Assembly (NCBI GenBank): GCA_004299845.1
Contig: CP036201.1
Span: forward strand, 868,001 to 932,000
DNA from: Verrucomicrobia bacterium S94
GTDB taxonomy: Bacteria > Verrucomicrobiota > Kiritimatiellia > Kiritimatiellales > Pontiellaceae
Reading direction: 5' to 3'
DNA: 64,000 nucleotides
Within the stretch, counting starts at the first letter, position 1; each line of letters starts with the position of its first letter. This document shows positions 1 to 64,000 of the stretch, in pieces. The notes beneath the pieces are model-generated. The model was given only the letters and a program-made list of their open reading frames with translations, ran no database searches and was not told the DNA's origin. The position numbers and the translations under genes were made by a program.

Positions 1-1
1 C

Positions 2-1129
<1,128 letters not shown>

Positions 1130-1157
1130 GGTCCGCACACCGGGCATTTCAATTCCA

Positions 1158-1190
1158 GCAAAGCGGGGCCTCGGCTCCGCTTTTTATATT
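1158..1190 (+). terminator. Intrinsic terminator of pgi
   Basis: A stem AAAGCGGGG / CTCCGCTTT (one G-T pair) with a 6-base loop is followed by a run of T. It lies about 30 bases past the pgi stop codon. Confidence 0.75.
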
Positions 1191-1273
1191 TCGTGGTTCC
1201 AATAGGCACTCAGGATATAACGGATTCGGCGGTCGTGCTGGCCAGTTTCCGGGAAGTGGCCGCTGCGCTGGAA

Positions 1274-1534
1274 TCATGAAATAATGAAATAAACGATGCC
1301 GGCAAAGGCGGCCAGTGTAAGAAGAAGTTTCAGCTGAAAACTGCGTTTCCGGGTTTTGTGCCGGAACAGGGTCATGCCGAGCAGAATCCCGGGGAAACCG
1401 CCCAGCAGCGTCGGCGCAATCAGCTGAATTTCCGGAATCCGCCGCCGCTGTTTTTCCGCCTTCCGCTTGTCTGCCGCCATTTGAATGAGAGCGATGAGGT
1501 TGGCGCAGATGATGAGATAGACGAAATAATGCAT
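1274..1534 (-). CDS. DUF1294 family small membrane protein
   Basis: An 86-residue membrane protein with an N-terminal hydrophobic helix (YFVYLIICANLIALIQ), a basic loop (DKRKAEKQRRRIPE), a second hydrophobic segment with LLGGFPGILLGM, the conserved LFRHKTRK motif and a last C-terminal helix. This order is characteristic of DUF1294, whose function is unknown. The frame extends upstream to 1678, but the added residues are polar, overlap the neighbouring gene and do not resemble the family, so I chose the ATG at 1534, preceded by a GGAGG-like stretch. It lies directly downstream of the secreted unknown on the same strand, so the two may be co-transcribed. Confidence 0.8.
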   Translation of the reverse strand: MHYFVYLIICANLIALIQMAADKRKAEKQRRRIPEIQLIAPTLLGGFPGILLGMTLFRHKTRKRSFQLKLLLTLAAFAGIVYFIIS

Positions 1535-1572
1535 GTCGGTTTTCCCGGCGGAGGTGATGCTCCGTCCCGCCG

Positions 1573-2670
1573 TTATCGGTACTGTTTCTCCAGGTTTAAG
1601 AAGAAACGTTCTTTGTAGGGTTTTTCGTGCAGAGCTGCCTGAAAATCTTTTTCGTTCAACAGTTTTTCCAGTTTCCATAATCCCCGTCTGTCCGGTTTCT
1701 CGTTTGTGATTTCGAGTTTGTGGTAGTGTTTGCCCAGCGGATTGGTGAAAGGGCGGCTGTTGTACAGGTGGACGGCGAAGAAATAGGATTCATTCTCAAC
1801 CATATAGATATAGAAATTCGGTGCGTCGACGGGAACTTTTTGGGGATCGAATCGGAATTCGATATCCCGGCCCAGCCCCTGTTTTAAAACGGAGCGAAAG
1901 CGTTCAATATCGGTAACCTTAAACTGTTTCGGAGTTCCCCTGGCATATTTCCGCTGGTGGGGCGCTGCGATAAGGACATAATGCTGCGTTTCCGTTTCTC
2001 CCTGCAGGGGATATTTACCGATTTTCCGGTGATATTCCTCAATCAGTTCCCCGAAGTATTGCAGATGGCGAAGGCGGAAGATGTCGGCATCATGCTGATA
2101 GGCCCGATCCATTTTTTCGGCAAAGGTTTCCTGTTCTTTCCAGCCGATTACGATTTCCAGCGGTTTACTTGGAAAGCCGGAAAGGTCGAATTCCAACAGA
2201 GCCTTTTTCTCCTGTTCGTTCTGAAGAATCTGAAGTGCGTTATTGTCGGCAATATACATATTCTTCTGCAGGGAAATAATGATGTGCATTTTCATTTCCA
2301 TCGGTCCGGCATCATCCAGACTGACCGCAGCCTCTTCTCCGAGGATATTGCTGAATAGTTGTTGAACAGGGGTATTTCGGAGGAAGTTTTTTGTCCGGGC
2401 GAGGACGCGGATGGAGCTCGGATGTTCGATGGAATCATAGCCGAGCTCTTTAATCTCAAATTCGGAAAGCTCGAACATGTCCTTGAAACGTTCTTTGCTC
2501 ATGCGGGTTTTCTCTGTGAATTTAAGATTATAAAGGATGATTTCCGTTTCTCCATTCATCGTGTTGTATTTCAGAAAACACTCGGAGAACCTGAATGTTG
2601 GCCTGGGTTCGGCCTGCACAGAGATTGCGAGGAACAGGAGGGTGGCAAACAGGGGTATTGATTTGGTCAT
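1573..2670 (-). CDS. Secreted protein of unknown function
   Basis: A 365-residue protein I do not recognise. The ATG at 2670 gives a clear signal peptide (MTKSIPLFATLLFLAISVQA, cleavage after AQA-like SVQA), whereas the longer frame to 2727 adds a non-signal extension. The mature part is rich in charged and aromatic residues. It has two amphipathic regions around residues 200-225 (MDRAYQHDADIFRLRHLQY) and a C-terminal half with many Tyr and Phe (PNFYIYMVENESYFFAVHLYNSRPF). No catalytic motif, lipobox or membrane helix beyond the signal is visible. It is probably periplasmic. It may share a transcript with the DUF1294 gene downstream. Confidence 0.7.
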   Translation of the reverse strand: MTKSIPLFATLLFLAISVQAEPRPTFRFSECFLKYNTMNGETEIILYNLKFTEKTRMSKERFKDMFELSEFEIKELGYDSIEHPSSIRVLARTKNFLRNTPVQQLFSNILGEEAAVSLDDAGPMEMKMHIIISLQKNMYIADNNALQILQNEQEKKALLEFDLSGFPSKPLEIVIGWKEQETFAEKMDRAYQHDADIFRLRHLQYFGELIEEYHRKIGKYPLQGETETQHYVLIAAPHQRKYARGTPKQFKVTDIERFRSVLKQGLGRDIEFRFDPQKVPVDAPNFYIYMVENESYFFAVHLYNSRPFTNPLGKHYHKLEITNEKPDRRGLWKLEKLLNEKDFQAALHEKPYKERFFLNLEKQYR

Positions 2671-2790
2671 ATGTTTTCTCGGCAGCTGGTTGTACGTTAC
2701 GTGATGCAGGAGAGCATACATATTCAACCCCGGATCAGGGATTTATATAATCTGTCTTTAATCGAATATAAAGTACGTATTGTTTTTTGT

Positions 2791-3264
2791 CTATTCAGTC
2801 GCGAGCCGGAGAGCGAGGGCGACGGCGGCTTCGGCGGTTTGTGCGGTATGGATGCCGGGGTCGGGTTGATCATTGCGGCGGATTTCCCAGGTGTTGAGGC
2901 CGATGACGGGGACTTTGAGACGGAGGGCAAAGGCGATTTCGGAGAGGGTGCCATAGGCCCCGTGGATGGCGATGACGGCGTCGCAGGAGCGGACGAGCAG
3001 GGCGTTGCGGTAGGCCCCGAGGTCGGTGGGAATGCGGATGTCAATGAATTCGTTGGCGGCGGCTTTGTCGGTGCCGGGCAGGATGCCGACGGTCAGACCA
3101 CCGGCGGATTTTGCGCCTTCGGCGGCGGCGCGCATCATGCCGTCGAGTCCGCCGCAGAAGAGTACTGCGCCGTTTTCTGCAATTTCCCGGCCGACGCTGA
3201 GGCCGAGTTCATATTGTTCAGGAGTTGTGGTGTGAGGGCCGAGTACACCGATGTGTATTTTCAT
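2791..3264 (-). CDS. LOG-like / TIGR00725 family nucleotide-binding Rossmann protein
   Basis: A 157-residue cytoplasmic protein with the SLOG-type Rossmann pattern: an N-terminal strand KIHIGVLGP, the loop AVLFCGGLDGMMRAAAEGA, then TVGILPG and VIAIHGAYGTLSEIAFAL. The last segment corresponds to the PGGxGTxxE motif of LOG and MoCo-carrier-like proteins, here in the form HGAYGTLSE. This variant is typical of the TIGR00725 group, which has no firmly assigned reaction. A role in nucleotide or cofactor binding is inferred only from the fold. The ATG at 3264 is preferred to the one 12 codons upstream because the fold begins right after it. It is divergent to tamA and its 5' region overlaps the upstream part of that frame. 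Confidence 0.75.
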   Translation of the reverse strand: MKIHIGVLGPHTTTPEQYELGLSVGREIAENGAVLFCGGLDGMMRAAAEGAKSAGGLTVGILPGTDKAAANEFIDIRIPTDLGAYRNALLVRSCDAVIAIHGAYGTLSEIAFALRLKVPVIGLNTWEIRRNDQPDPGIHTAQTAEAAVALALRLATE

Positions 3265-3328
3265 GGTTCCGAGTGTGTCGCTTTTGGATTTAAGTTTCAA
3301 GAGGAATGGCTTAGACTGTCTGTACGTT

Positions 3329-5098
3329 ATGAATGGGTTGTTCCGGAAAATTCTGCCTGTACTTTTTTTCCTGCTTTTTGCGTCGGCGCTCTTCGCGGAT
3401 GAGCCGGAGGGCGTGGAGTACCGCGTAAAAATAAAGGGTGCAGAAAGCTATGCCTTGAAAAAAGCGATCCGGGAATCGTGCCGTACTTTTACCCTGCGCA
3501 AGCGGCCGCCTTCCACGGCGGGGCAGTTGCGTCGTAGGATGGAGAAGGATGCGGCGCTGATTGAAACGCTGCTTGAAGCGCGCGGGTTTTATGACGGGTC
3601 GGTATCGATGACGCTGGATACAGAACGCGATCCGATGCGGGTGCTGATTCTGGTGGAGCAGGGTTCTCAATACCGGTTCGGTAATGTGGAACTGCGGTTT
3701 GCGGGTGGACCGGATGAGGAGCTGGGAAAGATTAAACCGTTGGTCCGGCGGGGGCATAAAGCGGTGGCGGCAACGGTATTTGCAGAGCAGCAGCGTATTA
3801 TTGATCTGATGACGCGGCGCGGGTATCCGTTTGCTGAGCTGAGTCGGCGGAAGGTGACGGTTGACCGGGAGCAGAAGCGGGTGGATCTGCTGCTGGAGTT
3901 CGATCCGGGAGGGTTTTCGGTTTTCGGAGAATCCACGGTGAAGGGGCTGGAGCAGATTCCGGATAAATATATTCATCGGCAGATTCCCTGGAATCCGGGG
4001 CAGCGCTATGATGCGCAACTGGTCTATGATTTTGAGACGCGGCTGCTGGGAACGGGTCAGTTCGGTTCGGCCCGAGTGATTCCGCTGCGGCCGCCGGAAA
4101 CGACCAATGCGATTCCGCTGGAAATTACACTGAATGAGCGGGCTATGCGCACGATCCGGCTGGGCGTGAACTATTCCGATATCGGGCCGGGCGGGCGTAT
4201 TTTCTGGTCGCATCGCAATATTTTCGGAGGCGGAGAGCGTTTTGAGACGTCACTGAGCGGTTCGCCGATTGAGACGAAATGGGATGGTAAGCTGACCCGG
4301 TCCGGTTTTTTGGATGGTCGGCAGGCGCTGGTGCTGGATATGGAGGCGGGGTATGAGGATCCTGAAGCCTACCGCGCGAAAAACGGTAAAATTTCGGGCA
4401 TGGTTCTGCGCGATTTTACGCCGAATATTCAGGCAGGGCTGGGTTCGGGATATCGCTATTCGCTGGTGGATCAGTTTGGGGAACAGGATCGTTTTTCGTA
4501 CGTGTTTTTTCCGCTTCAGGGGGTGCTGGATTATCGCGATGACCGGTTGAATCCGCTGAAAGGGTTTCAGCTTTTCGGGCGCACGGCCTGGAACGAAGAT
4601 GTTAATGGAAAAAATTCCTATTTGAAATCAGAGGTAGAGGCGCGGGAGTATATTTTGCTCTGGGAACGCATTCGGCTTTCGCTGGCATTGCGGGGCAGGG
4701 TCGGCAGTATTGACGGTGCTGATATTGCGGCTGTGCCGGCGGATGAACGTTTTTATGCGGGCGGGGGCGGTTCGATCCGCGGATATGAATATCAGCAGGT
4801 CGGTCCCCGTGTGGGAGATACTCCGACGGGCGGTAATAATATTGTGGAGTTTTCGACCGAGTTGCGGTTGCAGCCCGGAAGCAGGCTGGGTTATGCGGTT
4901 TTTGTTGATGGCGGAACGGTTTATAACAATTTGCTACATTCAGGAACAGACCGTTCTCTACGGTATGGTGCCGGTTTGGGCCTGCGCTGGTTTACCGGAA
5001 TCGGACCTTTGCGGGCTGATTTGGCTTATCCACTGAACCCTGATGATTCACAGATAAAGCGATTGCAGTTTTATATTTCGCTGGGGCAGTCCTTCTGA
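3329..5098 (+). CDS. tamA: TamA/BamA-type outer membrane assembly protein
   Basis: A 589-residue Omp85-family protein. From the ATG at 3329 it has a signal peptide (MNGLFRKILPVLFFLLFASALFA), three POTRA-like regions (about residues 25-270) and a C-terminal 16-strand barrel region. Within the barrel the conserved GGGSIRGYEYQQVGP segment corresponds to the Omp85 VRG(F/Y) motif. The protein ends in ISLGQSF, with the terminal phenylalanine expected of a BAM-dependent barrel. POTRA content and length fit TamA rather than BamA, and tamB follows with a one-base TGATG overlap. TamA with TamB helps insert certain proteins and moves lipids to the outer membrane. The frame remains open upstream to 3251, but those residues precede the signal peptide and I take them as untranslated. 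Confidence 0.88.
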   Translation: MNGLFRKILPVLFFLLFASALFADEPEGVEYRVKIKGAESYALKKAIRESCRTFTLRKRPPSTAGQLRRRMEKDAALIETLLEARGFYDGSVSMTLDTERDPMRVLILVEQGSQYRFGNVELRFAGGPDEELGKIKPLVRRGHKAVAATVFAEQQRIIDLMTRRGYPFAELSRRKVTVDREQKRVDLLLEFDPGGFSVFGESTVKGLEQIPDKYIHRQIPWNPGQRYDAQLVYDFETRLLGTGQFGSARVIPLRPPETTNAIPLEITLNERAMRTIRLGVNYSDIGPGGRIFWSHRNIFGGGERFETSLSGSPIETKWDGKLTRSGFLDGRQALVLDMEAGYEDPEAYRAKNGKISGMVLRDFTPNIQAGLGSGYRYSLVDQFGEQDRFSYVFFPLQGVLDYRDDRLNPLKGFQLFGRTAWNEDVNGKNSYLKSEVEAREYILLWERIRLSLALRGRVGSIDGADIAAVPADERFYAGGGGSIRGYEYQQVGPRVGDTPTGGNNIVEFSTELRLQPGSRLGYAVFVDGGTVYNNLLHSGTDRSLRYGAGLGLRWFTGIGPLRADLAYPLNPDDSQIKRLQFYISLGQSF

Positions 5099-7722
5099 TG
5101 ACGAGAACGTTTTTCAATATTTTGAGATTCGGGCTGGTGATTCTGCTGATCCCTGTCCTGCTGTTGGCCTGGGTTCAGACGCCGTGGGGTAAAGCGATGG
5201 TGTCAGAAAAGCTTACAGCATCTTTGAGCGGATCGGCTCATTTAAAGGTGCGGATCGGGAAGATCTCAGGTTGGATTCCGGGGAATATATCGATTGATTT
5301 TATTGAGGTTGCCGATGCTGAGGGGGCATGGCTGACTTTTCGGAATCTGCATTGCCGCTGGATGATTCGCGATCTTGTGCGGAAGCGTGTGCGTTTAGCT
5401 GAGCTGAGTGCGGATGAAATTATCTGGAGCCGTTTCCCGGAGTCAGAAAAAAAACGGCGGCAACTGGCACGTGCGGCCTTTCATTCGATGGAATTCTGGC
5501 TGGATGATCTGACCGTTACTTCGTTGAAACTGGGAAAACGTGTGGCGGGGGTGCCGCTGGAGTATACTGTGAACTCAGGTGGATTGGCCTACTTGGCTGA
5601 TGGAACTCTTACGGGGCGGCTCGCGGTCGGGGGCGATGCTGAGGGGCTGGTTGATCTTGATGCGGTTTTGCGCGGGGGACCGGAAGACCGGCTGGTGCTG
5701 GATGCTGAAGTGGAAAAGATGCATCGCCCGGCATTTGGAATGGATTCGCTTTCCGGAAAGGGAGAAGTGATTCTCGATGCTGCGGGAGTTGATGCGCAGC
5801 TGGAGCTGGATCTGGGCGGGGACCGGCTTTCGACGCGGCTGCGTTATCGGGGGCATAAACTGGATCTGGAACAGATACAGTATGATGGAAAAGAAGGATC
5901 GCTTCAGGGGGATTCCAGTCTGATGTTCAGTAATCGGAATATCGCGGTTACATTGGATACTGTTTTTGTGGATGTGCAGACCAACCGGTATGACCTGAAG
6001 GGAGCCGCCCGTGTTTTGAGAGAGAATAAAACATGGGCGGTGGAGGTTGATTCGGCCGAGATTCGCGGTTGGGATTCGGTGGCGGTCAAGCTGGCGGGCA
6101 GGGTGGATCCGGCGGCGGTAAATTTGAGCGGTATTCTGGAGGAAATGCCGTTTTCGGGTCTGCCTGTATCCGGAAGTTCCAACTTTCAGGGTCGGGTGAG
6201 CGGGTCAGTCCGTATTACCGGTACGCTGGAAGATCCGAAGATTTCGGCCGGGATTGATGTGGTGGGTTTTTCCAGTTCTGAGGATGCGCTGGATGAACTG
6301 CCGGAGCTGGATTTTTCAATTCACTGCGGACTGGCCGGAGGCGAGCTGTCTGCTGAAACTTCAGTTACTAACGGAGCGGAAGGCCATGTTCAGGCGGAGC
6401 TGCGTATGCCCTTTGTTTTTTCGCTGGTTCCGTTCCGTTATTCTCCGTTGGTGAATGAGCTTGATATGCGGGTGACGGCTGATATGGATCTGGGGCTGAT
6501 CAATCGGATGGCGGCTTTTCAGAATCAGTATCTGGCGGGACGGGTCGAGGCGGAATTGAGCTATAGCAGCGGGGTGCCGTCGGGTTTTCTGCGGATTCGT
6601 GACGGGGCGTATGAGCACTATGACTGGGGGCTGGTTATTCAGCAGTTCAATGCGGATCTGAAAGCAACGGAGGAGGGGGTTGTTGTAGAACAGGTTTCCG
6701 CCTCCGGTTCGGGGGCGGGATCGGTGAAAGTGAACGGTGGCTGGTATTGGTCGAGACTGGGGCTGGGGCTCGACTTTTCCAATGCCTGGATTATCCGGCG
6801 CGATGAGGTAGAGGCCCAGGTTTCGGGGCATCTGGCCATTGAAGGTCATCCGCTATATCCCGATATTTCCGGAAACCTGACCATTAACCGGGCGGATATT
6901 CTGCTTGATAATATTACGCCGGATCCGCCGCCGCTGCTGACGGATTATGACGCATCGGTAACCAATCGCACGGTGGTTGCCGGAGTGCGCAAAAAAGCAC
7001 CGCGGTTCGGGCTTGATGTGGTGATCGATATTCCTGATGAGGTTTTTGTGAATGCGTCGATGATTGAAGCGGTGCTGGGGGGGCGGTTGCATGTGACTGA
7101 TTCACCGAAGGGAATTTCAGTGAAAGGGGAAATTACACCTCGGCGGGGTTTTGTCAGTTTCATTGGGAAAAAATTCCGGTTTACGGAGGGGGAGATTGTT
7201 CTGGATGGTTCGGTGCCGACTATGGCGATTATGGATAATCTGACTGCGGAGTACGCACGGCGGGATGTTACTGCGCGTCTGGTGCTCAACGGTCCGGTAA
7301 ATAATCCGCGCTTTCAGCTGGAGTCCGACCCGGCTATGCCGGAAGACGAAGTGCTGTCGCATGTGCTGTTTAACCGGGATAGCAGCTCGATCTCCCCGTG
7401 GCAGGCTTATCAGATTGCTGCTGCGGCGCGTCAGCTTTCGGGGGGGCTGAACGGGCCGGGTTTTATGTATCAGATCCGCCAGGCCGTGGGGATCGATACA
7501 CTGGAGTGGCGCGAGGCCGAGGTGGCCGGGGAGTCCTCGTCCGTGGCAGCCGGGAAATACATTACTTCCGGACTCTACATTGAAGTCAACCGTTCGCTGG
7601 ACGCGCAGCAGCAGACTGGAGTAGCCGTAGAGCTTGAAGTGACGCGCCATTTTTCGGTTGAAACCTATACCGGACCGGAAATGCGGGCCGGCATCGGGGT
7701 GAACTGGCGGCTGGATTATTAA
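5098..7722 (+). CDS. tamB: TamB family inner-membrane-anchored translocation/assembly protein
   Basis: An 874-residue AsmA/TamB-like protein. It begins with one N-terminal membrane helix (LRFGLVILLIPVLLLAWVQTP) and continues as a very long region of repeated short beta strands. The C-terminal DUF490 domain lies at about residues 560-874 and includes GEITPRRGFVSFIGKKFRF and the PEDEVLSHVLFNR motif. The protein ends in an aromatic residue. TamB spans the periplasm as a hydrophobic groove and partners TamA. Translation is coupled to tamA (TGATG overlap). Bacterial TamB proteins are usually 900-1300 residues, so this is a short form. A seven-G run at 7077-7083 lies inside the frame without breaking it. 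Confidence 0.88.
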   Translation: MTRTFFNILRFGLVILLIPVLLLAWVQTPWGKAMVSEKLTASLSGSAHLKVRIGKISGWIPGNISIDFIEVADAEGAWLTFRNLHCRWMIRDLVRKRVRLAELSADEIIWSRFPESEKKRRQLARAAFHSMEFWLDDLTVTSLKLGKRVAGVPLEYTVNSGGLAYLADGTLTGRLAVGGDAEGLVDLDAVLRGGPEDRLVLDAEVEKMHRPAFGMDSLSGKGEVILDAAGVDAQLELDLGGDRLSTRLRYRGHKLDLEQIQYDGKEGSLQGDSSLMFSNRNIAVTLDTVFVDVQTNRYDLKGAARVLRENKTWAVEVDSAEIRGWDSVAVKLAGRVDPAAVNLSGILEEMPFSGLPVSGSSNFQGRVSGSVRITGTLEDPKISAGIDVVGFSSSEDALDELPELDFSIHCGLAGGELSAETSVTNGAEGHVQAELRMPFVFSLVPFRYSPLVNELDMRVTADMDLGLINRMAAFQNQYLAGRVEAELSYSSGVPSGFLRIRDGAYEHYDWGLVIQQFNADLKATEEGVVVEQVSASGSGAGSVKVNGGWYWSRLGLGLDFSNAWIIRRDEVEAQVSGHLAIEGHPLYPDISGNLTINRADILLDNITPDPPPLLTDYDASVTNRTVVAGVRKKAPRFGLDVVIDIPDEVFVNASMIEAVLGGRLHVTDSPKGISVKGEITPRRGFVSFIGKKFRFTEGEIVLDGSVPTMAIMDNLTAEYARRDVTARLVLNGPVNNPRFQLESDPAMPEDEVLSHVLFNRDSSSISPWQAYQIAAAARQLSGGLNGPGFMYQIRQAVGIDTLEWREAEVAGESSSVAAGKYITSGLYIEVNRSLDAQQQTGVAVELEVTRHFSVETYTGPEMRAGIGVNWRLDY

Positions 7723-7804
7723 GAAAATACGGAGTAAAACTGTTGTTTTACCCGTGAAAAAGGGTATCCCATAAAACCCTTACAACTATTTCCATAAATA
7801 CGGC

Positions 7805-7836
7805 TTGACGGGTAATACAGTCATGATTATACATGA
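7805..7836 (+). promoter_or_regulatory. Promoter and probable operator of the Rrf2-cysK operon
   Basis: TTGACG (7805-7810) and TATACA (7828-7833) are separated by 17 bases, a good sigma-70 promoter. An inverted repeat TCATG-N6-CATGA (7821-7836) covers the -10 box, the position expected for an operator bound by the downstream Rrf2 regulator. The promoter is seen in the sequence; autoregulation is inferred. Confidence 0.6.
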
Positions 7837-7877
7837 TAAAAACTATAACCAATTCACGGTTTGATAGGAGATTAGCA

Positions 7878-8315
7878 ATGAAATTATCAACCAAAGGCCG
7901 ATACGCAACGCGTATACTTCTTTGTATTTCCCGTTTGCAGGGCGACCAGCCCGTTCCGAAAAAGCGCATTTCTGAGCAGGAAGGCATTTCCACCGACTAT
8001 ATTGAACAGATCATCGTTCCGCTGAAAAATGCCGGCCTGGTGAGCAGTGTACGGGGGCTGCGCGGTGGTTTCCGTCTGGCAAAAGATCCTGCGGATATTA
8101 CCGTTTACGATATTCTGGCGGCATCAGAAGGCGACATTAATCTGGTGGGCTGCCTGGCCGAAGGCTGCAGTAAATCCGATACCTGCGTTGTGCAGCGGGT
8201 CTGGCAGGGAGCCAGTGATGAGCTTCGCGCCTACTTCTCGCAAATCACGTTGCGCGAACTGCATGACGACTATGATAAGCAGACTGCAGATCAGCCGATT
8301 AACTTCAGTATTTAA
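7878..8315 (+). CDS. Rrf2/IscR-type transcriptional regulator
   Basis: A 145-residue winged-helix regulator. Residues 1-65 carry the Rrf2 DNA-binding domain (MKLSTKGRYATRILL, YIEQIIVPLKNAGLVSSVRGLRGGF). Three cysteines follow at positions 92, 97 and 103, almost the same positions as the 2Fe-2S ligands of IscR (92, 98, 104). An iron-sulfur or redox-sensing form is therefore plausible, although the first spacing is one residue shorter. The ATG at 7878 has an AGGAG eight bases upstream, and the frame further upstream lacks family similarity. It sits 24 bases before cysK, so its likely target is cysteine or Fe-S metabolism, as for CymR/IscR relatives; this is inferred from context. Confidence 0.85.
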   Translation: MKLSTKGRYATRILLCISRLQGDQPVPKKRISEQEGISTDYIEQIIVPLKNAGLVSSVRGLRGGFRLAKDPADITVYDILAASEGDINLVGCLAEGCSKSDTCVVQRVWQGASDELRAYFSQITLRELHDDYDKQTADQPINFSI

Positions 8316-8339
8316 TCTTAATTCTAACGGAGAGAAATC

Positions 8340-9266
8340 ATGCCTATCTATGAAGATATTACAAAAACAGTAGGACGCACCCCGCTTGTGATGCTCAACC
8401 GGATCACAGAAGGCCTTCCCGGAAAAGTAGCCGTGAAGCTGGAATCCCGCAACCCGCTCTACAGTGTAAAAGACCGTATCGGTGTTGCCATGATTGAAGA
8501 TGCTGAGAAAAAAGGCCTCATCAAACCCGGTTCCACTCTGATTGAACCGACCAGCGGCAACACCGGTATCGCCCTTGCATTCACCGCTGCGGCGAAAGGA
8601 TATAAACTGGTGCTCACCATGCCGGAAAGCATGAGTATTGAGCGCCGCCGTCTGCTTCAGGTGCTCGGTGCTGAACTGGTCCTTACGCCGGCGGAAAAAG
8701 GAATGCCCGGAGCAATTACCGAGGCGCAGAAACTGGTGGATGAAAATCCGGATGCCATCATGCTTCAGCAGTTTGATAATCCGGCCAATCCGCAAATCCA
8801 TTACGACACCACCGCTCCGGAAATCTGGGAAGATTCCGACGGTGCCGTTGATGTATTCGTGGCCGGTGTCGGTACCGGCGGCACGCTGACCGGAGTCGGC
8901 GGTTTCCTCAAGGAAAAGAAAGACGGTGTCAAAGTTGTGGCCGTTGAGCCGGTGCAGTCTCCGGTGATTTCCGGCGGTAAACCGGGGCCGCATAAAATTC
9001 AGGGCATCGGTGCAGGTTTTATTCCGAAAAATCTCAATACCGAACTGATTGATGAAGTGATTACTATTGAAGGGGATGCTGCGGGTGCTATGTCGCGTCG
9101 GCTGGCTAAAGAGGAGGGTATCCTCTGCGGAATTTCAGCCGGCGGTAATGTACATGCCTCCGTTGAGCTGGCTAAAAAACCGGAAAATGCCGGTAAACTG
9201 ATTGTTACGGTTATCTGTGATACCGGTGAGCGTTACCTTTCCACCTGGCTCTTTGAAGATAACTAG
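8340..9266 (+). CDS. cysK: Cysteine synthase A (O-acetylserine sulfhydrylase)
   Basis: A 308-residue PLP enzyme that makes L-cysteine from O-acetylserine and sulfide. Visible motifs: the PLP lysine in [11 protein letters not shown], the phosphate/substrate loop [10 protein letters not shown], the glycine-rich [21 protein letters not shown], the [14 protein letters not shown] segment and the C-terminal [10 protein letters not shown]. Length and motif order are those of CysK. It follows the Rrf2 regulator by 24 bases with a GGAGAG ribosome-binding site and is followed by a strong terminator, so the two form a short operon. Confidence 0.95.
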
Positions 9267-9320
9267 GTTTTCCGATTCGGAAATGCAATCTCCGGAAAAC
9301 TTCGGGGATTCGGATTGTTG

Positions 9321-9352
9321 ATAAAGCTCCGGCAATTGTGCCGGAGCTTTAT
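9321..9352 (+). terminator. Strong intrinsic terminator of cysK
   Basis: A perfect 14-base-pair stem (ATAAAGCTCCGGCA / TGCCGGAGCTTTAT) with a 4-base loop, 54 bases after the cysK stop. The A/T ends of the stem make it usable in both directions. Confidence 0.85.
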
Positions 9353-9994
9353 TTGTATCCGGATATCTTCAAACACAGGGTGACCAGCTGTTATTCATCA
9401 GCGTCGAAACGGTTGCGCTTAAGGTTTTTGCGAATATAAATCAAAGCCGTTGAGCCGTCCCTGATTTCGCCGGCTTATGCCCGGAGCAACAGGAAAACGT
9501 CCTAAGCACTCGGAATGTCTGGAGTTGTCAGATCGATGCTCTTATTGAACCCGTTTTCCGGAGGATGGGAATGTGCATTCTGAAAGCTCCTTTTGTCGGG
9601 GCTTAGCGGTGAGGAAGAGAATGGAAGCGGTAGGGGATGGTGTTCTGCTGCGTTTCCGCGGAATGCAGGGAAGGGACGCTTCATCGAAGATCGGCATGAC
9701 TGGCTCAAAGTGCGGATGGATAGTTGTGTCTGTGCCGTACACGTTAGTGAATTTTGAGGTTGTATCAGTGAAATGTTAAAAATCTTTTAAATGTTAAAGA
9801 AAGCATTGATTCTTGTTTTTTAAGTCCGTTCTAATCTTTAATATATCATGTTTTTTAGTAGAATCTTGCTATCCAGTATGTCATTCACCGTAACGCTCTG
9901 AAAGGAAATAAATAATAAAAATCAACAAGAAATGATCGTTATTTTGTTGCCTGAGATCATTCGCATGAATATATTGTTTACAATCACAAAAAAG
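9353..9994. other. Intergenic region upstream of the polysaccharide locus
   Basis: About 640 bases without a gene I can support. Short open frames at 9502-9779 on both strands have no ribosome-binding site or recognisable composition. The last 200 bases are AT-rich. The segment AAATGTTAAAGAAAGCAT (9789-9806) recurs with one change at 13702-13719, at nearly the same distance (282 versus 287 bases) from the start codon of the paralogous gene. Promoter DNA was therefore probably duplicated together with the gene. Confidence 0.5.
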
Positions 9995-10050
9995 GCCGCT
10001 GACCTATGCTTCGGGGCTAGGTCGCATGTCATATGTTCATTGTGGGCGGC
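9995..10050 (+). promoter_or_regulatory. Conserved structured 5' leader, copy 1
   Basis: Outer stem GCCGC (9995-9999) with GCGGC (10046-10050). Inner stem GACCTA (10001-10006) with TAGGTC (10018-10023), enclosing a loop with CGGGG. The same arrangement precedes the paralogue at 13989, with paired changes in the inner stem. It ends 20 bases before the start codon, ahead of a GAGGAG ribosome-binding site, so it could act on translation initiation. It matches no riboswitch class I know. Confidence 0.5.
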
Positions 10051-10070
10051 TGTTATGAGGAGATGATGAA

Positions 10071-13000
10071 ATGAAAAGACTGATGTTATCGGTGTCGTGT
10101 GCCTGTATGGCGGCGTTATCGGTTCAGGCTGTTGAGTTGTTCAGCGAGGATTTCAGCACCTGGTCCGATGGGGATATCAATGGTATCAGCGGTTGGATAG
10201 CTTCTACCAACGGCTGGACTAATGCGGTCGTCAACGGGGAACTTATGCTTGAGCCGGCTGGAGACCGTATCATGAATTCAACAGCGGGTGCTGAACTGAA
10301 TGTCGGGGAGAGTGTTCGCCTAACCATGGATTATCGGGTCTCTGTAGCCCCTGAGCGTCGGCATAGCGGCTGTTTCGGTTTCGGTATTCAAACCAATGAT
10401 TCCGCTGTGGCCGGATCCTCTGACGAACTCATCAATGCCTATATGTTTATTTTCGGTCAGGAAGCTTCCTCTCGTGCGGATGGCCAGGTGCATTTTTTTC
10501 CGGATAATCAGCAGTGGAACGGTCCGGGAACCTATGTGATGTCCGGGGCGGATTGCGGTATGAACCCATATGGATATTATACCAATGCGGCACCGTATGA
10601 TGATGTGGCGTACATTGATGCGGATTCAGATGTGCTGCGTTCAGTTTATACGGTGACAAAATCGCATATCACCAATCAGTTTAACATTACGGTTTCAACC
10701 AGTAACCTGTCATCCGGGGTTTATTATTCCGGATCGGATTACGCCATTGAGCGTCCGGCGGCCTGGGCGGCTCCTGCACTGTATGCAACGCTATACGGTG
10801 CCGGCGGAGATCATGCCGGAAATACCAATTATATTCAGAAAGTTACGTTGGAGAAGCTTCCGGTATCCATTGATGCCCCGACCGGTGTTGGTGCCTTGGG
10901 GCTGGATGGGCAGGTTGATCTGACCTGGAATATTATGCCGGGTGCGACGGAATATGATATTTTCAGAACGGAAACGGCCGGTGATTATTCGGGGGTAACG
11001 CCGATTACGGTGAGTTCGGAAAGCTACAGTGATACTTCCGTAGTTAACGGAACGACTTATTATTACTCGATAGTTGCAAAATATGCAGACGGTGATTCGG
11101 CAATGTCGGTTGAAGTCAGTGCAACCCCGAAAACGATCTACAGTGATACGCTGGTCTATTCCACTGATTTCAGCGGAATGAACGGTGATCTTGCGGGTGA
11201 TGCTGAGTGGTCGGCCGTTTCCGGTAGCAGCAATAATGCATTTAATGTGATTACCGATGCGGGGACCAATTGGGCGGACACGGTTTCGGTTTCCAATTTT
11301 TTTGATGAAACTGTAGGTAACGCGGTGTATTTGGATCGTCTGATCCGCAATGATGTAGATGATGCGGTTGAGGGTTCGTTTGATGTGGTGGTCAGTGTGA
11401 CGGCTTCCGGAACGGATGATTCGGATCATAACAACCAGGGAGTGTTGAGTTTCGGTATCACCAGCTCCTCTACTGAAGCGTTGGATGCGGATAAAGCCAT
11501 GATGGCCATGTTCTATCTGGGCGTCCGTGCTGAAAACAATATCTATGTGACTTTTGGTCAGGAGGGCAATGACATTGATAGTAACCGTTTGGCTTTTCTC
11601 GGTTGGAGTGAGGCCGGATGGAACCCGAAACCGGTCGAAGCTGTAAGCAAGTCCTGGTTGGGGAATCCTGCTGCTCCACGTGATCTGGTCACAGATCTTC
11701 TTCGTGTCCGCTGGAAAATCCGTAAAACGCGCGAGCCGGGCGTTTATCAGGCCTGGGCATCGCTGTCCAACACGGTCTCCGGTGTTGTTAACACGACTTC
11801 CACTCTGATTGAGTTTGAAACTGATACTATGCAGGAAATGTACGATGCAGTTGCTGGTGTATTTGCAATGGGTCGTCATCCCAATGCGAAAAAGGCGGAG
11901 TACAATTCCGAGCTCTTTGCTGCGGTGGAAAATGTGAGTATTTCACATTCGTCCGGCAACCTTCCTGAGGTGATTGCGCCGACCGTGACCAGCGTTCTTT
12001 CCGGGGACCGTTCGGTCATCATCGAATGGGAGCCGGTGCTGGATGCGCTTGGAGGGTATACACTGACTGTGGAGACTCCGGATAATGAGGTCTATGTTGT
12101 CGCCGATGGTATCAGCGAAACCACATTCACCGATGCACCGCGCTGGAATGGTGAAACCAATACGTATACACTGACGGCCAACTTTGATTCGGATCTTGCT
12201 CCGAATACGGCCAGCACGAACTTTGCTGCTGCCCCGATCGGGCTGGAAACGGTTTTCGCTATGGATGGCAGCTACGGAGCCTATGTTGTTGACTTTGTAG
12301 CAAGCAATTCGGTGATTACCAATGCCGGTAATACCGTGCGGTATGTTGATTATCTTTCAACCCCGCTGTTTGTAAAAGATGAGAACGGGTATACCGGTCC
12401 TACGCTGTATGCCCTGCTGCAGCAGGATATTCATGAAAATACGGCTAACTTTTATGCGGAAGCCAGTACGGATGGCGGCGGAAAAATCGGTCTGAGTACG
12501 TCAGCGTGGAATGCCTTCGGTAACGGGCTGTTCTTTATGCCGGTGTCGGATATGGGATACGGCGCGTCGACGCTTGATGCGGTCAATAATGCGCCGCTGA
12601 GCACCTATGTGTATTTCGGCAGCTGGACCTGGGGTGCAGGAAACGGTTCTGTGCGCGCCGCTGTGCGTAACGGCAGTACCTGGTATGTCAGTGGCACCAA
12701 ATATGCCGCCAATTACATTTCCGGTGGTGAACCCAAACCGGTATTTGTTCCGGATGTAGCGGCGGAAACGTGGTATGAACTCGATATTTCTGACCCGTCG
12801 GTTCATCTGGCACCAGGTGCATCAACAGACGGAAGTGGATTCACGGACGTCAATGCAATGGGCTGGTACTTTGACAATGCGGCAAATGCCTATGTTTACG
12901 AGATGGAAGTTAAAATCTCCGGAGCTTTGGGGTCCTATGACTATTGGGCGCTGAACAGTGGATTAGTCAGTTCCAATTCGGCTGCGGGTCTCGACCCGGA

Positions 13001-13328
13001 TGGTGATCTGGTTGTAAACAGCATTGAGTATGCTTTCGGTGGTGATCCGCTGGATCCTGAAAATGTCGGAAATCTGCCTGTAATGGATGCGTCGGTTTAT
13101 TCAGAACCGGGTACGGGGGATGACGCTTTCGTTTATGTCTACCGGAAGCGGCGCGATCCCATCAGTGGTATCACTTATAATCTGAAATCCACGGAAAACC
13201 TGATGACCGGTTGGAGTTCGGCTTCCTTTACCGCAGAGGAATCAGTCCTGGATTATGAGTGGATGGTAGTCACGAACTATCTTCCGCTGACATCGGATCA
13301 GTTGTTTATTCAGCTCGATGTTGAATAG
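10071..13328 (+). CDS. Giant secreted FN3 / lamin-G-like protein, paralogue 1
   Basis: A 1085-residue exported protein of unknown function. Signal peptide MKRLMLSVSCACMAALSVQA. Residues 21-265 form a concanavalin-like beta-sandwich module (DFSTWSDGDINGISGW, then SVRLTMDYRVSV). One fibronectin type III domain lies at about 268-354 (VDLTWNIMPGATEYDIFRT ... TTYYYSIVAKYADG). A second sandwich module follows at about 360-645, then another FN3-like unit (SVIIEWEPVLDALGGYTLTV) and a further beta-rich region. A C-terminal module at 972-1085 has a calcium-loop-like DPDGD and ends in LDVE. No glycosidase or lyase catalytic motif is evident. It may bind or present algal polysaccharide, inferred from the locus. 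A good GAGGAG site precedes the ATG. A paralogue of equal length follows. Confidence 0.85.
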   Translation: MKRLMLSVSCACMAALSVQAVELFSEDFSTWSDGDINGISGWIASTNGWTNAVVNGELMLEPAGDRIMNSTAGAELNVGESVRLTMDYRVSVAPERRHSGCFGFGIQTNDSAVAGSSDELINAYMFIFGQEASSRADGQVHFFPDNQQWNGPGTYVMSGADCGMNPYGYYTNAAPYDDVAYIDADSDVLRSVYTVTKSHITNQFNITVSTSNLSSGVYYSGSDYAIERPAAWAAPALYATLYGAGGDHAGNTNYIQKVTLEKLPVSIDAPTGVGALGLDGQVDLTWNIMPGATEYDIFRTETAGDYSGVTPITVSSESYSDTSVVNGTTYYYSIVAKYADGDSAMSVEVSATPKTIYSDTLVYSTDFSGMNGDLAGDAEWSAVSGSSNNAFNVITDAGTNWADTVSVSNFFDETVGNAVYLDRLIRNDVDDAVEGSFDVVVSVTASGTDDSDHNNQGVLSFGITSSSTEALDADKAMMAMFYLGVRAENNIYVTFGQEGNDIDSNRLAFLGWSEAGWNPKPVEAVSKSWLGNPAAPRDLVTDLLRVRWKIRKTREPGVYQAWASLSNTVSGVVNTTSTLIEFETDTMQEMYDAVAGVFAMGRHPNAKKAEYNSELFAAVENVSISHSSGNLPEVIAPTVTSVLSGDRSVIIEWEPVLDALGGYTLTVETPDNEVYVVADGISETTFTDAPRWNGETNTYTLTANFDSDLAPNTASTNFAAAPIGLETVFAMDGSYGAYVVDFVASNSVITNAGNTVRYVDYLSTPLFVKDENGYTGPTLYALLQQDIHENTANFYAEASTDGGGKIGLSTSAWNAFGNGLFFMPVSDMGYGASTLDAVNNAPLSTYVYFGSWTWGAGNGSVRAAVRNGSTWYVSGTKYAANYISGGEPKPVFVPDVAAETWYELDISDPSVHLAPGASTDGSGFTDVNAMGWYFDNAANAYVYEMEVKISGALGSYDYWALNSGLVSSNSAAGLDPDGDLVVNSIEYAFGGDPLDPENVGNLPVMDASVYSEPGTGDDAFVYVYRKRRDPISGITYNLKSTENLMTGWSSASFTAEESVLDYEWMVVTNYLPLTSDQLFIQLDVE

Positions 13329-13397
13329 GTTCCGGTAACAAGGGAGTTAGGAAATAGGTAAGTCCTGCTTCGGCAGAGGCTGCCGAATGGATAATCG

Positions 13398-13428
13398 CCC
13401 CGCCATCATTTTGGCGGGGTTTATTTTT
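13398..13428 (+). terminator. Intrinsic terminator after paralogue 1
   Basis: Stem CCCCGCCA / TGGCGGGG with a 6-base loop, followed by TTTATTTTT. It separates the two paralogous genes into two transcription units. Confidence 0.85.
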
Positions 13429-13913
13429 GGCCATGTCGATATGTCAGGGCATAGAGAAAATTTTCGTATTCCTTATATCGTACTGTGGATGAACCAAAGG
13501 AAGGGAGTTGTTGGATATTTATCTGAGCGTCGGGAGCCGTGCTCCGGTTGAATTGCACATCAATGTTGGAGAGGCCGGCGGGACAGGTGCGCTTTATCGT
13601 GAAAACTGTGCGGTTTTCTTAGCTGTATCAAAATCAGTATTGAGTGCTGGAGATCGGGTGTTAGTTGCGAAGGGTTGGCTGTGAAAAGTACAAATAAATT
13701 GAAATGTTAAAGAAAACATAAAAAGCGATATTTACCCCTCTGTTGTTGGGATTGCTTATGCGTTAAATGATCTGATCCCTGTTCTTTTGGTCAGTATTGA
13801 AATGCGGGAAATATTAGAAAAAAACGGTGATAATTGGATTTTGTGTTAAATATTAACTTTTTCTGGTTGCATGAGAATGTGAACAAAATTATCTTGTAAA
13901 AGATCGGGAAAAG
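13429..13913. other. Intergenic region upstream of paralogue 2
   Basis: About 485 bases without a supportable gene. The 3' half is AT-rich. It contains AAATGTTAAAGAAAACAT (13702-13719), the counterpart of the element upstream of paralogue 1. The rest of the region has diverged from that copy. Confidence 0.5.
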
Positions 13914-13968
13914 GCCGTTAACCTGACCGTGGGGTTAGGTTGCATGTTAAGTGTTCGTTCTGGGCGGT
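13914..13968 (+). promoter_or_regulatory. Conserved structured 5' leader, copy 2
   Basis: Outer stem GCCGT (13914-13918) with GCGGT (13964-13968), held by two G-T pairs at the ends. Inner stem AACCT (13920-13924) with AGGTT (13937-13941). Compared with copy 1, the G-C pair at the base of the inner stem is replaced by A-T, a compensated change. The single-stranded core GGGG(T)TAGGT(T)GCATGT is conserved. It ends 20 bases before the ATG. Confidence 0.5.
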
Positions 13969-13988
13969 CGATCAAAAGGAGAGATGAG

Positions 13989-16900
13989 ATGAAAAGACTA
14001 CTTTTATCGACGTCATGTGCTCTCATGACGTCGATTTCATTACAGGCTCAGGAAATCATAAATGTTGATTTCAGCAGCTATGCCGACGGGGCCATTGCCG
14101 GCACAAACGGATGGGTTACCGGCGGCACGCACAGCATTGTCAACGGAGAGCTTCAGATTACCGGAGATGCATCGGATATCCTGTATTCAGGTGCCGGTGC
14201 CACAGTCCAGGTCGGTGACCGCGTGCAGATCACAATGGATCATTATGTTCAGGCGAATTTTTACGGGGAGCGTGCGCATGGCCAGTTGTTTTCGTTTGGT
14301 TTGCAGACGAATGCAACGGTCGCTACCGGCAGCTCGTCAGACCGCATTTATCCTAATATATACCTGTGGGGAGCGGAGTTAAACCGTATGGATGGTACGG
14401 TCAGCGTAATGCCGGACCAGACTCAATGGAGTGTGAATCCAATTGCGCTGGATGCGCTGGATGACTGCGGCTTCAATCCCTTTGGGTATGATGCTGTTTC
14501 CGGTACGGATATGGCCGACGAGGTTATCACCCGTTCGGAGGACTTCCGGACCGTCTATACTGTCACTAAATCCCATGTGGAAAATCTGTTTAATGTTGAG
14601 GTGACCACGAGTAACAGCCTGACCGGTACACTGACGACCTCTCTGGCAGAGATTGAGCATGCCGGTCTCTGGGAAGCATCGACGTATTATCTGTTCCTTG
14701 ATGGAATCAATCGCGTCGGGCTTACCAATATGGTTAAAAGTATTAAGGTTGAGCGCCTTGATCCGGTTATTGCAGTTCCTGCGGGTGTTTCTGCTCTCGG
14801 GCTGGACCAGGAGGTTTCGCTTTCTTGGAATATTATGCCCGGTGCAACGAATTATTATATTTACCGGACTCAGACTGCCGGTGACTATGCAGGTGTGACG
14901 CCGATTGAGACCACATCGGAATCCTATCTCGATCAGGGACTGACGAATGAAACGACGTACTATTATTCGATTGTTGCGGCCTATCACAACGGCACCTCTG
15001 CGATGTCAGCAGAAGTTGCAGTGACTCCGAAGCAGATCTATATTGACGAATCGGTTATCAGTACCACATTCAGTGCTGAAACGGCAGGTTCAGATCTGGC
15101 CGACAGTGCAGACTGGAATGCCATCTCCGGTTCCGGCAGCAATGCGTTTACTGTTGTGGATAATGCAGGGACCCAGTATGTGGATACCACACCGACTACA
15201 GCGGACTTCGATGCTGCAGGAAATGCTGTCTATCTGGACCGCCTGCTTCGCAACGACGAAGACGATACGGTGGAAGGATACATGGATATTTCGGTCAGCG
15301 TGGACGGCTCGGTGATTACTAATCCGGACGGTGCCGTTTTCGGTAATAACGGCGTACTGGACTTCGGTCTCACGTCTGATACGGTAACTCCGCTGGACCC
15401 TTCAGGAACAGACAGTGCTCTATTCCATCTTTACATACGCTTCGGTATGAACATGGGTATTATCTTTGGCGGATACGGAACCACAACGGAGCTTGCTTAT
15501 CTTTCACGAGAGGAAGCCAACTGGAATCCGAAACTGAATAACTGGAATTCCGGTGGCGGTGGACTCGATTATGAAACCGACAAGATCCGCATTCGTTGGA
15601 AACTTCGTAAAAGCCGGGTAGACGGTTATTATCAGGCCTGGGTGAGCATGTCCAATATGGTGAGCGGCGTTGTGGATTCCGGAACTGTGGAATTCGATAC
15701 AGCAGAAATGCCGGAAATGTATAATGCTGTTGCTTCTCTGTTTACATTCGGACACTCCGCAAAAGCGAAGCAGGCTGAGAATGAGGATCTGCTTCAGGTA
15801 CAAGTTTATGAAGTTGGTATTAATCATATTGCGGATGTAAAACCGATTGCGTCGGTACCGAATATCACCAGTGTAGTGAGCGGAGACCGTTCGGTTATTC
15901 TGGAATGGGATCCGATCTTTGAATGTATCGGATACTCGATTGAAATGGTTGATCCCCGTAGTGAACTGGAGGTTGTGGTTCAGAACTATCAGGAATCAAG
16001 TTATACGGATGAACCGCGCTGGAACGGTGAAATGAACACGTATACGCTGTATGCGCATTTCGATGCCGATGCGGAGCCGACGGATGTCACCAGTACATCC
16101 ACCAACGGTCAGGCCGTGGCTTTGCAGCCGGTCTGCCATGCCGCTGAAGATGACTGGGCCACCACGAGTCTGACATTCGGTATGGACGGAAACTGGGAAG
16201 TTGAAGGAGACATTATTTATGTCGACCGCACGGAACAGCCGTTCTTCACGCAGGGGGTTGATAATTACACCGGACCTACGCTTTATGGAATTCTGCAGGG
16301 GCCGGCCCTGACCGGTTCGGCGGATGCCGGCGTGGCAACCAATGACTGGCTGAAAATAGAAGCCTTGGCTTCGGGCCCCGGCTCGATTGCATTCGGTGGA
16401 AGCGGGCAGATCTGGAACTATAATCCGTTTCGCCGTCTGCTGGCTTATTCAGAAGTGAGCGACCTGGATTTTGAAGGGGCGGCGTCTTTCGATGCCACCA
16501 CTTCTGCACTGTACATGAAGGTGCGCACCGGACCGGGCGGATGGACCAACGGTAATAATGGCGGTCTGTATACTGCGATCCGGAATGGAAACACCTGGTA
16601 TGTAACCGCGAATCCGACTCCGATTGTAGGCGGAAACGGTTCTGCGCCCTCTGAGCGTGTAGCTCTCACACCGGATGTGGATAATGAGGAGTGGAATGAG
16701 CTCAACATTAGCAATCCCGGCACCCGGCTGAGTCCGGGCACGGCGCTGTCGGATACCAGCGTCTTAACGAATATCACCGCGGTCGGTTTTCTGGTTCAGG
16801 ATGTCTTCAGTGGTAACATCACCGAGTTTGAGGTTCAGACCTCCGGTGCACTGCCTTCATATGACTACTGGGCAGAAGGGTTTGACGGCTTCACCAACGC

Positions 16901-17252
16901 TGCACCGGAACTGGATGCAGACGGTGACGGAGTCATTAATGAACTGGAGTATGCGTATAACGGCGATCCCACCGATCCGGAAAATGTCGGGACACTTCCC
17001 AAGTTAAATCTTGATGCGGGACAGACTGAGCCAGGCAGCGGTGATGACGTATTCACTTATGTCTATATTAAACAGCGCAATCCGGATGCAGGCATTACGT
17101 ATAATCTGAAGGCAACCGAAAACCTGACGCTGGGCTGGGAGCCGGCAACGTATACTTCGGTGGAGGAAAATCTAAACTATTACTGGACGGTGGTTACAAA
17201 CTACATTCCGGTAACAGCGGATCAGACCTTCATTACGGTGGAAGTAGAATAA
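13989..17252 (+). CDS. Giant secreted FN3 / lamin-G-like protein, paralogue 2
   Basis: A 1087-residue exported protein, a tandem paralogue of the one at 10071 along its whole length. It has a signal peptide (MKRLLLSTSCALMTSISLQA), an N-terminal sandwich module, an FN3 domain with the near-identical core SWNIMPGATNYYIYRTQTAG, a second sandwich module (VRIRWKLRKSR-like, here DKIRIRWKLRKSRVDGYYQAW) and a second FN3-like unit (SVILEWDPIFECIGYSIEMV). The C-terminal module has the loop DADGDGVINELEYAYNGDP and ends in TVEVE. The start at 13989 has an AGGAGAG site; the frame continues 20 codons upstream through the leader, which I exclude. No catalytic motif is recognised. It is co-located with agarase-type enzymes. 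Confidence 0.85.
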   Translation: MKRLLLSTSCALMTSISLQAQEIINVDFSSYADGAIAGTNGWVTGGTHSIVNGELQITGDASDILYSGAGATVQVGDRVQITMDHYVQANFYGERAHGQLFSFGLQTNATVATGSSSDRIYPNIYLWGAELNRMDGTVSVMPDQTQWSVNPIALDALDDCGFNPFGYDAVSGTDMADEVITRSEDFRTVYTVTKSHVENLFNVEVTTSNSLTGTLTTSLAEIEHAGLWEASTYYLFLDGINRVGLTNMVKSIKVERLDPVIAVPAGVSALGLDQEVSLSWNIMPGATNYYIYRTQTAGDYAGVTPIETTSESYLDQGLTNETTYYYSIVAAYHNGTSAMSAEVAVTPKQIYIDESVISTTFSAETAGSDLADSADWNAISGSGSNAFTVVDNAGTQYVDTTPTTADFDAAGNAVYLDRLLRNDEDDTVEGYMDISVSVDGSVITNPDGAVFGNNGVLDFGLTSDTVTPLDPSGTDSALFHLYIRFGMNMGIIFGGYGTTTELAYLSREEANWNPKLNNWNSGGGGLDYETDKIRIRWKLRKSRVDGYYQAWVSMSNMVSGVVDSGTVEFDTAEMPEMYNAVASLFTFGHSAKAKQAENEDLLQVQVYEVGINHIADVKPIASVPNITSVVSGDRSVILEWDPIFECIGYSIEMVDPRSELEVVVQNYQESSYTDEPRWNGEMNTYTLYAHFDADAEPTDVTSTSTNGQAVALQPVCHAAEDDWATTSLTFGMDGNWEVEGDIIYVDRTEQPFFTQGVDNYTGPTLYGILQGPALTGSADAGVATNDWLKIEALASGPGSIAFGGSGQIWNYNPFRRLLAYSEVSDLDFEGAASFDATTSALYMKVRTGPGGWTNGNNGGLYTAIRNGNTWYVTANPTPIVGGNGSAPSERVALTPDVDNEEWNELNISNPGTRLSPGTALSDTSVLTNITAVGFLVQDVFSGNITEFEVQTSGALPSYDYWAEGFDGFTNAAPELDADGDGVINELEYAYNGDPTDPENVGTLPKLNLDAGQTEPGSGDDVFTYVYIKQRNPDAGITYNLKATENLTLGWEPATYTSVEENLNYYWTVVTNYIPVTADQTFITVEVE

Positions 17253-17278
17253 GCGTATAACGTTTGGTTGGATATACA

Positions 17279-17306
17279 GGAAAACCCCGCTGCGGCGGGG
17301 TTTTCC
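17279..17306 (+). terminator. Terminator between paralogue 2 and the GH86 gene
   Basis: Perfect 12-base-pair stem GGAAAACCCCGC / GCGGGGTTTTCC with a TGCG loop, 26 bases after the stop of the upstream gene. The T tract lies inside the stem, so it can serve as a terminator in either direction. Confidence 0.75.
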
Positions 17307-17333
17307 GATATTTGGATACAAAGAGGGAAAAGA

Positions 17334-20300
17334 ATGAGCATACTCAGGAATCTGACAACGGTGGCTATGCTGGTCGTTCCGATGGTTGGAAGTGCCGTGC
17401 TGGAAATCGGATTTTCGGCCTCAGAGGGATTTGTCGACGGCACCGCAGTAAATAATATTCAAGGGATGAACGCCCAGGCCGGATGGATTGCGGAAGAGAT
17501 CTCCGGGATTGGGTATATGGTCTGTACCAGCAGCTATAACCGGGCGAGGAACTATGCCGGTTTTACGTTGGAAGTGGGGGACTCGGTTGTAATTGAAACC
17601 ACCCTGCGTCTTCAGGGCGATCGTTCGGCATTCCAGGATCTGAATCTCTTCAGAATCGGATTTGCTGAAAACGAGCAGCATTCCGGGGCGGATACTCCGT
17701 CCATTGGTGCAGAAGTTTCGGCACGTGCAGACGGCAGCTATACGGTGGGGCGGACGGGAACGGAAATTCAGATTCCGGCATCGGCTTCCAACGACTGGAT
17801 CAAAATAACACAGGTTATTACTCGGCACTCCGAAAGCAATACGTTCTCGGGAACGGTGAGTGCGTATAATGTGACTTTGGATACTGATCTGGGAACGACA
17901 TCTTCCGCCTGGATGCAGTCGACCGATGACGGTTCGTGGGGCGGCACTATGCGCCCGAGTTTCCGGGCGTGGAATTTAGCTTTTCCGGTCGCGCTGCAGG
18001 TGGATCACTGGAAGGTGTACACGCAGGAGGCAGAGGAGTCTCCGCAGGAATCTGAACCGGTTTATATACTGATTGATCCGGAGGTAAGCGTGGCCATTGG
18101 AGGTCACCTTGAACTGGATCGCCAGCAGTTTTTCAACCTGAGTGATGCGGGCCGGAAGTTTGAAGCCAGAATTAACAACGATGTCCAGGAAGCCTACTAT
18201 GTTGAAGAGCTTGGGATGAATTTCGGTCGTGAACTGGGCGGGGCATATGGAACAACCGGCTGGAGCCGTGCGGTTCGCGAAGATCCGGAAAATCCCGGGC
18301 AGGTGGACATATCCTATTTAACCAATAATCTGACGGGCGATAATGGCGGCAGTTCCGCCTGGATGATGGATTCATTCAGTCCGAATCTGGATGTGGCCAT
18401 GCACGACAGGTATGGAAGTGTTCCTGATTTTATGGATTCCTGGTATGCAGATGGAGACAGCGCCAGTCATCTGCATGCCGTAAATACCAATGCCTATGCG
18501 GAATATGTCGCTGCTGTTCTGGAATATGGTTACACCGACTGGACGCGCCCGAAAACGTACGAAATTGTGAATGAGCCGAACTGGCGGGTCTGGGGGATCA
18601 GCGTTTTGCCGATCTTCATACTGCGGTGAAACGTTATGTTGATGATGCGGGGCTGGATGTGGCGGTCGGCGGTCCCTGTATGTCTGTCGGCTATTTTTAT
18701 AAAAACAACTATCAGAATTTCGGACTCGATACGTTTATGGCCAACACCGGCTGCGCTCTCGATTTTTATTCTTTTCATATCTACGACTACATGAGCTTCG
18801 ATACCAGTAAGAATGATTTCGTCGGGCGGGTTTCCACCGGGCTGCCCATCGAAGGGGTGCTGGACATGGTGGAAAACTATGCGCTCATTACGCATGGAAA
18901 AACCGTGGATATGGTGCTGAGTGAGCACGGGGGATATATTTCGAACGATCAGGAAGGGGCACTGGACCTGATTGCCAATACCTATTTCCCCAGCAATTCA
19001 TTTTCCGGAACGGCGTTTGAATGGGAAATGAAACGGCGCTCGGTGAGTGAACATCTGGCCGTCAGCAGTGCCATCGCCAATACAATGGCGTTTATGAACA
19101 ACCCGCATGTGGTGCGCAAAGCAGTACCTTTTATTCTCCTGGAGTCGGCGAGCTGGGACCCTCGTTATTACTCAACATTGCTGGTGAAGGAGAATTTTGA
19201 TAAGAACAGCACGGTCTGGCATGAATCGACCTATGTGAACTTTTTTAAATTTTTCCGGAATGTGGAAGGGCGGCGCGTTCGCGTGATGCTGGAGGATCCT
19301 GATATTCAGACGCAGGCCTATGTCAGAGGATCGAAGCTGTTTATTCTGATGAATAATCTGGCCGATAAAGCAGAAAATCTGGCGCTGAATCTTCCAACGG
19401 GCGGGCTGGAAACGATCACGTTACGCCGCTTCGGACGAAACGATGATTTTACACCGTTCTTCACTGAAACGGCGGTTCAGTCTCTGGACGGACTGCAGAT
19501 CGGTGCGCGCGAAGCATTGGCCATTGAAATGACCTACAGCACCGGTTTTTCGGAAAACATGCTTCTGGATGAGGTACCGTATTATGGCGATCTGGTGCGG
19601 CAGGAATTTTCCGGCAGCAGAACCTTCAGCGTGGCGGTTCCTGAATATACGCGGGCCCGATCTGCCATGCTTCGTATTTCCGTGGGGCGCGATTCCGGAT
19701 GGAGCAATGATCTGGAGGTGATTTTTAACGGAACGCCGCTGGAGGTGCCTATGGAAGATTGCGCCGATCGCTTGGATAACGGGAGTGAATACGGCAGTCT
19801 TAAGCTGATTCCGTTACCGACGGATTTGCTGCAGGCGGTGAATACGGTTGAGGTTTCCTTTCCGGATCAGGGAACCGGCGGTATCGGCTCGGTTGTAATT
19901 CGTGCTGCGCTTGAAGAAACGATGGAAAATCAGGTCTATGCCATTAACTGTGCCGGGCCGGAATACACGGCCGCCGACGGTACGGTATACATCGCCGACA
20001 CCTATTATTCCGGCGGTTCAACGGGGACGGACAGCACTTCCGGTTTTTCCGGAACCGAAGAGGATGCGCTCTATACCAATGAACGCTATGCCGCCGACTT
20101 TTCGTATAATATTCCGGTAGCTGATGGGGATTATACGGTGACGCTGCATATGGCGGAAAACTGGTTCGAAGTCACAAACGGGCGTGTTTTCAGTGTGGAT
20201 ATTGAAGGTGAAAATGTAATCAGCAATCTGGACCTGTTTGCGGAAGCCGGCCGTGCCGTGATACATGATCAGATTTTCAGTACTACCGTGAATGACGGGT

Positions 20301-20734
20301 CGCTGGATATCGATTTTTATGCTTCAGTAAACAATGCCAAAATCAATGCCATTAAAGCTGTGCGGGCAGTTGAGCCGGGACCGGTATATTCCGATTGGGT
20401 TCTGCAGCAGGGACTCAGCCTGAGTGATGCGGTGACCAATGCGGATGATGACGGCGACGGATTTGATGCCTATGCCGAGTTTGTTGCAGGTACTGATCCG
20501 TCTGATCCGTCGTCATGTTTCCGGATTGACGGAGCCGAAGTAGAGAACTCCGGTTTCAGTATTTCATTCCTGTCTTCCAGCAACCGCACGTATACGGTCT
20601 GGTCAGCTGATAAACTGTCCGGAGAGTGGCGGATTTTAACCAACGGAGTTTCCGGCACTGGAAATATGCTTGATATCATCGACCCGGCCCTGAGCTCCAA
20701 CCGGTTCTATCGTATTGATGTGGATATCGAATAA
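17334..20734 (+). pseudogene. GH86 beta-agarase/porphyranase, interrupted by one frameshift
   Basis: With one base restored this is a 1133-residue secreted enzyme. It has a signal peptide (MSILRNLTTVAMLVVPMVGSA), an N-terminal lamin-G-like or carbohydrate-binding module, and a GH86 TIM-barrel. The barrel shows the acid/base Glu in EIVNEPNWR (about E414) and the nucleophile Glu in VLSEHGGY (about E531), with FYSFHIYDY between them. A malectin-like domain follows (VYAINCAGPEYTAADGTVY ... KINAIKAVRA), then the C-terminal DDDGDGFDAYAEF loop module ending in VDIE. GH86 cleaves agarose or porphyran. The frame breaks at the five-G run 18592-18596; a sixth G would restore WRVWGDQRFADLHTAV. Both halves are otherwise intact, so an assembly error is more likely than decay. 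A GAGGG site precedes the ATG at 17334. Confidence 0.85.
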
Positions 20735-20760
20735 TGACCTGAAAAAGGAATAATTTTACT

Positions 20761-23686
20761 ATGAGAATAACGGTATTAACTATAGTTGCCTTGTGCCTTT
20801 TTCTGGGCCGGTCGACGGTGTCGGCCATCGCGGTCGTTTCGGATGATTTCAGCTCCTATATCTCGGGCGTTCCGATTTCGGGACATTCCTGGGATCCGAA
20901 AAATGATAGCGGAGGACAGCAGGAGCTTTTTACCGGCAGGAACGGTGAATATGCTGTTCTGGATGGAGGCGTGGAGCAGAATTATCATATTCCGAACCAG
21001 ACCGGGTTTACCATTGGAGCCGGTGAATACGCAGTCGTCAGTTCCGATTTCCGTTATGTTTATGCCGGGGGGGAGGCATCACGAATCATTTCAATAAAAA
21101 TGTGTTCGGCTTAATGGTTTCCACGACGTCCGATTGGGATACCGGTATCAACGAAGGGTTCTATATTGCCCAGCGTGGAGAAGCCGTCGGCAATCGCCTT
21201 CCGGATTATCCCTGGATTGAAGGCTGGATTACGCACAGTGCTCTGGGGGTGGATACGGCCAATGCCGATACCAGCGTCTGGTTCTCGGTGGAGTGGACCA
21301 TCCGGGATGTGAACGGGTCGCTGTATGCGCAGGCGGTTTTGAGCGACGGGGATGCTATAAACTATGCCTCCACCGAAGTGGATCTGGGTATCCCAACGGG
21401 TACGGAGTTGTTTGCGGGATATTCGACCGGAGGGAATGATACCGGGTTGAGCATCGAAACGTTCGGTAAAATTTCCGAAGTACATGTGGATAATTTTTCT
21501 GTCGTTGACAGCACGCCGGCGGCGGGGGGACCGTATCCGTATACCGACCCGTCTAATCTGAGCGGCTGGATTGCCTATGAGCCGATGTGGGATGAGTTTG
21601 ACGATTCTGTGCTGGATGCTGAAAAATGGGAACCGCTTTCCTGGAGTGGGCGGAAACCGGTGTATCATGAATATAACAATGTCAATCTGACGAACGGTGT
21701 TGCCGTATTGACGACCGATTGGAAAGACGGCGAGGTCAGTGCTGTTTCGGAAAGTGACTATTCTATTTCATCGGGCTATTTCCAGAGTACGACCGTGCGG
21801 CGGTACGGTTATTTTGAGATCAGATGCCGTGCACTTGATTTTCCGATTATGACCACCTGGTGGCTGACCGGCGGGAGCAGTTCTTTTTCCCGGGAAATCG
21901 ATATGCTGGAATGTCCGTCCGGCGTTGATGGGCGGAAGGATTATTATTCATGTAATTTTCACATCTGGAAAACGCCGACGCCGGAGGGTGTGGATGACAA
22001 CGGCGGAACTTCCATTGCCGATCCCGCACATTATACGCTTCCGTTTGATATGGTGGACGATTTCCATATCTATGGATTTGAGTGGGATAAAGACACTTGT
22101 AAAATCTATATCGACGGCGAGCTTTACCGCACCCGCGATACCGGAAGTTTCACGGTCGGTCAGCGGCTCATGGTGGGGAATGAATACAACAGCTGGCTGA
22201 ATGACATTGTAGAGATCAATTCCAATCTCAGTAAAATGGGGGCGTCGTATGATGTGGATTATGTCCGTGCGTGGATTAAACCGGAAACTGATACCACGTG
22301 GTATGTCGATGGCGCGAACGGAGATGACAGTAATTCCGGATTAAGTTGGGCGGCGGCCAAAAAATCAATTCCGGCTGCGATCGATGAGGCCTACGACGGT
22401 GATTCCATCTGGGTGACGGGGGGGTACTATCCCGAATATCTCACTTTTTACGGCATGCATAATCTGAAGATTTACGGCGGATTTTCCGCCGGCGATACTT
22501 CGCTTGACGATCGTGACTGGATCGCAAATCCAACTATCATTGATACACCGCCGGATGGTTATTCCGCTGTTAGCATTAAGGGGTTCAGGGGTTCCGTTTC
22601 GATGGATTTACGGTTACGGGAACCACCGGAAGTTATGAGCACGGCATTGATATTGAGGGGGTCTGTTCGAATGTGGTTATTGCCAACTGCCGGATTGTTG
22701 ACCACAACCCGGCCAACGGCGGCGCCAGCGGCGCCTACGTGGACGGTGTTGACGGGCAGGGACTGACGCAGGTCCGTTTTGAAAACTGTGAGTTTTCCGG
22801 AAACCGGTCTTTTGGAAATTATGCCGGAGGCGCGGCATTTGGTGCCCGGGACGGCGCGGTGGTGGAAATTGCGGATTCGCAGATTATTCATAACGAAACG
22901 TCTGGGGATGGTGGATTTTTTACTATGCAGTGGGATACGGATAATACGACGGTGCTGGTGACCAACTGTCTGATTGCGGCCAACACCAATGTCACCGGAC
23001 GCGGCGTGATCCGGCATAACTGCGGTACGGTGGAGCTCGTGGACTGTACGCTCATGAACAACAGTGCGGACGGTGTGGAATCGGATAAATGGGGTGCGCC
23101 TTCCACGGCGGTGATCAACAGTCTTTTTGCCGGAAACGGTGGCGAGGGATTCTGGGCCAATCATTCCGATTTTTCGCTTCAGGATAATCTGTTCTTCGAC
23201 CATCCGGACGGACATGTGAATTATAACGGGGATAAAAATACGGAATCGGCGATCAATGCTTTGGATCAGGCTTCCGGCAACAGGGTGGGGGATCCCGCTG
23301 AAATTCTGGTTGTTTATTCCGACAGCGATCTTGACGGTATGCCGGACTGGTGGGAAGCCCGTAACGGGCTGGATGTAACGACAGATGATTATGAGTCAGA
23401 TGGTGATGCCGATGGCTCGTTTGCCGGGGATGAATTTGTGGCCGGAACAGATCCGCAGGATACGGACAGTGTATTCCGGCTGGTGAGTGTTCCGGACGGC
23501 GGAGATTTCCGGATTTTTCTGGATACCCGTCCCGGGCGTTTGTATGCCGTTGAAGTGACGGATAACCTGATCGGGGGCTGGAATATTCTCACCAACGGCA
23601 TTGCGGGGGATGGAGACACGGTTGAAATTGCTGATACAGCAATGACGAGCAACCGCTTTTACCGTGCGACTGCTGTGATAGAATAA
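20761..23686 (+). pseudogene. GH16 glycoside hydrolase with beta-helix domain, interrupted by two frameshifts
   Basis: With two bases restored this is a 975-residue secreted protein. It has a signal peptide, then an N-terminal module shared with the PEP-CTERM protein at 26883 (RGEAVGNRLPDYPWIEGWIT). A GH16 jelly-roll follows with the catalytic signature REIDMLECPSG (nucleophile about E379, acid/base about E384). Next is a right-handed beta-helix starting WYVDGANGDDSNSGLSW, and the C-terminal module ending in SNRFYRATAVIE. GH16 members act on agar, porphyran, carrageenan or laminarin; the red-algal galactans fit the neighbours. Frame breaks lie at the seven-G run 21067-21073 (an extra G restores GGITNHFNKNVFGLMV) and at the four-G run 22580-22583 (restores KGVQGFRFDGFTVTG). 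It lies 26 bases after the GH86 gene, probably in the same operon. Confidence 0.82.
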
Positions 23687-23778
23687 GCAGGAGAATCTAA
23701 CTGAAAGGTGTATGTGCGTTTTCCAGAAGAACTGTCTTACTTGCGGGGTGGAAATGTATTTTAAAAGGATGTTGACCA

Positions 23779-25599
23779 ATGGACAGAAGATGCTTTTTGG
23801 GAACTACGATGGCGGCCGGATTTGCTACGGCGGCATTGGCTGAAAAAAAACAGCAGCCGAATATTCTGTGGATTGTTACAGACGATCAGCGACCGGATTC
23901 ACTGGCCTGTTATAACGAGGCGGTTCGCGGTACAAAACTGAGCCCGCTGGGGTATGTAATGTCGCCGAATATTGACCGGTTGGCTAAGCGGGGAACGTTG
24001 TTCAGTCAGGCCTATTGCAATGCGCCGGCCTGTGCGCCGTCGCGGGCATCAATGCACACGGGGCAGTATCCGTTCCGTTGTGGGATTTATGGATTTGAGC
24101 AGGCCCATCAGGCGGCGGCCCCCAGTAAAAAGACTATTCCGCAGGTGATGCGTTCGGCGGGGTACACCACCTGTCAGTTCGGGAAGCACGGATACTATAT
24201 TTTTGACTGGGGTCCCGGGCTGACGTGGAACACGGTGGATCAGTATGATGTGGTTGTAGAAAAGAAAAATGATCTGCAGAAGAGCGGGAGAACCGATTAT
24301 TTTCCGGAGGTGATCTGGAGTAAAGAAGGTTCAAAGCGTGTGGAGCGGTTTTATTATCCCGATGGGACAACGAAAGAATACTACACCTCTCGCGGCAAAG
24401 GAAGGGAGCCGTTGCCCGAGGATGAGAAAAACCGTAAGGCTATTGATGAAGAGCGTGATATTCTTCGGGCCTATACCCGGGATCAGAGCGGTATGATTAT
24501 CGGCGGGGAAAGTTCGCAGCCTGCAGAAAAAACGCTGGATGGCGAAATCGCCACTTCGTTTATTCAATATTTGGAAAAGGAGGCGGACAGGAAGTCTCCG
24601 CAGTTTGTGTATCTGGGCTTCCACTTCCCGCATTCTCCGGTACTGCCTTCAAAGGAGTTTCGTGATCTCTTTAAAATGAAGGAAAAAGAGATCCCCTATA
24701 AAATTCCGGAATTCGATCCGGCAGAAATCGAACGGGCACCGGCGCAGTTGAAAAAACTTCATGAAAAAATGAATTTTTCAAAACTGAAACAGGAGGAAAA
24801 GCTGCAGGCGATACGCGACTATTATGCGTTTTGTGCGCACGGTGATGCGCAGATCGGCCGGTCGATCGACGCCTTTCTGAAATATAATAAAAAAGCGGGC
24901 CGCGACTGGATTATCGTTTATGTCTGCGGGGACCATAGCTGGCACCTGGGCGAGCAGGGGATTGAAGCTAAATTCGGTCCCTGGGATAAATCCACACACA
25001 ATGCGGTTGTGGCGGCTTCATCGATCAAGGGGCTTTTCCCCCAGGGAAAACATGTTGAACATCTGGTCGAGTTTGTCGATTTTGCGCCGACGTTTTATGA
25101 GGCCGCCGGGCTGAAAACGAAAATGCAGGAGTTTAGGTATCTGGACGGTTCAAGTCTGTGGAGATCGGTTCAGAGCGAGCAGCGCGAATATATTGTCGGG
25201 GAGATGAACCATGTGGTCGGCCCCCGTGCGTATATGCGTTCGCGTGATTTTGCCTTTTCCATGAAAACACGCAAGAAGGATGGGAAACCTGGGGATAAGT
25301 GGGGCGAGAAGCCCGGTGCCAATATCCGTTGGGCTCTTGACTGTCCGCGCGATGAGGTTCAGATGGCGCTCTATGATCTGCGGGTGGATCCGGGGGAACG
25401 GTGGAATGTGGCAAACGATCCGGAATATGTGGCGCTGGCAGACTGGTTCCGGAATAAACTCGGCAATATTGTGCTGGGTGACCGGCGGGCAGAAATCAAC
25501 TGGTCGAAGGAAAATGATTATGTCATCACCGATTTTGCGCTCGGTGCGGACGATAAGAAGCTGGATATCCCGGCCGAGATCATTCCGGAGATAGAATGA
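23779..25599 (+). CDS. Family S1 sulfatase, exported
   Basis: A 606-residue type I sulfatase. The N-terminus [21 protein letters not shown] is a twin-arginine-like signal. The metal-binding [14 protein letters not shown] follows. The formylglycine motif CAPSR has its cysteine at residue 85, inside [18 protein letters not shown]. Further metal and substrate residues are in FHFPHSPV and [13 protein letters not shown]. The cysteine must be converted to formylglycine by a maturase that is not in this window. Substrate is not readable from the sequence; beside GH86 and GH16 enzymes, removal of sulfate from porphyran or agar oligosaccharides is the likely role. It overlaps the SGNH gene by four bases (ATGA), so the two are translationally coupled. 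Confidence 0.92.
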
Positions 25600-26818
25600 A
25601 CCGGCGTCATTTTATGGCCCTGACTTCTGCCGCCGCTGCGACAACGGCATGGGCTGAGGAAATAAAAAAAGTTCTGTTTCTCGGCGATGAGGTTATGCTC
25701 ACCTATAAACCGGATCTGTTGAAGCTGATCGGGGATAAAGCGCAGTGTTCTTTTGCTCTGTTTCCAAAAACCGGGAAGCCGGACTGGGAAGCTTTTTGTA
25801 ATACGCAGGTCTATGGAAAAGGGTATGACGTTATTCATTTTTCCTATGGTCGCGAACTGATGTTCCATGAAAACGGTAAACCGCGGGCAAAGACGGAGAG
25901 ACGTGGGGAATTTATACCGGTCTGATTAAAGCGCTCCGGAAATCGGGGGCTTTTCTGGTGGGTTGCACCACAACTCCGGTCCGCGGAAAAATGCCGGGTT
26001 ATGAAGGTTCTGTTGACTGGAACTACAGTGCGCGGTTTAAGCAGATGCTCGGACCTGACGGGGTTAAGATTAATGATCTGGGCGACTACACGCGTACTCG
26101 CTTGTCTGAAATGGTGCAGTATGACTCGAACCTGCCGACGCCTCTCGGTGCCCAGCTGATGGCGGAACAGGTGGCCAACGCTGTTTTGGAAGCATTTAAT
26201 GAGGGGCAGGATCCAGGTCGGCCGCGTATTCTGATTGTAGGGGATTCCATTGTCGGCGGCTACTATGGCGCTACGCGCAACCGGTTTGCCGGCGAGGCCA
26301 TTGTGTATTCCGGCGGCACCACCTATAATGATCCGCATCCTGATTGGAAAAAAATAGTGGATGAATATATTGCAAAAGGGGGAGAACGCGGCTGGGACGT
26401 GATTCAGTTTAACTGGGGGCTGCATGCCATGAAGCATGTGGATACCGGGAATAAGACGATTGATGCCGATAAACCCGGTGCCCGTATTCAGTTTTCTCCG
26501 GAGGAATATATTCAGCAGCTGGAGCTTTTCGTTAAGGAATTAAAGCGGACCGGTGCTCAGTTGGTTTTCGCAACCACCACACCGATTCCTGAGGACTGCC
26601 CCGGTTCAATCATCTTTCTGGATCAGTCCGCCTACAATGAACCGGCGAAAAAGCTGATGAAGAGGGAGGGGATTGTGATTAACGACCTTTATGCTTTTGC
26701 ATTGCCCCGGATGAAGGAGCTGATGATTCCGCGGAATGTTCATTTCACGGCTTACGGTTCCGAGCAGCTGGCGGAACAGAATTATTCGGTGCTGAGCCCG
26801 CTGATTTGCGACAGGTGA
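25596..26818 (+). pseudogene. Tandem-domain SGNH hydrolase, interrupted by one frameshift
   Basis: With one base restored this is a 407-residue exported protein starting with a twin-arginine-like signal ([20 protein letters not shown]). It has two SGNH-like domains. The second (about 210-407) has block I GDSIVGGYY (Ser about 218), FNWGLHAMK in the block III position and the terminal VHFTAYG (His about 383). The first (about 25-205) follows the same plan, but block I reads GDEVMLTY and the terminal block reads LPTPLG, so Ser and His are both missing. SGNH enzymes remove acyl groups from sugars; the substrate here is unknown. The frame breaks near 25896-25908; adding a G either next to GAG or in the GGGG run restores GIYTGLIKALRKSGAF. 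It is coupled to the sulfatase by an ATGA overlap. Confidence 0.75.
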
Positions 26819-26832
26819 GAGAGATATAAAAA

Positions 26833-26855
26833 GCCTCCGCCGGAGCGGCGGAGGC
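26833..26855 (-). terminator. Terminator of the PEP-CTERM gene
   Basis: Stem GCCTCCGCC / GGCGGAGGC with a 5-base loop. On the minus strand it is followed by TTTTTATATC, so it serves mainly the leftward PEP-CTERM gene. It lies between two convergent genes and may also block rightward transcription. Confidence 0.8.
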
Positions 26856-26882
26856 CGGGGTTTGTCTTAGACGAGGAGACGT

Positions 26883-27677
26883 CTAAATCATAAAGCGTCG
26901 GCGGATAAACAGAACTGCTCCTCCGAACATGGCAACCAGTCCGAGCGTCGCCGGTTCCGGAATCACTTCAACGGAGAAGTTATCGACCTCAATACTTTTC
27001 ATACTGGCCGATGTCATGATGTTGGTTCCTGAAGGATTCCATGCGGTGGAATAACCAGCATAAATCGTGGTTCCTTCGGCAATACCTAGATCCATTGCAG
27101 TCATAGTATATGAACCTGTATCATGATTAAGAGTGGCCTCTCCCCAGTATGTGCCATTGGAGACACTCAGGTTCCAGTCAATGCTGAACCAGCTGCCCAC
27201 TCCGCCGACCGATGTGTCAATGCCGACGTTGTTCCATGTAACCCAGCCTTCTATCCAGGGGTCGGCATTTACACGGTTCCCGATTGCTCCGCCTCGGTTG
27301 GCAATGGCATGAGATTGTGAAGATCCGGCCCACCAGTCTGTATTGTCTGTGATGTAAAGACCGAAAAAGTTTTCATTAACGGCCGTTGGAGCGATACCGG
27401 TGTGCTCAAGACGAATGTCAGAACTGATTGTACCTGTTTCCGAACCTGTCAGTGAGAAGCCGGTGTCCATGTATGCATGGTAGTTGGCTTCCGCAAGACC
27501 ACTCAAATTGGCAGTTGTACCACCATTATTGAATAGACTGTTTTGGGTCGCAGTCCATTTCTGGATCCACCCATCGAGGTTTCCGTCGTCGAAGTTATCT
27601 CCAAACGATATCGGGGTAGCCTGGCTGATCCCCGCCATCATCGAAATAACTGCAACGGCTGTTGCTGTTTTTTTCAT
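26883..27677 (-). CDS. PEP-CTERM sorting-domain protein
   Basis: A 264-residue secreted protein. It has a signal peptide (MKKTATAVAVISMMAGISQA) and a single beta-sandwich module. The C-terminus is a classic PEP-CTERM tail: EVIPEPATLG, a hydrophobic helix and the basic end FIRRRFMI. Such tails are cut and anchored by an exosortase/archaeosortase-type system linked to extracellular polysaccharide; no exosortase is in this window. The middle part (NRGGAIGNRVNADPWIEGW and onward) is clearly related to the N-terminal module of the GH16 protein at 20761, suggesting a shared ligand or surface partner. A GGAG site eight bases before the ATG supports the start. Confidence 0.9.
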   Translation of the reverse strand: MKKTATAVAVISMMAGISQATPISFGDNFDDGNLDGWIQKWTATQNSLFNNGGTTANLSGLAEANYHAYMDTGFSLTGSETGTISSDIRLEHTGIAPTAVNENFFGLYITDNTDWWAGSSQSHAIANRGGAIGNRVNADPWIEGWVTWNNVGIDTSVGGVGSWFSIDWNLSVSNGTYWGEATLNHDTGSYTMTAMDLGIAEGTTIYAGYSTAWNPSGTNIMTSASMKSIEVDNFSVEVIPEPATLGLVAMFGGAVLFIRRRFMI

Positions 27678-28013
27678 CTTTATGTTCTCCTTATTTTTGA
27701 GTCGCTGTCCTTATCATAAATTATATGAGTACGTAAACATCGACTTATTGAGAATCTACATAACGTTGTTTAGTGTTCATATGTATATTATTTTAATATT
27801 TAACAGAAATTGAATAATTCACGGAATTGGGTGTTTTGAGTGAGAACGTACACTATCTAATGGGTAGGTTGGCGGCGGCCGGGGCGCAACGGCCGTTTCG
27901 GGCAGACGCGGCAAAGAATGGATCGATTCCCCGATTAGCCTTGATCTGAAGGGAGGGATTTCCAATTATCTGCGCTTTTGCATTCAGTCCCAACTATTGA
28001 AAAAGGAGGGCTC
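27678..28013. other. Divergent intergenic region
   Basis: The left part is AT-rich and carries a TATAAT-like box for the PEP-CTERM gene (minus strand, around 27717-27724) without a good -35 box. The right part (27870-28000) is GC-rich and contains a short open stretch that may be a coding remnant, but I cannot assign it. No RNA gene is seen. Confidence 0.4.
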
Positions 28014-28358
28014 ATGCTCGGAAACGGGGGCATCATAAAATCGGCCATGACGAAACGCGGGTTTAAACACCGCCGGACGGAGGATCAGTTTACGATCCGT
28101 GGTGAGTATGCGCGTAATCTGCAGTATGTTTATTCTAGGGAATATCAGACTCGAAGCGGTCTTGTCGTGGATCTGGTTTATTTTTCTGCGGATATGCTGA
28201 GTGAAAAACTGGTTATCGGGCTGTACCGGGAAAATCCGACGATTGAGAACGGAATTTATGAAAATAAGACGCGGTCATTGGACCTGCGAAAGTTTGATTC
28301 CGCCAATCTGGAGAGTGAGCTGGATCGGTTGATCACACCGATTAAGGACCAAATTTAA
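28014..28358 (+). CDS. Small conserved-looking protein of unknown function
   Basis: A 114-residue cytoplasmic protein I do not recognise. The ATG at 28014 has an AAGGAGG ribosome-binding site seven bases upstream, which decides the start over an earlier ATG at 27978. The sequence has no membrane helix. The middle alternates strands and charged turns (LQYVYSREYQTRSGLVVDLVYFSADM) and the C-terminal third is acidic (NLESELDRLITPIKDQI). It ends 16 bases before dapL, so it is probably co-transcribed with that gene. No function can be given. Confidence 0.65.
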   Translation: MLGNGGIIKSAMTKRGFKHRRTEDQFTIRGEYARNLQYVYSREYQTRSGLVVDLVYFSADMLSEKLVIGLYRENPTIENGIYENKTRSLDLRKFDSANLESELDRLITPIKDQI

Positions 28359-28374
28359 TCAAGGAGATATAAAA

Positions 28375-29595
28375 ATGAACTATGAAGCACTGTTTGCTGA
28401 ACGTATCGGTGGAACCCAGTTCGGTAAATCCACCGAAATTTATAAGTTTGAAAAAATAAAACGCGCCAAAGCGAAAGCGCGAGAGCTGCACCCGGATCTC
28501 GAGATTCTCGATTTCGGTGTGGGTGAACCGGACCAGATAGCTCCGGCACCGATTCGAGAAGCATTGAAGGTCGAGTGCGATAAACCGGAAAATCGCGGCT
28601 ATGCTGATAACGGCGGTCCTGACTTTAAGCAGGCTGCTGCCGATTATATGAAGACCTTCTTCGGTGTTGAGGTGGATCCGGCGAAAGAAATCAACCACAG
28701 TATCGGTACCAAACCGGCACTGGCGATGCTTCCGCTGGCGTTTGTGAATCCGGGCGATGTTGTGTTTCAGACCGTGCCCGGATATCCGGTGATGGCTACC
28801 CATTCCAAGTATCTCGGAGCGGAAGTGGTCGATATTCCTCTGCTTGAAGAAAATGCTTTTCTGCCGGATCTTGAAAAGATTGACCCGGCGCTGGCGGATC
28901 GCTGTAAACTGTTTTACATCAATTATCCGAACAATCCGACCGGTGCCGTCGCTACGCCGGAATTCTATGATGAGCTGATTGCCTTTGCGAAAAAACACAA
29001 CATTCTGATTGTTCAGGATGCTCCGTATTCGACGCTGGTTTATGATTCCGAGCGGACATCGCTGCTGCAGCGTCCGGGAGCCAAAGACTGTGCACTCGAA
29101 CTGCACTCGATGTCGAAAGCCTACAATATGACCGGCTGGCGTCTTGCTTTCTTCTGTGGCGCTGAATGGGCGGTTAATGCGCTGGCCACGATTAAAGACA
29201 ACTGCGACAGCGGCCAGTTTCTCGCCATTCAGAAGGCGGCCTGTGCCGGTATTGCGGATGTCAGTCTGGCGGACGGTATTCGTGACCACTATGCGAAACG
29301 TCTGCGAAAAATGGCGGAAGTGCTTGCAGCAGTCGGGTTCGATGCAAAAATGCCGGGCGGCACCTTCTTTATGTATCTGAAGGCCCCGAAGGGGGCCGGC
29401 GAGGTTACATTTGCCAACGCCGAAGAAGCCTCGCTGTTTTTGATCGAAAACTATGGTATTTCCACGGTTCCGTGGGATAACACCGGACCGTTTGTCCGGT
29501 TCGGTGCCGTGTTTGAATCGGCCGGCGAGGAGGACGATGAACGCGTGCTGAATGAGCTGAAAGACCGTTTGCTGAAAGCGGATCTGAAATTTTAA
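28375..29595 (+). CDS. dapL: LL-diaminopimelate aminotransferase
   Basis: A 406-residue fold-type I aminotransferase that converts tetrahydrodipicolinate directly to LL-diaminopimelate for lysine and peptidoglycan synthesis. Visible features: the N-terminal LDFGVGEPDQ, the RGYADNGGPDFKQAAA segment, NYPNNPTGAVA, the PLP lysine in HSMSKAYNMTGWR, and the C-terminal phosphate-binding FVRFGAVFES. The RGYADNGG segment and overall length fit DapL better than general aspartate aminotransferases. DapL is found in Chlamydiae and other PVC-related bacteria, plants and some anaerobes, which supports the suggested taxon. A GGAGAT site lies eight bases before the ATG. Confidence 0.9.
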   Translation: MNYEALFAERIGGTQFGKSTEIYKFEKIKRAKAKARELHPDLEILDFGVGEPDQIAPAPIREALKVECDKPENRGYADNGGPDFKQAAADYMKTFFGVEVDPAKEINHSIGTKPALAMLPLAFVNPGDVVFQTVPGYPVMATHSKYLGAEVVDIPLLEENAFLPDLEKIDPALADRCKLFYINYPNNPTGAVATPEFYDELIAFAKKHNILIVQDAPYSTLVYDSERTSLLQRPGAKDCALELHSMSKAYNMTGWRLAFFCGAEWAVNALATIKDNCDSGQFLAIQKAACAGIADVSLADGIRDHYAKRLRKMAEVLAAVGFDAKMPGGTFFMYLKAPKGAGEVTFANAEEASLFLIENYGISTVPWDNTGPFVRFGAVFESAGEEDDERVLNELKDRLLKADLKF

Positions 29596-29601
29596 AAAAA
29601 G

Positions 29602-29639
29602 CAAAGGGCGGGAGTGGTTTTCTGAACTTCCCGCCTTTA
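29602..29639 (+). terminator. Intrinsic terminator of dapL
   Basis: Imperfect stem AAAGGGCGGGAG / CTTCCCGCCTTT around a 12-base loop, directly after the dapL stop and ahead of waaA. Confidence 0.65.
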
Positions 29640-29649
29640 GTGTGCTCGT

Positions 29650-30939
29650 ATGCTCTGGTTTATTTACAATCTGCTGTTTCCCGTAGTTTTCCTTTTTATG
29701 CTGCCGAAGTTTATTTCGCGCATGCTGAAGCGCGGTGGTTATGGGCAGCATTTTGAGCAGCGTATCGGGCACTTCGGACACAGTACAAAAGAAAAGCTGC
29801 GGGAACACAGACGCATCTGGGTGCATGCGGTGAGCGTGGGCGAAATTTATGTGGCGCTCCGTTTCATAAAAGCCTATCGGGAAAAATATCCGGAGGCGTA
29901 TTTTGCGCTGAGTACCACTACATCGACGGCCCACCGAATCGGCCTGAAGGAAATTGATGAACGGGATGTGCTGTTTTATTTTCCCGTTGATCTGCCGGTG
30001 ATCATCAAAAAAGTACTGGGCATCATTAATCCGCAGCGCATTGTGCTGATGGAAGGGGAATTCTGGCCCAACCTGATTCGGCTGGCGGATAAACAGGGAA
30101 TTCCCATTTCACTCGTCAATGGCCGCATGTCGGAAAAATCGTACAAAGGCTATAAAAAACTGCGCTCGCTGACGGCGGATATTCTGCGCCGGATTGACCC
30201 GATCTGTGTTCAGGGTGAGCTTGATGCGGAACGCATGCTGGGTATCGGGGCTCCGAAAGAGCATGTGCATATGATGGGCACGGTGAAGTTCGATGTCGCC
30301 GAGCGTGATCCTGTCGGTGAGGCAGTGGCCGGTGCGGTGATGTGTAAAATCGCTGTTCATGAAGATGCTGTGGTATTACTGGGCGGTTCCACCTGGCCCG
30401 GTGAAGAGGACGCGCTCTGTCGGCTGTATAAAAAACTGAGGGCCGATTTTCCGGATCTTTTTATGGTGCTGGCACCGCGCCATGTTGAGCGCGCGCCGGA
30501 GGTGATCCGGTGTCTCGAACAGCACGGATTGAGTTTTGTGCGCCGAAGTGAAATCGATACGTTCCCGGCATTGGAAAAGCGGCCTGATGTTTTATTCGTT
30601 GATACCACCGGCGAGCTGCGGAATTTCTATTCGGTGGCAGATATCATTTTTGTGGGAAAAAGTCTGTGCGAAAACGGCGGGCAGAATCCGATTGAGCCGG
30701 CGATGTATGGGAAAGCGGTTCTGGTCGGTCCGAATATGGAAAATTTCCCGTCAGTTATGCCGGTTTTCCTGAAAAATAAGGCGTTACAGCAGGTGGAGTG
30801 TTTCGAGGCTTTGGAACAGACCGTGGAAAACCTGCTGCGCGACCCGTCGGAGCGTACTGCACTTGGGGAACGCGCTTTCCGAACCGTGCAGGAAAATCGC
30901 GGGGCCATTGCTCGTACGGTTGAGCTCATCGGCGATTAG
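29650..30939 (+). CDS. waaA: 3-deoxy-D-manno-octulosonic acid (Kdo) transferase
   Basis: A 429-residue GT30 enzyme that adds Kdo from CMP-Kdo to the lipid A precursor at the inner membrane. It has an N-terminal membrane anchor (MLWFIYNLLFPVVFLFMLP), the acceptor-side HAVSVGEIYVA motif with its catalytic Glu, the EGEFWPNLIRLA motif and a C-terminal nucleotide-sugar half (LLGGSTWPGEEDAL, LAPRHVERAPEV, GGQNPIEPAMYGKAVLVGPN). Presence of waaA shows the cell makes LPS. It stands just after the dapL terminator and before a small membrane protein. Confidence 0.93.
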   Translation: MLWFIYNLLFPVVFLFMLPKFISRMLKRGGYGQHFEQRIGHFGHSTKEKLREHRRIWVHAVSVGEIYVALRFIKAYREKYPEAYFALSTTTSTAHRIGLKEIDERDVLFYFPVDLPVIIKKVLGIINPQRIVLMEGEFWPNLIRLADKQGIPISLVNGRMSEKSYKGYKKLRSLTADILRRIDPICVQGELDAERMLGIGAPKEHVHMMGTVKFDVAERDPVGEAVAGAVMCKIAVHEDAVVLLGGSTWPGEEDALCRLYKKLRADFPDLFMVLAPRHVERAPEVIRCLEQHGLSFVRRSEIDTFPALEKRPDVLFVDTTGELRNFYSVADIIFVGKSLCENGGQNPIEPAMYGKAVLVGPNMENFPSVMPVFLKNKALQQVECFEALEQTVENLLRDPSERTALGERAFRTVQENRGAIARTVELIGD

Positions 30940-31002
30940 GGTGGACGGTTCACGATCTTTTTGCCACTTTTACTGAAATTTTTTACTGGAAACGGATTTA
31001 CG

Positions 31003-31389
31003 ATGTCTGAGAGCGATATTTATAAGCAACGCGAACCGATCCCGATGGGGAAAAAACCGGAAAAAAAAAGGCGCCGCCGCCGTTCGGATTCCCAGCGTGC
31101 GTTTGATGACCGGCCCCGTAAACGGCGGAGCAGAAACAGCGGGTTGCGTCGGTTGATCCATTTAGCGCGTAAGTCGGAAAACGAAAAAATCGTCTGGTCG
31201 GTTTTTGGTATCGGGATTCTGCTACTGGTGGTGGTGGTCGCCATCTGGCAGTTTTTCCTGCAGGAACGGCTGATTCGTCAGGAAGAACAAAGTAGTGACT
31301 ACATAGAAAATCAGACCGTCATTCCGGCCACAAGCCATGAATCGCTCATTCCGGGTTCTGTGCCGACCACCGTGTCAGCCGCGGAATAA
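31003..31389 (+). CDS. Small single-pass membrane protein, basic N-terminus
   Basis: A 128-residue protein without recognisable family. Residues 16-60 are extremely basic (KKPEKKRRRRRSD, RPRKRRSRNSG). One strong membrane helix lies at about 63-85 (IVWSVFGIGILLLVVVVAIWQFF), followed by a short polar tail of about 40 residues. The topology would be N-in, C-out by the positive-inside rule. The ATG at 31003 is preferred over an upstream TTG at 30961, although no good ribosome-binding site is seen. It lies 63 bases after waaA and its 3' end overlaps the convergent M50 protease gene by 15 bases. Confidence 0.6.
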   Translation: MSESDIYKQREPIPMGKKPEKKRRRRRSDSQRAFDDRPRKRRSRNSGLRRLIHLARKSENEKIVWSVFGIGILLLVVVVAIWQFFLQERLIRQEEQSSDYIENQTVIPATSHESLIPGSVPTTVSAAE

Positions 31390-32148
31390 ATCCCGCAATT
31401 TTTCAGCAATTGATGCGCCGGTACTTCCGCTGCGTGCGTAGGGTGGAGGGCTGACTTCCACATCAATCTGTCCGTCGCGATATCCGCTGAAGTGCGCGGC
31501 CTGATGTTCCATCATGACCATGCGTAGTTCCTGCTGTCCGGCAAAATAGATGTAGCCGCCGATGAGGGCCAGAATCAGGTTCATGCTCCACAGGCCGTAG
31601 ACCACAAAAAAAATGCAGAAATATTTACCGATGGTGGCCGCCAGTCGCGTGGCATCCAGTCGAGTGCGTTTCAATGCGAGAGCGGCGCGCAGTACGCGCC
31701 CGCCGTCCATCGGGAAACAGGGCAGAATATTAAAAAACAGGAGCACCAGATTAATGGCTCCGATGAAAAAAAGAATCGACGACGCCGTTTGAATGCCGAT
31801 GAATGTCAACACTGCACCCAGTACCAAACTTACGGCCGGACCGGCCAGTGCAATTAATATTTCCTGTTTGGGGTGTGTGGGCATGTAAGACATGCGGGCA
31901 ACCCCTCCGAGAATCCCCAGCTCAATATCCTTTACATGCCCGCCCAGCCGGATTGCCGTCAGGGCATGACCCAGCTCGTGGAGGGCGACGCTGGCAAAAA
32001 TACCCACAACGATAACCAGACCCAGCAGCAGATTCTGTGAACTATAACGCAGGGCCAGCAAGGGTGAAAGAATCAGAAGGGTCATGCTCACCTTGATCGG
32101 TATGCCGAAGGCGCTGCCCAGTACAAGTGTGTTGTTTTCCATTTTCAT
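31375..32148 (-). CDS. M50 family (site-2-type) membrane metalloprotease
   Basis: A 257-residue integral membrane protease with the zinc-binding HELGH in transmembrane helix 2 (SVALHELGHALTAIRLGG, about residues 57-61). The third ligand motif NILPCFPMDGGRVLR follows near residue 145. About five or six hydrophobic helices are visible. There is no CBS or PDZ domain; the tail of about 50 residues is polar with a proline-rich stretch. It fits the short SpoIVFB/Rip-like group; the substrate is unknown. The ATG at 32148 is used; a TTG just before it is less likely. It is convergent with the small membrane protein gene. Confidence 0.88.
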   Translation of the reverse strand: MKMENNTLVLGSAFGIPIKVSMTLLILSPLLALRYSSQNLLLGLVIVVGIFASVALHELGHALTAIRLGGHVKDIELGILGGVARMSYMPTHPKQEILIALAGPAVSLVLGAVLTFIGIQTASSILFFIGAINLVLLFFNILPCFPMDGGRVLRAALALKRTRLDATRLAATIGKYFCIFFVVYGLWSMNLILALIGGYIYFAGQQELRMVMMEHQAAHFSGYRDGQIDVEVSPPPYARSGSTGASIAEKLRDLFRG

Positions 32149-32246
32149 CAAAAGTATATTCCCGGATTGTCAGAAGTCCGACAACCTCCCTCTATGAAGG
32201 TTCAAAAACAAGTCGAAACCGTCATTTTATCGTTTAATATCTATAA

Positions 32247-32272
32247 ATTTCATACATTATAATGTGTGAAAT
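32247..32272 (+). promoter_or_regulatory. 26-bp palindrome over a TATAAT box, probable ArsR-type operator
   Basis: ATTTCATACATTA (32247-32259) and TAATGTGTGAAAT (32260-32272) form a palindrome with a single mismatched pair. A perfect TATAAT sits at its centre (32258-32263), though no good -35 box is present. The position, about 90 bases before an ArsR-type regulator gene, suggests autoregulation. A second, smaller repeat lies at 32334-32351. Confidence 0.6.
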
Positions 32273-32333
32273 AAGTGCAGGAAGCATTTGTTTTCTTGTC
32301 AGATGCGTTGACAGGTCGGGGGAAATATCCTTT

Positions 32334-32351
32334 TATCCGGAAATTCGGATA
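32334..32351 (+). promoter_or_regulatory. Inverted repeat next to the start of the ArsR-methyltransferase gene
   Basis: TATCCG-N6-CGGATA, eight bases before the start codon and just downstream of a possible promoter (TTGACA at 32308-32313, TTTTAT at 32331-32336). It could be a second operator, or a hairpin that masks the start site. Confidence 0.4.
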
Positions 32352-32359
32352 TATGGATA

Positions 32360-33283
32360 ATGAGTGATATTCTTGATATTTTTAAAGCACTGGCCGATGA
32401 GGGGCGTCTGCGTATTCTGCGTTCAATTGACCAGGCGGAGCTGTCGGTGGCTGAGCTGGTCCAGGCGCTGGACATGCCGCAGTCGACGGTCAGCCGTCAC
32501 CTGAAGCCGATGCGTGAAGCGGGGCTGGTGGCGTCGCGTCGGGACGGGACGTCGGTTTTCTACAATCGTGGTGAGCTTTTTCGCGATGAGGCGTTTGCGC
32601 GGATTCTGAATGAGCGTCTGAAAGAGATTTCCGTGGCGAATCGCGATGCGGCGGCGGTGGAGCGGGTATTGGATCTGCGGCGGAAAAAAAGTCGGGAATT
32701 TTTTGATGAAATTGCCGGGCGTTATGGATCGCTGACGGAACCGGGCGGGGGCTGGCAGGCGCTGGCGGCCGGTCTGGCGGCCGGATTTTCGGGAAAGCGG
32801 GTTGCTGATCTTGGCTGCGGTGAGGGTGCGCTGACGTTGTTGCTGGCGCGTTTTGCAGCTTCAGTTACGGCATACGATCAGTCGGAAAACATGCTGAAGC
32901 TCGTTTCGGAAAAAGCAAAAGAGCTGAATATCGGCGAACGGCTTGAGCTGAAGGTCGGTAATCTGGAGCATCTGGATTTGAGCGGTGAGGTTTATGATGC
33001 CATCTTTATCAGTCAGGCGCTGCATCATACTTCGAATCCTGAAGAGGTTATCGAAAAGGCGGCGGCGGGCCTGTGTGCTGGTGGGCAGCTGATTATTCTG
33101 GATCTTGACCGGCATGAACATGAATGGACGCGTGAGGAGTGGGCCGATCAGTGGCTCGGTTTTGAGCGGCTTGAAATCCGCGACTGGCTGACGGATGCCG
33201 GTATTGACCCGGTGGTTATCGATTCGCTGCCGGGTTCAACCCCCGATCTTTCGGTTTTAATTGTTGTAGGAATGAAAAAGTAG
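32360..33283 (+). CDS. ArsR-type regulator fused to SAM-dependent methyltransferase
   Basis: A 307-residue two-domain protein. Residues 1-95 are an ArsR winged helix (ALADEGRLRILRSI, MPQSTVSRHLKPMREAGLVASRRDG). Residues 110-307 are a class I methyltransferase with the SAM motif VADLGCGEGALTLLLA, an acidic residue after strand 2 (VTAYDQSENML) and FISQALHHTSNPEEV. The methyltransferase half may act as a SAM/SAH sensor rather than, or as well as, an enzyme. This is inferred from its place 132 bases before ahcY, the gene that removes SAH. Similar fusions near methionine-cycle genes are known in other bacteria. A palindromic operator candidate lies upstream. Confidence 0.87.
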   Translation: MSDILDIFKALADEGRLRILRSIDQAELSVAELVQALDMPQSTVSRHLKPMREAGLVASRRDGTSVFYNRGELFRDEAFARILNERLKEISVANRDAAAVERVLDLRRKKSREFFDEIAGRYGSLTEPGGGWQALAAGLAAGFSGKRVADLGCGEGALTLLLARFAASVTAYDQSENMLKLVSEKAKELNIGERLELKVGNLEHLDLSGEVYDAIFISQALHHTSNPEEVIEKAAAGLCAGGQLIILDLDRHEHEWTREEWADQWLGFERLEIRDWLTDAGIDPVVIDSLPGSTPDLSVLIVVGMKK

Positions 33284-33415
33284 TTTTGAGTTTTGATTTC
33301 CGAATGTTGACAAGGTGGCCGGCGCAGTTTCTTTCTTAAAAAAGATCAGTGTCGTCTGAGCTCTTAACATCGGGAATCTTCAATCTGAAATCATAAATGG
33401 AACAGGAGACTTCCA

Positions 33416-34858
33416 ATGGCTGGAAAAAAGAAAGCTTCCAAAAAGAAAGCTGCAAAGAAAAAAGTACAGGACTACATCATTGCGGATATCGGTTTGGCCG
33501 ATTTCGGCCGCAAAGAGATGGAGCTGGCGGAATATGAAATGCCGGGCCTGATGGCATTGCGTGAAAAATACGGTAAGGAAAAACCGTTGAAAGGCGCACG
33601 CATCACCGGATCGCTTCATATGACGATTCAGACGGCGATGCTGATTGAAACGCTGCAGGCTTTGGGGGCGAAAGTACGCTGGGCGAGCTGTAATATTTTT
33701 TCGACTCAGGATCACGCCGCAGCCGCTGTTGCGAAAAAGGGGACTCCGGTTTTTGCGGTTAAAGGTGAATCACTGAAAGAATACTGGGAATACACCGACC
33801 GGATTCTCGACTGGGGTAACGGTCTGGGGCCGAATGTGATTCTGGATGACGGTGGTGATGCCACTATGTTTGTGCAGGTGGGCTATAAGGCGGAAAAGAA
33901 TCCGGCTGTTTTGGATAAAAAGCCGGGGTCTGAAGAGGAGGCTGTTTTTCTGGCGCAGGTGAAGACGGCGCTGAAAAAAGATCCGAACCGTTTTTCCCGC
34001 ATCACGAAAGAAATCCGGGGCGTCTCCGAAGAAACCACGACGGGTGTACACCGCCTTTATCAGCTGGCTGAAAAAGGGGAACTGCTCTTCCCTGCTTTTA
34101 ATGTGAATGACTCGGTCACGAAGTCCAAGTTTGACAATCTTTACGGCTGCCGTCATTCGCTGGTCGATTCGATTATGCGTGCGACCGATGTTATGCTGTC
34201 CGGCAAAGTGGCCGTGGTGGCCGGTTACGGGGATGTCGGCAAAGGATGTGCACAGTCTCTGCGCGGCCAGGGAGCCCGCGTGATTGTAACTGAAATCGAT
34301 CCGATCTGTGCGCTTCAGGCGGCGATGGAAGGTTATGAAGTTATGACCATGAATGAGGCCTGTCTGCTTGGTGATGTTTTTGTGACCACAACCGGAAACT
34401 GCGATGTCATCACCGAGCGTCATATGAAGAAAATGAAGGATATGGCGATAGTCTGCAATATCGGCCACTTTGATTCCGAGATTCAGGTGGAGAAAATGCG
34501 GAAATACAAATGGACGAATATCAAACCGCAGGTTGATAAAATCACTATGCCGAAAGGGAACAGCATTATCCTGCTGGCCGAAGGCCGTCTGGTGAATCTC
34601 GGCTGCGCGACCGGTCATCCGAGTTTTGTAATGTCCAACAGTTTCACCAATCAGGTGCTGGCGCAGATGGAGCTGTATTGCAATCCCGGAAAATATCCGA
34701 TCGGTGTATACACACTGCCGAAGATTCTCGACGAGGAAGTAGCCCGGCTGCACCTCGAAAAGATCGGTGTAAAACTGGATACGTTGACGCACAAGCAGGC
34801 TAAATACCTCGGTATTCCGAAAGACGGCCCGTTTAAACCGGAGCATTACCGGTACTAA
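33416..34858 (+). CDS. ahcY: S-adenosylhomocysteine hydrolase
   Basis: A 480-residue NAD-dependent enzyme that splits SAH into adenosine and homocysteine, relieving product inhibition of methyltransferases. Visible: [29 protein letters not shown], the NAD-binding [18 protein letters not shown], and the C-terminal [14 protein letters not shown] ... KPEHYRY typical of the family. The insert between about 150 and 200 matches the longer bacterial form. The first 16 residues are an unusual lysine/alanine tail ([16 protein letters not shown]) not needed for the fold. An AGGAG site precedes the ATG. A TTGACA box at 33307 may give it its own promoter besides read-through from the ArsR fusion gene. 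Confidence 0.95.
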
Positions 34859-34880
34859 GGTTTCCGGCAGTTGGAAAACA

Positions 34881-34910
34881 AAAGGCGACTCGTTGCGGGT
34901 CGCCTTTTTT
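34881..34910 (+). terminator. Intrinsic terminator of ahcY
   Basis: Stem AAAGGCGAC / GTCGCCTTT with a 9-base loop, followed by T residues. It ends only a few bases before the stop codon of the convergent gene. Confidence 0.85.
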
Positions 34911-34913
34911 CAT

Positions 34914-35453
34914 CTAAACCTCGATGCAATAGGATTCCGTGATTACGTAATCCATACGGGGCGCTTTATCGGGAACCGGGAGATTTTTCAATCGCTGGGC
35001 ATCGACTGCGAGGCCGATGGTGACGGCGTTGTAAAAAGTGAGCAGGTCATCGTAGAAGTCGAGTTCTTCACCGATTCGGTGTCCTTCATTATCAAACGCA
35101 ACCCCGGGAACGAGAATGAGGTCGAGTTCGTCGGCATCGGCAAACTCCGGATTGAGCGGTTCGACGGTTCCGTATGTATTGCGTTTGAACGTCTCTCCCA
35201 TTTTAGCCATGCGGTAGATGCCGAGATTTTCATCGAGGGCGGGGATGTAAAATTCACGCTCCTCCTGCGGCATAATGTGGGTGACGTCGACCTGCTCCGG
35301 CTGCGGGGCGTAGGCCCCGATTTTCCTGGCGGCGATATAATCCTTGTGGGATTTCAGACGTTTGACTGCAAGAAATCCGTTTGCTTCCACAATGGGCAGT
35401 CCCATGCCGTGGAGCTGATCTTTGATGTATGTGCGTATTTCTTCGGTTGTCAT
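34914..35453 (-). CDS. 5-formyltetrahydrofolate cyclo-ligase family protein
   Basis: A 179-residue protein of the YgfA/MTHFS family, which turns 5-formyl-THF into methenyl-THF using ATP. The central region MPQEEREFYIPALDE and the motif LDLILVPGVAFDNEGHRIG are family-typical. The ATP/phosphate loop that usually reads GxGxGYYDR is here GEELDFYDDLL: the glycines and the arginine are replaced by acidic and hydrophobic residues. Activity is thus uncertain; it may be a divergent or non-catalytic member. It is the second gene of a leftward pair with the Ca/Na exchanger (15-base gap). Its 3' end abuts the ahcY terminator. Confidence 0.75.
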   Translation of the reverse strand: MTTEEIRTYIKDQLHGMGLPIVEANGFLAVKRLKSHKDYIAARKIGAYAPQPEQVDVTHIMPQEEREFYIPALDENLGIYRMAKMGETFKRNTYGTVEPLNPEFADADELDLILVPGVAFDNEGHRIGEELDFYDDLLTFYNAVTIGLAVDAQRLKNLPVPDKAPRMDYVITESYCIEV

Positions 35454-35468
35454 GGATGAGGTCTCCGT

Positions 35469-36518
35469 TCAGATAAAAAAAGCCATCGCTGCGGCATACA
35501 GGATAACCATGCATGCGGCAACCGAGAGCGAGGCGGTTCTGGTTTTCGTTTTAAGCAGCAGACTGCCGGTCAGTGTCAGTACAAAAATCAGCATAACACT
35601 CGTCCAGTGTTTGGAAGAGGCGTTGGTCAGCAGGCTGGCTTTCCGCATGGCCACATCGGCTACAAAAATGATCAGCAGGTTAAACATATTGCTGCCGAAT
35701 ACATTACCGACCGCCATATCCAGAAATCCGAGCCGGATGCTGCTGAATGAGATTACCAGTTCCGGAAGGCTGGTGGAAATAGCGAGGAAAATGGTGCCGA
35801 TAAGACTGGCTTCAAGGCCGAACCCGCCCTGTTCAGGCGGAAGAGCCATACGGCTTCCGAGAATGGAGAGGATAACGCCGCCGCCGATAATAAGTGCACA
35901 GAGACAGAGCAGAATACTGTAAAAACGTACTGCCGGCATATGTGTGAGAGCGTCCTCTTCGGGCAGATGTTCCTCCGTTTCTTCGACGGCGTTTTTATGC
36001 TGCCGATGTTCGCGGAGCAGCACGCCGAGGTAGAAGAGGGGAAGGGCAAGCACCACAGCTGAACAGTCGAGTCCGGGAATCATCCAGGTTTCGCAGGGAG
36101 CGCGGATGTAGGCGACGGCAAAGAGGCCGAGCATGACCAACCCGTAAATAGCGGAATCCATATGCGGACTTTTCATCTCCGTTGGCTTGAAATATCTGGT
36201 GAAAAACAGTGCCATAAAAGCCAGAATAAGTAGGTTGAATACATTCGACCCCAGCATGTTTCCGATCGCGAGATCGGCCCCGTCGGCTGCCGTTGCCGCG
36301 TTAAAAACGGAGGTCAGCGAGACCACCAGCTCCGGCAGGCTGGTCACCCCCGCCAGAAAAATCAATCCAATCAGTCCGTTGCCCAGACCCGTTCGGCTGC
36401 CCAGTGCATCACCGTACATACTCAGTTTAATTCCGGCAGCCACCACCAAGGCTGCTGTAGCGATAAAAGCGAGCACCAGTCCGGATTGCGTGCCGATCAA
36501 TTGTTCAAAGAATTGCAT
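35469..36518 (-). CDS. Calcium/sodium antiporter of the CaCA family (YrbG-like)
   Basis: A 349-residue inner-membrane exchanger with about ten helices in two inverted halves. Each half carries the alpha-repeat: GLIGLIFLAGVTSLPELVVS in the first and SLIGTIFLAISTSLPELVIS in the second. Each repeat is followed by a GNMLGSN or GNVFGSN-type motif (AIGNMLGSNVFNLL, AVGNVFGSNMFNLL). The halves are joined by an acidic loop (EETEEHLPEEDAL). It exchanges Ca2+ for Na+ or H+. It is the first gene of a leftward pair and is divergent from clpB. Confidence 0.9.
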   Translation of the reverse strand: MQFFEQLIGTQSGLVLAFIATAALVVAAGIKLSMYGDALGSRTGLGNGLIGLIFLAGVTSLPELVVSLTSVFNAATAADGADLAIGNMLGSNVFNLLILAFMALFFTRYFKPTEMKSPHMDSAIYGLVMLGLFAVAYIRAPCETWMIPGLDCSAVVLALPLFYLGVLLREHRQHKNAVEETEEHLPEEDALTHMPAVRFYSILLCLCALIIGGGVILSILGSRMALPPEQGGFGLEASLIGTIFLAISTSLPELVISFSSIRLGFLDMAVGNVFGSNMFNLLIIFVADVAMRKASLLTNASSKHWTSVMLIFVLTLTGSLLLKTKTRTASLSVAACMVILYAAAMAFFI

Positions 36519-36702
36519 GTGTCTTTTTGTACACGAGTTTCAATCTCCGGAACAACTCTTATTGACTCAGTGTGACATCTCTAAGGGTTGAAATGGCGCG
36601 GTTTTCAGAGGTTGGAAACAGCTAATCTTTGGAAAAGGGGCATTTTTTGCGTTGGCACAGTCGGTGCGTTAAAGCAGATAACCTTATGAAAGGAGTCGAA
36701 CC

Positions 36703-39276
36703 ATGGATTTGAATAAAAGTACACAGAAGGTACAGGAGGCGCTGCAGCAGGCGCAGGTTAAGGCATTGCGGTACGGGCATCAGGAAGTGGATGCGGAGCA
36801 TGTGCTTTTTGCATTGCTGGAGCAGGAGAATGGATTGGTTCCGCGTCTGATTGAGACGATCGGTGCTTCGGTGCCGGTGATTACGGCGCGTGTGGAGCAG
36901 GAGCTGGAGAAGAAACCGCGGGTTTCCGGGGCGACGGAGCCGGGCAAGGTTTATATTACCCAGCGTTTGAATCAGCTGCTGGTAAAGGCCGGAGATTTGG
37001 CGAAAAAACTCAAGGATGAGTTTGTTTCGGTGGAGCATCTGCTGGTGGTGTTTGCAGATGAGCTGCCGTTGCTGAAGGAAAACGGTGTGGATGCAACTGC
37101 GGTTTTTCAGGCCTTGGAAAAGGTGCGTGGAAATCAGCGTGTGACGTCGGATAACCCGGAGGGGCAGTACGAGGCGCTGGAAAAATACGGCCAGGACCTG
37201 GTGGAAGTGGCGCGTTCGGGTAAAATGGATCCGGTGATCGGCCGGGATGCGGAGATCCGGTCGGTGATCCGTATTCTTTCTCGGAAAACGAAAAACAATC
37301 CGGTGCTGATCGGTGAGCCCGGCGTGGGTAAAACCGCGATCGTGGAGGGGCTTGCGCAGCGTATTGTACGCGGTGACGTTCCGGAGGGACTGAAGGAGAA
37401 GTCGATCTGGGCGCTGGATATGACGGCGCTGATGGCCGGGGCTAAATACCGTGGTGAATTTGAAGAGCGTCTGAAGGCGGTGCTGCAGGAGATTAAGGCG
37501 TCCGAGGGCCGGATTATTCTGTTTATCGATGAGCTGCATACAATTGTGGGCGCCGGAAAAACAGAAGGTTCCTCCGATGCCGGGAATATGCTGAAACCGA
37601 TGCTGGCGCGCGGAGAGCTGCACTGTATCGGTGCGACGACGCTGGATGAACACCGGAAATATATTGAAAAGGATTCGGCGCTGGAGCGGCGCTTCCAGCC
37701 GGTGATGGTGGATGTGCCGAGTGTGGAGGATACAATTTCTATTCTGCGCGGATTGAAGGAGCGTTTCGAGGTGCACCACGGGGTGCGGATTCAGGATGCG
37801 GCGCTGGTTGCATCGGCGGTGTTGTCGGATCGGTATATTTCCGACCGTTTTCTGCCGGACAAGGCGATTGACCTGATGGACGAGGCGTGTGCCACGATTC
37901 GTACGGAGATTGATTCGATGCCGGCGGAGCTGGATGAAATCACCCGTAAGGTGATGCGTCTGGAAATTGAAGAAACGGCATTGAAAAAAGAAAAAGACGA
38001 AGCCTCGAAAGAGCGGCTGGAGTCGCTGCGTCAGGAACTGGCAGATCTGAAGGCGGAAGCGGATTCGATGCGTGCCCAGTGGAATAATGAAAAGGTTGGT
38101 ATTGAGCGGGTCCGTGAACTGCGTGAAGGGCTGGAACTGGCCCGGAGGGAGGCTGAGAAGGCGGAGCGGGAATATGATCTGGAACGCGTGGCGAAACTGC
38201 GGCATGGAACGATTCCGGATATTACGGCAAAGCTCAAAGAGGCGGAAGCTTCGATGGAGCAGAGCGATGTGGCCCTGCTGCGCGAAGAGGTGACGGAAGA
38301 GGAAATTGCCGAGGTGATTTCCCGCTGGGCGGGCATTCCGCTGACGAAGCTGCTCGAAGGCGAACGTGAAAAGCTGCTGAAACTGGATGATGTTTTACAC
38401 CAGCGGGTAATCGGTCAGGATGATGCCGTGCAGGCGGTGGCCGATGCAGTGCTGCGTGCCCGTGCGGGGATCAAGAATCCGAACCGACCGATCGGTTCAT
38501 TTCTGTTCCTGGGACCGACCGGAGTGGGTAAAACCGAGCTGGCGCGTACGCTGGCCTGGGAGCTTTTTGATTCCGAGACGAATATGGTCCGGATCGATAT
38601 GAGCGAATATATGGAAAAGCATACCGTATCGCGCCTGGTCGGGGCGCCTCCCGGTTATGTGGGTTTCGAAGAGGGTGGCCAGTTGACGGAAGCGGTGCGG
38701 CGGAAACCGTATTGCGTGGTGCTGCTTGACGAAATTGAAAAGGCGCATCATGACGTGTTCAATGTGCTGCTCCAGATTCTGGAAGACGGTCGGTTGACGG
38801 ATTCTCATGGGCGTACTGTGGATTTCAAGAATACGATCATCATTATGACCAGCAATATCGGTTCGACGCATCTGCTGGACGGTATTGATGAGGGCGGTCA
38901 AATTTCGGAGTCTGCGCGGGCTCAGGTGATGGCCGCGCTGCGAAGCCATTTCCGTCCGGAATTTCTGAACCGGGTGGATGAGACGGTGTTGTTTAAACCG
39001 CTGAAGCTGGATGAAATTGCCGGCATCGTGAAGTTACTCGCAGAGGAATTGAAGGATCGGCTGCAGCAACAGCGGATCGGGCTTGAAATCAGTGATGACG
39101 CCTTGCGGTACATTGCCGAGGAAGGATTTGATCCGGTCTACGGAGCCCGTCCGTTGAAGCGATTTATTCAGCAGTATCTGGAAACGCCGATTTCCCGCAG
39201 CATCATTTCCGGGAAAAAAACGGAAGGATCTGATGTTGAGGTGGTTCTGGAGGGAAGGGAATTAATAATCAGGTAG
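36703..39276 (+). CDS. clpB: ATP-dependent disaggregase ClpB
   Basis: An 857-residue hexameric AAA+ chaperone that with DnaK rescues aggregated proteins. It has an N-terminal Clp repeat domain (1-145), a first AAA+ module with Walker [14 protein letters not shown] and Walker [16 protein letters not shown], and a coiled-coil M-domain at about 410-525 (heptads rich in Glu, Lys and Leu). The second AAA+ module has [11 protein letters not shown] and [11 protein letters not shown], and the C-terminal domain follows. The M-domain separates it from ClpA/ClpC. The upstream region (36519-36702) holds no clear sigma-32 site. A GG-N10-GC pair in TTGGCACAGTCGGTGCGTT (36652-36670) resembles a sigma-54 element but is weak evidence. 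GGAG lies eight to ten bases before the ATG. Confidence 0.95.
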
Positions 39277-39280
39277 ACCA

Positions 39281-39309
39281 TTTCGCGGTAGTAAAAAATA
39301 CTAGCGAAA
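39281..39309 (+). terminator. Hairpin after clpB, probable terminator
   Basis: Two stacked stems, TTTCGC / GCGAAA and TAGTA / TACTA, around an A5 loop with a two-base bulge, directly after the clpB stop. It is followed only by ATATTG, so its strength as a terminator is uncertain. Confidence 0.45.
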
Positions 39310-39312
39310 ATA

Positions 39313-39340
39313 TTGACAAAAACGCATTGCCGACTAATGT
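39313..39340 (+). promoter_or_regulatory. Promoter of the 39376 membrane protein gene
   Basis: TTGACA (39313-39318), a 16-base spacer and TAATGT (39335-39340), 36 bases before the start codon and just after the clpB hairpin. Confidence 0.6.
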
Positions 39341-39375
39341 GGCGGGATTAGCTTGGGGGAGAAGAGAGGAGGACC

Positions 39376-40131
39376 ATGCTAAGATTCCTGCGTATTACGG
39401 GAGTGATCGTTTTTTCGATCCTGGTCGGTGTCAGTACCTACAACATCAAGGAGATGCGGGAGAGCGGCGCGTTGTATGAGCCGTACAACTCAGCTCGCCG
39501 CTCGAATATTACCCTGTTGAGTTCTTCGATGCTGGTGCTGTGTGCTTTGGTCGGTTTCGAGATTAACAGTATTCGTCGTCGCCGCGAACATTACCGGCTA
39601 GGGGATCATCGGCATCGGGAAGAGCGTCCGGAAAAAACAGAACGTCCGACTTCTTCTTCAATCTATGCAGCACCGCGACAGGTTGATGAATGGCAGATGC
39701 GACAGTGTAAACGTTCAAAAACGCGCAAAACAAGATTGAAGAAAAAAGAGAGTGCCGGCGGCGGACTGATCTTTCTACGTGCAATCAGTCTGGCTCTTCC
39801 TTCTGTTTATGCGGTTTTGTTGGGGTGGATCCTGATTCAACGGCCGGAGGACGAACTGTTCAGGATGCTGTTGCCGGCACTTGCAGCTATGCTGTTGACG
39901 GTTTCGGTGCTGGCTGCCATTGGTATCTTCCGGAAGAAAACCTGGGGGCTTTCATTGGGCTATCTGCTGGCACTCTGTAACCTGCTTATTTTTCCGGTCG
40001 GCACGGCCGTCGGTCTTTTCCTGCTACTGGCTCTGGTGGCTTCAGCCGATGCGTTTGCCGAAGCCGCAGCACAGCGGCGGCGTCAGGCCCGTCAGCGCAG
40101 TTCGTCCCGTTCGGGTGCCGCCACGGTTTAA
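39376..40131 (+). CDS. Multi-pass membrane protein of unknown function
   Basis: A 251-residue membrane protein I cannot assign. It has an N-terminal helix (ITGVIVFSILVGVSTY), a second at about 48-62 (LLSSSMLVLCALVGFEI) and a long basic cytoplasmic loop (about 65-128, rich in Arg and Lys). Three or four further helices follow (LALPSVYAVLLGWIL, LLPALAAMLLTVSVLAAIGIF, LGYLLALCNLLIFPVGTAVGLFLLLALVAS), with a basic serine-rich tail. The gene has its own promoter, a GGAGGA ribosome-binding site and a four-base convergent overlap with putP. No motif points to transport or catalysis. Confidence 0.75.
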   Translation: MLRFLRITGVIVFSILVGVSTYNIKEMRESGALYEPYNSARRSNITLLSSSMLVLCALVGFEINSIRRRREHYRLGDHRHREERPEKTERPTSSSIYAAPRQVDEWQMRQCKRSKTRKTRLKKKESAGGGLIFLRAISLALPSVYAVLLGWILIQRPEDELFRMLLPALAAMLLTVSVLAAIGIFRKKTWGLSLGYLLALCNLLIFPVGTAVGLFLLLALVASADAFAEAAAQRRRQARQRSSSRSGAATV

Positions 40132-41597
40132 TGGCGGGCGGCTTCGAAGGTTTCCATAATTCCGGATTCCGGTTTTTTATCGATCAGGCTGAAGACGATA
40201 ATCAGGATGCTGGAAATGATAAATCCGGGGACAATTTCATAAAGATCGAAAAGACCGCCGTTCAACTGCTTCCATATCAGGACGGTAATCCCTCCGCCGA
40301 TAATGCCGGCAATGGCTCCATTACGAGTCATCCGTTTCCAGTAAAGGGAAATAATGACCAGAGGTCCGAAGGTGGCACCGAATCCTGCCCAGGCATAGGA
40401 AACGAGTCCAAGCACACTGCTGTCGGGTTTGAGAGCAATCAGGCTGGCCAGCACAGCCACGGCAATAACGGTTCCCCGGCTGACCCAGACCAGTTCTTTA
40501 TTTGATGCTTTCGGCCGGATGATTACACGGTAAAGGTCTTCGGTCAGAGCGGATGACGTGACCAGCAGCTGTGAATCGGCTGTGCTCATGATGGCGGCGA
40601 GCACTGCGGCCAGCAGAATTCCTCCAACGATTGGATGGGTCAGTTGATCGACCATAATCATAAAGATTTTCTCTGCGTCGGAAGCGGGGAGTAATTCGGT
40701 AAGGTAGATGCGGCCGGTCATCCCGACGAGTACGGCACAGGTGAGGCTGACCGCTACCCAGATCATGGCGATTCGGCGGGCGGGTCTGATTTCCTCCGGC
40801 GCCCGGATGGCCATGAAACGGGTGAGAATGTGCGGCTGGCCGAAGTAGCCGATTCCCCAGGCCATCAGTGAAAGGATGGAAACTGCGGTCAGTGTTTCTC
40901 CATCAGCATGGGAAAAGATATTGAGAAATCCGGGGCTGGCTGATTTCCAGGCCGTCGATGCTTCGGCAAAGCCGCCCGTTGCATGAATGCCAAGCATGGG
41001 GACCGTGATGATGGCGAAGAACATGATCACTCCCTGGAAAAAATCGGTCCAGCTGACGGCCATAAAGCCGCCGAGTGCGGTGTAGGAGATGATGACCGCC
41101 ACGCCGATCAGCAGGGCGGAGTGATAGGGCAGCCCGAAGACCGATTCAAACAGTTTGGCTCCGGCGACGAATCCGGAGGCGGTGTAGATGAGGAAAAAGA
41201 CGAGAATGAATACGGCGGACAGTACACGCAGAATTTTATTGTGGTCGTCGAAGCGGTTGGCAAAGTAGTCAGGCAGAGTGATGGAATCGCCGGCGAGTTC
41301 GGTATAACAGCGGAGTTTCCGGGCCACGAATTTCCAGTTCAGGTAGGTGCCGATGCCTAGACCGAGGGCAATCCATACGGCTTCCAGTCCCTGGAGGTAG
41401 GCATAGCCCGGAAGGCCGAGCAGGAGCCATCCGCTCATGTCGGAAGCCTGGGCGCTCATGGAGGTGACCCATTTGTTGAGCTGGCGGTCGCCGATGAGAT
41501 AGTCGGAGAGGGATTCGTTTTTTTTGTAGAAATGCGTGCCGATCAACAGCATGAAAAGCAGGTAGGCGGCGAAAGTGATTATTATGTGTAGATTCAT
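40128..41597 (-). CDS. putP: Sodium/proline symporter family (SSS) transporter
   Basis: A 489-residue sodium:solute symporter with about 13 helices. It shows the SSS pattern typical of PutP: DYLIGDRQLNKWVTSMSAQASDMSGWLLLGLPG, the ALGGFMAVSWTDFFQGVIM segment, GIGYFGQPHILTRFMAIRAP and ILAAVLAAIMSTADSQLLVTSS near the sodium site. It imports L-proline, or a related amino acid, with Na+. The ATG at 41597 is chosen over one 17 codons upstream because the first helix starts right after it. It is divergent from the M42 peptidase, with a palindrome between them that could co-regulate both. Confidence 0.88.
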   Translation of the reverse strand: MNLHIIITFAAYLLFMLLIGTHFYKKNESLSDYLIGDRQLNKWVTSMSAQASDMSGWLLLGLPGYAYLQGLEAVWIALGLGIGTYLNWKFVARKLRCYTELAGDSITLPDYFANRFDDHNKILRVLSAVFILVFFLIYTASGFVAGAKLFESVFGLPYHSALLIGVAVIISYTALGGFMAVSWTDFFQGVIMFFAIITVPMLGIHATGGFAEASTAWKSASPGFLNIFSHADGETLTAVSILSLMAWGIGYFGQPHILTRFMAIRAPEEIRPARRIAMIWVAVSLTCAVLVGMTGRIYLTELLPASDAEKIFMIMVDQLTHPIVGGILLAAVLAAIMSTADSQLLVTSSALTEDLYRVIIRPKASNKELVWVSRGTVIAVAVLASLIALKPDSSVLGLVSYAWAGFGATFGPLVIISLYWKRMTRNGAIAGIIGGGITVLIWKQLNGGLFDLYEIVPGFIISSILIIVFSLIDKKPESGIMETFEAARH

Positions 41598-41618
41598 CGT
41601 GTGTATTTCGTACTGTGT

Positions 41619-41643
41619 ATTCGGTATTGATACAATACGGAAT
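41619..41643. promoter_or_regulatory. Palindrome between divergent putP and M42 peptidase genes
   Basis: Arms ATTCGGTATTG (41619-41629) and CAATACGGAAT (41633-41643), matching over 11 bases with one mismatch and a 3-base centre. It is 22 bases from the putP start and 39 from the peptidase start, a fitting place for a shared operator. No regulator gene is adjacent. Confidence 0.5.
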
Positions 41644-41681
41644 CTCAATTACCCATATAGACCATAATTTCAGGAGACCCT

Positions 41682-42749
41682 ATGAACAAGAAAGCCAAGC
41701 AGTTTCTCGCCAGTCTTATAAACAGCATCAGTCCGTCCGGTTATGAGGGGCCGGTAGCTGAAGTATGGAAGAAAGAGGCGGAGTCGTTTGCCTCCAGCGT
41801 CTGGACCGATACACACGGAAATTCGCACGCCATTGTAAACCCGGGCGGTTCGCCGGTGGTCATGTTTGCTGGCCATTACGATGAAATCGGATTTCAGATT
41901 TCGCACATCGATGATCAGGGCTTCTGCTGGATTCAGGCACTGGGCGGCTGGGATCCGCAGATTGCACAGGGCCAGCGGGTGCAGATTAATACGAAAAAGG
42001 GGATTATTCGTGGAGTAATCGGCAAAGTGGCCATTCATCTGCAGTCGCCGGATGACCGGAAAAAAGTTTCTGAAGTGAAGGACCTGTGGGTGGATATCGG
42101 CGCAAAGGATAAAGCGGATGCTGAAAAAATGGTGGACATCGGCGATCCGCTCGTTGTGGCGTATGGCTATGAGGAAATGGCCAACGGGTTGGCGGTCGGC
42201 CGGGCATTCGACGACCGGGCCGGTGCATTTGTGGTGCTGGAGGCGGCGCGGCAGCTTTCCGGCATGAATCCGGCAGCGGAAATTCACTGTGTAGCCACCG
42301 TGCAGGAAGAGATCGGGCTGCGTGGGGCCCAGACGGCAGCGTATGGCATCAATCCGGATATCGGAATTGCGGTGGATGTGACGTTTGCAACGGATCATCC
42401 GAATATGGCTGATGCGGTAAAACGGGAGAATCTGATCGAACTGGGCAAAGGACCGGTGATTACACGAGGACCGAATATCAACGCCAAGCTGTTTGACCTT
42501 CTGATTGAAACGGCGAAGGCGGAACAGATCCCGGTGCAGATTAATGCGGAGCCGCGCGGAACAGGAACCGATGCCAATGCGCTGCAGCTCAATCGGGCGG
42601 GGGTCACGACGGCGCTGGTCAGTATTCCGCTTCGTTATATGCACAGTCCCTGTGAACTGATCTGTCTGAAGGATCTGGAAGCCTGTGCGGAACTGATTGC
42701 GAAAACGGTGGATAAAATTACGCCGGAAACAGATTTTGTTCCCTTTTAG
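41682..42749 (+). CDS. M42 family aminopeptidase
   Basis: A 355-residue di-metal aminopeptidase (glutamyl aminopeptidase/deblocking type, often annotated as endoglucanase M or FrvX). Metal and catalytic residues are visible in MFAGHYDEIGFQ, AVGRAFDDRAGAFV, the catalytic pair QEEIGLRGAQ, and AVDVTFATDHP; the last histidine ligand is probably in RYMHSPCE. Cytoplasmic and probably a dodecamer, it trims peptides into amino acids. Next to a proline-type symporter it suggests amino-acid or peptide use. An AGGAG site lies nine bases before the ATG. Confidence 0.9.
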   Translation: MNKKAKQFLASLINSISPSGYEGPVAEVWKKEAESFASSVWTDTHGNSHAIVNPGGSPVVMFAGHYDEIGFQISHIDDQGFCWIQALGGWDPQIAQGQRVQINTKKGIIRGVIGKVAIHLQSPDDRKKVSEVKDLWVDIGAKDKADAEKMVDIGDPLVVAYGYEEMANGLAVGRAFDDRAGAFVVLEAARQLSGMNPAAEIHCVATVQEEIGLRGAQTAAYGINPDIGIAVDVTFATDHPNMADAVKRENLIELGKGPVITRGPNINAKLFDLLIETAKAEQIPVQINAEPRGTGTDANALQLNRAGVTTALVSIPLRYMHSPCELICLKDLEACAELIAKTVDKITPETDFVPF

Positions 42750-42761
42750 AAAGAGTTGAAA

Positions 42762-42782
42762 CCACCGCTTTATTGGCGGTGG
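42762..42782. terminator. Hairpin between two convergent genes
   Basis: Stem CCACCGC / GCGGTGG with a 7-base loop. It is followed on the plus strand by ATTTTC and overlaps the stop codon of the minus-strand gene. Confidence 0.5.
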
Positions 42783-43504
42783 ATTTTCAGGGAGTTGATT
42801 GCTCCGCTGAAACCGGCGGTTTCCATATTGTCGAATTCGCGGAAAACACCGGGGATTTCGCGATGAGTTCCAATACGGATCCGCATGTTGCTGCCATTCA
42901 GCGGCGGCTGTCCCGAAACCATTGCAGCATATCTGCGGTTAAGACTGAGAAAAGCCCGTCCGTCTCTGATCCGCAGTTCAATGGTCACCCATTTTTTGTG
43001 GAACTTAGTGATGCCGCTACGTGGATTTTCCTGCAGGGTATAGGCGACATTTCCGGTGCGCACACGGGCGAAGACCTGATGATCTTCTGTATAAATGGCA
43101 AAACCGTGTCGGTCGTTGCCCTGGGAAATAATCAGACCGTCAGTAAGGAGAAATACGCGGATCGAAACCACCCACTCATCGCCCGCCGGGTCGAGCAGCG
43201 AACTGTGCGGAATGTCCAGTCCACGCCCCTCATCCACCACCAGCAGATTCCGGTGCTTTAAGCGTTCGACAAACAGATCTCCGGTGGGCACGAAGAGAGG
43301 ATAAAGCGCTTTGCTCGGGATAAGCCCTGCTTTTGTACCCTCAAAATCCAGATTCAGCATCAGTCCTCTCGGGCGGGTGTTCCGGTTCCGGGCGAACGCG
43401 TTTCCGCAGGACAATCCTGAAAGTGCTGTTGTCAGCATTCCGAGGATTGGACGCTGGGCTGCTCGTCGGGTAATGCGGATTTGTTTTTGCTGTTGTTCTC
43501 GCAT
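42770..43504 (-). CDS. Exported lamin-G-like (concanavalin fold) protein
   Basis: A 244-residue protein. The ATG at 43504 starts a basic, signal-like N-terminus (RITRRAAQRPILGMLTTALSGLSCGNAFA), so export is likely. The rest resembles a LamG/concanavalin-like sandwich: GLMLNLDFEGTKAGLIPSKALYPL, then EWVVSIRVFLLTDGLIISQGNDRHGFAIYTED, ITKFHKKWVTIELRIRDGRAFLSLN and a final FSGAINSLKIHRQ, the usual closing strand. No catalytic residue is evident. It may bind carbohydrate or act as a structural surface protein. The longer frame to 43585 would overlap the divergent YrbL gene by 15 bases. Confidence 0.65.
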   Translation of the reverse strand: MREQQQKQIRITRRAAQRPILGMLTTALSGLSCGNAFARNRNTRPRGLMLNLDFEGTKAGLIPSKALYPLFVPTGDLFVERLKHRNLLVVDEGRGLDIPHSSLLDPAGDEWVVSIRVFLLTDGLIISQGNDRHGFAIYTEDHQVFARVRTGNVAYTLQENPRSGITKFHKKWVTIELRIRDGRAFLSLNRRYAAMVSGQPPLNGSNMRIRIGTHREIPGVFREFDNMETAGFSGAINSLKIHRQ

Positions 43505-43570
43505 AGTTCGTTTAGTATTTGCCAAATTCACTTCCAGTAGCAAAAAGAAAAGGTGTGAAACAGTAGGGAA

Positions 43571-44227
43571 ATGCAATCTGTTCAATCATACATTGAGTTA
43601 GACGAGAGTTTATTTATCAGCAAAGGTTCTCATCGGGAAACCTACCGCCATCCACAGGATGAAAACATGTGTCTGAAAGTGGTGATTCCCGGAAGCCTTG
43701 AGCGCCGGAGATCAAAAAACAGAAAATGGTATAAGCGATTGCGCAGTCTTTCCAAATTTGATGAGACCAACAAAGAGCTGCCGGCTTATCAGGAGATTGA
43801 ACGGCAGGGCATTCAGATGACCCATATCCCGAAATTTTACGGAATGGTCGATACCAACCGGGGGCGTGGGATGTTGCTGGAGCTGATTCAGAACGAGGAC
43901 GGAACGCGGGCCCGCTCTTTGAGAGATCATCTCGATCAGGCAAAAGATATAAACCGCTATGAAAAACCGTTGCTGGAGCTGGGGCAGTACTTAATAGAAT
44001 CTGCTCTCGTGATTCGGGATTTTTCTGTGCGTGATCTGCTGGTGAAAGAATTCCGTGACGGGCATTTAAAAATGTATGTGGTTGATGGATTCGGTGGACA
44101 TACCATGATTCCGCTGAATCGTATCCGGATCTTTGCACATGCCGCGGCAAGACGTCGGGTACGCCGGTTTTTCAGAAATATCGCACAACGCTATCCGGGG
44201 CTCTCAGCACTTGAAACGAAATTATAG
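43571..44227 (+). CDS. YrbL-family kinase-like protein
   Basis: A 218-residue protein similar to the YrbL/PhoP-regulated family (protein-kinase-like fold). It has a nucleotide-loop-like start (ISKGSHRETYRHPQDENMCLKVVIPG with the conserved lysine), NKELPAYQEIERQG, the hinge-like RGMLLELIQNEDG, and RDFSVRDLLVKEF with MYVVDGFGG in the place of catalytic and DFG-like loops. Function in the family is not settled. Here it opens a run of LPS core genes, so phosphorylation of a core sugar is a reasonable inference. Confidence 0.75.
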   Translation: MQSVQSYIELDESLFISKGSHRETYRHPQDENMCLKVVIPGSLERRRSKNRKWYKRLRSLSKFDETNKELPAYQEIERQGIQMTHIPKFYGMVDTNRGRGMLLELIQNEDGTRARSLRDHLDQAKDINRYEKPLLELGQYLIESALVIRDFSVRDLLVKEFRDGHLKMYVVDGFGGHTMIPLNRIRIFAHAAARRRVRRFFRNIAQRYPGLSALETKL

Positions 44228-44388
44228 GTATCGACCATTTGTGGCTGGCGAAACGGGACTTCTTTCTCCGGATCAGAATCGCTCTGCGGATTTTTTCTGT
44301 TGTTTTGTTTCGGTGTGTTTACTATTCATCGAATTTTTAACATACCTACTGATCTTGAAGGGGTGCGACATAGAGTCGGGATGCTGAT

Positions 44389-45354
44389 GTGGAATTAATA
44401 TCAATAAAGAGACGTAATAAAATTCGCTTTTATGCCAAGGGGTTTGCTCAGCATGTACTGGTTCCGAATGCATGGTTCCGGAGCCGGCTGGCCAGTAAAC
44501 TGGCGCGAATCAATCGGTATGACCCACAATGGATTCAGGAACGGGTGGAGTATTACAATAAACTGAATGCCGCATTTAATGTTTCTGCCCAGGCTCTTGA
44601 TTTAAAATCGATCCCGTCGACCAAACAGACCGCCTATTATTATGATATGCGGGCGCTGCTCAGGCATTATCCTCCCTCCTGCCGAATTGACTATAAATTC
44701 GGGGATAATCGCGATACTGCAGAAATCCCGACTTTGGTTAAAAGCCGCGCTGTCGGGGCGGGAAATGATAACAATGTCCTGTTGAAGCTGAATCAGGTGC
44801 GTCATTTTATGACGATTAAAGACCGGGTTTCTTATGCGGATAAAAAAAATATGCTGGTGTGGCGGGGGGCTGCCAGGCAGCAGCACCGGAAAGATTTTCT
44901 CGTGAAATTCTGGAATCATTCGCTTTGTGATGTGGGACAGGTCAATTCTCCGGCCCGGGGAGGAAAGGCGGAATGGGTAAAACCCAGAATGTCGATTGCC
45001 GAGCAGTTGAATTATAAATTTATTCTCTCTATCGAAGGGCACGATGTTGCTACCAATCTGAAGTGGATTGCGCAGTCGAATTCGCTGTGTTTTATGACTC
45101 GTCCGAAATATGAAACCTGGATGATGGAAGGACGGTTGGTTGGCGGGCAGCACTATGTTGAGCTTCGGGAGGATTATGCGGATCTTCCCGAAAAAATTGA
45201 GTACTACACGCGGCATTCTGAAGAGGCGAATGAGATTATCAATAATTTGCAGGAATATTACAGGCAGTTTCAGGATCCGGTCCGCGAGGAGTTGATTTCG
45301 CTTTTGGTGCTGAATAAATATCTGAAGCTTTCAGGACAGATTGCGGAAGTATGA
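44389..45354 (+). CDS. Glycosyltransferase family 90 (CAP10-like) LPS protein
   Basis: A 321-residue protein resembling bacterial GT90 enzymes that add xylose or glucose to LPS or capsule. Visible features: MLVWRGAARQQHRKDFLV (the family W-R-G motif), EQLNYKFILSIEGHDVATNLKWIAQSNSLCFM, and HYVELREDYADLPEKIEYY, all in the order seen in CAP10/LpsA proteins. It starts at a GTG at 44389; no in-frame ATG lies near. It is part of the LPS cluster, 16 bases before the GT4 gene. The sugar donor and acceptor are not readable. Confidence 0.82.
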   Translation: MELISIKRRNKIRFYAKGFAQHVLVPNAWFRSRLASKLARINRYDPQWIQERVEYYNKLNAAFNVSAQALDLKSIPSTKQTAYYYDMRALLRHYPPSCRIDYKFGDNRDTAEIPTLVKSRAVGAGNDNNVLLKLNQVRHFMTIKDRVSYADKKNMLVWRGAARQQHRKDFLVKFWNHSLCDVGQVNSPARGGKAEWVKPRMSIAEQLNYKFILSIEGHDVATNLKWIAQSNSLCFMTRPKYETWMMEGRLVGGQHYVELREDYADLPEKIEYYTRHSEEANEIINNLQEYYRQFQDPVREELISLLVLNKYLKLSGQIAEV

Positions 45355-45370
45355 ATGAGGACATCGCGAA

Positions 45371-46507
45371 ATGAAGCCTGAACTGGCATTCTGTCTTTTT
45401 AAATATTTTCCATTCGGAGGATTGCAGAGCGATTTTCTGGCGATTGCTTCAGCGTGTCAGCGGCGCGGTTTCCGTATTGTAGTTTATACCCGGTCCTGGG
45501 AAGGGGATATCCCTGATGGATTTGAGGTGCGTCTGATTTCGGCGAATGCTTTGAGTAATCATGGGAAGGCGTTGCGTTTTTCGCAGCAGGTGACGGAGGA
45601 GTTGATGCAGCGTCCTGCGGCGGCGGTAGTGGGTTTCAACCGGATGCCCGGTTTGGATATCTATTTTGCGGCCGATAACTGCTATGCTGCTAAAGCGGCA
45701 ACGCAACGGGGTTTTCTGTATCGGCTGGGCCGCCGTTATAAAACCTATGCGGCGCTGGAAAAGGCGGTTTTTGATCCGGAGTCCGCAACGGAAATCCTGC
45801 TTATTGCCGAGCGGCAGCAAGCGGAATTCTGTCAGTATTATGGAACGCCGGCGAAACGTATGCATCTTTTGCCGCCGGGGATGAATCGGAACCGGTCGCG
45901 GCCGGATAACGCCGAAGAGATTCGGCGAACCGTCCGGGAACAGCTCGGTGTGCGGAAAGGTGAAATTATTCTGATTCAGGTGGGATCCGGTTTTGTCACC
46001 AAAGGGGTTGACCGGTCCATTCGGGCGTTGACTTCGCTGCCGTCTGAACTGAAGAAAAAAACGCGTTTGCTGGTGGTCGGGAAAGATCGTTCGGCAGCAT
46101 TTCGACGTCTGGCGAAGAAACTGGGGGAGGAGGATCGTGTTGATTTTCTGGGTGGACGTGATGATGTGCCCTCGCTTTTGCTTGCGGCGGATTTGATGAT
46201 TCATCCGGCTGTTAACGAAGCAGCGGGAATTGTATTGCTCGAGGCCCTTGCGGCCGGTTTGCCGGTACTGTGCTCTGCTGCCTGCGGGCATGCGGTTCAT
46301 GTGGAGCGGTCCGGCGGCGGACTGGTTTCTCCGGAGCCGTTTGATCAGGAGTGGCTGAACCGTTCTTTACTGAAACTTGTTTCCGAGGCGACGACGCTGC
46401 CTGCTTTGGGCCGTGCGGGGCTGGCTTATGCAGAAAAGACCGATTTCTACAGCCAGCATGAACGGGCTGCGGAATTTATTGCAGACGTGGTCAGGCGGAA
46501 AAGCTGA
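45371..46507 (+). CDS. waaG: LPS core glycosyltransferase, WaaG-like (GT4)
   Basis: A 378-residue GT-B enzyme. It has an N-terminal acceptor domain (FCLFKYFPFGGLQSDFLAIASA) and a C-terminal donor domain with IILIQVGSGFVTKGVDRSIRAL and LLVVGKD. It also has the E-x7-E motif in NEAAGIVLLEALAAGLPVL. The FPFGGLQ start and overall pattern match WaaG/RfaG, which adds the first glucose to heptose in enterobacteria. The actual sugar here is not known. It is coupled to the kinase gene downstream by a TGATG overlap, and adjacent WaaG and WaaP is the classical core arrangement. Confidence 0.85.
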   Translation: MKPELAFCLFKYFPFGGLQSDFLAIASACQRRGFRIVVYTRSWEGDIPDGFEVRLISANALSNHGKALRFSQQVTEELMQRPAAAVVGFNRMPGLDIYFAADNCYAAKAATQRGFLYRLGRRYKTYAALEKAVFDPESATEILLIAERQQAEFCQYYGTPAKRMHLLPPGMNRNRSRPDNAEEIRRTVREQLGVRKGEIILIQVGSGFVTKGVDRSIRALTSLPSELKKKTRLLVVGKDRSAAFRRLAKKLGEEDRVDFLGGRDDVPSLLLAADLMIHPAVNEAAGIVLLEALAAGLPVLCSAACGHAVHVERSGGGLVSPEPFDQEWLNRSLLKLVSEATTLPALGRAGLAYAEKTDFYSQHERAAEFIADVVRRKS

Positions 46508-47316
46508 TGGTGTACCTAAGGGAAGATTTCAGGAAGGCATGGAAAGGAAAAGATCCTTTCGATGCTGCAGATGCGCTTGAGGGCGAAATTTTCCGTGCAG
46601 TTAAAACGCGTCGGACGCTGCGCTTTCAACTGAATGGGAAAAGCTATTTTGCGAAAATTCATCATGGTGTCGGTTGGGGTGAGATTTTTAAAAATATTTT
46701 GCAGTTAAAAATGCCGGTGTTAGGTGCGGAAAATGAATGGGCGGCGTTGCGCCGGCTTAAGGAGCTCGGGGTTGATACCATGGAACCGTGTGCCTACGGA
46801 CGTCGCGGAAAAAATCCGGCAAAATTGGATTCGTTCATCATTACTGAAGATCTGATTGAGACCGAGAGCTTAGAGGATTTCTGCCGCGACTGGCCCCGGA
46901 ATCCTCCGCCCTTTGCTTTGAAAAAGGCGCTGGTTGAAAAGCTGGCATGGGTGAGCCGGGTGATGCATGAAAACGGAATGAATCATCGTGACTATTACAT
47001 TTGCCATTTCCTGCTCGACGTTTCCTGCGGACGGGAAAATCTGGATCCGGATAATTTGAAAGCATCGTTGATTGATTTGCATCGTGCTCAGATTCGGAAA
47101 AAGACGCCGAGACGCTGGGCGGTGAAAGATGTTGCCGGACTTTATTTTTCCGCAATGGATATCGGTTTGACCCATCGGGATATATTACGGTTCGTGAAAG
47201 TGTACGCGGATCTGCCGTTGCGGCGGGCTTTGCAGGAACGAGCCGGATTCTGGGCAGCCGTTAAGCGGAAAGCTGAACGGCTGTATGAAAAAGAACACAG
47301 GAATCCGAAGGGGTAA
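46507..47316 (+). CDS. waaP: LPS core heptose(I) kinase WaaP/RfaP
   Basis: A 269-residue kinase of the WaaP family that phosphorylates a heptose (or equivalent) of the LPS core. Visible: RTLRFQLNGKSYFAKIHHG with the ATP-binding lysine, ENEWAALRRLKELGVDTM, the hinge FIITEDLIETESLEDF, the catalytic loop MNHRDYYICHFLL, and LIDLHRAQIRKKTPRRWAVKDVAGLYFSA with the metal-binding Asp. Translation is coupled to waaG. Core phosphates are bridged by divalent cations and stabilise the outer membrane. Confidence 0.92.
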   Translation: MVYLREDFRKAWKGKDPFDAADALEGEIFRAVKTRRTLRFQLNGKSYFAKIHHGVGWGEIFKNILQLKMPVLGAENEWAALRRLKELGVDTMEPCAYGRRGKNPAKLDSFIITEDLIETESLEDFCRDWPRNPPPFALKKALVEKLAWVSRVMHENGMNHRDYYICHFLLDVSCGRENLDPDNLKASLIDLHRAQIRKKTPRRWAVKDVAGLYFSAMDIGLTHRDILRFVKVYADLPLRRALQERAGFWAAVKRKAERLYEKEHRNPKG

Positions 47317-47326
47317 AAACAGGTTA

Positions 47327-48106
47327 ATGAAAACGCTACGGTTATATTGGTCCCGTTCTAAACCGAATTTCGGCGATTGTCTGTCTCCGATTATCTGTGA
47401 AATGGAGGCCGGATGCAGGATGGTCTATGCCAAGAAAAACCGCTGTGATTTAGTGGCTGTAGGCAGTTTGCTGGATCGGTTTCACGAACATGTTTTTCAT
47501 CGTAAAATTCATGTCTGGGGAACGGGATTCATTGAAGAACAGGCGTCGCGTAAGGCGCGGTTCCATTATCATGCATTACGGGGGAAAAGCAGCGCATCGT
47601 TATTAAAAGGATGTGATGTTCAGATTTTCGGTGATCCGGGATTGCTGGCAGACCGTATCTGGCCGGAGCTCAAAGTCCGTCCCAAAAAATATCGGGTCGG
47701 TGTTATTCCACATTATGAGGACCGGTCGCTGCCTCGTCTAAAGGAGTTTGTGAATGCGATTCCCGGAGCCAAAGTGATTGATGTGTTCGATGAAGTGCGC
47801 GGCGTTCTTCGCATGATTGCAGAGTGTGAATTTATTTATTCCTCCAGTTTGCACGGGTTGATTGTTGCAGATGCCTTCGGGGTTCCGAATGCATGGGTTA
47901 AGCTTTCGGATCGTGTGCGCGGAGATGATTTTAAATTTATTGATTACTACAGTGCTTTTGGTTGGGAGAGAGAACAGGTCAATCCGGTAGATTTATTATC
48001 GGGGGTGGAATCTAAGTATATAGAATCTCTGATGCAGCGCTATTCCCGTACCGGGATTGAAATGCTGAAGGATAATTTATCTGCGGCGTTTCCGTTTCGT
48101 CCATGA
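47327..48106 (+). CDS. Polysaccharide pyruvyltransferase family protein
   Basis: A 259-residue protein with the marks of the pyruvyltransferase (WcaK/CsaB-like) family: LYWSRSKPNFGDCLSPII at the start, VWGTGFIEEQ, ALRGKSSASLL, IFGDPGLLAD, then KYRVGVIPHYEDR and EFIYSSSLHGLIVADAFGVPNAWV in the donor half. It would add a ketal pyruvate to a sugar of LPS or a surface glycan, giving it an acidic group. The ATG at 47327 avoids overlap with waaP; an earlier ATG at 47285 lies inside waaP. It belongs to the LPS gene run. Confidence 0.82.
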   Translation: MKTLRLYWSRSKPNFGDCLSPIICEMEAGCRMVYAKKNRCDLVAVGSLLDRFHEHVFHRKIHVWGTGFIEEQASRKARFHYHALRGKSSASLLKGCDVQIFGDPGLLADRIWPELKVRPKKYRVGVIPHYEDRSLPRLKEFVNAIPGAKVIDVFDEVRGVLRMIAECEFIYSSSLHGLIVADAFGVPNAWVKLSDRVRGDDFKFIDYYSAFGWEREQVNPVDLLSGVESKYIESLMQRYSRTGIEMLKDNLSAAFPFRP

Positions 48107-48295
48107 TGCTGAGTTTCCGGGGATCGTCATTTATCGGATATTGTTGATGAGAAATTTATTTCTGAAAGAGGAAGAATAATATTTGCTGGAGAACAGGTTT
48201 GATCTGACACGGGATGCCGACTGCTGATTGGCTTGGGCTTGTTTTTCGTGATCGTTCACTTTTAACTCCAGCTAAAAAAAACGGGACTCATAACT

Positions 48296-49060
48296 ATGCT
48301 GCAAAAAATAAAATATCTATTTGATCATTCCACTACTCGTCCGGTTTTCGTGATTGGAACGGGACGGTCAGGTACACATTGGCTTGGGTATTCGCTTGGA
48401 AATCATCCGGAGGTTCGGGCTACCGTTGAGGATAAGCCTATGTTTAATCTTTCCACGAGAATGGCTCTTAATCCGGCTCTGGAGGATAAGTTGTTTAAGC
48501 CTCTGGTCCGAGCGTACAAGTGGCAGCTTTTTAAATCAGCGCCTCGACTGTATATGGATAAAACGCATCCGAATATCTGGATTGCGGAGAAGTTGCTGGA
48601 GGCTTTTCCGAATGCTCTTTTTCTGGGAATAGAAAGAAATCCTTACGCTACCGTTGCCAGCATGATGAAACATGGAGGGGTTTCGGCATGGCACAAACGC
48701 TGGCGGGAATTTCCCATACCGAATCGCTTTCTCGGCATTACTCAGGATCTGGCGGATCGTTATGACCGGATTCCGTTTGCCTCTCAGTGTGCAATGAGAT
48801 GGTTGGCTCACCATAATAGAATGAATGAACTCAGAGGAACGCTTGGAGATGCGTTTCTGCTGATTACATACGAATCATTCGCACATGATACAAAAGCTAC
48901 AGTCGATACACTGAAACAGTTCCTGGCACTGAAGTCTCCTGTTCCGATTCCGGAGGTAAAAAAAGATTCTTTGAACAAATGGAAGCATCAGCTTTCTGAT
49001 TCCGAGCTGGCCGATATTCAGAAAACAGTTGGTTTTTCTCCTGATAGCGTCCGCGATTAA
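48296..49060 (+). CDS. PAPS-dependent sulfotransferase
   Basis: A 254-residue cytoplasmic sulfotransferase. The 5'-phosphosulfate loop FVIGTGRSGTHWLG is near the N-terminus. The 3'-phosphate region is in LFLGIERNPYATVASMMKHGG (R and following Ser), and AMRWLAHHNRMNELRG ... LLITYESFAHD is the usual C-terminal pattern. It would transfer sulfate from PAPS to a sugar or lipid. Its place between LPS genes and the lipid A exporter suggests a sulfated LPS or glycan. It is separated from the previous gene by 189 bases, so it may have its own promoter. No cysD/cysN/cysC genes are in the window. Confidence 0.85.
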   Translation: MLQKIKYLFDHSTTRPVFVIGTGRSGTHWLGYSLGNHPEVRATVEDKPMFNLSTRMALNPALEDKLFKPLVRAYKWQLFKSAPRLYMDKTHPNIWIAEKLLEAFPNALFLGIERNPYATVASMMKHGGVSAWHKRWREFPIPNRFLGITQDLADRYDRIPFASQCAMRWLAHHNRMNELRGTLGDAFLLITYESFAHDTKATVDTLKQFLALKSPVPIPEVKKDSLNKWKHQLSDSELADIQKTVGFSPDSVRD

Positions 49061-49379
49061 CAGGAGAAATTGTCTGACGGGAATCGGCGAACTGTTGCTG
49101 AAAAGCGGTACGGGTTATTTTTAGCGTTTATCAGAACGTGCATTAGACCTTGCCCGATGCCGGTTATGAACAGGCTTTGTTTTGGCTCGGATCGCAGTGT
49201 GTGATAAATCTATTGTCTTCAGTTGTTTGCCGGTAGAGCCCGCTCTTTTTTTCTTGTTTTATGACCGCATGCTGGTGGCAGTCGCTACCTTGAAACTGTG
49301 GGGATATCGGAATTCCCGCTTTATTGCAGCCAGCTTCTTTAGGGTGGAGTCGCTTTATTTCAAATGATAGAAACGGGAC
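49061..49379. other. Intergenic region before the exporter gene
   Basis: About 320 bases. Open frames here have no start signal or recognisable content. No hairpin with a T run or RNA gene is visible. Confidence 0.4.
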
Positions 49380-51139
49380 ATGAAGTTTATGAATAAAGTT
49401 TTTCGAACGGGCTTTGAACGGTTCGCCCCCTATTTTTCTCTGCTCAAGCCGGTTAAGAAGCAGTTTATTATCGGTATTCTGATGGGGGTTTTGTACGGTC
49501 TCGCCAGTGGTGCGGGGCTGCCTTATCTTACCAAAGTTCTGATTCCCGTACTTACGGCCAAGCCGTTGCCGGATACGTTGATCCTGATCGGCTATATTTC
49601 CATTTTTCCCGTGGGGATGTTTTTGCGGGCGGTTTGCGGTTATTTCAATACGTATCTTATGGCCTATTGCGGGACGCGGGTACTGCTTCGGCTGCGCAGT
49701 AATGTCATGGGGAGGCTTCAGGAGCTTCCGCTCTCCTTTTATCATGAGAATACGGTGGGAGATCTGATGGCGCGGGTGACCGGAGATACAGGTGCGCTGC
49801 AGCAGGTGCTGACGCAGGTTTCGAATGATCTGATTAAACAGCCGGTGACGCTGGTTGCGGCTGTGGGCTATCTTATTTTTCTGGCAATCAGTGAACGGGA
49901 GGCTTCTTTTCTTCTGATGTTTCTGGCAACGGTTCCGCTGATTATTCTTCCGTTGAGGATTTTCGGAAAGCGGGTGCTCAAGCGGGCGAAGCAGGTTCAG
50001 AACCAAAGCGGAGATATATCGAATTATGTGTCTGAAAATCTGAATGCTGTTAGAGAGGTCCGTGCGTTTAATCTCCAGCAATCTGAAATGGCACGTTTTG
50101 ATCAGGCGCTCGAAAACTTTGCGACCTATTCGATGAAGGTGGTGAAGTACAGTAAAATTATTCGTCCGACGATTGAGGTCGTCGGTGTGGTGTGTGTGAC
50201 CGGAGCGGTGGTTTATATGCTGCAACGCGATATTTTTGCGATTGCGGCTTCCATGCTGGTGGCACTTTATGTGGCGTATGAACCGGTGAAAAAATTCGGC
50301 GAAATTCATGTGCTGTTCAAACGGGGGAGGCGGCTCTGGATCGTGTGGAGTATATTCTGCATGCGGAAGACCGTGTTCCTGAAGCGGATCATCCGCAAAC
50401 GATAGGCCCGGTTCGCGGTCGGGTGGATTTTGAGAATGTGAAATTCCGGTATCTGGATGAATGGGTGCTGAAAGATGTGAATCTGTCCTTCAGTCCCGGT
50501 TCAGTGGTGGCCCTGGTGGGGCCCAGTGGAGCGGGAAAAACCACGATTGCGGATCTGATTCCCCGTTTTTATGATGTCCAGCAGGGCTGTGTTAAGGTGG
50601 ATGGCGTGGATGTCCGGGCTATATCAAAACATGAGTTGCGTGAGCATATCTCCATCGTTTCGCAGGATACCTTTCTGTTTAATGATTCCATTCTGGAAAA
50701 TATCCGGCTCGGAAAACCCGGTGCTTCGGATGAGGAGGTCCGGACCGCGGCCCGGCAGGCTTTTGCCCATGATTTTATTCTGGAGCTTGAAGAGGGATAT
50801 GACACGGTGGTTGGTGAGCGCGGAACCCGGTTGTCGGGAGGGCAGAAACAGCGTATTGCCATTGCGCGTGCGTTTCTGAAAAATGCGCCGATTCTGATTC
50901 TCGATGAAGCGACATCCGCTTTGGATTCAGAAAGCGAAAAGAAAATTCAGACTGCGCTTGAGAAACTGGTGAAAGGGAAAACCGTTTTCATGATTGCCCA
51001 CCGTTTTGCCACCATTCGCATGGCGGATACCATTGTGGTTATGGAAGACGGTCATGTACGCGGTGTCGGCAGTCATAGCGAGCTTTATGAAAAGGATGAG
51101 CTTTATACCAAACTATATAACCGGCAGTTCATTGATTAA
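49380..51139 (+). pseudogene. msbA: MsbA-like lipid exporter (ABC), interrupted by one frameshift
   Basis: With one base restored this is a 586-residue half-transporter. Six helices lie in residues 1-320 (IIGILMGVLYGLASG, LILIGYISIFPVGMFL and others). The ATPase domain follows with Walker A GPSGAGKTT, Q-loop SIVSQDTF, signature LSGGQKQRIAIARAFL, Walker B ILILDEATSALD and the histidine in MIAHRFATIR. MsbA flips lipid A-core across the inner membrane, which fits the LPS genes upstream and lptF/G downstream. The frame breaks at the five-G run 50323-50327; a sixth G restores FKRGEAALDRVEYILHAEDR, joining the two halves exactly. MsbA is normally essential, so a sequencing error is the better explanation. 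The ATG at 49380 or 49389 could be the start. Confidence 0.87.
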
Positions 51140-52266
51140 TGCGCAAACTGACTAAATATCTTTTATCGGACTTTCTGACCATTTTCGGGACAGCACTGCT
51201 GCTGATCACATTTGCGTTCAGTATCGGCACCATGTACAAACTGATTGACTACATGGCCAAGGGACTGCCGCTGGGTGTGATCGGGCAGTTTGCGGTTTAC
51301 ACTCTGCCGTATTCCCTTTCATTTACGATTCCGATCAGTGCCCTGTTTTCGACGCTGCTGCTTTTCGGGCGGCTGTCTTCCGACAGTGAGCTGGCGGCCA
51401 TGCGGGGCGGGGGACTGAGTCTCTGGCAGATTTCATCGCCGATTATTCTGTTTTCCATGTTTCTCAGCATCATCTGCTTTTACAACAGTTTTACGATCTA
51501 TCCCAAAACCACCTTTGCGGCGGAGCGCCTGAAAAAGAATGCGCTGAGTATGGGCGTGGAGGATCCGATCAAGCTGCTGGAGGAGGGACGGTTTATCCGT
51601 GATTTTCCGGGCTATATGATTTATGTGGGCAATAAATACCGGAACAAGGTGAAAGATCTTGTGGTGTATAAAACAGACCGGAGCAGCGGTGAGATTACGG
51701 ATACGCTTCGGGCTGACAGCGGTATCCTTACCATTGATGAAGAAAATATGATCCTCAAAATCGATCTTTTTGATGTGCGTATGGAAATTGCCGATGCTAA
51801 GGAACCGGGTAAAATCCACTATATGAGTGCTAAAAAGCATCCGATTCGTGTGGATCTGAATGATCTGACCCAAACCGGTTCAGTTCGCAAAAAGCGTAAA
51901 TATCTGGATTTCCGGGAATTGGTTTATGTCATACGCAACCCGGAGGCCGATTTGGGCTGGATGCGAAAATATGATATGCAGGTGGAGCACGGCCGCGACC
52001 TGATCGAATTTCATCAGCGTATCTGCCTGGCCGTTGCGCCGCTGATGTTTGTATTGGTGGCGATTCCGCTGGGGATTACTTCGCACCGAAAGGAATCGTC
52101 GATCGGGATGCTGATGAGTCTGGGTATTATGTTTGTTTATTACGTCTTTATTATTCTTTCTGACACTTTCGACAAAAAACCGCAGTATTATCCCTGGCTG
52201 CTGCCGTGGGTTCCGATTGTTCTCGGTCAGGTCTACGGGCTGATTATGATGCGCCGGGCAAATTAA
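51139..52266 (+). CDS. LptF/LptG family LPS transport permease
   Basis: A 375-residue permease of the YjgP/YjgQ family. Three helices (DFLTIFGTALLLITFAFSIG, FAVYTLPYSLSFTIPISALFSTLLLFG, IILFSMFLSIICFY) precede a periplasmic beta-jellyroll region (about 130-270). Three C-terminal helices follow (LAVAPLMFVLVAIPLGIT, LMSLGIMFVYYVFIILS, LLPWVPIVLGQVYGLIMM). The SDSELAAMRGGG motif after helix 2 is characteristic. With LptB and a partner it extracts LPS from the inner membrane for the Lpt bridge. It overlaps the exporter gene by one base (TAATG), so the two are coupled. I cannot decide between LptF and LptG. Confidence 0.9.
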   Translation: MRKLTKYLLSDFLTIFGTALLLITFAFSIGTMYKLIDYMAKGLPLGVIGQFAVYTLPYSLSFTIPISALFSTLLLFGRLSSDSELAAMRGGGLSLWQISSPIILFSMFLSIICFYNSFTIYPKTTFAAERLKKNALSMGVEDPIKLLEEGRFIRDFPGYMIYVGNKYRNKVKDLVVYKTDRSSGEITDTLRADSGILTIDEENMILKIDLFDVRMEIADAKEPGKIHYMSAKKHPIRVDLNDLTQTGSVRKKRKYLDFRELVYVIRNPEADLGWMRKYDMQVEHGRDLIEFHQRICLAVAPLMFVLVAIPLGITSHRKESSIGMLMSLGIMFVYYVFIILSDTFDKKPQYYPWLLPWVPIVLGQVYGLIMMRRAN

Positions 52267-52371
52267 CGGGGAATATCAAAGGAAACGAGGTTTCCGGTCC
52301 TTGGAACTTGCCATGCCCGGAGGCCCTTAGTATCTTCCTCGTTCTTCCCTGAAAAGGGAAGGGAACGAGAC

Positions 52372-52507
52372 GGTTCCCGGCAGGCGTGTTGAGCGTCGGC
52401 ATCCGGATGACGAAATCGGGTTAACCCCGTCAGGGCCGGAAGGCAGCAGCGGTACACCATGTTTTTCGGGTGTCCGGACCCGCTGGCGGGAGCGACTGCC
52501 GGGGGCC
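52372..52507 (+). ncRNA. ffs: Signal recognition particle RNA (4.5S-type)
   Basis: The conserved SRP apical core is present: GTCAGGGCCGGAAGGCAGCAGC lies at 52429-52450 with the GGAAG loop and symmetric internal loop. The two ends pair over 12 bases (GGTTCCCGGCAG at 52372-52383 with CTGCCGGGGGCC at 52496-52507, some G-T pairs), giving a single long hairpin of about 136 nt. No Alu domain is visible. It lies 34 bases before dnaX. A separate hairpin (52338-52369) directly precedes it. Confidence 0.88.
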
Positions 52508-52541
52508 CTTTCGTTCTCTTGTCTGCAGGAAACTTTTTATT

Positions 52542-54185
52542 ATGGCCTATGAAGTTCTAGCACGAAAATGGCGCCCGCAGCAGTTCGCTGATGTTGTGGG
52601 GCAGGGGCATGTTACCCGCACGCTCACCAATGCCATCGAGACCGACCGCGTGGCACATGCCTATATGTTTGTCGGTTCGCGCGGAACCGGAAAAACCACC
52701 TCAGCCCGGATTCTTGCCAAAGCGCTTAATTGCGAAAAAGGTCCGACTCCGTATCCGTGCGATCAATGCGATTCCTGCAGGGAAGTTATGGCCGGCAACA
52801 GCCTCGACGTTATTGAAATCGACGGAGCGTCGAATAACGGGGTTGATCAGGTGCGTGATCTGCGCGACAACGCCCGCTATGCTCCGGCGCGCGGACCTTA
52901 CAAAATTTACATTATTGACGAAGTGCATATGCTCTCCACGCAGGCGTTCAACGCGCTGCTTAAAACGCTGGAAGAGCCGCCGGAACATGTGAAGTTTATA
53001 TTCGCGACGACCGATGTGCATAAAGTGCTGCCCACGATTCTCTCCCGCTGTCAGCGGTTCGATCTCCGCCGGATTTCGGTGCAGGATATTGTTGATCGTC
53101 TGCGCAAAGGCTGTGCGGAAGAGGGAATCAACATTACTGAGGATGCACTGCTTGCCATTGCCCGCGGAGCTGAAGGCGGTTTGCGCGATGCTGAATCGGC
53201 GTTGGATCAGATTATCTCTTTTCGCGGTAAGGATATCGGCGAAGACGATGTGCTGGCTGTTTTCGGGCTGGTTTCCCGGCATGTGCTTGAAAAGCTGACC
53301 GTGGCCATTCTAAAGTCCGATGTGCCGGCCATTATTCAGATTGTTTCTGAAATGGATCAGGCGGGCAAGGATCTGCAGCGGGTGGTGATGGAGCTGCTTG
53401 AAAACTTCCGGAATCTGCTGGTGGTGATCTATGCGCAAAACGGGGCTGCTGCCTTGGAACTGCCTGAAGCGCAGTTGGAATTCTATAAACGTGTTGCCTC
53501 CGAAACCGAAGCCGGGCGCGTTTTGAAAATTATCGATGCGCTGATCGAAACCGATGGTCGTATGCGCTACGCGCTTTCCAGAAAAACGTTGCTGGAAACC
53601 GGACTGATCCGCTGCTCGCGGGCAGCCGAAACCGCCACGATTAACGAGCTGCTTAAACAGGTGGCCGAACTAAAAAAAAACTTTAAATCCGGCGGAGCAC
53701 TAGCTGGATCTCCTTCAGAAACCACGGTTTCCTTCGGTACAGCCGGACAAAAAAAAAAGATAGCTCCTGCCGGTGAGGTTGAACTGCTGCTTAAAAAGTG
53801 GCATGAGATTATCCGCCAGGTCGGCAAAGCTGATCCGCTCGCCAGAAGCTGTCTGCTGAATACCGCGCCGCTGCAGACTTCGGAAACGCAGTTGGTCGTG
53901 GGCTATGATCCTGAATTTTCCAAAGATCGGGATCGGCTGGAGGATAGCCGGGCAAAGTTGGCGCTGACCCGTTCGGTGGAAAAATATCTGGGCCGAATGC
54001 TTTCCGTTACCTACGAGCCGCTCAAGGCCGACGATCCGCGTCCGTTGCCGGCAGACCGTTCTGTTTCGAATTCGGGGTCCGAAAATACCGTAATGCTCAC
54101 TAAAGAACAGCAATGGTATGCAAACCCCGTTGTCAAAATGGTTGTTGATGCATTTAATGGGGAGATTACCGATATAAGGGAGTGA
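52542..54185 (+). CDS. dnaX: DNA polymerase III subunits gamma/tau
   Basis: A 547-residue clamp-loader subunit. It has the AAA+ domain with Walker A VGSRGTGKTTSARILAKAL, a four-cysteine zinc module (CEKG...CDQCDSC), Walker B IYIIDEVHML, the sensor ATTDVHKVLPTILSRCQRF and the lid SILDAESALDQI-like GGLRDAESALDQI. A collar domain follows to about residue 370, then a lysine-rich linker and a C-terminal tau-like domain. The linker contains A9 and A10 runs with stops in both other frames just beyond, so a shorter gamma form of about 380-410 residues is likely. The ATG at 52542 begins the standard MAYEVLARKWRPQ start. dnaX-ybaB-recR is a classic gene order. Confidence 0.95.
   Translation: MAYEVLARKWRPQQFADVVGQGHVTRTLTNAIETDRVAHAYMFVGSRGTGKTTSARILAKALNCEKGPTPYPCDQCDSCREVMAGNSLDVIEIDGASNNGVDQVRDLRDNARYAPARGPYKIYIIDEVHMLSTQAFNALLKTLEEPPEHVKFIFATTDVHKVLPTILSRCQRFDLRRISVQDIVDRLRKGCAEEGINITEDALLAIARGAEGGLRDAESALDQIISFRGKDIGEDDVLAVFGLVSRHVLEKLTVAILKSDVPAIIQIVSEMDQAGKDLQRVVMELLENFRNLLVVIYAQNGAAALELPEAQLEFYKRVASETEAGRVLKIIDALIETDGRMRYALSRKTLLETGLIRCSRAAETATINELLKQVAELKKNFKSGGALAGSPSETTVSFGTAGQKKKIAPAGEVELLLKKWHEIIRQVGKADPLARSCLLNTAPLQTSETQLVVGYDPEFSKDRDRLEDSRAKLALTRSVEKYLGRMLSVTYEPLKADDPRPLPADRSVSNSGSENTVMLTKEQQWYANPVVKMVVDAFNGEITDIRE
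53672..53680 (+). other. A9 slippage run in dnaX
   Basis: Nine A residues spanning codons CTA AAA AAA AAC. Adding one A leads to TAA two codons after the run. Losing one A leads to TAG at 53701-53703. Either event gives a product ending near residue 379-386. Confidence 0.6.
53749..53758 (+). other. A10 slippage run in dnaX
   Basis: Ten A residues spanning CAA AAA AAA AAG. Losing one A (or gaining two) leads to TAG at 53761-53763, immediately after the run. Gaining one A leads to TGA five codons later. The product would end near residue 406-411. Confidence 0.6.
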
Positions 54186-54262
54186 CGCACAGCGAATCCG
54201 ACATGAAAACCGCTGCACACATTTTGAACAGAAAACTCAAACCGTAAAACGGGAACTTAATT

Positions 54263-54574
54263 ATGAACATGATGAAAATGATGAAGCAGGCGCAGGACCT
54301 GCAGAAAAATATGAAGAAAAAGCAGGATGAACTGGCGAAAACCGAAGTCCAGTTCACTTCCGGCGGCGGTATGGTTACCGTGACAGCCACCTGCGATATG
54401 AAAGTCCGTTCCATCAAAATCAATCCGGATGCTGTTGATCCGGACGACGTGGAAATGCTTGAAGATCTTGTGCTCGCCGCTGTCGACGGATGCATCAGTT
54501 CCGCGCAGGAAACTATGGCGAAGGAAATGAGTAAGCTCACCGGCGGAATGAATATTCCCGGCATGGGCTTTTAA
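54263..54574 (+). CDS. ybaB: YbaB/EbfC family nucleoid-associated protein
   Basis: A 103-residue DNA-binding protein. A Met- and Lys-rich N-terminal helix (MNMMKMMKQAQDLQKNMKKKQDEL) is followed by the strand region TEVQFTSGGGMVTVTATCDMKVRSIKINPD and a C-terminal helix (MLEDLVLAAVDGCISSAQETMAKEMSKLTGG) that dimerises. This is the full YbaB pattern. It sits between dnaX and recR, the usual position. Confidence 0.93.
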   Translation: MNMMKMMKQAQDLQKNMKKKQDELAKTEVQFTSGGGMVTVTATCDMKVRSIKINPDAVDPDDVEMLEDLVLAAVDGCISSAQETMAKEMSKLTGGMNIPGMGF

Positions 54575-54618
54575 CAGAAAACCGAAGTACGATCTTCGGA
54601 TTTCAGGGTGTTCTGCGA

Positions 54619-55224
54619 ATGCAGCATTTGGTTCCTCTCGATAATCTAGTGGCGGCGCTCAGCCGCCTTCCCGGCATTGGAAGGCGCACGGCCGAACGTA
54701 TGGCCATGGCGCTGGTGCAGGACAGCAAAGGATTGATGCGTATTCTGGCCAATGCGCTGCTGGAGGCTGATGACGCTATTGCCAACTGCGAGCGTTGCGG
54801 AAATGTAACGCTTTCGGCCGTCAATCCGTGTGAGCTCTGCACGCGGCACCGTAAGGATGGTCACATACTCTGTGTGGTGGAGTCGCCCGCCGATATCATG
54901 AAGATTGAAGAGTCGGGCGGTTTTCTGGGGCGCTACCACGCCCTTATGGGCCGGCTTTCGCCCATGCATGGAACGGGTGCGGCAGATCTGAGGGTCGATC
55001 AGCTGCTTGCCCGTATTGCCGATGAAAAAATCACAGAAGTGCTGATTGCACTCGGCACCGATGTCGAGAGTGATGCCACCGCCAGTTATCTCAGAGAAGT
55101 GCTGTCGACACGGGATGTCCGTGTTTCGCGGATCGCCTTCGGTCTGCCGTCCGGAAGTGCCATCGAATATTCCGATGCTGCGACGCTGGCGAATGCAATT
55201 TCCGGGCGTCGGAAATTTGATTAA
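54619..55224 (+). CDS. recR: Recombination mediator RecR
   Basis: A 201-residue protein of the RecFOR pathway for gap repair. It has an N-terminal helix-hairpin-helix (LSRLPGIGRRTAERMAMAL), the Cys4 zinc finger (CERCGNVTLSAVNPCELC) and a Toprim domain (ILCVVESPADIMKIEESGGFLGRYHALMGRLSP), then the C-terminal VSRIAFGLPSGSAIEYSDAATLANAISGR. Length and order are normal. The ribosome-binding site is weak. Confidence 0.95.
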   Translation: MQHLVPLDNLVAALSRLPGIGRRTAERMAMALVQDSKGLMRILANALLEADDAIANCERCGNVTLSAVNPCELCTRHRKDGHILCVVESPADIMKIEESGGFLGRYHALMGRLSPMHGTGAADLRVDQLLARIADEKITEVLIALGTDVESDATASYLREVLSTRDVRVSRIAFGLPSGSAIEYSDAATLANAISGRRKFD

Positions 55225-55312
55225 TTCCATTTTTTTACCGCGTATGAAATCTGCAAGTTATTGGTTTCCAGGCACTGGAAAAAATCAGGATAAAAAAGTT
55301 AATTTCGGGGTG

Positions 55313-55340
55313 TTGACAAGGCGGAGGATTCCTGTACCTT
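55313..55340 (+). promoter_or_regulatory. Promoter of tRNA-Asn
   Basis: TTGACA (55313-55318), 16 bases, TACCTT (55335-55340), 21 bases before the tRNA 5' end. The same -35, spacing and -10 occur at 55567-55594. Confidence 0.65.
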
Positions 55341-55361
55341 ATGCGCCTCTTTTACGAGATA

Positions 55362-55436
55362 TCCGGCGTAGCTCAATGGTAGAGTAGGTGACTGTTAATC
55401 ACTTGGTTGCTGGTTCGAGCCCAGCCGCCGGAGCCA
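55362..55436 (+). tRNA. tRNA-Asn (anticodon GTT)
   Basis: A full cloverleaf with encoded CCA. Acceptor stem TCCGGCG / CGCCGGA, D arm GCTC...GAGT, anticodon stem GGTGA / TCACT around CTGTTAA (anticodon GTT at 55394-55396), and T arm with GGTTCGAGCC. The 3' end is a likely integration site for the phage-like DNA that follows. Confidence 0.95.
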
Positions 55437-55440
55437 CTTT

Positions 55441-55475
55441 AAAACCCTGTTATCTTCAGTGATAGCAGGGTTTTT
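55441..55475 (+). terminator. Terminator of tRNA-Asn
   Basis: Stem AAAACCCTGTTATC / GATAGCAGGGTTTT (one G-T pair) with a 6-base loop, followed by T, five bases after the tRNA. Confidence 0.85.
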
Positions 55476-55542
55476 CTTTGTCTGTTTGAATTTACTGACT
55501 CCGCCCTTGTTTCCTGATAACTTCCGATATTTTCTGATGATT

Positions 55543-55561
55543 TGACGAACAAATGACGAAC
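55543..55561 (+). repeat. Direct repeat TGACGAAC x2 at one-helical-turn spacing
   Basis: TGACGAAC at 55543-55550 and again at 55554-55561, an 11-base period. Just upstream (55511-55540) are degenerate TTC-GAT repeats with a similar period. They lie directly before the promoter at 55567 and could be regulator or integrase arm sites. Confidence 0.5.
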
Positions 55562-55566
55562 TTCTA

Positions 55567-55594
55567 TTGACACACCCCGTCTTTCCTGTACCTT
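55567..55594 (+). promoter_or_regulatory. Promoter of the small phage-region genes
   Basis: TTGACA (55567-55572), 16 bases, TACCTT (55589-55594). The last bases of the spacer and the -10 (TCCTGTACCTT) are identical to the tRNA-Asn promoter. It faces the small genes from 55656 on. Confidence 0.6.
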
Positions 55595-55655
55595 CCCACC
55601 ATCAGCCGAACGGCCGATCCGGAGTAGTGCCCGGGAAACAATAGAAGGAAATCCA

Positions 55656-55778
55656 ATGAACTTTTGCCGTCCAGATCTGTGGGCGAGCCCAATCTTTCGG
55701 GCTCGGCACTACCCTGCATTTCTGGGCGGCTCTTTTATTGGAGAAACAAATGAGCAAGAAGTTTGTGATCGAGATTAG
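55656..55778 (+). CDS. Possible 40-residue leader peptide
   Basis: A 40-codon frame with a good AAGGA ribosome-binding site nine bases before its ATG. It contains a strong hairpin (CGAGCCC at 55684-55690 with GGGCTCG at 55699-55705) and overlaps the next start codon by 29 bases in another frame. This may be a regulatory leader or a small phage protein; the sequence resembles nothing I know. An untranslated RNA with this hairpin is the alternative. Confidence 0.35.
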   Translation: MNFCRPDLWASPIFRARHYPAFLGGSFIGETNEQEVCDRD

Positions 55779-55968
55779 CGACGAATATTACAAAGAACTC
55801 GACATCGTCGATTCTGAATGGCCAGCAGTTATTCAAGAGGTTGTGGTGTGCGGTGCGGTTGCTTTGGTTGAAAGTTGCGGCGACCATGCCGAGGAGCGGT
55901 ACGAGCAAGTTGTTGTCAAGGAGCTTATTGAACTTGATTCTCTCGCAACGGCATCTTTCTTTGTATGA
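55750..55968 (+). CDS. Small acidic protein of unknown function, phage region
   Basis: A 72-residue acidic protein (MSKKFVIEISDEYYKELD at the start). It has no signal peptide or membrane helix and is predicted alpha/beta. The ATG at 55750 is preceded by GGAGA. I do not recognise the family. It is followed by other small genes on the same strand, as in phage early regions. Confidence 0.55.
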   Translation: MSKKFVIEISDEYYKELDIVDSEWPAVIQEVVVCGAVALVESCGDHAEERYEQVVVKELIELDSLATASFFV

Positions 55969-56008
55969 GATTTTTCCGAGCAAGCAAAGTTATCACCAAA
56001 AAGATAAC

Positions 56009-56161
56009 ATGATTCCGTACAGGAACGACTTTGTCAGTCGTGTTATATCATCCGAATGCGAAGCTTGCGTTTTTGATGATCATGCGCGCAGTCTGGCATT
56101 CCACAATAAGCCAATTAGAATAACTATCAGCGAATCAAAAGTGGAGTTTCCTGAGATATGA
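56009..56161 (+). CDS. Possible 50-residue protein, phage region
   Basis: A short frame beginning MIPYRNDFVSRVISSECEACVFDDH, with mixed charged composition. The ribosome-binding site is weak (AAGATAA). It lies between two more convincing small genes on the same strand with short gaps, which is the main support. Function unknown. Confidence 0.4.
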   Translation: MIPYRNDFVSRVISSECEACVFDDHARSLAFHNKPIRITISESKVEFPEI

Positions 56162-56175
56162 GGAAATAAGATCAG

Positions 56176-56394
56176 ATGAAAAAAGAAAAACTAATACTAA
56201 CAACATCTGAGGCAGCGGAGTACCTGGGCATTAAGTATCGGGAAATGACGCGGCTGGTGAAGCAGGGGCATGTTCGGCGGCAGCGTGGATTCAAGAATCC
56301 GATGAAGTTTTCGCGTATGGAGCTGAACCGCTATTTGAGTGAGGGGCAGACGTGGGGCGGTCCGTCGGCTCGGTTCGGAGGGCGCGAGCAATGA
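56176..56394 (+). CDS. Small helix-turn-helix protein (excisionase/MerR-like)
   Basis: A 72-residue DNA-binding protein with the winged-helix pattern LTTSEAAEYLGIKYREMTRLVKQGHVRRQRGFKNPMKFSRMELNRYL, split as helix, turn, recognition helix and a short wing. Proteins of this size in phages and integrative elements act as excisionases or early regulators. It is convergent with the leftward virion gene; 86 bases separate the stop codons. Confidence 0.7.
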   Translation: MKKEKLILTTSEAAEYLGIKYREMTRLVKQGHVRRQRGFKNPMKFSRMELNRYLSEGQTWGGPSARFGGREQ

Positions 56395-56480
56395 TCTGGT
56401 TTATATTGTTCATATTTCTGTTGGCTGGTTGAAATCTTAATGTGCGCATTGTGTCGCCTCCTCAAGTCTGGACGGCTTTC

Positions 56481-59400
56481 TTATTCATCCAGCACGTACG
56501 GCGTATAGCCAACGGATCGGCGCAGGGGATATTCGGTATCGCCCATGACCGCATCCATGACACCATTAACCGTATTGCGCCCGCCCTCGTATGGGATGCC
56601 CGTTGCCTTGCCGGCGACGGCTGCGGTTTTGTCGGCCACATAGAGCAGATCCGCGAGATCGAATTCGCCGTCGTCCAGCTCGCGGGATAGACGGCCTACA
56701 GCATAGACTACATCTTGCCCGATGTCCCCGAACGGTGTTGCAGTCAATCCAGAGGCCGAACGTATGTCATGACTGATTATGGCCGCAATAACAGCATCGG
56801 CGATGTCGCCGGCCAGAAAGAGCCGGTTCATCGATCCCAGCAAGGCCGCACGCAACTGGTCTTCCTCATCCCAGCGGAAACCGCTTGCGATAAACTGGAA
56901 CAGCATCGGCAACAGGAAGTGCCCGATAAAGACGCGTTTCCACGCCTCCTTGCTCTTGCCCCTGGTTCTGGCCAGTTCGCGCACACCTGCCGACACGCTG
57001 CGGTAGTAGCTGATCGGAGAGGTAGAGAACATCGTCAAAAGCTTCTGGATCGATCCGCCGCGCTGGAAATGTCCTAAATCCATTACATCGCCCGATTGCT
57101 GCGTGCGCCTGGTTGTCATTTCAAATTGCGCGAGGGCTTCGCGTTTGGCCGCTGCATCGGATTTTCCCGCTTTCTTGGCGAGGTTGTAGTGGTGCAGGTA
57201 GACGGGATAGCCGCCGATCAGGATCGCGCCCGCATCGCCGAGCTGCGTCATGATCATGAGTTTGTCCGTGAACGACTTTGCGCCGGCCAATGCCTTGGGA
57301 ACACTCGAATGCAGAGCGAGAACGACATCGCGCTCGTGTCCTTTCTGGTAACGGTCTTTCATGAAATCCGACTGCATTAGCGTTACAATGGCCTCTTTCG
57401 GGTTCTTCCAGAACTCGGCCTCGCCCTTCGCCCATGCACCGGCAGGCATGTCCATCGCGTATGCGGGGATACTCGATAGCTGCTTGAAGAAGATCGGGGC
57501 TTTCAATCCGATAACGGCCTTGGTGAACCGGGCGCGGAATCGGTCGAGCGCACGCATGGTCACCATTGCGTCTACTCCACCGGCGGCGAAATGGTTCAGC
57601 TGCGTATTGAGCGCCTGCAACGCCTTTACGCCGTGGTGCTCGCGGATCACCTCCGCAACTTCCGGATCTCGGAACACACCGTTCATAAGCCGCATGGGTT
57701 CCGCCCAGGCTACGAAGTGGCTCATATTCTCGATGTGCATCATCAGCACGGCATCGCCGTCCATAAGCTCGAAGTCACGCAGATTGGCAACACGCGCTTT
57801 TACACTCATGTTTGTGACGGCCCGGCGTCCCTGCGCCGCACGCTGCTGCGGATTCATGTCCTGCACATCACTGCCGGAAAGATGCCGGTAGACCGGGCTG
57901 TAGTTTTCCGTAAAGGGCATGTTCACAAACCAGAGCTTTCGATAGGTGGGATTTATGACGTGATAGAACTCCGGATAGAACTCCTCCAACTGCCACCGCG
58001 CCCAAGCCAGCACCTTGGTGCCAATAAACTTTTCGAGCTTCTTTTCCATTTCCAGCGTGTAGCCGTTTTTCTCAAGAGCTTCTTCAAGGGTCTCGTCCTG
58101 GAATAGCTGCCAGAGTTTATAGGCCTGATTTTTGGAAAGGATCATTTCTTCGCCAAAGTGGAAAATGCCGGTCTTTTCGTGTTCGCGGCTGTTTTCGGCA
58201 AAGAGCTTTGCCACGTCCTTTTTGGTCTTCACGCCGAAAATACGCATGGCCGCATTCGTCACCTTTTCGGTCTGCTGGCGAATGATCCGGTCTTTTCGCA
58301 CACTCGCGTCATGGGCAAGCCGTCCGAATTTACGTGCTGTCTTTCCACCAAGAATACCCGCGCCCGACTGGTCGAATTTATCAAGCAAAAACTCGAAAGA
58401 CTGGTGGAAGGTGTCGAACGTATCCAGAGCCTTGATCCATTCCGGCGTGTTCTGGTCGTAACTGCGCTTGCGGCGGCTCGTGGCCGATGTGCCGTAGCCT
58501 TCGAGGCCGCCGAACTCGTCAAAGGCATTTGCGCGGTCGTGGTCGCGCTCCTGCCGGAACATGCGCTGCTCGATCTCGTGAATGGTCTTGCCGTCGCGCA
58601 CAAGGTCGGTCAGCTCCTTCGAGGCGCGTACCACATGGGCGAGACTGCGCGAACGTCCGTTGATGTCGGAAAAGTTTTCGTATGCCCATAGCTTACGCGC
58701 CAACTGGTCGCGCTTCTCGATCATGCGCACCACTTTCTTTTCGTCGGCATTCGCCGCGTTTTCGAGCGTATCAAGCTCATGGTTCATTTCCTCGATTTCG
58801 GCCTGTAGGTTCCATATGATTTCCGAACTCTGTGCAACGTCCCGAACCTTCCATGCATCACGCACAAAGCCGAGTGCCTCGTGTTGGTCCGGGGAAAGCG
58901 GATCGCCGCGAAGTACCTTATTTTTCCCGACTTTGGGCATGCGGTTCTTGATAATGTCGTCCATGTAGGCGACGGCGTCGCGCCGTTCGGCCTCGGTGAA
59001 AATCCGGTCAATGTCGGCGACGGTCTCATCGAACCATTTGGCACGGGTCTTGTCCGATGCGGCCTTGATGAGGCGAAGGGACTTCTTTCGCGCCTTTGCC
59101 GCCGCGTCCTTCATGATCTCCGACGCACCGGCGGGGGTTTTGATCCGGATGTACTCATCGAGCAACGCCATTTTCTTGGCGATGTCGATCCGCTGGCCTT
59201 TGAGCTTGTCGGTAAGGGTCTGCTTGGATGCAAGCAACCGCTTGACCTCCTGCTGGCGTTGCCGTAGCTCGGCCTGCAGGCTGCGAACCTGCTGGCCTTT
59301 GTTGTGTAGCAATGCGTCCTGCAGTTCGTTGTCGCGCTTTGCCGGTGCGGTCTCCTTCCGGGCGTCAATCTTCGCGTTTCTGACGGCGCGGCGCACATCG

Positions 59401-62168
59401 AACTCGGCCTGCCGGACGGCCTGGTTGATTTCGGCCTGTGACATTTCAAGCAGATCGGCACGGGCTTCGACCATGCGCACAACCTCGTTGGCGCGGCGCA
59501 CGGTCTCCGGAATATTTGCGGCGGGAAAATGACGGTTTAGAAATCCCGCCACATTGTCCTGTGCGCGGTCGAGTGCCAATTCCTTGCCCGTGATACTGTC
59601 GGCAAAGTCATCACCGGCCAGACGGCGCAGGGCGACGGAAACCACACTCTCACGTTCTGTATATTCGCGGTCGGCACTGTACCGGGTTTTTCCTGTCGTG
59701 GCTTTTACAACAGCACTGGGTCCGTTGAACACGCGCTCCATGAGGCCGCGCACAATTTTGGCGGTCTCGCGGTCACCGATCATGCTCTCGGTCGTGATCC
59801 CGAGCCAGTCCTGCGCCCATTCCACGGCGGCACGCCACACCTTTTTCTGATTTCCGGAAAGTTTACCTTTCGCGGGGTCGATCTGCTTTGCCGCGAGGTC
59901 GGCAATGTATTCGTGGACGACATCGGCATCGCTCATGGTTTCCGAAGCTCCGGATATTGCGCGTATTCGTTCAATGCCTCCTGATAACTGCGTCACACCG
60001 GCGAGTAATAGCTCCTGCATGGCTCCGAGCGCATCGACGGCGGCGTGGCCTTGTTCGTGCCCCCAGCCTATGGCCGCGGACTCTTCGGAATCCAGATTCT
60101 CGCGGACAAGGTAGATTTTGCCGTCGCTGTACCATCCTGTCGCACGCGCGCTTTCACCATGCACAGCCTCAAGTTCATTGCGCACGGTCTCGGGTAGATC
60201 GTCCTGCCGTTCCACAATCACCATAGCCGCAGCGCCCCTGGCGCGTTCCTGCATGGCCTGTATGTTGGAGAGGTCAACTTCCCGGGCATCGGCTGTAACG
60301 TCGCCGTGTTGCCCCGCATTCTGGCGCGCTGCGTCGCTGATAAGCTGTTCTTCTTTCAGGTACGCATTTTCCAAGGCCGCGATGTCGGCGGAAAGCTGGG
60401 CATCGGTCTCGGGCTGTGCCTTGGCTTCTGCCTTCGCACGGTCGAGCCGGATGCCGATCTCATGCAAAAGGGCGGGGTCGCCTGCACTCATGCCGCGTTT
60501 TGCAATCTCAATGGCGGTTACGTCCGCACCGATAGAGGGAGCCATAACAAACGGCATAACCTTCGCGGCCTGCACGGTTTCGTCGAACCAGTCGCCGAGC
60601 AATTCCGTATATTCCACGCCCTCGGCGTCCGCGAATTCCTTGGCCGCCGCCTTCATGGTCTGTTCAATTAGGCTCTGGGCGCTTTCCTCGCCGATCTCGT
60701 GCAGGGTCGTGAGTCCGCGCTGCTTCATGGTTTCGCCGAGCAGGCCTTTCCAGTTACGTTGTGCGTACAGCATGAACCGCTTTTGCGCGGGTTTTGCTGC
60801 ACCCTGTAGCCCCTTGATCTGGGCATACTCGACCGCCGCATAGGGTGCGCTCGCAATCGAGGCAAACAAGAAAGCCTCATCGTGATCTACGCCGTAATCG
60901 TATTCGAGTTGATCCTGCAAGGTGGACTGAATACGCGCATAGCTGTAGGCGATACCGCCCGCCACACTCTGCGTTGCTGCCGAAGAGGCCAATGCCGCGC
61001 CCATATCGACAAGCATTTCCATCGCCTGCAACACGGGTTCGCCAGCGGTCTTTTTAAAGCGATCCAGTTCCGCGCCGTGGAAAATTGCGCGCTCAATGCC
61101 GCGCAGCTCCCAGCCGTCGCGCCCCTTGGCGTAGGCCTGCGGCACCTGATCCATGTAGCCGTCCAGCTGTTCGCCTGGTGGAGGCTGGTTAAGATTTCGT
61201 ATCATGTTATAGGACATCTGCGGGCGCATGTATTGCGCTGTAAGCTTTTCCAAGATTGCTGAACGAACGGCTTCGCGCGCCTTACCGGATGCAAACCCGC
61301 CGTTTCCATCAAACAGCGGGGATCCGTCGGGCAGCATGCCGCCTGGATATTTGCCGTTGACGGCATGGAACACGCCCGCCGGATGCAGAACGGTTTGCTT
61401 GTCGGCAAAGTTTTCGGCCGTCCGGCGGATCGCAAAGACAGACCGCTTTCCGGCATCGCGCAGGCGGGGAGCAATCTGTCCCCAGAAGCCGACATCGCGT
61501 GCAGGATTTAAAAGGGCAACATAGGCCAGTACATTCCCCCGGTCTTGTTCAGGCATCGCGTGAACGGAACGCAGACCGTCCATAGGGGATGCCGTAACCG
61601 CAAGGAACCGTCCGACTCGCTCTTGGTCAGGAGAAAGAACCGATTCAAGTCGCCTGGCTTGTGTTGCAAAATCGTTGTTTTCAAGTTCCCGCTCATGATC
61701 GGCCACATCTTGATCGGATATGCTCCAATCCCCGTATGAGGTGGGGCCGAATAGACGTGCAATGGTGCGTGTGCGCTGCATACGCTGTTCTAGCGGATTT
61801 CTTTTCTCTTCATCACTGGAAGAACGGAATTTTTTCAATTCACTTTCTCCATGACGTGCTTCAAGCATTCGCGTTGTCCATTCAAAGGCATCGTCGTCGC
61901 TCATTTCTTTTCCGAAAACGGAACGGGAAATGGAGGGCAAGTCCTGGTCTGACATTCCGAAATAATCGCGCATGTACATAAGCGCAAACGCACGTTTTTT
62001 GTCGGGGGTATTGATCGAACGGCTTTTTACGGCCTGGTGCATTTTTCCGGTGTCAAGCCGTGAGTGCGGCACCATCTTATCGAGCTTGCGCAGTTGTTCT
62101 TGCGTCTCTTCGTCAAAGGTATCGATGCGTTCGAGTGTGGAGTCTAGTTCGGCGCGTGTAAAAGACAT
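56481..62168 (-). CDS. 1895-residue phage polyvalent virion-type protein with zincin domain
   Basis: A very large soluble protein of phage type. Residues 1-480 are helical with no known motif. A zincin-like metalloprotease module lies at about 640-800: GWYSDGKIYLVREN, then GHEQGHAAVDAL (HExxH at 704-708) and a later VHEYIADLAAK whose Glu (about 753) could be the third ligand. Residues about 905-1010 form a coiled coil rich in Arg, Gln and Leu. The C-terminal 350 residues contain a hydrophobic segment set (TMFSTSPISYYRSV, RVFIGHFLLPMLFQFIASGFRW) like that of large polyvalent phage proteins and internal ejection proteins. It starts by a one-base TAATG overlap with the upstream gene. It probably enters the host with the DNA. 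Confidence 0.7.
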   Translation of the reverse strand: MSFTRAELDSTLERIDTFDEETQEQLRKLDKMVPHSRLDTGKMHQAVKSRSINTPDKKRAFALMYMRDYFGMSDQDLPSISRSVFGKEMSDDDAFEWTTRMLEARHGESELKKFRSSSDEEKRNPLEQRMQRTRTIARLFGPTSYGDWSISDQDVADHERELENNDFATQARRLESVLSPDQERVGRFLAVTASPMDGLRSVHAMPEQDRGNVLAYVALLNPARDVGFWGQIAPRLRDAGKRSVFAIRRTAENFADKQTVLHPAGVFHAVNGKYPGGMLPDGSPLFDGNGGFASGKAREAVRSAILEKLTAQYMRPQMSYNMIRNLNQPPPGEQLDGYMDQVPQAYAKGRDGWELRGIERAIFHGAELDRFKKTAGEPVLQAMEMLVDMGAALASSAATQSVAGGIAYSYARIQSTLQDQLEYDYGVDHDEAFLFASIASAPYAAVEYAQIKGLQGAAKPAQKRFMLYAQRNWKGLLGETMKQRGLTTLHEIGEESAQSLIEQTMKAAAKEFADAEGVEYTELLGDWFDETVQAAKVMPFVMAPSIGADVTAIEIAKRGMSAGDPALLHEIGIRLDRAKAEAKAQPETDAQLSADIAALENAYLKEEQLISDAARQNAGQHGDVTADAREVDLSNIQAMQERARGAAAMVIVERQDDLPETVRNELEAVHGESARATGWYSDGKIYLVRENLDSEESAAIGWGHEQGHAAVDALGAMQELLLAGVTQLSGGIERIRAISGASETMSDADVVHEYIADLAAKQIDPAKGKLSGNQKKVWRAAVEWAQDWLGITTESMIGDRETAKIVRGLMERVFNGPSAVVKATTGKTRYSADREYTERESVVSVALRRLAGDDFADSITGKELALDRAQDNVAGFLNRHFPAANIPETVRRANEVVRMVEARADLLEMSQAEINQAVRQAEFDVRRAVRNAKIDARKETAPAKRDNELQDALLHNKGQQVRSLQAELRQRQQEVKRLLASKQTLTDKLKGQRIDIAKKMALLDEYIRIKTPAGASEIMKDAAAKARKKSLRLIKAASDKTRAKWFDETVADIDRIFTEAERRDAVAYMDDIIKNRMPKVGKNKVLRGDPLSPDQHEALGFVRDAWKVRDVAQSSEIIWNLQAEIEEMNHELDTLENAANADEKKVVRMIEKRDQLARKLWAYENFSDINGRSRSLAHVVRASKELTDLVRDGKTIHEIEQRMFRQERDHDRANAFDEFGGLEGYGTSATSRRKRSYDQNTPEWIKALDTFDTFHQSFEFLLDKFDQSGAGILGGKTARKFGRLAHDASVRKDRIIRQQTEKVTNAAMRIFGVKTKKDVAKLFAENSREHEKTGIFHFGEEMILSKNQAYKLWQLFQDETLEEALEKNGYTLEMEKKLEKFIGTKVLAWARWQLEEFYPEFYHVINPTYRKLWFVNMPFTENYSPVYRHLSGSDVQDMNPQQRAAQGRRAVTNMSVKARVANLRDFELMDGDAVLMMHIENMSHFVAWAEPMRLMNGVFRDPEVAEVIREHHGVKALQALNTQLNHFAAGGVDAMVTMRALDRFRARFTKAVIGLKAPIFFKQLSSIPAYAMDMPAGAWAKGEAEFWKNPKEAIVTLMQSDFMKDRYQKGHERDVVLALHSSVPKALAGAKSFTDKLMIMTQLGDAGAILIGGYPVYLHHYNLAKKAGKSDAAAKREALAQFEMTTRRTQQSGDVMDLGHFQRGGSIQKLLTMFSTSPISYYRSVSAGVRELARTRGKSKEAWKRVFIGHFLLPMLFQFIASGFRWDEEDQLRAALLGSMNRLFLAGDIADAVIAAIISHDIRSASGLTATPFGDIGQDVVYAVGRLSRELDDGEFDLADLLYVADKTAAVAGKATGIPYEGGRNTVNGVMDAVMGDTEYPLRRSVGYTPYVLDE

Positions 62169-63829
62169 TAGTTTCCGCCCTTCGTGCTGTTAATGGCCTG
62201 CATGGCCTTTCCGTATGCCGGTGCATCCCATCCGCCGAGACCGGCCTCATATTCCGATGTGTCGAATGCCTGAACTGGCGCGAGTTCGCCCACGCGCTGG
62301 CCGGTTCCGAGCAGGGTGTAGAAATCCTCGGCATAGCCCTTGAGATTGGTCGTGTCCCGCAACTGCTTGAATGCTGGATGATCGTGCATGGCCTCGAACA
62401 TCTGCGGTTCCGTAAGGTTGGCATCCTCTGACATCCGGCGCAGGTAGTTTTCGAGGCTGGTATAGAGTCGGAAAACCTCGCCTTCGCCCCGCACTTTTCC
62501 GGCCTCGGTCATATCCTCAAAAGAAAGTTTGCCGTCGAGCGGGGATTTTTTACCCCATCCCGGATCTTTGTTGGCCTCCTTTACAATGCCGATCAGTTCG
62601 CGCCGTGCCTCGCGGAATGCGAGGGTGGAAATCTTGTTCTTGGACTGAATGCCGCTTACAACCTCCGACAATTCTTTCAGAGCAAAGTCACGATCCGCCC
62701 CGAACGTAAGTGACTGTTTAACGAGCGCACGCAACTGTGTTCCGTCCGGATCCATTTTGGGGTCGTAGTCATTGGCTTCAGCAAGAAAATCGTAGTAATC
62801 CTCGCTTCGGGATGTCGCTTGGTCCCCCTTTGATGCTGCTGCATTGAATTCGACGGATTCCTGCAAGCTCATACCAAATTTGCTCGCGGTTTCCGGTGTC
62901 CATACCGCGCCGGGTTCAGTCGCGTGTTTCAGAATTGAGACTGCGTACTGAAACTGCTGTTCCTGCTGCATCTTTTTGGCGTTGCGGATAAACTGCTCAC
63001 GCCCGCTTTTAATAACGCTTTTGGTTTCGGTCTTTTTCTTATCGTCGTAATCATCCTTTACGACCTGCCCGAGATAGGCCTGCGCTTCGTCGAATTGGCC
63101 GGAAGTGATCAGCGTGCCAATAACGTCGTCATGCACGGCACCGCGTGCGTCCAGCGGGAGAGCATCGACCTCCTTGCCGCCTGGGAGCTTTGTTTTTCCG
63201 GACAGGCCGCGTACGGAATTAAAGACCTTGCGAGCACTCACGACATTGCTGAATTCATCTCCGACAAAATCAAATGTAATCGCGCCGTCGGTACCGCGCC
63301 TGATCCGTGAGCGGATATTTTCCGATGCCGATTTCACCGCCGCATCAACCGCCAATTCAGAGGTTTCGAGTTCGGCGACGTGCTGCTGTCGTTCGTAATG
63401 GGAAAGTATGCGGGTTTCAAGGCGCATGCGCTCTGCTGCATAGAATGTGGCTGCCCGTTGTTTGCCCTCGGGTGAAAGGTGCTTGGTAGACTGCTCGAAG
63501 AACTTATCGAGGTTGTTTTTTATTTTCGTATTCCAGCCATCATCGGAGCCGATGAAATCGGTATCAGATCCGCGCAAACTGAATATGTCGGAATTAGCCC
63601 ATTGCTCACTCGATATCGATGCCTTGGTAAAGCCGTCCACACCTTCGCGCACCACGCGCCGGCGTTTCAGCTCTGTTGCCATGTCGGCAACATCGTGGCC
63701 GGTTTTCTCTACAGCCCGTCCCATGCCTTGCACGGCACGTCCGACCTGCCCGCCGAAATCGTCGGCTGTTGCTGCGGTTGTGCTCAACGGACGTAAGCTT
63801 TCGGCTGGTTGTGAAACTGGTACTCTCAT
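62168..63829 (-). CDS. Phage virion/ejection-type protein, 553 residues
   Basis: A hydrophilic, mainly helical protein. The N-terminal part (ADDFGGQVGRAVQGMGRAVEKTGHDVADMATELKRRR) is of the kind seen in phage internal virion proteins. Long helices with Arg and Glu follow (AERMRLETRILSHYERQQHVAELE), and the C-terminus is Gly-rich (YEAGLGGWDAPAYGKAMQ). No enzymatic motif is visible. The ATG at 63829 has an AGGAG nine bases upstream, which favours it over an ATG at 63865. It is translationally coupled to the polyvalent protein, so both are probably parts of one ejection or tail module. Assignment rests on composition and context. Confidence 0.6.
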   Translation of the reverse strand: MRVPVSQPAESLRPLSTTAATADDFGGQVGRAVQGMGRAVEKTGHDVADMATELKRRRVVREGVDGFTKASISSEQWANSDIFSLRGSDTDFIGSDDGWNTKIKNNLDKFFEQSTKHLSPEGKQRAATFYAAERMRLETRILSHYERQQHVAELETSELAVDAAVKSASENIRSRIRRGTDGAITFDFVGDEFSNVVSARKVFNSVRGLSGKTKLPGGKEVDALPLDARGAVHDDVIGTLITSGQFDEAQAYLGQVVKDDYDDKKKTETKSVIKSGREQFIRNAKKMQQEQQFQYAVSILKHATEPGAVWTPETASKFGMSLQESVEFNAAASKGDQATSRSEDYYDFLAEANDYDPKMDPDGTQLRALVKQSLTFGADRDFALKELSEVVSGIQSKNKISTLAFREARRELIGIVKEANKDPGWGKKSPLDGKLSFEDMTEAGKVRGEGEVFRLYTSLENYLRRMSEDANLTEPQMFEAMHDHPAFKQLRDTTNLKGYAEDFYTLLGTGQRVGELAPVQAFDTSEYEAGLGGWDAPAYGKAMQAINSTKGGN

Positions 63830-63938
63830 TATCGTTTGCTCCTGTTGGCTGCTACGGTGAAACAAGGGCGAGTTTGGCGGCGCAGGAATGGGAAAGCCTC
63901 AAAAAAAACCAAACCCCACGCCGCCGTGCCCTGATCAG

Positions 63939-63998
63939 TTATGCCGCGATTGCGCGACTCAAGATTTCTGCCGCCATAATGCGGAGCTTATGGCGGGC
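63939..63998 (-). CDS. C-terminal end of a further leftward phage gene (partial)
   Basis: Nineteen codons open to the window edge, ending in TAA (63939-63941): RHKLRIMAAEILSRAIAA-like C-terminus. The other two minus-strand frames are closed within 45 bases of the edge, so this is the only frame a leftward upstream gene could use. A GC-rich hairpin and a T8 run (63893-63930) follow on that strand. Confidence 0.35.
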   Translation of the reverse strand, partial: ARHKLRIMAAEILSRAIAA

Positions 63999-64000
63999 AC

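Follow-up and report, generated by a model that had tools for sequence, protein, structure and literature searches.

All copies of the structured RNA leader described here sit 5' of a gene for a large exported protein, and these genes belong to one broad family of the Pontiella group. The leaders probably constitute a new, small and lineage-restricted family of structured regulatory mRNA leaders that is not contained in Rfam. As the overall best explanation we consider it reasonably likely that the element works in cis, as a structured 5' leader on the mRNA, and tunes translation initiation and/or mRNA lifetime. It provides a compact and testable leader family, the genus of which includes cultured degraders of polysaccharides, and it ties this family to large exported proteins without a known domain. 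Moreover, it illustrates that two tandem copies in one raw window can open onto a family with real covariation. As the window we denote the whole stretch of DNA that was analysed (64,000 nucleotides).

The two leaders in the window

The window is part of a 4.1 Mb genome from the genus Pontiella or a very near relative (Kiritimatiellota). On its forward strand it carries an exported-protein gene at 10071–13328, which encodes 1085 amino acids with a signal-peptide-like N-terminus, and in tandem a second one at 13989–17252, whose product of 1087 amino acids is 45% identical to the first. For both proteins no match was obtained in Pfam or NCBIfam. On the 3' side of the two genes lies a cluster that comprises a porphyranase-type enzyme, a GH16 protein and also a sulfatase.

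Each gene is preceded by one leader on the same strand. Copy a (9994–10051) comprises the helices P1 (9994–9999/10046–10051), P2 (10001–10006/10018–10023) and P3 (10024–10027/10033–10036), and copy b (13913–13969) the corresponding helices P1 (13913–13918/13964–13969), P2 (13920–13925/13936–13941) and P3 (13942–13945/13951–13954). The covariance model R1 described below, which was itself built partly from these two copies, assigns them 85.5 and 85.9 bits, respectively. The initial annotation had placed the leaders at 9995–10050 and 13914–13968, and sequences and coordinates were found as given there; with these boundaries both end 20 bases 5' of the ATG (10050 to 10071 and 13968 to 13989). The base pair of the inner stem that had been reported to change is indeed G-C in copy a (10001/10023) and A-U in copy b (13920/13941). 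The pairing of the outer stem is likewise kept, with the exchanges G-U/G-C and C-G/U-G, but its boundaries had been set short by one outward pair (9994–10051 and 13913–13969). The two-stem description itself was incomplete, as a third hairpin of the form GCAU-N5-RUGU (10024–10036 and 13942–13954) had been overlooked.

A promoter-like site, as read from the sequence, lies 5' of copy a on the forward strand (9947–9975; TTGCCT, 17 bases, TATATT). It is followed by the predicted start-site region (9976–9993, forward strand), which is conserved and has the family consensus TTGTKTACGTTCRCAAATA. The promoter-like site of copy b is found at 13867–13895 on the same strand (TTGCAT, 17 bases, TATCTT).

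Taken alone, copies a and b provide weak evidence. The two leaders are identical at 45 of 63 aligned positions, and their folding z-scores against shuffled sequences (−1.4 for a and −2.7 for b) represent a modest gain only. The covariation score of a, b and the orthologous copy c alone was equalled by 181 of 500 shuffles. Since the two genes are tandem paralogues (45% identity), the pair cannot separate selection from duplication and one double change proves little.

Further copies in the Pontiella group

Gene orthologues within the genus provided copy c (genome G040, gene 83% identical) and a diverged leader, d (G014, i.e. SZUA-494). Model R1, derived from a, b and c, was run against 43 genomes of the order. 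It matched copy f in Pontiella sulfatireligans with 22.8 bits and an E-value of 0.04 per genome (0.00029 in 53 kb). Copy f precedes a different exported-protein gene, the 839 amino acid product of which is only distantly related to the 1085 amino acid protein (BLASTP E 2e-7). Homologues of this product led to copies g and i, located before two tandem genes of G017, and to copy h in the genome of the window. A second model, R2, was built from seven copies with G005 not among its sources. In this genome it identified copy j blind (38.6 bits, E = 3.5e-5); there, too, the promoter-like site is present and 19 bases separate the element from the ATG. In total this amounts to eight leaders in five Pontiella-group genomes and one diverged, probable copy. 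The latter, leader d (L058:1856), has the promoter-like site, a P2 of 8 pairs and an extended P3, while its P1 has diverged and R2 misses it; we count it as a probable copy only. Leader e, located before a 1091 amino acid gene of P. sulfatireligans (L057:5780), was dropped because of a different promoter layout and a poor fit.

The covariance models thus gave further copies 5' of exported-protein genes, with pairing stems and more covariation, which supports the proposal of the initial annotation that the leader is a selected RNA element rather than a plain duplication. Its conserved core held in part: the blocks GGGG, TAGGT and GCATGT are common to both window leaders, but an exact search for GGGGNTAGGTNGCATGT with one mismatch allowed found the two window copies and no others in 40 genomes, so that these blocks are clade-specific and not the core of the family.

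Among 388 genomes sampled across the phylum and 346 of the class, nothing credible was detected outside the genus. The single weak match outside the genus (G031) lies inside a coding repeat, and the weak model matches (E 0.02–5) that were read were located in coding sequence or terminator-like. In Rfam nothing near the leaders reached the gathering score, and none of its 4227 families matched the nine leader loci up to an E-value of 5, in line with the initial annotation, which could not match the element to a known riboswitch. A literature search on riboswitches yielded no paper that links them to Kiritimatiellota, nor one that describes a structured cis-regulatory RNA there.

Copy h (L072/L079, G000:C1:1791261–1793919) is the third leader of the window genome; its gene is interrupted by stop codons while all leader pairs are kept. 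Copies c, h and i/g (L078, L079, L080) share one syntenic site with a uvrC-like gene, an aldo/keto-reductase-like gene, a 600 amino acid exported protein and a 180 amino acid protein (names read from termini), and the window copies sit elsewhere. The pattern looks as if gene and leader travel as a unit.

Consensus architecture

From 5' to 3' the family shows the promoter-like site, the TTGTKTACGTTCRCAAATA stretch, P1, P2, P3, a joining strand, the 3' strand of P1, the Shine-Dalgarno sequence and the ATG. The promoter-like layout precedes nine of nine leaders (TTGNNN, 16–17 bases, a TAYMTT-like box and 17–18 bases to P1); promoter and transcription start are predictions from sequence alone. P1 has the consensus GGCCGY paired with GCGGYY, P2 is variable in sequence and loop, and P3 has the consensus RCAY, 3–5 bases, RUGU. 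The joining strand starts with YC and finishes with GG. The 3' strand of P1 is followed after 5–7 bases by a GAGGAG-type Shine-Dalgarno sequence and then by the ATG, with a distance of 18–21 bases between P1 and ATG in all eight copies. Copies of the element therefore recur at a fixed place relative to the start codon, as expected for a conserved cis-acting leader RNA. A reading of the GGGG..TTGCA block as a sigma-54 promoter was dropped, given that the spacing is wrong and the block is not conserved in f–j.

Evidence for RNA structure

Across the eight copies, P1 to P3 form standard pairs in 112 of 112 cells, compared to 31–41% for slid controls. P2 pairs in all of its 32 cells although its sequence differs nearly everywhere; by position the pair types are GC/AU/GU, AU/GC/UG, CG/UG and CG/UA/UG. 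In a tree-preserving null, in which the substitutions were re-placed on the tree, a mean of 23.9 of the 32 P2 cells paired, and 32 were reached in none of 5000 trials. P2 thus covaries beyond phylogeny. For P1 (p 0.57) and P3 (p 0.1–0.5) the same null was not exceeded, both helices being too conserved for covariation power. Both phylogenetic covariation and low power have been pointed out as pitfalls of covariation analysis (PMC11234323). Our P2 result answers the former, and P1 and P3 are still subject to the latter.

MAFFT alone placed the 5' arm of P2 one base off in copies f–j, and an N was inserted by hand, which tilts the alignment towards the structure. Because the arm had been set by hand, we ran a control with free offsets in which whole P2 arms were swapped among the copies; here 46 of 40320 arrangements did as well. 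On the hand-adjusted alignment RNAalifold selected P1, P2 and P3 unaided. Single-sequence folding gave weak z-scores (−1.0 for c, 0.1 for f and −0.3 for h), and with coding sequence included P1 was often not the predicted fold. An alternative pairing, GUYC with GGGC, fits 99.1% of the cells, with one pair broken in copy c; it rests on invariant bases and is thus without covariation power.

G-U pairs were found in 28 of the 112 cells and A-C in none. These counts point to a folding RNA of the sense (mRNA) strand rather than to a DNA operator. Altogether, we hold the part of our explanation that concerns an RNA element with high confidence.

Proposed role and alternative explanations

Post-transcriptional control, i.e. 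of translation or mRNA stability, is the likeliest role. The comparison shows a covarying P2 together with conserved flanks able to form both P1, which would close a junction, and the small hairpin P3. P2 would act as a spacer helix whose own sequence is irrelevant, while the conserved faces GGCCG, GCAY, RUGUYC and GGGCGG (P1, P3 and joining strand) could offer a recognition surface to a protein, a ligand or the 30S subunit. Either a protein or ligand bound to the P1/P3 core, which adjoins the ribosome-binding site, or the fold as such would then tune translation of the exported protein or the life of its message. An effect on translation initiation and/or mRNA lifetime is suggested by the end of P1 only 5–7 bases before the Shine-Dalgarno sequence; as a mechanism, we propose it tentatively.

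The evidence speaks against a thermosensor, an attenuator or a leader peptide. An attenuator, which needs a terminator hairpin with a U run behind it, was rejected since by direct reading none of the three helices is followed by such a run in any copy. A leader peptide starting at the AUG of P3 was rejected as well: the AUG is absent in i and j, meets an immediate stop in c and is open into the gene in b. The thermosensor put forward in the initial annotation is at odds with the ribosome-binding site, which the element does not include and which the predicted folds do not pair consistently. Predicted accessibility of the Shine-Dalgarno sequence at 4, 25 and 37 °C showed no consistent shift, as would be required for a ROSE or fourU element. 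As neither a terminator nor a consistent masking of the ribosome-binding site by pairing was found, the leaders fit neither attenuation nor a simple thermosensor.

That the likeness of the leaders merely reflects recent copying of gene plus leader, with an unselected RNA, is hardly credible. Copies a/b and g/i do belong to tandem paralogues, f adjoins another family member and all copies share a common ancestry; however, the P2 arms have diverged almost fully with pairing kept in every copy, and the leader core is maintained before the distant 839 and 1085 amino acid proteins. That the leader acts at the DNA level, as an operator 3' of the start site whose inverted repeats are the half-sites for a transcription factor, appears very unlikely. 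P2 lacks the conserved half-site sequence that a DNA-binding protein needs, and the G-U pairs in a quarter of the paired cells, with A-C in none, break a DNA dyad but preserve an RNA stem of the mRNA strand. In favour of such binding, direct reading of the start-site region just 5' of the leader reveals a partial palindrome, TTGTG-N6-CACAA, that is possibly an operator and occurs in several copies (absent or weak in b, c and h), and LacI-family genes flank the gene of leader d in SZUA-494 (L058). Palindrome and flanking genes together suggest that transcription factors probably act at the leader promoter.

The 5' leaders of ompA (E. coli) and slpA (Lactobacillus) stabilise the messages of abundant surface proteins. 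An intrinsic stabiliser or translation-standby structure of this kind, working without a trans-acting partner, would agree with the position near the predicted 5' end, the exported proteins downstream and the free Shine-Dalgarno sequence just beyond P1. Like those of ompA and slpA, the Pontiella leaders are folded, precede exported-protein genes and leave the Shine-Dalgarno sequence outside. In contrast to these, however, P1 and P3 are conserved in sequence beyond pairing, and the same fold occurs at several loci. A purely intrinsic role would not require the conserved sequence of P1, P3 and the joining strand; in addition, the roughly 10 unpaired 5' bases predicted are not ideal for 5'-end protection, which makes this reading rather unlikely. 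A riboswitch role is possible but unsupported. A two-state switch, in which a long P1 plus P3 would alternate with a short P1 plus the GUYC/GGGC hairpin and the P1/P3/joining-strand core would bind a small molecule, for example a sugar derivative, could explain why a conserved core surrounds a variable helix, why two mutually exclusive pairings are each compatible with nearly all copies and why the window genes sit 5' of a polysaccharide-use cluster. Yet there is no terminator or consistent pairing of the Shine-Dalgarno sequence, the alternative pairing lies on invariant bases with one of its pairs broken in c, and the element is confined to one genus while riboswitches are usually widespread, so that we regard a ligand-sensing riboswitch as improbable. 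We are equally doubtful about a genus-specific RNA sensor of ligand or protein that would coordinate large exported proteins with polysaccharide use, in which P3 and a six-pair P1 would toggle with the alternative GUYC/GGGC hairpin and a short P1.

For the preferred cis-acting leader, the closest resemblance among other known systems is as follows. Like the orphan cis-regulatory leader RNAs known from Rfam and comparative genomics, the Pontiella leaders were found by covariation, have short helices round a conserved core and precede one gene type, but they match none of the 4227 Rfam families and occur only in the Pontiella group among the genomes searched. With ROSE and fourU thermosensors they share a structured leader near the start codon, whereas their Shine-Dalgarno sequence does not belong to the element and shows no consistent change in predicted accessibility between 4 and 37 °C. 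With translational riboswitches they have in common a junction-type fold 5' of the ribosome-binding site and a possible alternative pairing, but the ribosome-binding site takes part in no conserved pairing.

Neighbouring elements

A LacI-operator-like palindrome covers the predicted start site at 9976–9993, with homologous sites before d, f, g, i and j; the best is found in g (TTGTGTACGTTCACAA). In other paralogues of this protein family the start site carries a different conserved motif, ATGTTAACNGTCNCG, which is often preceded by a TATAYCTC-like box; the upstream regions concerned are those of L011, L031, L034, L037, L040, L041, L043 and L044. Exact matches to ATGTTAACNGTCNCG number 10 in the genus and 0 for the reversed control. 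Many of these paralogues follow a gene for a NarL/LuxR-type regulator, with a CTATC-N4-GATAG-like site in between. The window also holds a bacterial small SRP RNA (Rfam RF00169) at 52394–52491 and a tRNA at 55362–55433.
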